Shown here in pieces: positions 1-40,804 of a DNA stretch of 40,804 nucleotides. This DNA comes from Chromatiales bacterium (GTDB lineage: Bacteria > Pseudomonadota > Gammaproteobacteria > Thiohalospirales > Thiohalospiraceae), in the NCBI GenBank assembly GCA_026982395.1, contig JALSHD010000182.1, positions 1-40,804 on the forward strand, given 5' to 3'. The notes beneath the pieces were generated by a model that searched no databases, was not told the origin of the DNA, and saw only the letters and a list, made by a program, of their open reading frames with translations. The position numbers were made by a program, and so were the translations under genes. Every line of letters begins with the position of its first letter. Position 1 is the stretch's first letter.

Positions 1-1
1 G

Positions 2-550
2 CTGCGTGCCGCTGTTGCTGCGAAAACGCCGCTGGGACAGCAGGCCAGGGCTGCGATGGATGCCGGTCAGCTGGTTTCCGATGATATTGTGTTGGGGCTG
101 ATCCGTGAGCGTCTGAATGAGCCGGACACGGCGAACGGTTTTATTCTCGACGGCTTTCCCCGCAATCTCGCCCAGGCAGAAGCGCTGGACGCCATGCTGG
201 ATGAGATCGGCAGGCCACTGCAGGTTGCACTGCTTATCGATGTGGATTTTGACATATTGATGAAGCGGCTTACCGGCCGGCGTACCTGCGAATCCTGTGG
301 ACAGATGTATAACATCTATACCTCGCCGCCCAAGGTGGATGGCCGCTGTGATAAATGCGGAGGCAAACTGGTCCAGCGGGCGGATGACAACGAGGAGACC
401 ATCCGCAAGCGGCTCAAGGTCTATGAAGAGCAGACCATGCCGTTGATTGCCTACTATCGGGAACAGGGAAAACTGCACACTATTAAAGGTGAGGGGGATA
501 TCGACGATATCTTTACCAGGATTGTTACCCACCTGGAAACAGCACAATGA
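2..550 (+). CDS. adk: Adenylate kinase, 5'-truncated by the window edge
   Basis: Cytosolic nucleotide kinase converting ATP + AMP to 2 ADP. The frame is open from base 2, so the N-terminal P-loop (about 30 residues) lies outside the window; about 182 residues remain of a family length near 215. Visible are the AMP-binding helix region, the segment DGFPRN that follows strand 3, and the LID domain. The LID carries two CxxC pairs (CESC and CDKC, near bases 287-360), the zinc-binding form usual in Gram-positives, whereas Escherichia coli has a zinc-free LID. The stop overlaps the gor start by 4 bases (ATGA), so the two are probably co-translated. Identity is certain from the sequence; zinc binding is inferred from the cysteines. 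Confidence 0.95.
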
Positions 551-1896
551 GCAACCATTATGATTTGATCGCCATCGGTGGTGGCAGCGGGGGGCTCTCT
601 GTTGCCCAGCGGGCAGCCGCCCATGGCGCCAGAGCGGCGGTGGTGGAGAAGGCCGCGCTGGGTGGAACCTGCGTCAACGTGGGTTGTGTCCCCAAAAAGA
701 TCATGTGGTATGGAGCGACGGTGGCGGGTGCGCTGCGTGATGCAGCCGACTACGGATTCAGCGTGGAGCAGCATGGTTTCGACTGGGCCAAACTGGTCAG
801 GCAGCGGGATGGTTATATCCACGGAATCCATGCCTGGTATCACACCTATCTGGCCGACAACAAGGTGGATGAGATTCAGGGCACCGCCCGCTTTATCGAC
901 GAGCACACCCTGGAGGTGGATGGTGAGCGCTACACGGCGGATCACATCGCCATCTCTCCCGGCGGTCAGCCCCTGGTTCCCGATACTCCCGGTGCGGAGC
1001 TGGGGATCACCTCGGATGGTTTTTTTGCCCTTACCGAGCAGCCGCAGGAGGTGGCGGTGATTGGTTCCGGCTATATTGCCGTGGAGCTGGCCGGCCTGCT
1101 GAATGCACTGGGCAGCCGTGTCACCCTGGTGCTGCGCAAGCATCAACTGCTGAAAGAGTTTGAGCCCATGCTGCGCGAGACGCTGATGGAGGAGATGCAG
1201 GAGAGCGGCGTCAATATCATCACCAATACTTCAGTTACCGCGATTGAAAAACAGGATGACGGCAAGCTGCGCCTGAACTGTCAGGGTGGCCTGAGCTGCA
1301 GCGGGCTGGACAGCGTCATATGGGCCATTGGCCGCGTACCGAGTACGCAGGAACTGAACCTGTCCGCCGCCGGCGTGCAGATGGACAGCCGCGGTTTCGT
1401 TCCCACCGACGAGTGGCAGAACACCAACGTGGCGGGAATCTACGCCATCGGTGATGTTACCGGCCGTGCGGCATTGACCCCCGTTGCCATTGCCGCCGGA
1501 CGCCGTCTGGCGGATCGTCTTTTTGGCGGGATGCCGGAGGCCAGACTGGAGTATGAAAATATTCCTACCGTGGTGTTCAGTCATCCCCCCATCGGCAGTA
1601 TTGGTGTCAGCGAAGATGAAGCGCGCGAACAGCATGGCGATGCGGTAAAAATCTACCAGACCCGTTTTACTCCCATGTATCACGCATTTACCCACCACAA
1701 ACACATTACTGCGATGAAGCTGGTCTGCGTTGGAGCGGAAGAGAAGGTTATCGGTTGCCATATTATCGGTCTGGGTGCCGACGAGATGTTGCAGGGTTTT
1801 GCTGTTGCTATCAGCATGGGTGCTACCAAGGCCGATTTTGACAGAACCATTGCGATTCACCCAACCAGTGCGGAAGAGCTGGTGACCATGCGTTGA
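547..1896 (+). CDS. gor: Glutathione-disulfide reductase
   Basis: Cytosolic flavoenzyme that reduces oxidised glutathione with NADPH. The 449-residue protein matches the 450 residues usual for the family. An FAD-binding GGGSGG lies at residues 11-16, the redox-active disulfide [13 protein letters not shown] places the cysteines at 42 and 47, a second dinucleotide fold ([11 protein letters not shown]) is in the middle, and the C-terminal HPTSAEE motif supplies the catalytic histidine near residue 438. The start ATG overlaps the adk stop, giving a two-gene unit. It could be confused with trypanothione or mycothione reductase-like relatives, but length, motifs and host type favour Gor. Confidence 0.96.
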
Positions 1897-2124
1897 ATGA
1901 CAGCCTGAATGTCCGGCACGAGAAAGGGTGTGAAGAGTCGGGCTGTGCTTTTATTGCATTCCTGGCGGCCGGCTGCTGAAAAACTCTTTCCGTGGTCTTT
2001 TTCAAGCATGGAGCTGTAATAAAGTGTGATTTCCCGGTACCGCCAACAGCCCTGTCTTGTTAGCGGGTAACCGGTGAGTTGTTTGATTTCCATGCCGCTG
2101 TTCGTGCGGTGGAGCTGGTACTGT
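1897..2124. other. Convergent intergenic region gor / symporter
   Basis: This 228-base stretch separates two convergent genes. I see no convincing rho-independent terminator: short inverted segments (AAGAGT near 1937 against ACTCTT near 1982) are too far apart and have no U-tract placed for either direction. No coding frame has a ribosome binding site or recognisable product. Confidence 0.4.
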
Positions 2125-3861
2125 TCAACCGCTCGTCTCCAGGCGCACTTGTTTGTTTATGCCTGGAATACGGATGTAATCAACCAGATCCTGCACATGT
2201 GCCGGCGGCGCTGCCGTCACTCTGGCCACCAGCGTGGCAACGGTGAAATTGACCACTGCTCCCACTGCACCAAATGCATTGGGTGAAATACCGAAAAACC
2301 AGTTTTCCTCCATGCCTCCCAGGAACGCGGTGCCAGGAATGAACATAACCCCCTTGTGCTGAAACACGTATAGCAGCGTAATGCCAAGACCCGCCAGCAT
2401 TCCGGATATGGCTCCAGCCTTGTTCATGCGCCTGGAGAAGATCCCCATCATCAATGCCGGAAACAGTGAAGATGCCGCCAGCCCGAAGGCAATGGCCACC
2501 GTGCCGGCAGCAAAATCCGGCGGATGCAGGCCAAGGTAACCTGCTACAATCACTGCACCACCCATGGTGATCCGGCTTGCCAGCAGTTCATTTTTTTCCG
2601 AGATGGTGGGGGTGAAAACTCCTTTGAGCAGATCATGAGAGATAGATGAGGCAATGGCCAGCAGCAGTCCCGCTGCCGTCGATAGCGCTGCAGCGAGCCC
2701 CCCGGCTGCAACCAGGGCGATTACCCAGTCGGGCAGTTTGGCTATCTCCGGATTGGCCAGCACCATGATGTCGCGATCCACCTTGACCATTTCATTTTTC
2801 TGCTCATCGGCAACATACTGAATCCGGCCATCGCCGTTCTTGTCCTCAAACTCCAGCAGCCCGGTTTTTTCCCAGTTCCTGAACCACTGTGGGCGTTCGT
2901 CGTAGGCCAGATGGAGGCCCGGTTCCGGTTGAATGGTTGTGGTAAGGTTGAGGCGCGCCATGGCGCCTACTGCCGGGGCGGCGGTGTAAAGAATAGCGAT
3001 AAATACCAGCGCCCACCCAGCTGAGCTTCGAGCCCCTTTTACGCTGGGCACGGTAAAAAACCGGGCAATTACATGCGGCAGTCCTGCGGTTCCAATCATT
3101 AGTGAAAGTGTGTAGACAAACATATTCAACTGGCTGCCCATTACAGCCGTAGTGTACTCCTTGAAGCCGAGATCGGTGACAATCAGATCCAGTTTGTCCA
3201 GCAGATAGCTGCCATCGGCCATTTTTCCTCCCAGCCCAAGCTGGGGAACCGGATTGCCGGTCAGGCTCAGGGAGATAAAAATGGCAGGTACGGTATAGGC
3301 GAAAATCAATACACAGTACTGTGCAATCTGGGTATAGGTGATTCCTTTCATACCTCCCAGCACGGCGTAGAAAAACACGATCCCCATCCCCACGTAGAGA
3401 CCGTGATCAAAATCCATCTCCAGAAAGCGGGAGAAGGCCACGCCGATCCCCTTCATCTGCCCGATCACGTAGGTCAGGGAGGCCAGGATCAAACAGACAA
3501 CTGCGACGATCCGTGCTGTCCTGGAGTAGAAGCGATCACCGATAAACTCCGGCACGGTGAACTTGCCATACTTGCGCAGATAGGGTGCCAGTAACATCGC
3601 CAGCAGCACATAACCGCCGGTCCAGCCCATCAGAAAAACCGATGCGCCGTAACCGTTGAAGGCGATCAGCCCGGCCATGGAGATAAAGGATGCGGCGGAC
3701 ATCCAGTCTGCGGCAGTGGCCATCCCGTTAAGTACCGGATGTACCCCCTTGCCGGCAACGTAAAACTCGCCGGTGCTTGCGGCGCGCGCCCATATGGCGA
3801 TAGCAACGTAAAGCGCAAAGGTCAGGCCAACGATGATATAGGTTATTGTTTGAAGATCCAT
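2125..3861 (-). CDS. Sodium:solute symporter, acetate-permease-like (VC_2705 type)
   Basis: Multi-pass inner-membrane transporter of the SSS family, the large subunit of a two-component carrier whose partner DUF4212 is the next gene upstream. Probable substrates are acetate or other short monocarboxylates, inferred from the family. The 578-residue protein opens with MDLQTITYIIVG, has about 13 hydrophobic segments and SSS-type loops (FYVAGKG, ADWMSAASFISMAG). A hydrophilic insert around residues 335-375 contains an EF-hand-like segment DKNGDGRIQY. I chose the ATG at 3861 because the open frame upstream begins only with TTG and would leave 3 bases to the DUF4212 stop; the ATG gives a 33-base gap and a family-like N-terminus. 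Confidence 0.92.
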   Translation of the reverse strand: MDLQTITYIIVGLTFALYVAIAIWARAASTGEFYVAGKGVHPVLNGMATAADWMSAASFISMAGLIAFNGYGASVFLMGWTGGYVLLAMLLAPYLRKYGKFTVPEFIGDRFYSRTARIVAVVCLILASLTYVIGQMKGIGVAFSRFLEMDFDHGLYVGMGIVFFYAVLGGMKGITYTQIAQYCVLIFAYTVPAIFISLSLTGNPVPQLGLGGKMADGSYLLDKLDLIVTDLGFKEYTTAVMGSQLNMFVYTLSLMIGTAGLPHVIARFFTVPSVKGARSSAGWALVFIAILYTAAPAVGAMARLNLTTTIQPEPGLHLAYDERPQWFRNWEKTGLLEFEDKNGDGRIQYVADEQKNEMVKVDRDIMVLANPEIAKLPDWVIALVAAGGLAAALSTAAGLLLAIASSISHDLLKGVFTPTISEKNELLASRITMGGAVIVAGYLGLHPPDFAAGTVAIAFGLAASSLFPALMMGIFSRRMNKAGAISGMLAGLGITLLYVFQHKGVMFIPGTAFLGGMEENWFFGISPNAFGAVGAVVNFTVATLVARVTAAPPAHVQDLVDYIRIPGINKQVRLETSG

Positions 3862-3894
3862 GATTTGGAGTTTCCGCCGGTATGTTCCCAAAAA

Positions 3895-4146
3895 TTATTT
3901 TTCATGTACGCCAAATTTTCGATCCAGCACATTCATGCGCCAGGCGTAGAAGAAAATCAGTATTACGAAGGTGTAAATGGAACCTTGCTGAGCGAACCAG
4001 AATCCCAACTTGTATCCACCCAGCCGGATGGCGTTCAGCGGCTCCACCAGAATGATCCCGAACAGATAAGAGACAGTGAACCAGATAGCCAGGCAGAACA
4101 GCACCAGTCGCAGATTGGCTTTCCAGTAGTTTGAATTGTCAGACAT
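3895..4146 (-). CDS. DUF4212 small subunit of the sodium/solute symporter
   Basis: An 83-residue membrane protein with two hydrophobic helices (LRLVLFCLAIWFTVSYLFGI and a second near residues 53-72), separated by a short loop ending in a GFWFAQQGS segment typical of DUF4212. Members are found immediately upstream of VC_2705-type symporters, and that order holds here. The start ATG at 4146 is preceded on the minus strand by AGAGGTGGGCTG, a good Shine-Dalgarno at normal spacing; the longer open frame upstream has no family resemblance. Its role as an accessory or assembly subunit is inferred from conserved neighbourhood. Confidence 0.9.
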   Translation of the reverse strand: MSDNSNYWKANLRLVLFCLAIWFTVSYLFGIILVEPLNAIRLGGYKLGFWFAQQGSIYTFVILIFFYAWRMNVLDRKFGVHEK

Positions 4147-4548
4147 CAGCCCACCTCTTGATGTTTTTTTTAAAAAATATTTAGTGAATATCTGAAGCCC
4201 TGAATACGGCATGTCGGCACATCCAAAGAAGTCCTTTTCCCCCAATGGTTGTGTTGGCACAGTGCCTGTACCTTACCCATTATACATTGAGACACATCGT
4301 ATGGGGTTTCCCTGCCTTCTTTGGCAAACCAGCGGGTGCGTCTGTGTTTAACCTGATTTATCACAGAGTTCAAGCCAGGACTCTTCGGCTTTCTCGGATT
4401 TGTCGTATTTCCACAGAGGAGGAGAGTGTTCCATCTCCGGGTGTCCAAAATTTTGCGTCAGTTCCCATATTTCTCCGTAATGGTCTACTATTCATTATCG
4501 GAGGAGGTGATAGCCCCGTACTATCGACAATTGCAGAGGATATGCACG
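4147..4548. other. Divergent intergenic region DUF4212 / fdxA
   Basis: About 400 bases between divergent genes, so it should hold both promoters. Visible are a T8A6 tract at 4164-4177 next to the DUF4212 ribosome binding site, and a short perfect palindrome GGCACAGTGCC at 4256-4266. Open frames crossing it are extensions of the flanking genes without support. I could not assign a convincing -35/-10 pair. Confidence 0.4.
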
Positions 4549-4872
4549 ATGACTTACGTAGTAGCCGAGAATTGTATTCGCTGTAAATACACCGATTGTG
4601 TGACCGTTTGTCCTGTGGATGCATTTCATGAAGGCCCCAATTTTCTGGTGATAAATCCGGAAGAGTGTATTGATTGTGATCTGTGTGTCCCGGAGTGTCC
4701 CGCAGAGGCCATTTTTGCGGAGGATGACTTGCCGGCGGATCAGCAGCAGTTTATTGAAATCAATGCGGAGCTTGCCAAAAACTGGCCGGTAATAAATGAA
4801 CAGAAAGAGCCGCTTCCCGATGCCGAAAAATGGAATGGCGTGGAGGGGAAGCTGCAGTATCTGGAGAAATAA
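4549..4872 (+). CDS. fdxA: 7Fe ferredoxin FdxA ([3Fe-4S][4Fe-4S])
   Basis: Small cytosolic electron carrier of the Azotobacter vinelandii ferredoxin I type. The 107-residue length is the family's. Cysteines lie at 9, 12, 17 and 21 ([14 protein letters not shown]) and in the second cluster motif [12 protein letters not shown]; in the family these ligate one [3Fe-4S] and one [4Fe-4S] cluster. The C-terminal part [16 protein letters not shown] is also characteristic. The longer open frame begins at 4426, but its extra residues match nothing in the family; the ATG at 4549 follows AGAGGA (4535-4540) at workable spacing. It is monocistronic and convergent with glnD. Redox partner unknown. Confidence 0.95.
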
Positions 4873-4889
4873 ATATTAACCCGTGAAAC

Positions 4890-4977
4890 CGGCCCGTTTT
4901 CCGTCAAGCATGGTTATGCTACCCAAACCAGAGATGCTTCTGGTGGTTCTGTAGAAAGGGTTTTTCTCCACGGGCCG
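4890..4977. other. Structured convergent intergenic region fdxA / glnD
   Basis: Three nested inverted repeats are visible: CGGCCCGT (4890-4897) with ACGGGCCG (4970-4977) as an outer stem, and inside it AGCAT-GGTT-ATGCT (4907-4920) and ACCAGA-6-TCTGGT (4927-4944). A T5 tract follows at 4961-4965. Lying between convergent genes it may end transcription from one or both sides, but none of the stems has the classic GC-rich stem plus U-tract, so terminator function is only a suggestion. Confidence 0.35.
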
Positions 4978-5027
4978 AAAACATGGAAGCAATCCTGTTT
5001 CAGGGCATGATGGCTTGCGGGGCAATC

Positions 5028-7679
5028 CTAACAGTCCAGATATTGCTTGATGGTTTCCGACAGGTTTTTCAGCAGCTCCGGGTCATTTATTGACTGGTTT
5101 TTGTCGTCGGTAATAAAAAAGATATCCTCCGCGCGTTCTCCGATGGTGGCTATTTTCGCGTTCTGGATTGTTGCGCCGTGCTCCCGCAGGGCGAAACCGA
5201 GCCGTGCCAGCAGGCCGGGCCGATCAGCGGTTATTACCTCCATTATGGTGCGCTGGCTGGATTTGTCGGTGATGAAGCTAACTGTGGTGGGAATGGGGAA
5301 GCATTTCAGTTGGCGCGGAACGCGCCGGGTTACCTGTCCGCTGCTGTCCAGCTGTTTTAGTCCGCGGTGCAGGCTTTCCATGATCTCCTGAACGCGCTGG
5401 GGGCTGCTGACAGGTTCTCCGTTCTGCTCCAGGACGGTCAGAGTATTGAGGGTGTAGCCATTGCGGGAGGTGATGATTCGGGCGTCGACAATGGTCAGGC
5501 CGTTTTGTTCCAGAAGGGAGGCGGTGAGGGCAAATACGTTCTCTTCCACACGGGTATAGATGAAAATCCCCGTGCCGCCACGCCGGGTGGTCTGGCGCAT
5601 CAGGATTAATGGCAGTTCTGTCTCGTTGCAGTCCAGAATGGCCCGTGTGTGCCAGACAATTTCGTCAGCGGAATAGCGCAGGAAATAGTCCTCATCAAAG
5701 TTTTCCCACAATGTTTCGAAGTTGGCCCTGGGAAGGGCGTGCTGCCGAAGTTGATGGCGGGCCTGCTCCTTGATCACTTCGATGTGTTCCTGCTGTAACG
5801 GGCGGTTGGCTATGCCGCGGCGCAGGATGCGTTTGGTGCCGTTGTACAGCTCCACCAGCAGAGCGTTTTTCCAGCTGTTCCAGGCGTTTGCATTGGTCGC
5901 GCGGATGTCGGCAACGGTCAGTAGATAGAGGTGGTTCAGGCGGTCGATGTCTCCCACCTTGACGGCGAAGTCATGAATTACGTCGGGATCACTGATGTCC
6001 TTGCGCTGGGCGGTCATGGACATGACCAGATGGTTTTTAACCAGCCAGGTTACCAGGGCAGTATTGTAGGGTCCGAGGGCATGGTCGGTACAGAATTTTT
6101 CTGCGTCTATGGCGCCGAGCTCGGAATGGTTGCCACCGCGGCCTTTGGCAATGTCGTGAAACAGTGCGGCGATGTAGAGAATTTCTGGATGGGGTAGATG
6201 TGAGATAATCCGGTTGCAGAGCGGAAATTCGTGAGCATACTCGGGTACGGTGAAACGGCGCAGATTGCGTACGGTGACCAGTGTATGTTCATCTACCGTA
6301 TAGACATGAAACAGATCGTGCTGCATTTGTCCGACGATATGGGCAAATTCCGGCAGGTAGGCGGCGAGGATGCCGTAGCGGTTCATACGCCTTAGCTCCC
6401 GGGTTACGCCGCGGGGTTGGCGCAGGATCTCCAGGAACAGTTTCTGGTTCTGTCGGTTGGTGCGGAATTTATTATTGATCAAGTGTCGGTGTTCCCGTAC
6501 CAGGCGGATTGTCTCGGCGCGTACACCGTTCAGTTCGGGGTGTTGCTCCATGATCAGAAACAGTTCCAGCAGGGCAGAAGGGTAGCTCGCAAATATGTGC
6601 GGATCGGTTACTTCCAGAAACCCCTTGCGTATCTGAAAATGCGGGTTGACAGGGACAGGCTCTCCCGGTTCGTCAGCATGAAGGATTTGCTCCTGAAACA
6701 GTTGCAGCAGCATTTCGTTGAGACGGCTCAGCTCCATAACGGTGCGGTAGTAGCGTTTCATCAGCCCCTCAACCGCCAGTTCATGTTGACTGTTCTGGTA
6801 GCCGAGCCGGGTAGCCAAGGCGCGTTGATGATCAAACAGCAACCGCTCTTCACCGCGGCCGGTCAGGCTGTGGAGGCCGAAACGGATCTGCCATAGAAAC
6901 GATTGCCCCTCCATCAGGGCGCGATACTCCCGCTCGCTGAGAAAGTTGTGAGTGACCAGATCATGCAGTGTGGTGGATGAGCCAAAATGGCGCTTGGTGA
7001 TCCAGCCTATCATCTGGATATCCCGCAATCCGCCCGGCCCCCCTTTTATATTGGGTTCCAGGTTGTAGGCTGTATCGTGATATTTGTGGTGGCGCTGGAT
7101 CTGTTCTTCCCACTTTGCGGCAAAGAATGCCCGGCTGGGCCAGATGGCTTGCGGTCCGGTTCGTTGATGCAGGACGTGCAGCAGCTGCTCCGAACCGGCC
7201 AGCAGTCGCGACTCCATCAGGTTGGTGGTGATGGTGATGTCTTCAATGGCGGCTGTGACACACTCATCCAGCGAGCGGATGCTGTGTCCGATCTCCAGTC
7301 CGACATCCCACAAGGCGGTAAGAAATTTCTCGACTTTGCTTTTTAATTCATCAGCATTATCCTTTTTTAAGAGGATTAATATATCTATGTCCGAGCAGGG
7401 ATGAAGTTCGCCGCGGCCGTATCCGCCCACGGCCACTAACGCCATATCTTCGGTATGTTCCGCAAAATGGATCTGCCAGATGCGTTGTACTACCTGATCC
7501 ACAATCCAGGCCCGGGCATGTACCAGTTGTTCTACCGGGGTGCCTGCAGTAAAACGATCGTCCAGAATCTGTCTGGTCTGTTTCAGAGCCGAGCGGAGCA
7601 GTGGAATCGGCGCTTCTCCGTTCGACAGCCGGCTGTCCAGCTCGCCAGTATCGATTAGAGTGGGGGCTGCGAAGTCCAT
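5028..7679 (-). CDS. glnD: Bifunctional [protein-PII] uridylyltransferase / uridylyl-removing enzyme
   Basis: Cytosolic nitrogen-status sensor that uridylylates PII (GlnB/GlnK) when glutamine is low and removes the UMP when it is high. The 883-residue protein has the full domain set: nucleotidyltransferase with GGYGRGELHP (residues 85-94) and metal-binding D97/D99, a central HD domain with HDIAKGRGGNHSE for UMP removal, and two C-terminal ACT domains that sense glutamine (the second includes DRPGLLARLGFALREHG). The start is the ATG at 7679, which shares its A with the map stop (TGATG on the minus strand), so translation is coupled. All key motifs look intact. Confidence 0.97.
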   Translation of the reverse strand: MDFAAPTLIDTGELDSRLSNGEAPIPLLRSALKQTRQILDDRFTAGTPVEQLVHARAWIVDQVVQRIWQIHFAEHTEDMALVAVGGYGRGELHPCSDIDILILLKKDNADELKSKVEKFLTALWDVGLEIGHSIRSLDECVTAAIEDITITTNLMESRLLAGSEQLLHVLHQRTGPQAIWPSRAFFAAKWEEQIQRHHKYHDTAYNLEPNIKGGPGGLRDIQMIGWITKRHFGSSTTLHDLVTHNFLSEREYRALMEGQSFLWQIRFGLHSLTGRGEERLLFDHQRALATRLGYQNSQHELAVEGLMKRYYRTVMELSRLNEMLLQLFQEQILHADEPGEPVPVNPHFQIRKGFLEVTDPHIFASYPSALLELFLIMEQHPELNGVRAETIRLVREHRHLINNKFRTNRQNQKLFLEILRQPRGVTRELRRMNRYGILAAYLPEFAHIVGQMQHDLFHVYTVDEHTLVTVRNLRRFTVPEYAHEFPLCNRIISHLPHPEILYIAALFHDIAKGRGGNHSELGAIDAEKFCTDHALGPYNTALVTWLVKNHLVMSMTAQRKDISDPDVIHDFAVKVGDIDRLNHLYLLTVADIRATNANAWNSWKNALLVELYNGTKRILRRGIANRPLQQEHIEVIKEQARHQLRQHALPRANFETLWENFDEDYFLRYSADEIVWHTRAILDCNETELPLILMRQTTRRGGTGIFIYTRVEENVFALTASLLEQNGLTIVDARIITSRNGYTLNTLTVLEQNGEPVSSPQRVQEIMESLHRGLKQLDSSGQVTRRVPRQLKCFPIPTTVSFITDKSSQRTIMEVITADRPGLLARLGFALREHGATIQNAKIATIGERAEDIFFITDDKNQSINDPELLKNLSETIKQYLDC

Positions 7680-8446
7680 CAAGATTTATCGTCAGCAGAG
7701 AGAGTCAGTACTTCGAAGCCGTCCCCGGTAACCAGGATGGTATGTTCCCACTGGGCCGAGAGGCTGTGATCCTTGGTGACCACGGTCCAGCCATCGGCGA
7801 GCAACCTGACATCACGGCCACCCGCATTAACCATGGGTTCGATGGTAAAAGTCATTCCCGGTTCCAGTACTGCCCCGGTGCCGGGATTTCCGTAGTGCAA
7901 AACCTGGGGCTCTTCATGAAATCCGTGCCCGATGCCGTGACCACAATATTCACGCACGATAGAGCAGCCATTTTTTTCCGCATGCTGTTGAATTATGTGG
8001 CCGATATCACCCAGCCGCGCACCCGGCCGAACCACCTCAATCCCCTTCATCAGGCACTCATGGGCGATACGTACTATCCGCTTGGCCAGCACCGAGGGTT
8101 CGCCAATAAAGAACATCTTGCTGGTGTCTCCGTGATAGCCATCCTTGATGACGGTAATGTCTACATTGATGATATCGCCGTTTTTCAGCTTCTTTGCACC
8201 CGGAATTCCGTGACATACCTGGTGATTGACCGAGGTGCAGATTGATTTGGGAAAGCCGTGGTAGTTGAGTGGAGCGGGGATGGCGTGCTGTACCTCGGTG
8301 ATATATTCATGGGCGATGCGGTCCAGCTCTTCCGTGGTGATACCAGGCTTTATGTGAGGGTGCAGGAAGCCTAGTACCTCTGCGGCCAGTCGGCCGGCAA
8401 CGCGCATTTTCTCTATCTCTTCCTGGGTCTTGATAACTATGCTCAT
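7679..8446 (-). CDS. map: Type I methionine aminopeptidase
   Basis: Removes the initiator methionine from nascent cytosolic proteins. The protein has 255 residues. The five metal ligands of the family are all present: D96, D107, H170, E203 and E234, in the contexts NVDIT, HGDTS, CGHGIGHGFHEEP, TIEPM and QWEHT. The N-terminus MSIVIKTQEEIEKMR is standard. It lies divergently from rpsB, a classic arrangement in this class, and glnD follows immediately by stop-start overlap. The Shine-Dalgarno in front of the ATG is weak. Confidence 0.97.
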   Translation of the reverse strand: MSIVIKTQEEIEKMRVAGRLAAEVLGFLHPHIKPGITTEELDRIAHEYITEVQHAIPAPLNYHGFPKSICTSVNHQVCHGIPGAKKLKNGDIINVDITVIKDGYHGDTSKMFFIGEPSVLAKRIVRIAHECLMKGIEVVRPGARLGDIGHIIQQHAEKNGCSIVREYCGHGIGHGFHEEPQVLHYGNPGTGAVLEPGMTFTIEPMVNAGGRDVRLLADGWTVVTKDHSLSAQWEHTILVTGDGFEVLTLSADDKS

Positions 8447-8615
8447 TGTGTTTGCTGTCTGATAAATTTAGGGGGGCGGGAACATCCGTGTCTTTTCCAG
8501 ATTCACAGATTAATCTCGCAGGATATTGTTTTTACATAAAGTTATTGCGGTTGAAAGAGATGCGGCAGTTGCAGATAACTTTTCGTGAAAACAGTTGGCA
8601 AAGTGTCCATGTGAA

Positions 8616-8650
8616 TTGTCGTCATAACCGGTTTATGGTATAAAGCGCAC
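8616..8650 (+). promoter_or_regulatory. rpsB promoter with extended -10 and GCGC discriminator
   Basis: The hexamer TATAAA at 8639-8644 is preceded by an extended -10 TGG (8636-8638) and followed directly by GCGC (8645-8648). A TTGTCG element sits at 8616-8621, 17 bases upstream. The extended -10 plus GCGC discriminator is the described conserved form of gammaproteobacterial rpsB promoters and is associated with stringent control. Transcription should begin near 8650, giving a leader of about 150 bases. Confidence 0.75.
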
Positions 8651-8674
8651 GCCCTGTTGGCAAATCCGGTTTTT

Positions 8675-8764
8675 CACCCGTTGGGTGGCTGACCGAAAAT
8701 ACGCACATGCACCGGCACATATACCAGGGTGCCTGGCTGGAAAGACAGGTTGGTATATGGGGTG
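8675..8764 (+). promoter_or_regulatory. Structured rpsB mRNA leader (candidate S2 autoregulatory element)
   Basis: Two hairpins are visible. The first is CACCC-GTT-GGGTG (8675-8687). The second is larger: CACC (8710-8713) with GGTG (8761-8764), then CATATACCA (8718-8726) with TGGTATATG (8751-8759), and an inner CCTG/CAGG (8732-8735 with 8746-8749). The rpsB leader in gammaproteobacteria is known to be structured and to mediate feedback by S2. That this leader does so is an inference from position and structure; I did not compare it with a covariance model. Confidence 0.5.
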
Positions 8765-8801
8765 TGTGGAGGAATAACCCTGTTTAGGAGAATTTTTAAT
8801 A

Positions 8802-9887
8802 ATGTCCAATGTATCCATGCGTGAAATGCTGGAGGCTGGTGTTCACTTCGGCCACCAGACCCGTTACTGGAATCCCAAAATGGCGCCCTATATATTCGGC
8901 GCCCGCAATAAAATTCATATTATCAATCTGGAAAAGAGTGTGCCTCTTTTTCAGGAAGCGCTCAACTACCTGGGCAGCCTGGCAGCCAAAAAAGGGACCG
9001 TTCTGTTTGTCGGCACCAAACGTGCGGCGCAGAATGCCATCAAGGAGCAGGCCCAGCGTTGTGGCATGCCGTATGTCAATCACCGCTGGCTGGGCGGAAT
9101 GCTGACCAACTATAAAACAGTCCGGCAGTCCATCAAGCGGCTCAAGGATTTGGAAGCCATGAAGCAGGATGGTACTTTCGAGCGCCTGAGCAAAAAAGAG
9201 GCGTTGATGCTGACCCGTGAGCTGGAGAAGCTGGATCGCAGCCTGGGCGGAATCAAGGAGATGAAAGGGTTGCCCGATGCCCTGTTTGTTATCGATGTCG
9301 GTCATGAGAAAATTGCCGTGCGCGAGGCGGCCACCCTGGGCATTCCCGTAGTAGGGATCGTGGACACCAATTATGCTCCGGATGGTGTGGATTACGTTAT
9401 ACCCGGCAATGATGATGCCATTCGCGCCATTCAACTCTATACCCGTTGTGTGGCTGATGCCATCCTGACTGCCCGGGCCTCGGTTGCTTCCGTGGCTGAA
9501 ACTGCAGACAGTGCGGATGAGTTTGTTGAGGTCGAGGGGGGAGGTGACGCTGAAGCTGTTCCTGCTCCAAAACCTGCCGCGAAGAAAAAAATCGTGGTGA
9601 ACAAGGAGGAGAAGCCAGCGGTCGCTGACAAAGTGGACGATCTCACCAAAATTGAAGGGATTGGCCCAAAAATTTCCGAAATTCTGATTAACAATGGTGT
9701 TACCTCTTTCGCCAGCCTTGCAGCTATGGACGCAGAGGCGATCAAGAAGATGCTGGTAGCCGTGGGTACCCAGTATAACCGCGCCGATCCTGCAACTTGG
9801 CCGAAGCAGGCTGACTATGCCGCAAAGGGGGAGTGGGACGCACTCAAAAAATGGCAGGATGAACTCGATGGCGGACGGGCTGGATAA
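8802..9887 (+). CDS. rpsB: 30S ribosomal protein S2 with long C-terminal helix-hairpin-helix extension
   Basis: Ribosomal small-subunit protein needed for late assembly and mRNA positioning. The N-terminal ~230 residues are ordinary S2 ([62 protein letters not shown]). The chain is 361 residues rather than about 240-260. After a low-complexity Ala/Lys/Glu linker (about 240-275) comes an extra domain: [18 protein letters not shown] (a helix-hairpin-helix), then [23 protein letters not shown]. The same kind of domain is known to me as a fusion on ribosomal protein L21 in some bacteria. The start ATG at 8802 follows AGGAG (8786-8790). Promoter and leader lie upstream, tsf downstream. Confidence 0.96.
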
Positions 9888-9925
9888 CTCTTTATCATAG
9901 AACCGCCGTTTCCCGCCGGGAGCTG

Positions 9926-9955
9926 CCTTCAACCGGTATCAGCTATCGTTGAGGG
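9926..9955 (+). other. Hairpin in the rpsB-tsf intergenic region
   Basis: CCTTCAAC (9926-9933) can pair with GTTGAGGG (9948-9955), 8 base pairs with one G-U, loop of 14. It lies in the 167-base gap between rpsB and tsf. There is no U-tract after it, so it is not a standard terminator; partial attenuation between rpsB and tsf is known in Escherichia coli, and this stem may serve a similar or mRNA-processing role. Weak evidence. Confidence 0.3.
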
Positions 9956-10054
9956 TGGTTGCCCGATAATTGCCAAAGCTGCTTTCCGGCATAGTTACAG
10001 CGTTTGATCTGGTCCGGTAGGTGGCGTTAAACATAGAAATATCTGAGGTAAAGC

Positions 10055-10930
10055 ATGTCAATTACAGCGTCAATGGTTAAGGAGCTGCGCGAGCGTACCG
10101 GCGCAGGGATGATGGAGTGCAAAAAAGCCCTGGTTGAGACAGGCGGAGATATTGATGCCGCCATTGAGTTTCTGCGCAAGAGCGGGCAGGCGAAGGCAGA
10201 TAAAAAGGCCGGTCGCACCGCAGCGGAGGGGCGTGTAGTAATCCGGACCAGCGCCGATGGCAAAAAAGCGGCAATGGTTGAGGTCAACTGCGAGACGGAT
10301 TTTGTCGCCAGTGATGACAATTTCACCCGCTTCGCAGAAGCCGTTGCGCAGCTTGCTCTGGAAAACCGGCCTGCAGATCTGGATGCTCTGTTGGCTGCGT
10401 CACTGGATGGCGGCACTGTGGAAGATGTTCGCAAGGGGCTGGTTGCCAAAATCGGAGAGAATATTACCGTACGGCGCTTTGAACTTCTTGATATTTCCGG
10501 TGTGCCGGGGCAGTACCTGCACGGGAACCGTATCGGCGTGTTGGTTGATCTCGAAGGTGGCAGCGCCGGACTGGCAAAGGATATCGCCATGCATATCGCT
10601 GCGAGCAAGCCGGTTTGTGTCAGCGCCGATCAGGTGGATCCCGAGCTGATTGAGAAAGAGAAAGCAATTTTCAAGGCTCAGGCTGAAGAGAGCGGCAAGC
10701 CTGCCGAGATTATCGAGAAAATGATTAGTGGCAGAGTCAACAAGTACCTGAAAGAGATCACCTTGCTAGGCCAGCCATTTGTCAAGAATCCTGATGAAAC
10801 CATTGAAAAACTGCTCGACAGGGAAAAGGCAAAGGTAGTTCGGTTTGTAAGGCTTGAAGTCGGTGAAGGAATCGAAAAGAAGAGCGAAAACTTCGCCGAA
10901 GAGGTTATGGCCCAGGTGAAAGGAAACTGA
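10055..10930 (+). CDS. tsf: Translation elongation factor Ts
   Basis: Guanine-nucleotide exchange factor that regenerates EF-Tu-GTP in the cytosol. The protein has 291 residues. The N-terminal UBA-like domain includes [19 protein letters not shown], and the core exchange region has the conserved [14 protein letters not shown] segment, whose TDFVA motif contacts EF-Tu. The C-terminal half (ERxI-like [16 protein letters not shown] and the coiled-coil region) is complete. It follows rpsB by 167 bases and precedes pyrH by 10, in the standard order. No anomalies seen. Confidence 0.97.
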
Positions 10931-10940
10931 AAATAACACC

Positions 10941-11684
10941 ATGAGCAGCTCTGCCGCAAACAGCAATCTTGTCTATCGCCGTATTCTGCTGAAACTCAGT
11001 GGAGAGGCGTTGATGGGCGATACCAGTTTTGGTATCGAACCCGATGTTATACGGCGCACGGCCCTGGAGATAGGGGAGGTCGTTGCAGCAGGTGTCCAGG
11101 TGGGACTGGTGATTGGTGGTGGCAATATCTTTCGCGGTATTGCCTTGGCCCCTGTGGGTTTGCACAAAACCACGGCTGATCAGATGGGAATGCTGGCAAC
11201 AGTGATGAACGCCCTGGCCATGCAGGATGTGTTGGAGCGGGAGGGTATTCCTGCGCGCGTCATGTCGGCACTGGCCATGCCTGAGCTGTGTGAGATGCTG
11301 GAGCGGCGCCGTGCCGTGCAGCACCTGCAACAGGGCAGGGTGGTGCTGTTTGCCGCTGGTACCGGTAATCCCTTTTTCACCACTGATTCTGCTGCCAGTC
11401 TGCGGGGTATCGAGATCGATGCCGAACTGGTATTGAAAGCGACCAAGGTGGACGGGGTGTATTCCTCTGATCCCGTGAAGAATCCGGATGCTGTTCACTA
11501 CTCCCGTCTGACCTATGATGAGGTACTGGAGCGGCAGTTGAACGTCATGGATACTACGGCATTTGTCTTGTGTCGTGAACAGAATCTGCCTTTGCGGGTA
11601 TTTAATATGAACAGGCCGGGTGCCCTGATGCGTATACTCAAAGGGGAAGACGAAGGGACGCTAATCGAAGGTGGAGAGAGCTGA
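10941..11684 (+). CDS. pyrH: UMP kinase
   Basis: Phosphorylates UMP to UDP with ATP in pyrimidine nucleotide synthesis; cytosolic hexamer of the amino-acid-kinase fold, activated by GTP and inhibited by UTP in related enzymes. The 247-residue protein shows the family motifs: [14 protein letters not shown] near the N-terminus (after a 12-residue Ser/Ala/Asn-rich leader), [42 protein letters not shown] and [10 protein letters not shown]. The stop overlaps the frr start (TGATG), indicating translational coupling. Confidence 0.97.
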
Positions 11685-12241
11685 TGATCAATGAAATCCG
11701 GCAAGATGCTGAAGTCCGCATGGTGAAGAGCATCGAGGCGTTGAAAAGCGAGTTGAGTAAATTGCGTACCGGTCGGGCCCATACCAGTCTGCTGGATCAC
11801 ATCACGGTGGACTATTATGGCAGTGAAATGCCGCTTGGTCAGGTTGCAACCGTGAAGGTGGAAGATGCCCGTACCCTGAGTGTTACGCCTTGGGAAAAGA
11901 CCATGGTGGCTCCAATCGAGAAAGCGATTATGACTTCCGATCTGGGTTTGAATCCGGCGACTGCCGGGACGGTTATCCGTGTACCGCTACCGGCTCTTAC
12001 TGAGGAGCGGCGCAAGGATATGATCAAGCTGGTGCGTCAGGAAGGAGAAAAGGCCCGGGTTGCCATTCGAAATATCCGGCGGGATGCCATTCACAACCTG
12101 AAAACACTGCTCAAGGAGAAGGAGATCAGTGAAGACGAAGAGCGCCGTGCCCAGGAGGCGATCCAGAAGTTGACCGATCTTCATGTTGAGCAGGTAGAGA
12201 AGCTGCTGGATATCAAGGAAAAGGATCTGATGACGATCTAG
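11684..12241 (+). CDS. frr: Ribosome recycling factor
   Basis: Splits the post-termination ribosome together with EF-G. It has the usual 185 residues: an N-terminal helix ([20 protein letters not shown]), the conserved [20 protein letters not shown], and [16 protein letters not shown]; the long helical hairpin at the C-terminus ends with [12 protein letters not shown]. It starts inside the pyrH stop codon. Position between pyrH and uppS is standard. Confidence 0.97.
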
Positions 12242-12316
12242 ATTCCGGTTTGTAAAAGCGGCAATTTGTGTGAAATATTATCGAACAAACTCCTATGCTG
12301 AAATTGGCAATCATTA

Positions 12317-13081
12317 ATGCCCGAGTCTGAACAAATCACCGCTCGACACAGCTCGACCATCCCCCGGCATGTGGCTATTATCATGGATGGAAACGGGCGC
12401 TGGGCAAAACAGCGCCGGTTGCCGCGCATTGCCGGGCACCGGGCCGGAGTAAAGTCGGTGCGCCGTGTGGTCGAATGCTGCATTGATACCGGGATTGAGG
12501 CCCTGACTGTTTTTGCCTTCAGCACGGAAAATTGGCGACGACCCCAGAAAGAGGTGGGATTGCTGATGGAACTCTTCCTTAATGCTTTGGAGAAGGAGGT
12601 GAAGAAACTTCATCAGCACAATGTCCGGATGCGTATCGTTGGTGATCGGAGCAGATTTCCGATGAAGCTGCAAAACAGAATCGCTGAAGCGGAACGGTAC
12701 ACTTCAGACAATACTTCCCTGACCTTCACTATTGCTGCCAATTATGGTGGCCGCTGGGATATTACCCAGGCGGCCCGAGAGCTGGGCCATGCTGTTGAGC
12801 GCGGGGAACTTGAAGCGGACAAAATCACCGAAGAGATGTTGCAATCAGGTCTGTCTCTTTCTGATCTTCCGGAGCCGGATCTGTTTATTCGTACTGGAGG
12901 AGAGCAGCGCATCAGTAATTTCCTTCTCTGGCAGCTGGCCTATACGGAGTTCTATTTCACCGACACTCTCTGGCCTGACTTCGGGAAAGAGAGTTTTTTC
13001 GCTGCGCTTGAGTCGTTTGCCTCACGTCAACGCCGTTTCGGGCGCACCAGCGAGCAGGTAGAAAGAGAGGTCTCATTGTGA
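12317..13081 (+). CDS. uppS: Undecaprenyl diphosphate synthase (cis-prenyltransferase)
   Basis: Adds eight isopentenyl units to farnesyl diphosphate to make the C55 lipid carrier for peptidoglycan and LPS. The 254-residue protein matches the family. The catalytic aspartate is D24 in [14 protein letters not shown], followed by [24 protein letters not shown] and the C-terminal [20 protein letters not shown] and LWPDF segments. The start ATG has a poor Shine-Dalgarno, and an out-of-frame ATG sits at 12295; the chosen start gives the family N-terminus. It lies 75 bases after frr. Confidence 0.96.
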
Positions 13082-13240
13082 AAAACAACCGGAGCCTGAA
13101 ACCGGGTTTTTCGCGCTGTTCTGTCTTGCATTGCCGTGTATGAGAATCCATCATGGGGCACCCTGAATCCGGTTACTTTCCCGAAATGAAACCGCCTACG
13201 GGCAGAGTACCTTGGTGTTGCTGCAAAAAAGTGTTGGGAA

Positions 13241-14086
13241 ATGCCGGCTAACATTAAATCCCCATTAAAACTACGCGTTGTTACGGCGCTGGTACTGGCG
13301 CCGCTGGTAGTTGCGGCTGTGCTGTTTTTGCCTACAGCACTGTTTGCGCTGGTGCTGGCTGTTGTGGTTGGACTGGGTGCCTGGGAGTGGGCCAGATTGG
13401 CCGGGCTGCCATCCGGCCAAAAACGGCAGGCATACGTTGTTCTGGTTATTTTTTCTCTCGGACTTGTTTGGTGGTTCGTGTTGGAATTTCGGGCAGGGCT
13501 CTCTTCGTTGCTTTTACTGGCTCTGTTTTGGTGGCTGGTGGCGGCGACCTGGGTGGTTCGCTATCCAGCCAGTTCCACTGCCTGGTCAACTGCTGTCTGG
13601 CGACGTGGTGTAATCGGGTTTCTGGTATTGATCCCTGCATGGGCGGCGCTTGTGGGGCTGCATGGTCTCGGAGAACAGGGACCATGGTTGATCCTGTTGC
13701 TGATGCTGCTGATTTGGGGAGCCGACAGCGGAGCCTATTTTGCCGGACGAAGATGGGGTAAGGAGAAGCTGGCACCTCGGGTGAGTCCAGGAAAAAGCTG
13801 GCAGGGTTTGTGGGGCGGGTTGTTAACATCCATATTGGTAGTGCTGATTTTTTCTGCACTTTTTCCCCTTTATGTTGAATATTATTTTTATTTTGTAATC
13901 ATCTGTATTATAACGGCTATATTCTCTGTTCTCGGGGACCTGGTTGAGAGTATGTTCAAACGTGAAGCCGGGGTGAAGGACAGCGGCACACTCCTGCCCG
14001 GACACGGGGGGGTGCTGGATCGGATCGACAGTCTTACCGCAGCGGCTCCTGTTTTCGCGCTAGGCATTTTGGATGTGTGTTTATGA
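13241..14086 (+). CDS. cdsA: Phosphatidate cytidylyltransferase (CDP-diglyceride synthase)
   Basis: Inner-membrane enzyme making CDP-diacylglycerol from phosphatidate and CTP, the branch point for phospholipids. The 281-residue protein has about eight hydrophobic helices and the CDP-alcohol signature near the C-terminus, [18 protein letters not shown] followed by LDRIDS (residues about 240-270). The start ATG at 13241 follows GGGAA at short spacing. The 159 bases separating it from uppS are longer than usual for this pair and contain no supported gene. The stop overlaps dxr by four bases (ATGA). Confidence 0.95.
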
Positions 14087-15276
14087 TAGGAATAGCTGTG
14101 TTGGGGGCAACCGGTTCCATAGGCGCCAGTACACTGGAAGTGATTAAGCGCCACGGAGCTCGTTTCCGCCCCGTTGCGCTTACGGCCAATCGTCACGTTG
14201 AACGCCTGTTCGAGCAGTGCATTGAATTTCGCCCTGAATATGCCGTAATGAAGGATGAAGACAGCGCCCAACAGTTGCGAGACCGCTTGATACAGGTCGG
14301 TGTAGAGGTTGAAGTGTTGTCCGGTGTGGACGGACTCAAGAGAGTTGCTGTCTTGCCGCAGGTTGATTATGTAATGGCCGCGATTGTTGGGGCAGCTGGT
14401 CTTGAACCTGCACTGGCGGCTGCCGGTGCCGGGAAACGGGTGTTGCTTGCGAACAAGGAGGCATTGGTCATGTCCGGGCGTATCTTTATGGATACCATCC
14501 GCGAAAGTGGTGCTGAACTGCTGCCTGTGGACAGCGAACACAACGCAATCTATCAGTGTATGCCGTTGGATGCGGGCGAAGGACTGGCCGGTACGGGTGT
14601 GAGCAGGATTCTATTGACCGCCTCCGGGGGGCCATTCCGAACTACTCCGCTGGAAGAGTTTGGAGATATTACTCCTGAGCAGGCCTGTTCCCACCCGAAC
14701 TGGGTGATGGGCCGCAAGATCTCCGTGGACTCTGCCACGATGATGAACAAGGGGCTGGAGGTGATAGAAGCCTGCTGGCTGTTTGACGCTGAACCCGAAC
14801 AGATTCAGGTGGTACTGCATCCGCAAAGTGTTATTCACTCCATGGTTCAGTACACCGACGGATCCGTGCTGGCACAGCTGGGTAATCCGGATATGCGTAC
14901 TCCCATTGCCCATGCGCTGGCTTGGCCGGAACGTATCGATTCCGGTGTGCAACCACTGGACCTGTTTGCCGTCGCCCGGCTTGATTTCGAGGCGCCGGAT
15001 TTTTCCCGTTTCCCCTGTCTTCGCTTGGCGTATGAGGCAATTCAGGCAGGTGGCACCTGTCCGGCCATACTCAATGCGGCTAACGAGATAGCGGTGCAGG
15101 CGTTTCTTGAACGGCGGCTCGGTTTTTCCGCCATCCCCGAAATAATTGAAGCAACGCTGGGGCAGGTGTCATCCAGCCCGGCAGAGAGCCTGGCCATGGT
15201 GCTCCGCGACGACGCCGCCGCCCGGGAACAGGCAATGCAACTTATCAAGCGCAAAGAAGGTCAGAGCAGGGCATGA
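14083..15276 (+). CDS. dxr: 1-deoxy-D-xylulose 5-phosphate reductoisomerase
   Basis: Second enzyme of the non-mevalonate isoprenoid pathway: rearranges and reduces DXP to 2-C-methyl-D-erythritol 4-phosphate using NADPH and a divalent metal. The protein has 397 residues: NADPH site GATGSIG (8-14), [11 protein letters not shown] (122-132), metal ligands D150 and E152 in [10 protein letters not shown], and the substrate loop [21 protein letters not shown] chose ATG 14083, which overlaps the cdsA stop as ATGA; a GTG six bases upstream (14077) is possible. The stop overlaps rseP in the same way. Confidence 0.96.
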
Positions 15277-16637
15277 ACGGTTTTCTGATTTCCCTGTTCT
15301 CTTTTCTGGTCGCGATTGGAATTCTGGTTGCTGTGCATGAATTCGGCCATTTTTGGGTGGCTCGCAAGCTGGGCGTGAAGGTGCTGCGTTTTTCCATCGG
15401 CTTTGGCAAACCCATATGGAAATGGCAGAAAAACCCTGATGCTACCGAATATGTGGTGGCGGCAGTGCCACTGGGCGGTTATGTGAAAATGCTTGATGAA
15501 CGTGAGGGGGATGTTCCCAAGCATGAGTTGCCCCTGGCGTTCAATCGGCAGCCGGTAGGCAGTCGTATCGCTATCGTTGCCGCTGGACCGCTGTTTAATT
15601 TTGCATTCGCCATTCTGGCTTACTGGCTGGTTTTTGTGCTGGGTGTTGAGGGAATCAAACCGGTTATCGATGAGGTGGAGCCGGATTCTCCCGCAGCCAT
15701 TGCCGGTTTGCGCCACGGCGATCAAATTGTTTCGGTGGATGGTGACGCCACCCCAACCTGGGGAAGCTTTATGCAAGCGCTGCTGTACAAGGCGGTTAAA
15801 GGGGAGAGTGTCACGTTGCTGGTGCGTGACAGTCAGGGGCTGGAGCGTCACTTGGCCCTGTCCCTGCCGGTGATTGGCGAGGAGTCCGGGTCACCGGATT
15901 TGGCGAAAGAGATAGGAGTGAAACTGCTCAGGCCCGTCATAGAACCTGTTATCGACCAGGTGATAGCGGAGAGCGCAGCCGAGCACGCAGGACTGAAACC
16001 GGGCGATCGGGTGCGGTTTGTGGATGGCAAGCTCGTAAAGAGCTGGAGTGAACTGGTGGAATCTGTTCAGGCAAACCCGGGTGTTGCTCTGGTATTGACA
16101 GTTGAGCGCGATGGCCGGCAGATTGATCTGTCCGTGACCCCGGAATCCGTCAGCACAGATCAGGGCGAGGTAGGCAGAATCGGTGCCGGTGTGGCTCCTC
16201 CCCCAGCGCTCCCGGAGGAGTATCGTGCCGAGCTGCAGTATTCTCCTTTGCGGGCGGTTGCCGAGGCTGCCGGTAAAACCTGGGAGATGAGCGCTATGAC
16301 AGTGCGCATGTTGGGTAAAATGATCGTTGGTCAGGCCTCTCTCGAGAATATCAGCGGTCCGATAACCATCGCACAATATGCCGGGTATACCGCTACTATC
16401 GGTCTGGTGCAATTTATCAGCTTTCTGGCCATTATCAGTATCAGCCTGGGGGTAATCAATCTGTTCCCGGTGCCGCTGCTGGATGGTGGCCATTTGCTGT
16501 ATTATTTCATTGAAATAATCAAGGGAAGTCCTGTTTCGGAACAGGCGCAGATGTTCGGCCAGCGGCTGGGAATTGCCGCGTTGATTTCGTTGATGGCGCT
16601 GGCGTTTTATAACGACATAATGCGCCTGCTTGAATAG
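15273..16637 (+). CDS. rseP: Site-2 intramembrane zinc metalloprotease RseP
   Basis: Inner-membrane protease that cleaves the anti-sigma-E factor RseA after DegS, releasing sigma-E, and also clears signal peptides. The 454-residue protein has HEFGH (residues 22-26) in the first transmembrane helix, two PDZ domains in the periplasmic loop (about 125-290), and the LDG motif (403-405) in [16 protein letters not shown] near the C-terminus. It overlaps dxr by four bases and precedes bamA, so envelope stress signalling sits beside its main client pathway. Confidence 0.96.
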
Positions 16638-16696
16638 CTGTTGCCCGCTGAACCAACTGTCTGCCGTGACCTCAACGTTACAATAATGGATAAAGT

Positions 16697-18976
16697 ATGA
16701 GACGAATTCTTTGCCTTGCTCTGATCTGGTTGTATGCGGGTGGCGCGTGGGCGTTTGAGCCGTTTGTGGTAAGGGATATTCAGGTGGAAGGGCTGCAGCG
16801 CATTACCACCGGCACAGTGTATAATTATCTGCCGGTAAAGATTGGTGAGCGCCTGGATGAACGTCTTGCTGAACAGGTGCTTCGGGAACTGTTCAAAACC
16901 GGATTCTTTAATGATATAAAGCTGGCCCGGCGGGGTGATATCCTGTTGGTGCGCGTTCAGGAGCGCCCTTCCATTGCCGAGATAAAACTGTCCGGCAACA
17001 AGGATATCGGCACAGAGGATATCAAGAAAAGTCTGAAGCAAATCGGTCTGGCGGAGGGGCGTGTGTTTGATCGATCCATGCTGGACAAGGTTGAGCAGGA
17101 ACTGGTGCGCCAATATTACAACAACGGCAAATATGCTGTTCATGTCAAATCAACAGTAAAATCCCTGGAACGCAACCGGGTCGCTGTCAGCATTGACATT
17201 TCCGAGGGCGAGGTGGCTAAAATACGCGCCATCAATGTCGTGGGTAACCGGGCATTCAGCGAGAAAGAGCTGCTGGATGATTTTCAGCTGGGGCCGACCG
17301 GTCCGTTTTCCTTCTTCTCCAGCAGTGATAAATACTCGAAGCAACGGTTGGCGGGTGATTTGGAAACGCTGCGCTCCTACTACATGGATCGAGGCTATAT
17401 AGACTTCAATATAACCTCAACCCAGGTCTCTATTACTCCCGACAAACGCCACGTCTACATTACGATTAACATCAGGGAGGGAGACAAATTTACCGTTGGA
17501 GAGATTGATCTGGGAGGAAAACTGGTTGTCGATGAGTCGCAGCTGCGCGAACTTGTTCAGCTGCTGCCTGGTGAAACCTTCTCTCGCAGCAAAGTGACCC
17601 AGGCGGTCAACAGTATCACCGAGCGGATTTCCGAGGAGGGATATGCCTTTGCCAACGTGAATGCCATTCCGGACTATGATCATGACAAGCGGCAGGTTTC
17701 ATTGCGCTTTTTTGTTGATCCCGGCAAACGGGTTTATGTCCGCCGAATCAATATATCGGGGAATACCAAGACCCGCGATAATGTAGTGCGGCGCGAGATA
17801 CGACAGATGGAAGGGGGGCTGCTGGCGATTGAAAAACTCAATTTGTCACGGCGGCGGTTGAATCGCTTGGGCTATTTCGGACAGGTAAATATCGAGACGC
17901 CCGCCGTACCGGGTACCCCCGACCAGGTGGATGTCAATGTCAGTGTGACCGAGCAGCCATCCGGATCTTTCAGTGCGGGGATCGGCTACTCCCAGGCGCA
18001 GGGCGCCCTGGTCAATGCCAGTATCACCCAGAACAACTTTCTGGGAACGGGAACTTCCAACAGTCTTACCGTCAACAACAGCAAGGTCAACACCGTATAC
18101 AGTTTTTCCTATACCAATCCCTACTACACAAAGGATGGTATCAGCCGCGGATTTCGGGCTTTCTACCGGGAAACCAATGCCGGTAATGCCAATGTTGCCC
18201 GCTATCTTACCGATGTATATGGTGGTGGAGTAAATTACGGACTTCCGTTAAATGAAAACAACACCTTCCGCTTTGGCCTCGACTACGAACACACCTATTT
18301 GAAAACCACGGACAACACCCCGCAGGAGTTCAAGGATTTCATCACTGAAAACGGGGACAAATATGACGTGTTCAATGCCAGTGCAGGCTGGATATATGAC
18401 TCCCGCAATCGCGCCCTGTTTCCCACTCAGGGTGTGCGTAACAGACTCAATCTGCAGGTGGCGATACCTGGCAGTACGCTGGAATATTACAAAATCGAGC
18501 TGAATCACAAGCGTTATATTCCAGTGGGCAAGAAATCCACCATTCTGCTGCGTGGTGAAGTAAACTATGGTGACGGCCTGGGGGATCTCAGCGGACCGCC
18601 CCCCTTCGAGTATTTCTATACCGGTGGAAGTCAGTCGGTGCGCGGATTTCAGGCGAACTCGCTTGGCCCCCGGTCGGTAACGGGAACAAGCGACAGGTCA
18701 TTGGGCGGTACCGTGGAGACGGTGGGAGGAGTCGAATTTCTGTTTCCGCCGAGCGCAGACAATGACAGTCTGCGATTGGCATTGTTTGCGGATATTGGTA
18801 ATGTTTATACCGATTTTGACGACTTTGATGCCGGCAAGCTCCGGTCTTCATATGGTGTTGGTCTGGTTTGGCTTACGCCGGTGGGCGTACTAAAATTGAG
18901 TTACGCGAAACCGCTGTATTACGAATCAGGTGATGATCTGGACCCGCTGCAGTTTACTATCGGGGTGGGTTACTAA
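16697..18976 (+). CDS. bamA: Outer-membrane protein assembly factor BamA
   Basis: Core of the BAM complex that inserts beta-barrel proteins into the outer membrane. The 759-residue precursor has a signal peptide ending in GGAWA (cleavage after residue 20), five POTRA domains (about 21-420) and a C-terminal 16-strand barrel. The conserved VRGF motif of the lid loop is at 648-651, and the chain ends in a barrel-type FTIGVGY with a terminal aromatic residue. It lies between rseP and skp as usual. No truncation or unusual insertion was noticed. Confidence 0.97.
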   Translation: MRRILCLALIWLYAGGAWAFEPFVVRDIQVEGLQRITTGTVYNYLPVKIGERLDERLAEQVLRELFKTGFFNDIKLARRGDILLVRVQERPSIAEIKLSGNKDIGTEDIKKSLKQIGLAEGRVFDRSMLDKVEQELVRQYYNNGKYAVHVKSTVKSLERNRVAVSIDISEGEVAKIRAINVVGNRAFSEKELLDDFQLGPTGPFSFFSSSDKYSKQRLAGDLETLRSYYMDRGYIDFNITSTQVSITPDKRHVYITINIREGDKFTVGEIDLGGKLVVDESQLRELVQLLPGETFSRSKVTQAVNSITERISEEGYAFANVNAIPDYDHDKRQVSLRFFVDPGKRVYVRRINISGNTKTRDNVVRREIRQMEGGLLAIEKLNLSRRRLNRLGYFGQVNIETPAVPGTPDQVDVNVSVTEQPSGSFSAGIGYSQAQGALVNASITQNNFLGTGTSNSLTVNNSKVNTVYSFSYTNPYYTKDGISRGFRAFYRETNAGNANVARYLTDVYGGGVNYGLPLNENNTFRFGLDYEHTYLKTTDNTPQEFKDFITENGDKYDVFNASAGWIYDSRNRALFPTQGVRNRLNLQVAIPGSTLEYYKIELNHKRYIPVGKKSTILLRGEVNYGDGLGDLSGPPPFEYFYTGGSQSVRGFQANSLGPRSVTGTSDRSLGGTVETVGGVEFLFPPSADNDSLRLALFADIGNVYTDFDDFDAGKLRSSYGVGLVWLTPVGVLKLSYAKPLYYESGDDLDPLQFTIGVGY

Positions 18977-18993
18977 ATTGAGGCAGGTGTTTT

Positions 18994-19515
18994 TTGAACA
19001 AGATTAGCAAATTGGGATTACCGTTTCTTGCCTGGTTTTTGTTCGGGTTACCGGTAACCGCAGCAGCAGAACTTAAAATTGGTGTTGTCAATACAGCAAA
19101 GGTACTGCAGGAGGCACCACAGGCGCGTAGCTCCAGCAAGAGTCTGGAGAATGAGTTTGCACCTCGTGAGCGCAAGCTTCTGGAAAGTCAGAAAAGAATC
19201 AAGGAAAAAGAGGAGCGCCTGATGCGCGACAGCGCCGTAATGAGTGAATCGGAGCGGCGCAAATCAGAGCGTGATCTGCTGGCCATGAAGCGCGAACTGA
19301 AACGTTCACAGGATGAGTTTCGGGAAGATCTGAATATTCGTCGCAATGAAGAGTTTGGCAAGCTGCAGCGCATTATTTCCAGAATTATCGATGATCTTGC
19401 CAAAGAGAAAGGTTTTGACCTGATCCTGGGGGAAAATGTTATTTACGCTACGGATAATATCGATATTACCAAGCAGATACTGGAACGTCTTGATAAGGAC
19501 AGTTCAGCAAAGTAA
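18994..19515 (+). CDS. skp: Periplasmic chaperone Skp/OmpH
   Basis: Trimeric periplasmic chaperone that escorts unfolded outer-membrane proteins to BAM. The 173-residue precursor has a signal peptide (MNKISKLGLPFLAWFLF, then GLPVTAAA) cleaved near residue 25, then KIGVVNTAKVLQEAPQA (head domain), and a long charged coiled coil (about 60-130) that forms the tentacles. The start is TTG at 18994: the only in-frame initiator compatible with the signal peptide, preceded by AGGCAGG and by an in-frame stop at 18979. It lies 17 bases after bamA. Confidence 0.93.
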   Translation: MNKISKLGLPFLAWFLFGLPVTAAAELKIGVVNTAKVLQEAPQARSSSKSLENEFAPRERKLLESQKRIKEKEERLMRDSAVMSESERRKSERDLLAMKRELKRSQDEFREDLNIRRNEEFGKLQRIISRIIDDLAKEKGFDLILGENVIYATDNIDITKQILERLDKDSSAK

Positions 19516-19569
19516 CGTCAATATTCGATGTTCTCCGTTCTCCTCCCCCATAACGCCAAGTATGCTTAA

Positions 19570-20610
19570 ATGGCGGCCTGTACATTAGGTGAATTGGCCA
19601 GACTCGTCGGGGGACGAGTGGTTGGTGACGACAGCATCTGTATTGAAGGTGTCGCAACGCTTGCCAATGCAACCCCCCGGCAAATCAGCTTTCTTGCCAA
19701 CCCGCGCTATCAGAAGCAGCTGCAGGAGACCCGGGCCGCGGCAGTTATTCTGAGCGAGTCGGAGTTGTCCCATTGCCGGGTAAATGCACTGGTAACCGAC
19801 AAGCCCTACATCTCCTATGCGCGCATTGCAGCCCTGTTTGTTCCTGCTTTGACAGAGAAATCCGGTATTCATCCTGCCGCTTGTGTCAGCGCAGACGCAA
19901 CTATTCATGAAACAGCCTGGATCGGGCCGAACTGTTCTGTTGAGGCGGGGGTTACTATCGGTGCCAACTGCCGGCTTGGCCCAGGCTGTTTTATAGGCGA
20001 GAACTCCACTATCGGTGAAAATTGCCTGCTGGTTGGCAATGTTTCCATCTGTCATGGCGTCCGTATCGGGTGTCGCAACATCATTCACCCGGGTGTTGTT
20101 ATTGGCAGTGATGGATTCGGTTTTGCGAATGAGCAGGGCCAGTGGTTGAAAGTTCCACAACTCGGCGGGGTGGTGACGGGTAATGATGTAGAGATTGGGG
20201 CCAATACGACCATTGACCGGGGAGCATTGGATGATACGGTTATTGAGGATGGAGTCAAGCTGGATAACCAGATTCAGATTGCCCACAATGTGCGTATTGG
20301 CGCACATACGGCGATAGCCGGTTGTGTTGGGATCTCAGGCAGCACTCGTGTGGGCTGCCGTTGTGCTATTGCAGGGGGGGTGGGGATTGCAGGTCACCTG
20401 GATATCGCTGATGATGTAACGATTACGGCAATGTCTCTGGTCGTCAAGTCAATCAGCAAGTCTGGTGCCTATTCATCGGGGATTCCGGTCGAGCAAAATC
20501 GTTTATGGAACCGGCGTCTGGTGCATTTTCGCCGACTGGATGAGATGGCAAGCCGGCTTAAATCAGTTGAACAGAAACTCGGCACAATTATCCGCAAGCA
20601 GGAGGACTGA
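19570..20610 (+). CDS. lpxD: UDP-3-O-(3-hydroxyacyl)glucosamine N-acyltransferase
   Basis: Third step of lipid A synthesis: transfers a 3-hydroxyacyl chain from acyl-ACP to the glucosamine amine. The 346-residue protein has an N-terminal uridine-binding domain (MAACTLGELARLVGG, ISFLANPRYQKQL) and a left-handed beta-helix made of hexapeptide repeats (about 105-300). The catalytic histidine is H239 in NQIQIAHNV. The gene follows skp by 54 bases and precedes fabZ by 3, the conserved lpx order. Confidence 0.96.
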   Translation: MAACTLGELARLVGGRVVGDDSICIEGVATLANATPRQISFLANPRYQKQLQETRAAAVILSESELSHCRVNALVTDKPYISYARIAALFVPALTEKSGIHPAACVSADATIHETAWIGPNCSVEAGVTIGANCRLGPGCFIGENSTIGENCLLVGNVSICHGVRIGCRNIIHPGVVIGSDGFGFANEQGQWLKVPQLGGVVTGNDVEIGANTTIDRGALDDTVIEDGVKLDNQIQIAHNVRIGAHTAIAGCVGISGSTRVGCRCAIAGGVGIAGHLDIADDVTITAMSLVVKSISKSGAYSSGIPVEQNRLWNRRLVHFRRLDEMASRLKSVEQKLGTIIRKQED

Positions 20611-20613
20611 ATT

Positions 20614-21060
20614 TTGGAAAGTATGGATATCTATCAGATACTGGAGCATCTCCCTCATCGTTATCCCTTTTTGTTGGTAGATAAAGTGCTGGAAATAGAG
20701 TCGGGAAAATATCTCAAGGCGATCAAGAATGTCTCTTATAACGAGCCTTATTTTAATGGCCACTTTCCCCATCGAGCTGTAATGCCGGGTGTCCTTATTC
20801 TGGAGGCGCTGGCGCAGGCTACCGGTATTCTGGCTTTCGTGACAACCAAAACCAAACCAACCGAGGAGTCACTGTATTATTTTGTTGGCACCGATAATAT
20901 CCGTTTCAAGCAGCCGGTTATTCCCGGTGATCAACTGGTGCTGGAAGTTGAACTGATAAAAAAAATGCGGGGGGTGTGGAAATTCAAGGGGCAGGCGTCA
21001 GTTGACGGGAAAATGGTCGCCAGTGGTGAAATTCTTTGTGCAGAACGGAATGTGGTATGA
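20614..21060 (+). CDS. fabZ: 3-hydroxyacyl-ACP dehydratase FabZ
   Basis: Dehydrates 3-hydroxyacyl-ACP in fatty acid elongation and competes with LpxA/LpxD for the substrate. Hot-dog fold, 148 residues. Catalytic H50 lies in [12 protein letters not shown] and E64 in [12 protein letters not shown] chose the TTG at 20614 because GGAGGA (20601-20606) is 7 bases upstream; an ATG three codons later (20623) would be 16 bases from it. The stop overlaps the lpxA start (ATGA). Confidence 0.96.
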
Positions 21061-21830
21061 GCATTGATCCCCGTGCCGTGGTCGACCCTTCGGCCAGTCT
21101 GGCGCCGGGAGTCAGTATCGGAGCCTATTCAATTATCGGTGCGGGGGTGAAAATTGGCGCCGACACAATTATTGGCCCGCATGTTGTAATCAAGGGTCCC
21201 ACCATCATTGGAAAGGAAAACCGGTTGTATTCGTTTTCCTCCATTGGTGATGATCCACAGGACAAAAAATATGCGGGGGAACAAACACGGCTGGAGATAG
21301 GTGATCGCAACGTAATTCGTGAGTACTGCACCATCAACCGCGGTACGGAGCAGGGAGGCGGGGTTACGCGCATCGGGGATGATAACTGGATTATGGCCTA
21401 TGTGCATATTGCCCATGACTGCCTCATTGCCAACAATACAGTTTTTGCCAACAACGCTTCGCTGGCCGGGCATGTGAAGGTGGATGGTTTTGCCGTACTG
21501 GGTGGTTTTACCCTGGTACACCAGTTCTGCTCCATTGGTGCGCACAGTTTTAGTGGCATGGGTAGTACTTTGAGCAAGGATCTCCCCCCCTACGTGATGG
21601 CAAGCGGCAATCCGGCGACTCCCAGGGGTTTGAACAGTGAGGGTTTGAAACGCCGTGGATTCAGCCCGGAAACCATCCAGGTCTTGAGACGGGCCTACAG
21701 GATTCTTTTTCGTTCTGGATTGACTCTGGATCAGGCGCTTGCGAAGCTCAGGCAGCTTGAGCAGGAACACAAGGAGGTCGCTGTGTTGGTCAATTTTCTG
21801 GAACAGTCCAAGCGGAGTATTTTACGCTGA
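21057..21830 (+). CDS. lpxA: UDP-N-acetylglucosamine acyltransferase
   Basis: First step of lipid A synthesis: adds a 3-hydroxyacyl chain to the 3-OH of UDP-GlcNAc. The 257-residue protein is a left-handed beta-helix with hexapeptide repeats (residues 1-190) and a helical C-terminal domain; catalytic H120 sits in VHIAHDC. The ATG at 21057 overlaps the fabZ stop. The longer frame from 21036 only adds residues overlapping fabZ. After this gene the usual lpxB is missing, and convergent genes on the other strand follow. Confidence 0.96.
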
Positions 21831-21948
21831 TTTCGCGTTGGTCTCTGCATACCAGACCGGGATACCGCTTTGCCGCAGGAAAGCAGTGCCGGTTCCGTGG
21901 GAGATCATCCCGTTGGCCGATTTACAGCGGGGGTAGCGCAACGAGGTA

Positions 21949-22476
21949 TCAATCTTCATCTGCCATCCGCTTGAACACTGCGTAGTGACATTTTGGGCAG
22001 GGCGGGATGCGGCTGGTCTTGTGGAAGTGCAGATGCTCTCCGCAGGAGACGCACTCCAGGGTACCGGGGCCGGTTATCTCGCCGGTATGATAGCGCTCCG
22101 TGCTCTGTAGCTGCTCCTTGAATTTCAGCATCTCTACCGTGGCCCTGTCGGCGACGCTGAGGAACAGGTCGGCCAGCCGGTCTTCGATTAGCTGGATGTC
22201 GAAGCGCAACCACTGTTTCAACTCCTGGACTTCGTCGCTGCTCAGATAGTTTGCCGCGTCCTCGATATCGCGGCGCAGATAGTCGGCGACCTTTTCCGCC
22301 TCTTCGCGGGTCAGCTCTTCCAGCTCGACCGCTTTATCGCGGGCATGCTCGATTGCCTGGCGCAGTTTGGGAGCCTCTTCTTCAACGGTTTTTTCCAGAA
22401 ACTCTTTTACCCGCTCCAGCATGCGGTTGTAGCCGTGAATCAGTTTCTCGTCATCTTTCTGTTTGTGTTCGTTCAT
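21949..22476 (-). CDS. YbeL-like zinc-ribbon protein (DUF1451)
   Basis: A 175-residue protein resembling Escherichia coli YbeL, function unknown. The first ~110 residues are a charged helical region (YNRMLERVKEFLEKTVEEEA, LTREEAEKVADYLRRDIED) likely to form a coiled coil. The C-terminal zinc ribbon has two CxxC pairs, CVSC and CPKC, preceded by YHTGEITGPGTLE as in YbeL. The ATG at 22476 follows AGGAAAA at good spacing; the longer open frame is unsupported. It lies 110 bases downstream of ftsH on the same strand and may belong to that stress cluster. No signal peptide is seen. Confidence 0.85.
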   Translation of the reverse strand: MNEHKQKDDEKLIHGYNRMLERVKEFLEKTVEEEAPKLRQAIEHARDKAVELEELTREEAEKVADYLRRDIEDAANYLSSDEVQELKQWLRFDIQLIEDRLADLFLSVADRATVEMLKFKEQLQSTERYHTGEITGPGTLECVSCGEHLHFHKTSRIPPCPKCHYAVFKRMADED

Positions 22477-22537
22477 GACCGTTTTCCTGTTAATTGCTGT
22501 TTCTGAATGTAGTGTACACCTTTGGGACATCGCAGTC

Positions 22538-22551
22538 TGAGCAGTTGCTCA
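22538..22551. repeat. Palindrome upstream of the YbeL-like gene
   Basis: TGAGCA-GT-TGCTCA is a perfect 6+6 inverted repeat located 62 bases upstream of the ATG at 22476, in the 110-base gap to ftsH. A loop of two bases is poor for a hairpin, so an operator for a dimeric regulator is the more likely reading, but no regulator can be named. Confidence 0.3.
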
Positions 22552-22586
22552 ACATATTCACTACTCGCTGAGAAGCTGTCCTGCGG

Positions 22587-24488
22587 CTAATCCTCTTTCA
22601 TGGTTGCTGAGTTGTCCGTGCCGACGATCGCGTCCACCTCTTCACCGCTCAGTATCTCTTTTTTCTCCAGCTCGGTTGCCAGTTTGTCCAGCACGGCCCT
22701 GTTTTCGGTGAGAATTTTTTCGGCGCGTTGCTGACCTTCCTCCACCAGCTCCCTGACTTCGCCATCGATGATGCGAGCGGTCTCTTCGCTGTAGTTACGC
22801 TCCTCCTGTCCCTCGACGCCGAGGAAGCTGAGCTGCTGCCGCCTGCCCCAGGTCAGGGGGCCGAGTTTCCTGCTCATGCCGAGCTGGGTGACCATGCTGC
22901 GGGCGATCTCGGTGGCGCGCTCCAGATCGTTGGAAGCACCGCTGGAGACAGTGCCGAAAACCACCTGTTCGGCTACCCGTCCGCCCAGCAGGATGGCCAG
23001 CTGGTCCTTGAGCTGCTGTTCGGTGGAGAGGAATTTCTCCTCCTCCGGCAGCTGCAGGGTGTAGCCCAGGGCTGCCACGCCGCGTGGGATGATGGAGACC
23101 TTGTGTACCGGCTCGCCTGTGGGAACGCTCTTGGCGACCAGGGTGTGGCCCGATTCGTGGAAGGCGACGCGGTGTTTCTCGTCGGCGTTCATTACCCGGC
23201 TCTTCTTTTCCGGGCCGGTGAGGACGCGGTCGATGGCGCCTTCGAAATCGGCCATGGTGACCGCCTCATGTTTGTGACGCACGGCGCGTATGGCTGCCTC
23301 GTTGGCGATGTTGGCCAGATCGGCGCCGACAAATCCGGGGGTGCGCTGGGCGACCACTTTCAGATCCACGTCGTCGGCGAGCTTCATGTTGCGGGTGTGC
23401 AGTTTCAGGATCGCTTCGCGTGCTGCCAGATCCGGTTTGTCCACTACGATCTGGCGGTCGAAACGGCCGGCGCGCAGCAGCGCCTTGTCGAGGATCTCCG
23501 GCCGGTTGGTGGCAGCCAGCACCACGACTCCGACGGAGGGATCGAAGCCGTCCATCTCGGTGAGCAGCTGGTTGAGGGTCTGTTCGCGCTCGTCGTGGCC
23601 ACCCATCACCGGGCCGGCGCCACGTGCCCGGCCGATGGCGTCCAGTTCGTCGATGAAGATGATGCAGGGGGCTTTCTGTCTGGCCTGGTCGAACAGTTCG
23701 CGAACCCGCGCCGCGCCGACGCCGACGAACAGCTCGATGAACTCGGAGCCACTGATGTTGAAAAAGGGCACCCCGGCCTCACCCGCCACGGCGCGCGCCA
23801 ACAGGGTCTTGCCGGTGCCCGGTGGGCCCACCAGCAGAACCCCCTTGGGCATCCGGCCGCCCAGCCGCTGGATGGAGCGTGGGTCCTTGAGAAATTCGAT
23901 GGTCTCACCCAGCTCCTGCTTTGCCTCTTCGGCTCCGGCCACGTCATCGAAAGTGACCTTGATGTCCCCCTCCGGGTGGATGCGGACGCGGTTGCCGATG
24001 CTGAGAAACCCTTTTCCCGCTGTCCCCATCCGTTTGGCCATCCACCCCCAGAGCAGGAACAGCAGGCCGAAGGGGAGCACCCAGTTGAAGAAGAAGTTGC
24101 TCAGCCAGTTGCTGCCGGTGCGTACTCTATACGTCACGCCGTTCTGCTCCAGCTCTTTGGCCAGATCGGTATCCCACAACGGGACTGTAATGAAACGCCG
24201 CGGCTGTTGGGTTTTGGGATCTTTGAGTGTCAGCGTTCCGCTGATCAGCTGTTCGGTAACAACCGCGTCAGCAACCTCTTTTTTCTCTACATGCTGGAGA
24301 AACTGGCTGTACGGGATCTCTTCCTGCCGAGTCTGTTGCACGTCCTGCCAGAGATAGAGAGACGCCAGCAGAAACAGGACATAGGCGAGCAGGGTTATCT
24401 CCGGCCGCTGCCAGAACTTGAGTTCGGGAGGTCTGTTGATATCGATTTTGTCCTTGTTGTTTCCCGTGGAAAAGCTGTTTTTCTGCAT
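22587..24488 (-). CDS. ftsH: ATP-dependent zinc metalloprotease FtsH (accessory paralogue)
   Basis: Membrane-anchored AAA+ protease degrading misfolded or regulatory proteins. The 633-residue protein has two transmembrane helices (about 28-47 and 128-152) around a periplasmic domain, Walker A GPPGTGKT (221-228), Walker [10 protein letters not shown], second region of homology [20 protein letters not shown], zinc site HESGH (444-448; HEAGH in most) and a third ligand in SNDLERAT. The ATG at 24488 follows GGAGAG. Linkage to a trxC-like gene rather than rlmE/folP suggests a second, stress-type copy; such FtsH-thioredoxin pairs occur in transmissible heat-tolerance islands. Base composition looks GC-richer than the flanking genes. 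Confidence 0.93.
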
Positions 24489-24522
24489 TTCTGTCTCTCC
24501 TTGCCGGTGCGGTTCTACAAGC

Positions 24523-24957
24523 TCAGATATGGCTCTGTATCCAGCGCACAATATCCGCGGCAGACATGGCTCCGGGTTGGCGCGCAATCTCTTCTCCGCC
24601 CTTGAAAATCACCAGAGTGGGAATGCTGCGGATGCCAAATTGCCCGGCCAGCACCTGCTCCTGCTCCGTATCGACTTTGGCCAGACGCACGCGGGGTTCC
24701 AGTTCGGCTGCCGCTTGGGCGAAGGCCGGCGCCATCATCTTGCAGGGGCCGCACCACGGCGCCCAGAAATCCACCACCACCGGCAGTTCGTTACGGTTGA
24801 TATGAACAGGAAAGTTGAGACTGGTCAGATCCATTGGACGGGCGGTAAAAAGCGGTTTCTTGCACTTGCCGCAGTTGGGCTGATCTTCAAGCCGCTCTGC
24901 AGGGATTCGATTAACGGCGTTGCAGTGTGGACAGACAATATGGATGGGATTGCTCAT
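24523..24957 (-). CDS. trxC: Thioredoxin 2 (zinc-ribbon thioredoxin TrxC)
   Basis: Cytosolic disulfide reductase. The 144-residue protein has an N-terminal zinc ribbon (CPHC near residue 9 and CGKC near 29) and a thioredoxin fold with the active site WAPWCGPCK, followed by the cis-proline segment RSIPTLVIFKGG. TrxC proteins are linked to oxidative and heat stress. The ATG at 24957 follows GAGGAG. It ends 34 bases before ftsH, so the two form an operon; a heat-shock-like promoter candidate lies just upstream. Confidence 0.95.
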   Translation of the reverse strand: MSNPIHIVCPHCNAVNRIPAERLEDQPNCGKCKKPLFTARPMDLTSLNFPVHINRNELPVVVDFWAPWCGPCKMMAPAFAQAAAELEPRVRLAKVDTEQEQVLAGQFGIRSIPTLVIFKGGEEIARQPGAMSAADIVRWIQSHI

Positions 24958-25003
24958 TATTGCTCCTCGGCTTTAGCCACAGTTCGGAATATCCATATCC
25001 CTA

Positions 25004-25031
25004 ATGTGTGGCCGTTTCCCCTGATTTCAAA
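25004..25031 (-). promoter_or_regulatory. Candidate sigma-32 (heat-shock) promoter for trxC-ftsH
   Basis: On the minus strand TTTGAAA (25031-25025) resembles the sigma-32 -35 box CTTGAAA (6 of 7), and 13 bases later CCACACAT (25011-25004) resembles the -10 box CCCCATNT (5 of 7 fixed positions). Transcription would begin near 24997, giving a 40-base leader before trxC. Found by eye; the match is moderate. Confidence 0.4.
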
Positions 25032-25092
25032 CGGTACAGCGGCGGGTGCAATCAGAGGTGGTTGTTAACCCGGTAACCATATATGTCACATT

Positions 25093-25127
25093 CAGGGCTT
25101 CAGGCCCGTGCCTGTCTGAAGCCCCTG
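25093..25127. repeat. Strong hairpin between the PrcB-like gene and trxC
   Basis: GGGCTTCAG (25095-25103) pairs perfectly with CTGAAGCCC (25116-25124), loop of 12; CA/TG (25093-25094 with 25126-25127) extends it past one bulged C. It lies downstream of the prcB-like stop and upstream of the trxC promoter, so it may separate the two units as a terminator or mRNA-stabilising stem. No U-tract follows in either direction. Confidence 0.45.
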
Positions 25128-25260
25128 GCTCTATGGTATTCAACGACAGGCCTTGGCGTGCCGGTTTGCAGACTGCGTTAGCCCATTTTGCTGTAGAGTG
25201 GCTACATTAAGACGGGCTGCTGCTGCGAACCGGCTGAATACGATATATGTTGTTGCCGGG

Positions 25261-25791
25261 CTAATAATAAAACTGGTTTGAAAGCTCTTTTTTGACAGTG
25301 ACCTGCCATACTTCATCCAGGCCGTGTACTTCGATGGTGGTGTAGTTTCCCTTGGGCAGTTTTACCAGCATGCAGGGATGGGTGATGACGGCGGCGACCA
25401 TGGCATCGGGAGCGGGTCTGTTGAGAACCACATTGAGCAACGCCCTGTTCTGTTGCACGGTGAAGGCCGGTTCTGCCAGTGTAAGCGAGTAGCCTGCGGT
25501 TGGTTGTTGACCCGATGAAATATAGAGGACATGCCAGCGGTTGAAATCGATATTTGGCAGGTGAACGGTTGGTGGCGGCAGCACCGAGCCTTGCAGATGC
25601 CCGATGATTTTTTTCAGCTGCTTCTTGTTGCTGATGAAGACAACCGGCTGCTGATTCGGATCGCTGCATTGAACTGCTGAATCAATTACCTGTGCCGTTG
25701 TGTTTGGTGTGTCGGCAAGATTTGCACCGGGAATGCTGCAGCCTGTCAGCAGCAGGAGAGCCAGTGTCAGGGAGAGCGGTTTGTCAGTCAT
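25261..25791 (-). CDS. PrcB-like lipoprotein (protease complex subunit)
   Basis: A 176-residue lipoprotein: signal MTDKPLSLTLALLLL followed by the lipobox LTGC. The C-terminal half matches the PrcB_C pattern: FNRWHVLYISSGQQPTAGYS, LNVVLNRPAPDAMVAAVITH, then LVKLPKGNYTTIEV. PrcB in Treponema denticola is part of the dentilisin complex with the subtilisin-like PrtP. Here the gene overlaps the end of a lipoprotein subtilase by 8 bases (the ATG at 25791 lies before its stop), so the pair is translationally coupled and probably acts together at the cell surface. Membrane side of the anchor unknown. Confidence 0.8.
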   Translation of the reverse strand: MTDKPLSLTLALLLLTGCSIPGANLADTPNTTAQVIDSAVQCSDPNQQPVVFISNKKQLKKIIGHLQGSVLPPPTVHLPNIDFNRWHVLYISSGQQPTAGYSLTLAEPAFTVQQNRALLNVVLNRPAPDAMVAAVITHPCMLVKLPKGNYTTIEVHGLDEVWQVTVKKELSNQFYY

Positions 25792-28378
25792 CTGGATAGC
25801 GTGAAAATCCGTGTATTTCAGTCTGTTCCACGTTGTTTGTCTGAGCGCGAATAATGATGTCGAAGTTAGAGCCAAAGTCAATGTTGTTCATATCACTATA
25901 GACATTGATTGACTGTAGCCGTTCAATGGTGGGATAGCCGCCACAGGCTTCACCGGGATCACAGATCAGACCGTCATTGTCCAGATCGGTGCCGGCGACA
26001 ATAAAATACTCACCTTCAGGAACAGAGTCGAACTGGAAGCTGTAGCTTCCACTGCTGTTGTCAGCATAAACCATGCGAATGGTTTCCATCGTACCGGGGC
26101 TGACCAGAACCACATAGAGACGGCCAGTGTTTCCCTTTTCCTGACGTTCGCCAACCTGGAGTGTAACAGGAATAGCGAGTGAAGAGGCGGTATCGGTCTC
26201 CAGGGTGATGGTTGCACGATAAAGGCCATCGACCAGACCAGCACGGTTAACTGTGACAGTAAACTCCCCTTCGCTGCCGTCCAGCATTCGGGGGTCGGTT
26301 TCCAGCCAGTCGGCATCATCCGAAACGCTGGTAATGACAAATGCGCCGCCACCAGCATTGCGCGTAGTGAATGTCAGCTGTTTTACAAAGAGGCCAAAAT
26401 TGAGTGATCCGGAGTGATCGACAGCGATAATTGGCGGGAGAGCAATATTGATGTTCTCTACCGCTTTGAGGGCGTTGATCAATCCAAAACCGAAGATATC
26501 GTCTCTTCCCGGAGCGCCGAGATCGGAGGTTAACTTGCCAGCCTGCAGCAGGGTAAAAAATTTGTCCGGATTCAGCTCTGGATCGAGTGATTTCAGTATG
26601 GCGGCGACTCCCGCCACATGAGGTGTTGCCATGGAGGTGCCTTGAGTAAAAGAGTATATGGGCTTCCTTGCACCGGTTGCGTCGTCTGCAAGGGTACTCA
26701 GGATCCCGTCATAATAGCTGTCACCGTCACTGTCTACAGCTGTATTGCCCCCTGGCGCAGCGATATCCACGGAGGGGCCAAAATTGGAGTAGGGTGCTTT
26801 TTGCTGTGCCATTGTGACTGCACTTACGGAAATCACGCTGTCATAGGCTGCCGGGTAGCTGGGAAGATTGGTATTGTCGTTTCCCGCCGCAGCCACGATG
26901 ATGACACCCGCGTTGCGAACGGCATTATATTCAGCCTGTTCCGTCATGGAGAAGCCGGGGCCGCCAAGACTGAGATTGATAATGTCCGCACGTTGTGACG
27001 GGACGGTTCCCGAATCGTTGCTCAAGCCTGCTGCATAGCGTATTCCCTGGATGATGTCGTAAGTAGTACCGCCCCCCCGACCGAGTACGCGTACCGGCAG
27101 GATTCTGGTATTGGTGCCCCATGTGACGCCGGTAACGCCAGTAGAGTTATTTGATTGGGCAGCGATAATTCCGGTGACGTGGGTTCCGTGGAAGGAGCTT
27201 CCGCCGGGCGTGGCATTGTCACCGGGGTCATCCGGGTTGTCATCGATACCATCTCCGTCAGCGGCGACAGAAGGATTGGAAATAAAATCGTAACCGGTAG
27301 AGAGAAGATTGGCTTGCAGGTCAGGGTGGGACATAAACACGCCGGTATCAATTACGGCGACAACCACCGGTTGGCTGCTGGTGTTCGGCAATGCGGTAAC
27401 ATCCCATGCCTGGGGCAGATTAATCAATGGATAGTTCCACTGCTTGGGATAGTGTTGATCGTTGGGAATGGCTGCGGGGTAGCGGATATAATTGAGATCT
27501 GCTGATTCGATATCGGGACGCTTGCGCAGTGCCCTGATTGTCTCGATGGTCTCCTGTTTCAGTTTTTCCTGTGCAATAGCGTCATTGTCAGCCGCCGCCA
27601 GGTTTATCCCCAAAACCTGCCGGGTAAACTGGCGTTCTGTTTCATTTCCCAGACTGAACAGCATGGTGTGACCGGCAGAGCCGCTCTTTTTTACCAGTCC
27701 GGTTGAGGTGGAAAAAATCCGGGAGGTTGAGGCAGCAGCCATTGAATCCCTGAACCGGACAACAATTTCGCCGGGTACAAAGGGGGCATCCGTTTGCAAT
27801 GCGGTAGTGGCAATATTGGCGGGTTGCCCGATAGTGAGAAGGTAGTTCGAAGCCCCCCGTACCGCCCGGATGAACAGATAGTATTCTCCGCTTTCCGGTA
27901 TCTGCACTGTTTCTGTTCCCGCTGTGGCGCTGATGGCCTGGGCCACGGGGCGGGTTTCAGGGGTGATTTCAGCGGTATTGTAGATTTCAATATCAAGATC
28001 TGTCTCATAGGGTTTTGCTGCATCATGGTCACTGATAAACAGGGTAACTGTCTGCCCCTTGGCCAGGGTAGCCTGATAGACATCAGTGTTGTCACCGCGG
28101 GTGGCAAACCTTCCGTTCCCGACTCCTGCGCGGGAGACAAATCCACCCAGCAGAACCGGGTTCAGTAGTGGTTGGGCGGTTGCGGGAGTGTCGTTGGATT
28201 CATAGGGTGCTTCGGTATCGTTGACGTCGTTGTCAACGGCGGCGCCAACAGCTGATGCGATCGTTCCGTTCAGAGTGAAGGTGGGTATGGGATCTCCGGG
28301 CTTGTTGTCACAACCGGAAATTACCAGAACCAGGCTCAGCAAGAGCAGAGTTCCCTTGATTAATCTTGTCAGATTCAT
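25784..28378 (-). CDS. Lipoprotein subtilisin-like serine protease (S8) with PPC-like domain
   Basis: Predicted lipid-anchored protease, 864 residues. Signal ends in the lipobox VISGC (Cys23). Residues about 60-185 form a pre-peptidase C-terminal-like (PPC) module placed unusually at the N-terminus (ESNDTPATAQ to YLLTIGQ). Residues 200-300 resemble a fervidolysin-type propeptide (VPGEIVVRFR). The catalytic domain carries D344 (VIDTG), H397 (FHGTHVTG), oxyanion N500 (AAAGN) and S582 (GTSMATPHVAG), all intact. The C-terminal 220 residues are beta-rich; the last part (about 750-840) looks like a carboxypeptidase-regulatory or pre-albumin-like fold with DLDNDGLICDPGE. No good Shine-Dalgarno precedes the ATG. 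It is coupled to the PrcB-like gene. Confidence 0.93.
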   Translation of the reverse strand: MNLTRLIKGTLLLLSLVLVISGCDNKPGDPIPTFTLNGTIASAVGAAVDNDVNDTEAPYESNDTPATAQPLLNPVLLGGFVSRAGVGNGRFATRGDNTDVYQATLAKGQTVTLFISDHDAAKPYETDLDIEIYNTAEITPETRPVAQAISATAGTETVQIPESGEYYLFIRAVRGASNYLLTIGQPANIATTALQTDAPFVPGEIVVRFRDSMAAASTSRIFSTSTGLVKKSGSAGHTMLFSLGNETERQFTRQVLGINLAAADNDAIAQEKLKQETIETIRALRKRPDIESADLNYIRYPAAIPNDQHYPKQWNYPLINLPQAWDVTALPNTSSQPVVVAVIDTGVFMSHPDLQANLLSTGYDFISNPSVAADGDGIDDNPDDPGDNATPGGSSFHGTHVTGIIAAQSNNSTGVTGVTWGTNTRILPVRVLGRGGGTTYDIIQGIRYAAGLSNDSGTVPSQRADIINLSLGGPGFSMTEQAEYNAVRNAGVIIVAAAGNDNTNLPSYPAAYDSVISVSAVTMAQQKAPYSNFGPSVDIAAPGGNTAVDSDGDSYYDGILSTLADDATGARKPIYSFTQGTSMATPHVAGVAAILKSLDPELNPDKFFTLLQAGKLTSDLGAPGRDDIFGFGLINALKAVENINIALPPIIAVDHSGSLNFGLFVKQLTFTTRNAGGGAFVITSVSDDADWLETDPRMLDGSEGEFTVTVNRAGLVDGLYRATITLETDTASSLAIPVTLQVGERQEKGNTGRLYVVLVSPGTMETIRMVYADNSSGSYSFQFDSVPEGEYFIVAGTDLDNDGLICDPGEACGGYPTIERLQSINVYSDMNNIDFGSNFDIIIRAQTNNVEQTEIHGFSRYPDD

Positions 28379-28620
28379 TTTACGTTGATTGAAAGTTATC
28401 TCGCCATTCTGGCCGATCTTTCAGATGCAGCAGGCCAGATATCCCAAACACACATGAGATAACTATGATATCGGTAGCAACGGTTACAACTAAAGATCAA
28501 GATAGGCAGAAAAATTTCTTTGTATCTCCAGAAAAATACACTTTGTTGACCTCAATGGTAAATGTGACACTGAATGAGCCGGCCGCATAGGTCGAGAGGC
28601 AGAAAAATACTTGCGGCCTG

Positions 28621-28639
28621 TACATCTGAAATAGATGTA
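28621..28639. repeat. Inverted repeat in the divergent region
   Basis: TACATCT-GAAAT-AGATGTA is a perfect 7+7 inverted repeat with a 5-base loop. It lies 243 bases from the protease start and 618 from the cassette start. No U-tract follows, so it may be an operator rather than a terminator. Confidence 0.3.
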
Positions 28640-28950
28640 TCCGGGCGTTGATAGAAACAGGGCGCAAGCTTGATGAGGCAGTTTTTTTCGTGTTTTAAGT
28701 GGGAACGGTAGATGCCGGAATCAGAATTTTGACACGATGTCGATATTGAATCGTTCCGGCATGCCGTGTTTTTATCCCTGGTACTGTCAGCCGGCCAATC
28801 CCGGTTTACAATATGGCAAAACCTGTAATTCATTGAGGTATCTGGTTATCATGCAGATCAATTTGCCAACTAACCGCTTGCTACATGTTTTTCTGTTTCA
28901 GTTTGTTTGTATCAAGGTGCTTTTTGATAAAAATCTCGGTTGACAACTTC

Positions 28951-28979
28951 TTGACATTTTGTGCGGTTGTGTTTAGTTT
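28951..28979 (+). promoter_or_regulatory. Candidate sigma-70 promoter for the sorting cassette
   Basis: A perfect TTGACA (28951-28956) is followed after 17 bases by TAGTTT (28974-28979). A second TTGACA lies at 28940-28945. Transcription would begin near 28986, giving a leader of about 270 bases before the ATG at 29257. The -10 is weak (4 of 6). Confidence 0.4.
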
Positions 28980-29033
28980 TAGCGACAGTTACTCAGGTTA
29001 ATGAATCGATAGTTACCGCAGGGAGAGGGGGCG

Positions 29034-29264
29034 ATGGAGTCTGCGCGTATAGAGTGCGTGACTGGGCGGGAGGGCTGGCGCGAATGGCTGAAAAACGAGC
29101 CATGTCTGCCATCCCGTCAGGATCGCGCTCCGCTATTTCTGCTCATTGAGCAAATCCCACGTAAAAACAGAATATCGTATTATCGCACGAGCATCACGCC
29201 CGGCGGCGGAAGATGTGAGTCGTTCAGGAATGCGCCAATAATAATGGAGTTTTATCATGCGTAA
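29034..29264 (+). CDS. Possible small leader protein, 76 residues, unrecognised
   Basis: The frame begins with ATG after GGGAGAGGGGGCG and ends by overlapping the start of the next gene by 8 bases, as in translational coupling. The protein (MESARIECVTGREGWREWLK at the start) has no signal peptide, membrane segment or motif I recognise, and its composition is not clearly protein-like. It may be a coupled leader or chance. Low confidence. Confidence 0.22.
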   Translation: MESARIECVTGREGWREWLKNEPCLPSRQDRAPLFLLIEQIPRKNRISYYRTSITPGGGRCESFRNAPIIMEFYHA

Positions 29265-32200
29265 TAAATCTGTATCAGGAGTCAAGCCTCGAAAAGCTGT
29301 CAAGGCAGTGGTGGTGGAGCGTTTCCGCAGTGGCCTGGCTCGCTGTGTTCTGCTGCCTCTTGCACTAGCGGCTATTCCGTTTGGTATCAGCCAGGCCGCT
29401 TTTGAGCCGGTGGCTACCGGTCAGTTGGCTGCTGCCGGCAGCAAGCAGGGAGGCGTTTCCTGGGCAGATTTTAATGGTGACGCCTGTCTGGATGCGGCTG
29501 TAAATACAGATGAAGGTACTCTGTTGTATCAGCAGGGCAAGACGGAGGGTGGTTGCAGCGGGAATTTTGAGCACGTACGGACGTTCGGTGATGCGATACC
29601 GGCCCGCTCGGTAGTTTGGGGGGATTTCGATAACGATGGATTAGTTGACCTGGCTGTTAACCACGCTTACCAGATAGTTATATACAGGAACGTTAACGGA
29701 CAGGGTTCCGGATTTGCTCCAGTGGCAGATTTTAATCCTGGAAACTCCGAGGGGATGGCCTGGATTGACCATGATGCAGATGGTGACCTCGACCTGCTGA
29801 TAGAGAATAACGATTTTGGTATGCGTATCTATCTCAATGATGGCGGCATGCTGAGCAGTACAAACTTTACCGATATTCATACCGGTGAAGTGAACGGAGA
29901 GTATCTGGCGGCAACAGATTTTGATGTTGACGGGGACGTGGATTTTTATGTGCGCCGTCCGGGCACAGGGGATAATGATGCCGAGGCCGACCTTTTTGTT
30001 AATAACGGCGGGGTATTCGCCCGCAACACATCCATAAACGAGGAGTCGGTGAACGCTCAGAAAGGGGGAGTTGTATTCTGTGATTTTGACGGAGATGGCG
30101 ACTTCGATCTGGCACGCACCGACGCTGGAACGCTGGGTGTTTTTGAGCAGACAGGGGATTCCAGTGGCGTGTTTGCCGTCAAGCAGACATTTACCGGCAG
30201 TTACGCCGGTGTTGCCTGTGCCGATGTTGACAATGACGGCGATGTAGACCTGTTTTTTACCAGTCGCGGCGCAGGGAACAGCTTGCTGTACCTGAATGAC
30301 GGCAATTTCTCTTTTTCCCAGGATAATCTGAATATTACCGCGTCCGGCGCGGCGGCGGGGGTAGCCTTTGCAGATTACGATCGTGACGGTGACATGGATC
30401 TGCTGGTCAATCAGGATGGTGCCGCGACCGAGTTATGGCGCAATGGGCTAGCTCCTCTAAACTACCTCCAGGTCAGCCTGACCACCGGTGCTCGTGATGC
30501 AGTTGGTGCCACGGCGCGGCTGTATGACTGTGAGGGAACTCCGGTATCTGGTGTACGAGAGATTAATGGTGGCATGGGCCGGGGTAGTCAGGGTGCTCCG
30601 TTTGCCCATTTCGGTGGTATCGACCCATTTGGCATCTATGTAGTCAAAGCCAGATTCCCAGGTGGGCAGGAAGTTCAGCGAGCAGTTGTGCCGGATAGCA
30701 TTCCCGGCTATCAACTGCTGGTAATTGCGGAAGGTGAAGAGAGTGATCTGTCTCGGTGTATGGTCGCTGTCGATAGCGATAATGATGGTCTGACCGATGC
30801 GCAGGAGGCTGAATTGGGTACCGATCCTGGCAACCCGGACAGCGATGGCGATGGCGCCGGCGATGGTGCGGAGGTGGGAGACGATCCGGCTGCTCCGCTG
30901 GATGGTGACGGCGACGGCATCATCGATGCTCTGGACTCAGCCGTTGTTGATACCGACGGTGACGGAGTGATGGACCAGCAGGATCCAGCCAACAGCGATC
31001 CCTGCGTACCGACTGCTGACAACGCCGCCTGTCAGTCGCTCGACAGTGACGGCGATGGTCTGGCCAATGCACGGGAGGCAGAAGTGGGTACCGATCCCGA
31101 CAACCCGGACAGCGATGGAGATGGCGCCAATGACGGTGCGGAGGTGGGAGACGATCCGGCTGCTCCGCTGGATGGTGACGGCGATGGCATCATCGACGCC
31201 CTGGACTCCGCCACTGCGGATGCCGACGGTGACGGGGTGATGGATCAGCAGGATCCGGCCAACAACGATCCCTGTGTCCCCAACAGCGATAACGCCGCCT
31301 GTCAGGGACAGGTCGACAGTGACGGCGATGGTCTGAACGATGCAAGGGATATAGATGATGACAACGATGGTATCCCGGACGTTGCAGAAGGGGATGGCAG
31401 GGTAGACACCGATGCTGACGGTGTTCCCGATAGCCTGGATCTTGACAGCGATAATGACGGACTTTTTGATTTGACTGAGTCCGGTGCAGACGACTCCGGA
31501 CTGGATAGTGATAAAAATGGCCGTATAGATACCGGTTTTGGCGAGAACGGTCTGGCCAACAGTGTTGAGACTTCGGTTGATTCGGGTATTACGGATTACA
31601 ACGGTGATGGCGTACAGGATACCCAGAGAGACAGCGATGGAGACCGGATACCGGATTTTCGTGACATCGATTCAGATAACGACGGCATTTTGGATGTGAC
31701 AGAGGCCGGCTTGACTGATCCGGATCTCAACGGCTTCATTGGTGAGAACATTCCGTCGGTGAACGATAATGGTCTGGCTGAAGGCGCGGGTGTGATGCCG
31801 CCTCCCGATACAGATAAAGACACTGTGCCGGATTACCGGGATCTGGATACCGATAATGATGGGATTCCCGATGTTACAGAGGTAAACCTGCCAGATCCCG
31901 ATAACAATGCTTATGTTGGTACAGGTGTGCCGCCGGTTGTTGATAATCTGGGACGTGCCGAAGAGGCAGCGGTTGCACCTGTTGATACCGATGGCGATGG
32001 TACTCCTGATTACAAAGACCTCGACTCGGACGGTGATGGGAAATCGGATATTACCGAAGGGGGCGGTAGTGATGTCGATGGTGACGGTCGGGTAGATGAT
32101 TTCCGGGATCAGGATGGTGATGGTCTTGATGATTCCGTTTCTCCTCTCACCTCCGGCGGAACGCCATTGGGAGTACCCGACAGTGATAATGACGGGTTGC

Positions 32201-32388
32201 CGGATTATCGCGATATTTCGGCTGCTTCCGGAGATGAGCCCATACTGCAAACCGGCTTGAAAGGCGTTGGTGGTTGTACATTGAATCCAAATGCCGGCTT
32301 TGACCCTGTAATGCCGTTGCTGCTGGCTGTTGCCTTGATGTATCTGTTCAGCTCGAGGCGGCGGAGCAGAACAGAGCGTTCAGAGTAA
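29257..32388 (+). CDS. Secreted VCBS / UnbV / thrombospondin type 3 repeat protein with C-terminal sorting tail
   Basis: Large predicted surface protein, 1043 residues. A long basic N-terminus leads to a signal peptide ending in GISQAA (about residue 48). Residues about 68-385 contain seven FG-GAP/VCBS-type calcium loops (such as DFDNDGLVDLAVN and DVDNDGDVDLFFTS), a likely beta-propeller. Residues about 405-495 resemble the ASPIC/UnbV domain of CRTAC1. Residues about 505-990 are thrombospondin type 3 repeats rich in DxDGDG, including a 90-residue tandem duplication. The end is a tripartite tail: GGCTLNPNAGFDP (from 1005), a hydrophobic segment, and RRRSR. This resembles JDVT-CTERM-like sorting signals, and a CPBP protease is encoded two genes downstream. 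Confidence 0.92.
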   Translation: MRNKSVSGVKPRKAVKAVVVERFRSGLARCVLLPLALAAIPFGISQAAFEPVATGQLAAAGSKQGGVSWADFNGDACLDAAVNTDEGTLLYQQGKTEGGCSGNFEHVRTFGDAIPARSVVWGDFDNDGLVDLAVNHAYQIVIYRNVNGQGSGFAPVADFNPGNSEGMAWIDHDADGDLDLLIENNDFGMRIYLNDGGMLSSTNFTDIHTGEVNGEYLAATDFDVDGDVDFYVRRPGTGDNDAEADLFVNNGGVFARNTSINEESVNAQKGGVVFCDFDGDGDFDLARTDAGTLGVFEQTGDSSGVFAVKQTFTGSYAGVACADVDNDGDVDLFFTSRGAGNSLLYLNDGNFSFSQDNLNITASGAAAGVAFADYDRDGDMDLLVNQDGAATELWRNGLAPLNYLQVSLTTGARDAVGATARLYDCEGTPVSGVREINGGMGRGSQGAPFAHFGGIDPFGIYVVKARFPGGQEVQRAVVPDSIPGYQLLVIAEGEESDLSRCMVAVDSDNDGLTDAQEAELGTDPGNPDSDGDGAGDGAEVGDDPAAPLDGDGDGIIDALDSAVVDTDGDGVMDQQDPANSDPCVPTADNAACQSLDSDGDGLANAREAEVGTDPDNPDSDGDGANDGAEVGDDPAAPLDGDGDGIIDALDSATADADGDGVMDQQDPANNDPCVPNSDNAACQGQVDSDGDGLNDARDIDDDNDGIPDVAEGDGRVDTDADGVPDSLDLDSDNDGLFDLTESGADDSGLDSDKNGRIDTGFGENGLANSVETSVDSGITDYNGDGVQDTQRDSDGDRIPDFRDIDSDNDGILDVTEAGLTDPDLNGFIGENIPSVNDNGLAEGAGVMPPPDTDKDTVPDYRDLDTDNDGIPDVTEVNLPDPDNNAYVGTGVPPVVDNLGRAEEAAVAPVDTDGDGTPDYKDLDSDGDGKSDITEGGGSDVDGDGRVDDFRDQDGDGLDDSVSPLTSGGTPLGVPDSDNDGLPDYRDISAASGDEPILQTGLKGVGGCTLNPNAGFDPVMPLLLAVALMYLFSSRRRSRTERSE
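30772..31314 (+). repeat. Tandem 90-residue repeat inside the thrombospondin 3 region
   Basis: Copy 1 (30772-31041, 270 bases) and copy 2 (31042-31314, 273 bases) encode parallel 90-91 residue units of calcium-binding repeats; a third copy begins at 31315 and diverges. The stretch 30865-30914 is identical to 31135-31184 (50 bases), so the duplication is recent or kept similar by gene conversion. It is coding sequence, in frame. Confidence 0.85.
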
Positions 32389-32422
32389 TGGAAAAAACAA
32401 CATGGATATCAGGAATCGGGTT

Positions 32423-33424
32423 ATGAAAAGTGTAAAATGTACGGCTGCCATGATGATGCTGTGTGGGGCGATGGTTTCAGCCAACGCTGCTTCGGATTTT
32501 ACCAAGCGTTGGTATGGGGGAGCCGGGATCGGAATCTCTGAACTGGAGCCGGATCCCAACGGTACTGCGGTTAGCGTTGACAAGTCCCGCAGTTCGGGCG
32601 GCAAGATTTTTGTTGGTTATGACTTGTCGGAGCGCTTCAGCATTGAAGGCCACTATGCCGATCTGGGTGAGGCCAAAATGGCTCCCCGGGGAGAGGTCGG
32701 CTACAGGGAGTTCGGGCTTGGTGGACTGTATTACCTGTACAAACAGCATCCCGCGCATACCGGCTTTGGCTTTTTTGGCAAGGCGGGACTTGGCAAAATG
32801 GAGAATGACACCGATCTCACATACGAGCGTGTCAATGACTACAGCCTGTTCTATGGAGCTGGTCTGGAGTACGGCTTCAGGAATGGCTTGGCGCTAAGGG
32901 GAGAGATTGAGCTGTATGACAAAGATGCACAGTTTCTCACCATCAGCCTGATGAAGCGTTTTGGCGGGACCAGGGAGGAGCAACCTCAAACTGCGCCCGA
33001 GCCGGAACCAGTCGTGCTTGCTCCCGCTCCGGTTGCAGCCGAGCTGGTACTGGAACTTGAACCCGATCCCCTGAAAATGGCGCCGCTGGGTAAACTGGAG
33101 GTTATCTATTTTCTTACCAACTCGGCTGCGTTGACCGGTGAGGCGCGTGCTAAACTTGACCGAGTGGTCAGTGAGTTGCAGCGCGTTCCTGATGCCCGCG
33201 TCGAGGTGGCCGGTCATACTGACGACCGCGCAACCCGCAGCTATAATTTCAATCTTTCGCAACAGCGCACCCGCGTAGTGATTGATTACCTGACGAAGAA
33301 AGGCATTGCCCTTAAACGTTTGAGGCCTGCCGCTTATGGCGAGGACAAGCCTGCCGCGAGCAACGCAACAGAAGAGGGAAGGAGCCTGAATCGCCGGGTT
33401 GAGTTCAGGGAGCTGAAGCAGTAG
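32423..33424 (+). CDS. OmpA-family outer-membrane protein
   Basis: The 333-residue precursor has a signal peptide (MKSVKCTAAMMMLCGAMVSA, cleavage after NA), an N-terminal 8-strand barrel of the OmpA-like type (WYGGAGIGISELE to FLTISLMKRFGG), a Pro/Glu/Ala-rich hinge (about 178-208), and a C-terminal OmpA domain that binds peptidoglycan (VEVAGHTDDRATRSYNFNLS, RPAAYGEDKPAASNATEEGR, NRRVEF). I chose the ATG at 32423, which follows AGGAA (32411-32415) at 7 bases and gives a standard signal peptide; an ATG at 32402 lacks a ribosome binding site. It lies 34 bases after the VCBS protein and directly before the intramembrane protease. Confidence 0.92.
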   Translation: MKSVKCTAAMMMLCGAMVSANAASDFTKRWYGGAGIGISELEPDPNGTAVSVDKSRSSGGKIFVGYDLSERFSIEGHYADLGEAKMAPRGEVGYREFGLGGLYYLYKQHPAHTGFGFFGKAGLGKMENDTDLTYERVNDYSLFYGAGLEYGFRNGLALRGEIELYDKDAQFLTISLMKRFGGTREEQPQTAPEPEPVVLAPAPVAAELVLELEPDPLKMAPLGKLEVIYFLTNSAALTGEARAKLDRVVSELQRVPDARVEVAGHTDDRATRSYNFNLSQQRTRVVIDYLTKKGIALKRLRPAAYGEDKPAASNATEEGRSLNRRVEFRELKQ

Positions 33425-33441
33425 CAGAGAAATTATCGACG

Positions 33442-33879
33442 CTGTCCCGGCTGCTGCGAGACCGGCAGTTTTATGCCGCAGTAGCCGCGGGTCCGATAGT
33501 GTGGCTGATACTTTATTTTTTGTATCAGCCACAACCTTCCTGGCAACGGCTCATAGATAATAGTGGCTTGTTGCTGTTGCTGTGTTTAGTCTATCCGATA
33601 GTCGAAGAGCTGGCATTCAGGGGAGCCTTGCAGGGCTGGCTGCTTCGTTATCGAGCAGGAAAAAAACAGATCATTGCCGGATTGACCGGCGCCAACATAA
33701 TAACGAGCTGCCTGTTCGTGGCGGCTCATTTGTTCTACCAACTTCCTGTGTGGGCGTTGCTGGTTATTGGGCCTTCGCTGGTTTTTGGCTGGTTCAGGGA
33801 CAGGTATCAGAGTGTTGCCCCTGCTATTCTCCTCCATATCCTATATAATTCAGGCTATTTCCCGCTGTTTTTGACGTAG
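33442..33879 (+). CDS. CPBP-family glutamic intramembrane protease, sorting-tail type (MrtJ-like)
   Basis: Small multi-pass membrane protease, about 145 residues. The CPBP active-site motifs are present: EELAFRG (Glu-Glu-x3-Arg), a histidine in FVAAHLF, and LLHILYN near the end. The order LLRDRQF, GPIVW, YPIVEELAFRGALQGWLLR recalls the protease paired with JDVT-CTERM proteins, as I remember that family. The first ATG/GTG/TTG in frame is GTG 33499, which would cut the first membrane helix in half. The frame is open back to 33403, so I placed the start at CTG 33442; CTG 33451 or 33454, or the GTG, remain possible. It overlaps no gene and lies 13 bases before the next. Confidence 0.8.
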   Translation: MSRLLRDRQFYAAVAAGPIVWLILYFLYQPQPSWQRLIDNSGLLLLLCLVYPIVEELAFRGALQGWLLRYRAGKKQIIAGLTGANIITSCLFVAAHLFYQLPVWALLVIGPSLVFGWFRDRYQSVAPAILLHILYNSGYFPLFLT

Positions 33880-33892
33880 TACGACCATAATC

Positions 33893-34555
33893 ATGACAGA
33901 ACAATCCGTTAATTCTACTGATACTTCGCGCCGTTTTGGTTGTCTGCAGGTAGTCGGGATCGTAATGGTCGCCGTTATTGCAACTCTCCTGATAACGGTA
34001 TGGGTTGTAAAGAGCTATCTGTTTGTGTCCGAGTTCAACCCGGTTACTCTCGATCCCGAAGAGGAGCAGGTGCTCGAAACCAAACTGAAACGCCTGGATG
34101 TGCTGGAAACCGGCACCGGAGATATGTCGCTGGAACCGGAGGTATATAGCGAGGAGGGTGCAAAACGGGAGATCAATTTTACCGAAAGGGAGTTGAATGC
34201 CTTGTTGGCCAAAAATACCGATTTGGCGCGCAAGCTGGCCATCGATCTGGCTGATGACCTGGTCAGTATCAAGCTTCTGGTGCCAATGGATGAGGATTTT
34301 CCAATGCTTGGTGGAAAAATTCTTCGGTTGAAGGCCGGAGCGGAGTTTGCCTATAGAGATGAACGCCCGGTGGTTGTTCTGAAAGGGGTGACAATAATGG
34401 GCGTTCCGGTACCCAATGCCTGGTTGGGTGGCATAAAGAATATCGATTTGGTGAAGGAGTTTGGAACCGACGAGGGTTTCTGGAAGAGCTTTTCTGAAGG
34501 CGTGGCCGATATTCGTATCGAGGAGGGGCGTTTGAGGATAAAATTGAAAGAGTAG
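33893..34555 (+). CDS. Single-pass membrane protein of unknown function
   Basis: The 220-residue protein has a short cytoplasmic N-terminus, one membrane helix (about 18-40, VVGIVMVAVIATLLITVWVV) and an extracytoplasmic domain of 180 residues. The domain begins with an acidic segment (LDPEEEQVLETKLKRL), then INFTERELNALLAKNTDLA, IDLADDLVSIKLLVPMDEDF, and ends with RIEEGRLRIKLKE. The TERELNALL segment recalls DUF2140/YpmS-like lipid-binding proteins, but I cannot assign a family. It sits between the CPBP protease and the CFI-box protein, so a role in surface-protein processing or lipid handling is a guess from context. Confidence 0.75.
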   Translation: MTEQSVNSTDTSRRFGCLQVVGIVMVAVIATLLITVWVVKSYLFVSEFNPVTLDPEEEQVLETKLKRLDVLETGTGDMSLEPEVYSEEGAKREINFTERELNALLAKNTDLARKLAIDLADDLVSIKLLVPMDEDFPMLGGKILRLKAGAEFAYRDERPVVVLKGVTIMGVPVPNAWLGGIKNIDLVKEFGTDEGFWKSFSEGVADIRIEEGRLRIKLKE

Positions 34556-34621
34556 TTGTGCTGCGGCTGAGTGGTTACGATATATATTATTTCCGGGTTA
34601 ATGATTGACAAGAGTCACGCT

Positions 34622-36376
34622 ATGACAAAAGACAGGAGATGTCGGTTTTTCTGCATTCCTGAACGAGCTTGCTGGTCGGCCGTTGTTTTTGTTCTGGCGC
34701 TGGCGAGCACAATCTCTCTCGCTGCCGAACGCACTGTTCCCGGCGATTACAAGACTATTCAGGCAGCCATTGATGCCAGCCAGCCGGGTGATACGGTGCT
34801 GGTTGAGCCGGGGACCTATCGTGAAACCATTGCTCTGCGCAGCAATATTGTCATTCGCGGCCGGGAGACTGCACGGACACTGCTTGAGGGGGAAGGGGAG
34901 AATCCTGTTATCACCGCGGATGGGATTACCGATGCGCGGATCAGTAATTTTACCTTTGTGGATGCTTCCATTGGAGTGAGAGTCTCGGGTAATGCAGATG
35001 TCATCATCGCCGGTAACGTTTTTGATGTTGGAGGTAGCGGAACAGCCATAATGGTACTGGACCTTGCTGCCGCAGCGATCAGCAACAATACTTTTTATGG
35101 CAGTGCTATTGCCATCAATCGAGGGCACGATGGTGTCACCATCCGCAACAATATGTTTTACGACAATGGTACTGCCATTGCGCCTGCAAGTCTGACTGCA
35201 AACATCAGTTACAACGGCTTTCTCAACAACGATGAGGATGGACCGGTCGGTACCAATGCCATGCTCAACAAATATTTTCGCTTCATCAACATCTCCAGAA
35301 GGGATTTTCATCTGCGTTCCTCCTCTGAAGGGATTAATAAAGGAGATGTGAATGATACCGACATAATTGATGGTACCCGGGCGGATATGGGCGCCTACGG
35401 TGGTCCTTATGCTGACGCAACTCCCTTTCCAGTGTCTGGGCTCAGTGTCGAGAGTGATGGTGCGGATTCTGTCACTGTAAAATGGTCAGGCAATTTTTCC
35501 TACCTGACTGCGGGTTATAAACTGCATTACGGTATCGATGAGAATTTTCAGGGGAGCGGAGCATCTGAAGGGCCCTCGCCAATTGACGTTGGCAAGATTA
35601 CCAGTTACAAGCTAAACGGCCTTGCATTATTCCCTCCGGCCGGGTTGAGTGCTCCGGTGCTCGGGAACCCGGCGCCATCCAATCAGGCACTGCAACTCAA
35701 CTGGACTCCAGTCAGCGGAGCTGCCGGTTACAAGGTGTATTACGGAGTTGATTCCGTTGACGAACATGATATTGATGTCGGCAACAGCACATCGTACCGT
35801 ATTACCGGTTTGCAGAACGAGGTTGCCTATCGAGCGGCTGTTTCGGCCTACAGCCGGACAGAGTATTACTTCGCGGTTTCCGTCTATGACAGCACCGGTA
35901 ACCGGAATGAGAGTGTGCTTGCTGATGAAAGCAAGATCAGGGCTGGCGTGGGTCCCGTGGTGGAGAGCCCGCTTTCCAGCGAAGTAACCGCTTTTCCTGA
36001 AGCTATCGAACCCTATCCCAACCTTGCTGATGAGGGGTGTTTTATTGCAACTGCTGCATTTGGTTATTATTCCTCCCCCCAGGTACAACTGCTGCGCGAC
36101 TTTCGGGATCGCTATCTCTTGACCCATTCGCCCGGCAAGGCGTTTGTTGACTGGTACTACACTTATGGGCCAGCGGCAGCCCAATGGCTTGATTCCCACC
36201 CCGGGGGCAAGCCGGTGGTAAGGGTAGCCCTGTTTCCACTGATAGCTCTTGCTGCTTTACTGCTCAATGGCTTTTTTGTTTACCTGGCGTTGCTAATGAT
36301 GCTTTGCGGAATATTGGTTACAATGGGCGCGCTGTTTTTACGCAGAAACCCGTACTCCATCCTGAGGGAAGAATGA
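34622..36376 (+). CDS. Beta-helix / fibronectin type III protein with CFI-box C-terminus
   Basis: Exported or surface protein, 584 residues. A long signal region (MTKDRRCRFFCIPERACWSA to ISLAAE) leads to a right-handed parallel beta-helix (about 30-245; DYKTIQAAIDASQPGDTVLV is a typical start), then two fibronectin type III modules (about 255-345 and 350-445; WTPVSGAAGYKVYYG). The C-terminus is a CFI-box (GCFIATAAFG from residue 472, then VQLLRDFRDRYLL), followed by two to three hydrophobic helices. Starts at 34601 (ATG) or 34571 (GTG) are possible; I chose 34622, preceded by AAGAG (34610-34614). The stop overlaps the barrel gene by four bases. Confidence 0.85.
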   Translation: MTKDRRCRFFCIPERACWSAVVFVLALASTISLAAERTVPGDYKTIQAAIDASQPGDTVLVEPGTYRETIALRSNIVIRGRETARTLLEGEGENPVITADGITDARISNFTFVDASIGVRVSGNADVIIAGNVFDVGGSGTAIMVLDLAAAAISNNTFYGSAIAINRGHDGVTIRNNMFYDNGTAIAPASLTANISYNGFLNNDEDGPVGTNAMLNKYFRFINISRRDFHLRSSSEGINKGDVNDTDIIDGTRADMGAYGGPYADATPFPVSGLSVESDGADSVTVKWSGNFSYLTAGYKLHYGIDENFQGSGASEGPSPIDVGKITSYKLNGLALFPPAGLSAPVLGNPAPSNQALQLNWTPVSGAAGYKVYYGVDSVDEHDIDVGNSTSYRITGLQNEVAYRAAVSAYSRTEYYFAVSVYDSTGNRNESVLADESKIRAGVGPVVESPLSSEVTAFPEAIEPYPNLADEGCFIATAAFGYYSSPQVQLLRDFRDRYLLTHSPGKAFVDWYYTYGPAAAQWLDSHPGGKPVVRVALFPLIALAALLLNGFFVYLALLMMLCGILVTMGALFLRRNPYSILREE

Positions 36377-37077
36377 AAACGACTATTGCACCGGATTCAG
36401 AGCAGACAGACAACCGGGGTGGACGGGAAGTATCGGTGCACAGCGGGAGAGTTCTGTTGCTGCTACTGATGCTGTTCCCGCTGATCAGTCTGGCCTCCGG
36501 GATTCCACAGGATCCGCCCCGTTGGTCGCTGGAGATCAAGGGCGGCAGCTTTTTCCCAAAAGAGGATAACTGGAAAGCCTACTATGGTGATGACAAGACC
36601 GGTCAGTTCAGTGGAGTGATTGCATACAAGTTTGTTCGCCAGTTTGAGGTTGGTATTGACGGTTCCTACATAAAAGATGAGGGAAAAGGGCTGGCACCAC
36701 AGCAGGAACAGATTACAGGTAACGTAACCCTTGAGCTGTATCCTCTGCAACTGTTTGCCCTGGTGCGGGGTGTTTTCAGTGAGAATCAATGGCTGGTTCC
36801 CTACCTCGGTGCCGGATGGACCCGCATCTATTACGAGCAGGATATTCATGGGCAGGAAAAGCGGCGTGGTGCTGCGACAGGAGCCCACATTCGTGGTGGA
36901 CTACAGCTGTTGCTCGACAATATCGACAGGAGTACCGCTTGGGGTTTTTATGAGAACTTTGGTGTGAATAACAGCTATTTTTTTCTGGAAGTGCAGCGCA
37001 GCAGTGTTGAAGTCGGTTCGGATCCTGTCCAGCTGGGTGGTACCAGCTATCAGGCCGGGCTGTTGTTTGAGTTTTAA
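36373..37077 (+). CDS. Outer-membrane beta-barrel protein (MXAN_2562-like)
   Basis: The 234-residue precursor has an extended N-terminus with a hydrophobic signal (VLLLLLMLFPLISLASG, residues about 27-43). A mature barrel follows with alternating aromatic and polar residues (WSLEIKGGSFFPKEDNWKAY, GTSYQAGLLFEF), ending in a C-terminal phenylalanine as recognised by BAM. The pattern WSLEIKGG..F.P...NWK and FSENQWLVPYLGAGWTRIYY recalls the MXAN_2562 family, from memory. The ATG overlaps the stop of the CFI-box gene (ATGA) and follows GAGGGAAG. Likely a partner in display or export of the cassette's proteins, by inference. Confidence 0.8.
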   Translation: MKTTIAPDSEQTDNRGGREVSVHSGRVLLLLLMLFPLISLASGIPQDPPRWSLEIKGGSFFPKEDNWKAYYGDDKTGQFSGVIAYKFVRQFEVGIDGSYIKDEGKGLAPQQEQITGNVTLELYPLQLFALVRGVFSENQWLVPYLGAGWTRIYYEQDIHGQEKRRGAATGAHIRGGLQLLLDNIDRSTAWGFYENFGVNNSYFFLEVQRSSVEVGSDPVQLGGTSYQAGLLFEF

Positions 37078-37279
37078 TACAGATCCTGAAAAACAACCAA
37101 TCATTATCCTCGCCTGTAATAACAGCTCTCTCCTTGTTCTGAAAAAAATGGAAATATAAACAGCAATATCGTTTCGTTGCCGGCCGAATAAAAAATATTG
37201 GTTTTGATACCTCGCGCCCACTAACAAGCAGACAGATGTGGAATAATTCCTTCTCGTTTAACCCTCTCCGGTGGTGCTG

Positions 37280-38272
37280 ATGCGCTTCTGGCACATTTTC
37301 GTTATTGCCCTGCTTGCCAGTCTGCTGGTTCCGTTGAGTTATGGTGGCTGGGATGGATTGAACCGTTTGCGCGAATTGCCGTTGGGGCTGATGATTGGCT
37401 CACTTGCGATGGTGGTGTTGGGCTGGAATCTGAATGCTGCCCGTTTGCGCCTTGTATTGGGCGGTACCGGTGTGCGTATGGGGCAGGGCAAGGCGCTGGC
37501 CACTATCATGTCCTCTGAATTTGCCATGAGTGCAACTCCGGCTGGTACCGGTGGTGCATTGGCCTACGTTTTTCTGCTGCATCGACATGGTCTGGCGAGC
37601 AGCCACGCTGCTGCCTGTTATGCACTTGAACAGTTGTTGGATCTGCTTTTTTTCCTGCCCGCCCTGGTTCTTCTCTCCTTTATTTTGCTGGCTGGTGGTG
37701 ATGAATTTCATGTTGGTACCCAGCTGGCTCTGCTGGGAGGGATGATTGGTGGTGGTCTTGGAATGCTTTGGCTTTTGGTTCGGCATTACCGGGGCGTCAT
37801 GCTGGCCGGTGGGCGGTTGTTGAACAGGTTCGGGATTGCTCCCCGGCGCCGCCGCCGGATTGCGCGCTGGGTTATCCGGTTTAGACAGGGGCTTGGTTTG
37901 ATGCTCCGGTTGTCCCGCTGGCGGCTGTTGCTTATCTATCTGCTCTGTATTGGCCACTGGCTACTTCGCTATACCATCCTTTATTTTATTATTCGAGCGC
38001 TGGGAGAAGACCTCTCCTGGGCCTATCTGTTTCTGGTACAGATGTTTGTTCTCAGCGTTGGCCAGCTTACTTTATTGCCCGGTGGCAGTGGTGGAGTAGA
38101 GATTGGTTTCAGCGCCCTGCTTGCGGCGTGGCTTGAACCGGCTACCCTGGCGGCCGCACTGATTGCCTGGCGCTTTGCTACCTACTACTGGTATCTGCTG
38201 GCTGGCGCGCCGGTATTCTTTTTCTTTGCCGGGGGTGGGTTGTGGAGACATCTCCGGTGGCGGTGGAGATGA
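37280..38272 (+). CDS. UPF0104 / AglD-like integral membrane protein (lysylphosphatidylglycerol synthase TM-like)
   Basis: The 330-residue protein has about eight membrane helices and the family segments SSEFAMSATPAGTGG, ACYALEQLLDLLFFLP and LTLLPGGSGGVEIGF. Relatives form the flippase-like half of MprF or occur alone; their substrate is mostly unknown. The ATG at 37280 follows CGGTGG; a GTG at 37271 is also possible. The 202 bases upstream (37078-37279) hold no clear gene, so it may have its own promoter. It ends 13 bases from the convergent DUF6763-like gene. Confidence 0.85.
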   Translation: MRFWHIFVIALLASLLVPLSYGGWDGLNRLRELPLGLMIGSLAMVVLGWNLNAARLRLVLGGTGVRMGQGKALATIMSSEFAMSATPAGTGGALAYVFLLHRHGLASSHAAACYALEQLLDLLFFLPALVLLSFILLAGGDEFHVGTQLALLGGMIGGGLGMLWLLVRHYRGVMLAGGRLLNRFGIAPRRRRRIARWVIRFRQGLGLMLRLSRWRLLLIYLLCIGHWLLRYTILYFIIRALGEDLSWAYLFLVQMFVLSVGQLTLLPGGSGGVEIGFSALLAAWLEPATLAAALIAWRFATYYWYLLAGAPVFFFFAGGGLWRHLRWRWR

Positions 38273-38285
38273 TACCCTTTTATTT

Positions 38286-38594
38286 TTATCTCCGTTCCTT
38301 GTTGGCCAGTTCATCAAGAGGTTCGTCCCACTCTTCCTGGTTCATTTCCGAATCGGCAAACAGAGTCTCGCTGTCGTCGATTTCATCATAGGGCCCCGAC
38401 CAGTTTTCCGGTTCTGCGGTGGGCTCGATCTCCAGCTGGCTCCAGTCGTCCAGATCGATCTCTTCCAGGCTTCCATCAAAATACTGAAGCATGACTGTGC
38501 CGGCATCTTCGTCCGTCGCCACCACAACGAACTCCTGACCCTTGTCGAGATGGCGATACCATTGATCAATGACCGGTTCTGTTTTTGTCTCCAT
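38286..38594 (-). CDS. DUF6763-like small acidic protein
   Basis: A 102-residue, strongly acidic cytosolic protein of unknown function. It begins METKTEPVIDQWYRHLDKGQ and has VVVATDEDAGTVMLQYFDGS followed by LEEIDLDDWSQLEIEP, a compact beta-domain pattern I associate with DUF6763; the rest is a Glu/Asp-rich tail. The ATG at 38594 is preceded on the minus strand by GGGAGGAATAAA, a strong Shine-Dalgarno. The gene is convergent with the UPF0104 gene and divergent from the small hypothetical at 38704. Confidence 0.85.
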   Translation of the reverse strand: METKTEPVIDQWYRHLDKGQEFVVVATDEDAGTVMLQYFDGSLEEIDLDDWSQLEIEPTAEPENWSGPYDEIDDSETLFADSEMNQEEWDEPLDELANKERR

Positions 38595-38703
38595 TTTATT
38601 CCTCCCGGTATTCTGCAAATTTTGTGGCATTTGCTATCTTTAAGTATATGCGTTATCGGCGATCTGTCATCTACAAAATTGATATGGATAGAGGGTTGAA
38701 AAA

Positions 38704-38949
38704 ATGAACAGCAGCGCACAGATATTACAGGTGGGTGCCCCTGATCCCGAATTGAAAAATTCGCCCATTGCGGATGAGGAGAGTGACGAATTTGAAGTGC
38801 TCAAACAGGAGCTTCCCGGAGAGCCGTTCTGTTACTTCAACAATAGCAGTTATCCCCATAATAGCTATGTATGCAGTGGAGAGACCTTGTTGCGTTGTGA
38901 TTATGGCATCTGGATACGACAGGGAGGGTGTGATCCGGACAATCCCTGA
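38704..38949 (+). CDS. Small cysteine-containing hypothetical protein
   Basis: An 81-residue protein. The C-terminal half, FCYFNNSSYPHNSYVC and GETLLRCDYGIWIRQGGC, has four cysteines in a pattern reminiscent of DUF1496-like domains (short Tyr/Cys beta modules); the N-terminal half is acidic and probably unstructured. No signal peptide is visible. GAGGG (38692-38696) precedes the ATG. It ends 12 bases before the N-formylglutamate amidohydrolase gene, so it may be the first gene of that operon. Confidence 0.65.
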   Translation: MNSSAQILQVGAPDPELKNSPIADEESDEFEVLKQELPGEPFCYFNNSSYPHNSYVCSGETLLRCDYGIWIRQGGCDPDNP

Positions 38950-38961
38950 TGGAGTACCAGG

Positions 38962-39795
38962 ATGACTGGCAGTAAAGCGCATTTCAGTGGAGCCCGGGTG
39001 GTAAGGGATTCTGAGCAGATTCCCCTCTGGTATGAGCACAAGGGGGAAGGGGTTCTTTTCGCTACGGCCCTGCATTCCGGTCATCTGTTGCGGCCGGAGT
39101 TGCTTGAACAGACGGCGCTGGATGAGGAGACCCGTCTGAGAGAAGAGGATCCCTGTACCGATCAGTGGGCAACAGTTGCGCCAAACTGGATGATTCCTGC
39201 GCGCTCTCGTTTTGAAGTTGATCTGAATCGCGACAGGGATGAGGCTGTATATCTTCAGCCGGAGGATGCCTGGAATCTGAAGGTCTGGAAAAACACCCCC
39301 ACCAACGCGATGATTGAGCATTCGCTGGCTGAGTACGATGCGTTCTACCAGGAGCTTGAGAAGTTTTTGACCGGGATGGTGCAGCGTTACGGCCGCTTTG
39401 TGGTATACGACCTGCACGCCTATAACCACCGGAGAGCAGGTCCGGGCCAACCTCCAGCCGATCCCGCTACCCATCCTGATATCAATCTTGGAACCGGCAC
39501 CATGGATCGTAAACGGTGGGCGCCTGTGGTGGAGCGTTTTCTGCATGACATAAGGGAATATGATTTTCCGGGCCGCCATCTTACTGTCGGTGAAAATGTA
39601 GTCTTCAAGGGGCGGCATTTTCCGCACTGGGTTCACACCCGTTTTCCCGAGACCGGCTGTGTGCTGGCCATTGAGGTGAAGAAGTTTTATATGGATGAGT
39701 GGACCGGCAAGGTGGATCCGGCTCTGGTCAGGGCTGTGCAGGATGCAATTGCCTCAACAGTTCCCGGTGTGGTTGAGGAGCTGAAAAAGCTGTGA
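38962..39795 (+). CDS. N-formylglutamate amidohydrolase family protein
   Basis: A 277-residue cytosolic zinc-dependent amidohydrolase-like protein. Family features include ATALHSGHLLRPE (metal histidine region), REEDPCTDQ, SRFEVDLNR, FVVYDLHAYNHRRAGP, and a C-terminal TGCVLAIEVKKFYMDEWTGK. True HutG-type enzymes act in histidine breakdown, but no hut genes are nearby. Pairing with a DUF1704 gene, which overlaps its end by 4 bases (GTGA), is a recurring arrangement and points to another amide substrate, possibly a glutamate- or glutathione-like peptide. The substrate is inferred only. Confidence 0.88.
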   Translation: MTGSKAHFSGARVVRDSEQIPLWYEHKGEGVLFATALHSGHLLRPELLEQTALDEETRLREEDPCTDQWATVAPNWMIPARSRFEVDLNRDRDEAVYLQPEDAWNLKVWKNTPTNAMIEHSLAEYDAFYQELEKFLTGMVQRYGRFVVYDLHAYNHRRAGPGQPPADPATHPDINLGTGTMDRKRWAPVVERFLHDIREYDFPGRHLTVGENVVFKGRHFPHWVHTRFPETGCVLAIEVKKFYMDEWTGKVDPALVRAVQDAIASTVPGVVEELKKL

Positions 39796-40804
39796 ACAGG
39801 GAGCAGCCGGATCAGGGCCGGGCGGGTGATGATAAGTTTATCGCTTCCATCACCAAATCACTGCGGGAAAACAGTTGGGTGCGCCGCAAGCTGCCGGGGT
39901 GGGGCCGGTTGCATATCGATCGCCGTCTCCCTTTTGTTTGTGTCTATCGCCGGCCGGTGCAGCGAGCTGATCCCGGCACCAAATCCCTGTTGCTGGGGGA
40001 GGCATCCTATCTGCTTGCTTCCGGAGAACCGGATCAATATGCACACCTGAGCAGACTTGTGCAGGAGATTGCGCGAGTTCAGGGAGCCGCCTTTGGCGCC
40101 TTTCTGGTTCTGGAGATCTGGGCGGAGGAGGCGCCGTCAGCAGAGCCGCCAACCTTCCATATTGTTGCGCCGGTTCATGATACCCCTGTCCTGCTGCTTG
40201 AGGTACTGGAGAACAATCTGCTCGGAGTGCGTATCAATGAAACTGCACCGCGGGTTGCGGTTGACTACCAGCAACAGTGCGCGCCGCCGGGATTGCCGCC
40301 TTTACTCTGTCCCGAAGATGAGGGAGGGGTAGAGTGTCTGCTGCTTGGTCTTGGCGTGCCGCCACTCTATCGGGATCCCTCCACCGGCACGCTGTTTCCC
40401 TTTGAGCTGGAGCAGTTGCGGCACGATCTGGGGCGGGCGCTGAAAAAAACCTTCTATACCTTTTCCCACCAATATACCCGTCACCGGCCTGCCCATTATC
40501 ATGAGCTGGGACGTCACGCCATGACCCCGGTGGTGCAGGAAACCGATACTGCCCTGGCTGAAATCAGCAGTGACTTCGATATTTTGTTGCACGTTACTCC
40601 GGTGAATGTCGCGGCAGCCTGGAGTGCGTTCAGCAAGGGGCGGTTTGCTCGTCCACCGGAGTTTCACTACCGGCCCAGGCCGTTACAGCCGGCGCACCTG
40701 AAACGGCGCCTGTATGAGATTCCACTGGAGCGGATCGAAGATCCGACACTGGCAACCATTTTTGCCGCCAAGCGTGAAGAGCTTGATCGGCAGATTACCC
40801 TGAT
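39792..40804 (+). CDS. DUF1704 protein (flavohemoglobin expression-modulating QEGLA motif family), 3'-truncated
   Basis: The frame starts at GTG 39792, overlapping the preceding stop as GTGA, and stays open to the window end (337 codons). The beginning reads VNREQPDQGRAGDDKFIASI; typical family segments follow: RLHIDRRLPFVCVYRRP, GEASYLLASGEPDQ, PPLYRDPSTGTLFPFELEQL and FSHQYTRHRPAHYHELGR. Members are usually longer and carry a metallopeptidase-like HExxxH and the QEGLA motif further on, which would lie beyond the edge and cannot be checked. Function unknown; the link with the amidohydrolase suggests a shared pathway. Confidence 0.88.
   Translation, partial: MNREQPDQGRAGDDKFIASITKSLRENSWVRRKLPGWGRLHIDRRLPFVCVYRRPVQRADPGTKSLLLGEASYLLASGEPDQYAHLSRLVQEIARVQGAAFGAFLVLEIWAEEAPSAEPPTFHIVAPVHDTPVLLLEVLENNLLGVRINETAPRVAVDYQQQCAPPGLPPLLCPEDEGGVECLLLGLGVPPLYRDPSTGTLFPFELEQLRHDLGRALKKTFYTFSHQYTRHRPAHYHELGRHAMTPVVQETDTALAEISSDFDILLHVTPVNVAAAWSAFSKGRFARPPEFHYRPRPLQPAHLKRRLYEIPLERIEDPTLATIFAAKREELDRQITL

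Follow-up and report, generated by a model that had tools for sequence, protein, structure and literature searches.

A family S8 subtilase encoded with a PrcB-type lipoprotein in Gammaproteobacteria

The window, a stretch of 40,804 nucleotides, carries on its minus strand a gene for a subtilase and, directly 3′ of it and head to tail, a gene for a small lipoprotein with a PrcB_C domain. Its features at this locus are the following.

25784..28378, minus strand: S8 subtilase of 864 amino acids, predicted lipoprotein (Cys23), with the triad D344/H397/S582 (open reading frame, Pfam and sequence motifs)
27824..28291, minus strand: PPC-like beta domain of the subtilase, residues about 30-185 (PPC matched in 6 of 18 relatives; borders from predicted secondary structure)
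27479..27787, minus strand: predicted prodomain, Fervidolysin_NPro-like, residues about 198-300 (16.8 bits, below the cut-off of 21)
26444..27472, minus strand: catalytic domain, residues 303-645 (Pfam and structure comparison)
25859..26434, minus strand: two C-terminal beta domains, residues about 649-840 (5 of 18 relatives have a BACON-like first domain; this segment served as probe A5 for the S8 family)
25784..25791, minus strand: 8-nt overlap ATGACTGA, holding the subtilase stop and the partner start
25261..25791, minus strand: PrcB_C lipoprotein partner of 176 amino acids (Cys18), with conserved cysteines C42 and C140 (open reading frame, Pfam and alignment)
25354..25530, minus strand: PrcB_C domain, partner residues 88-146, with invariant G94, G100, Y101, P126, P139 and C140

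Both reading frames lie where the original prediction had placed them, and the pair is confirmed as real. The subtilase matches Peptidase_S8 of Pfam with 194.3 bits, which puts it in family S8; its motifs VIDTG (D344), FHGTH (H397) and GTSMA (S582) bear out the predicted intact triad, the roles of these residues being those we take over from subtilisin. The partner matches PrcB_C (PF14343) with 37.7 bits against a gathering cut-off of 24, so the proposed HMM search upholds its assignment. Its frame is open further 5′, giving a 206-residue entry in the list of open reading frames; we place the start at the ATG at 25791, because the signal peptide begins there and the choice yields the 8-nt overlap, in agreement with the overlap first proposed. 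A scan for promoters and terminators gave no clear excess over shuffled sequence (6 against 4.2; 3 against 4.6).

Read from the sequence, the signal peptides end in the lipoboxes VISGC23 (subtilase) and LLTGC18 (partner), which marks both proteins as bacterial lipoproteins; the partner's LPAM_1 score in Pfam is 18.2 bits, under the cut-off of 20. At position +2 the subtilase has Asp and the partner Ser. In E. coli, Asp at this position retains lipoproteins in the inner membrane, and by that rule the two precursors would be bound for different membranes; the difference would be irrelevant for a protease that releases itself. The idea of shared lipid anchors calls for qualification: the subtilase lipid is attached ahead of the predicted prodomain, so that maturation would remove it, the +2 residues differ, and at least four linked two-cysteine relatives have partners without a lipobox cysteine.

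An AlphaFold model of the subtilase (mean pLDDT 76.7) and 18 aligned proteins, some of them cut by contig ends, suggest the domain order lipid anchor, PPC-like domain, prodomain, catalytic domain, BACON-like domain and last beta domain. Pfam matches neither PPC nor BACON in the window subtilase itself; a fervidolysin-type prodomain is matched in 9 of the 18 aligned relatives, and the last beta domain follows the consensus GTDxDNDGxICDxGEACGGYPT. In structure, the nearest relatives of the catalytic domain are extracellular gammaproteobacterial subtilases such as Pro21717 (5yl7; Z 46.9 over 324 residues, rmsd 2.4, 45% identity), AprV2, BprV and StmPr1. Beyond this shared domain, the window enzyme has a lipoprotein anchor, one N-terminal and two C-terminal beta domains, and a PrcB-type partner encoded with it.

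The partner is modelled as mostly beta (pLDDT 84.6, pTM 0.75). Foldseek returned nothing significant for this model in the PDB (best E 0.19) or BFVD (best E 0.017). The best structural comparison, between residues 37-170 and a NigD-like Bacteroides lipoprotein (3nqi; Z 4.8, 97 residues, rmsd 3.5, 12% identity, by VIA-align), is too weak to claim a shared fold for the modelled protein; nor do we propose that its fold is new. Eight positions are invariant in an alignment of 18 PrcB_C proteins linked to an S8 gene: C42, G94, G100, Y101, L105, P126, P139 and C140.

The pair is not a peculiarity of one genome, a possibility rejected by its presence across the genus, the class sample and named genomes. 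It is found in all eight searched genomes of the genus, the window's own included. The latter holds a second S8-PrcB pair on contig C175 (about 25.1-28.0 kb; loci L096 and L212), whose S8 protein is 38-41% identical to the window subtilase, and a third S8 gene (contig C40) beside neither PrcB_C match. The class sample has 64 PrcB_C matches, in 59 of 369 genomes. We viewed 63 of these with up to about 5 kb on either side (three end less than 0.5 kb upstream at a contig end): 22 have an S8 gene, each time as the immediate upstream neighbour on the same strand. Four of the 22 come from the window's genus, two of them from its own genome; the 64th match, outside this set, is also linked, for 23 of 64. 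The association in the class sample is far beyond chance, and by hand tally the linked pairs with both cysteines span 13 family-level groups.

Among named genomes, which overlap the class sample in part, 19 of 40 PrcB_C loci have an S8 gene, always in the same slot; the other 21, including those of Salinisphaera and Solimonas, have none within the flanks examined. Among the linked loci are those of metagenome-assembled genomes named Thioalkalivibrio, Oleispira, Hahella, Desulfurivibrio and Desulfatitalea; another belongs to a named strain, Marinobacter daqiaonensis CGMCC 1.9167, in which the two genes share 4 nt. The records of L105-L108 carry titles of Gammaproteobacteria MAGs, and the isolate names suggest that they come from hydrothermal vents. 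In the phylum to which L117 belongs, taken to be Desulfobacterota, PrcB_C occurs in 8 of 247 genomes and is linked within 1.5 kb in two of the eight (L222 and L234). The original prediction had called for a search for a conserved pair across Gammaproteobacteria, and had named a partner failing the HMM or a pair confined to this genome as findings against it; the partner passes, and the pair recurs in many gammaproteobacterial families and in Desulfobacterota.

When the earliest possible start codon is taken, the two genes overlap in 20 of 37 pairs and are 0-10 nt apart in another 10; with the first ATG, 14 pairs overlap and another seven lie within 10 nt. Besides S8 and PrcB, no gene family is common to more than three of 34 linked loci. 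The other neighbours vary, and the pair is therefore a self-contained two-gene module.

Linkage varies with the kind of PrcB_C protein. For classing by cysteines, the 63 class matches less one without an open reading frame and three cut by contig ends leave 59. Proteins with both C42 and C140 are linked to S8 in 21 of 33 cases; those without both share the same PF14343 domain, yet 25 of the 26 evaluated have no adjacent S8 gene (Fisher p 1.5e-6 for 21/33 against 1/26, uncorrected for kinship). S8 linkage thus follows a two-cysteine PrcB_C subfamily, 12 of whose 33 members are unlinked. Around 16 unlinked loci (14 with both cysteines, and the unclassed L110 and L128), inspection by eye found no recurring protease among the nearest genes. 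In eight loci, mostly of Salinisphaera (L124, L125, L131 and L135-L139), a PrcB_C lipoprotein with both cysteines has no S8 gene in the flanks examined; in L124 and L131 an adenylylsulfate-kinase-like gene, recognised by eye, lies upstream of PrcB_C.

Among subtilases whose 5′ end is intact, the lipobox pattern occurs in 25 of 27 linked and 10 of 11 unlinked proteins. Of the partners, 27 of 37 have it; some of the remaining ten are misses of the pattern or of the start codon. Linked two-cysteine partners without the lipobox cysteine are those of genomes G001, G088, G214 and G316, and the partner in G146, the one linked pair without both cysteines, shows no lipobox.

From the side of the protease, probe A5 gave 54 matches in 44 of the 369 class-sample genomes. 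The 45 strongest divide into 24 with PrcB directly downstream and 21 without, each of the latter having at least 671 bases of contig left; among the nine weaker matches, none of the seven examined has an adjacent PrcB. Since 21 of 45 strong matches do without it, the partner is not an obligate chaperone of this S8 family. We placed 58 S8 proteins on a quick tree (the 45 strongest class matches and 13 named loci chosen as linked), where linkage requires 11 label changes; shuffled labels need 17.2 on average, and none of 500 shuffles came as low. Well-supported branches force only two changes. Pairing is widespread and has probably been lost or gained several times. Divergence of S8 and PrcB is correlated over 34 pairs (r 0.40, with none of 2000 permutations as high), and r falls to 0.04 among 542 distant comparisons, so the signal is carried by close relatives.

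The clustering on the tree means that part of the linkage is inheritance, and one could read all of it in this way, as an old gene order kept by descent with no functional tie between the two proteins. We find this quite improbable: all linked loci keep the same slot amid differing neighbours, two phyla have the pair, and one genome has it twice, with S8 proteins 38-41% identical. Leftover gene order as the sole cause is likewise unlikely given that no third family is common to more than three of the 34 linked loci.

Divergently upstream of the pair, three genes follow one another at 29257-33879 on the plus strand of the window; they encode a JDVT-CTERM protein carrying FG-GAP and TSP3 repeats, an OmpA-like protein and the intramembrane protease MrtJ. 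The available part of PMC11980579 describes MrtJ and a single JDVT-CTERM protein as a two-gene neighbourhood; in the window, the OmpA-like gene lies between the two. In G001, G004 and G006, homologues of the OmpA and FG-GAP genes lie no more than about 4 kb upstream of the subtilase; in G003 there is an FG-GAP homologue about 9 kb from the pair. The contigs of G002, G005 and G007 end too soon to show such neighbours. None were found near the pair in G054, the sole linked genome from outside the genus so compared. By hand tally, 9 of 23 pair-bearing class-sample genomes have MrtJ above cut-off, on the contig of the pair only in the window genome; we therefore rejected these three genes as part of the module. 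The surface-protein cassette of the original prediction does adjoin the pair and recurs within the genus, but it was not seen near the pair in G054 and nothing makes its products substrates of the protease.

On the other side, G001, G002 and G004 have thioredoxin and FtsH-like homologues downstream of the pair, and G005 has the thioredoxin homologue; neither was found in the stretches of G003 and G006. Since the downstream genes vary among its members, the neighbourhood is not fixed even within the genus. At 22587-24957 on the minus strand of the window, the end of a thioredoxin-2-like gene overlaps the longest reading of an FtsH-like frame (assigned by eye) on the same strand. Further along, at 34571-37077 on the plus strand, a CFI-box-CTERM protein with beta-helix and fn3 domains adjoins an outer membrane beta-barrel protein of the MXAN_2562 family.

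The original prediction had likened the pair to dentilisin of Treponema denticola. We made this comparison through NCBIfam models and the descriptions given in the accessible part of PMC8167434. There the gene order is prcB-prcA-prtP; PrcB interacts with PrtP, which is undetected without it, and maturation strips PrtP of its acylated N-terminus, whereas PrcB stays lipidated. The likeness to the window lies in an S8 protease and a PrcB-domain lipoprotein made from one locus, and in a protease lipid N-terminal to the catalytic part. The differences are that the window genes run protease then partner, the reverse order, and overlap; that no third gene recurs beside the pair; and that the protease is of another S8 type. 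The partner scores 40.1 bits with the denti_PrcB equivalog (NF033596), whose cut-off is 125, and the subtilase 127.1 bits with denti_PrtP (NF033595), whose cut-off is 300, over its catalytic part only; a mycosin model outscores the latter on the same protein, with 144.1 bits. By these scores, the gene order and the lack of a recurring third gene beside the pair, the window pair is not dentilisin proper.

The same evidence bears on whether the pair belongs to a dentilisin complex in the full sense, whose third, PrcA-like subunit would be encoded elsewhere. Homology of the domain speaks for it, denti_PrcB of NCBIfam matching 22 of 25 relatives at E up to 0.01, as does the denti_PrtP match over the catalytic domain. 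The missed equivalog cut-offs, the higher mycosin score, the reversed order and the lack of a recurring third gene beside the pair in 34 linked loci make such a complex highly improbable. What stands of the dentilisin-like pair is the PrcB_C domain, the triad, the overlap and the conservation, which supports the initial interpretation in part: a conserved S8-PrcB pair, but one apart from dentilisin proper. The same source describes the PrcB lipoprotein, in the part available, as without homologues outside oral Treponema; our domain-level matches, together with a PrcB-domain gene noted in Kosmotoga (PMC5674127, likewise in the part available), contradict this.

How might the two proteins work together? 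The subtilase and its small, usually lipid-anchored partner would be made by coupled translation and both exported, the subtilase folding with its own prodomain. Removal of the prodomain is established for the subtilase family; if it proceeds here as in other subtilases, self-cleavage near residue 302 would part the catalytic portion, residues 303-864, from the N-terminal lipid. The partner would then bind the mature protease and, as has been proposed for PrcB and PrtP, keep it stable and attached to the envelope. That the partner retains or stabilises the subtilase once propeptide cleavage frees it from its own lipid is a proposal in which we place moderate confidence.

Its support comes from the constant slot and order in 23 of 64 class matches and 19 of 40 named loci, the overlaps and short gaps, the lipoboxes in most linked subtilases and partners, and the prodomain-like segment encoded 5′ of the catalytic domain. 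The predicted anatomy fits the logic of T. denticola, a self-freeing protease made with an anchored partner, where PrtP depends on PrcB and loses its lipid while PrcB keeps its own (PMC8167434, in the part available). The four linked partners without a lipobox cysteine argue against a pure tether. Against tethering and stabilisation alike stand the 21 strong and seven weaker S8 matches without PrcB, the 12 unlinked two-cysteine proteins and the weak co-divergence, which vanishes among distant pairs.

Some of these points would also suit a protease-inhibitor cassette, in which the PrcB-type protein would act as an inhibitor or gatekeeper, encoded together with the subtilase and restraining it in the cell's own envelope. 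Inhibitor genes adjoin the protease gene in the staphopain/staphostatin and protealysin/emfourin systems. The order, protease then small overlapping partner, agrees with this, as do the conserved Gly/Tyr and Pro/Cys motifs in a mostly beta protein, and an S8 family so often without its partner (21/45) is easier to reconcile with a modulator than with a chaperone. The partner matches no known inhibitor family in Pfam and nothing significantly in the PDB, which excludes nothing; the studied relative, PrcB, is needed for its protease, not opposed to it, in the available part of PMC8167434. We consider an inhibitor unlikely and retain the stabiliser or tether as our preferred reading.

A PrcB-type/subtilase pair recurs in gammaproteobacteria and some sulfate-reducing bacteria, and in the literature searched, limited to open-licence papers, we found no report of such a pair outside treponemes. 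Tentatively, the two-cysteine PrcB proteins may form a distinct class of subtilase partners, tethers for a self-released protease or inhibitors, within a portable two-gene module across Gammaproteobacteria and Desulfobacterota; the PrcB of dentilisin would then be one spirochete offshoot and not an invention of oral treponemes. The split between two-cysteine proteins (21/33 linked to S8) and the others (1/26) would sharpen the label PrcB, whose name implies a protease complex. The accessible text of PMC8167434 describes as unexplained the route by which the periodontal protease needs PrcB for its detection. With a PrcB domain beside a different subtilase in other bacteria, including Marinobacter daqiaonensis, the role of PrcB would become addressable in a non-pathogen.
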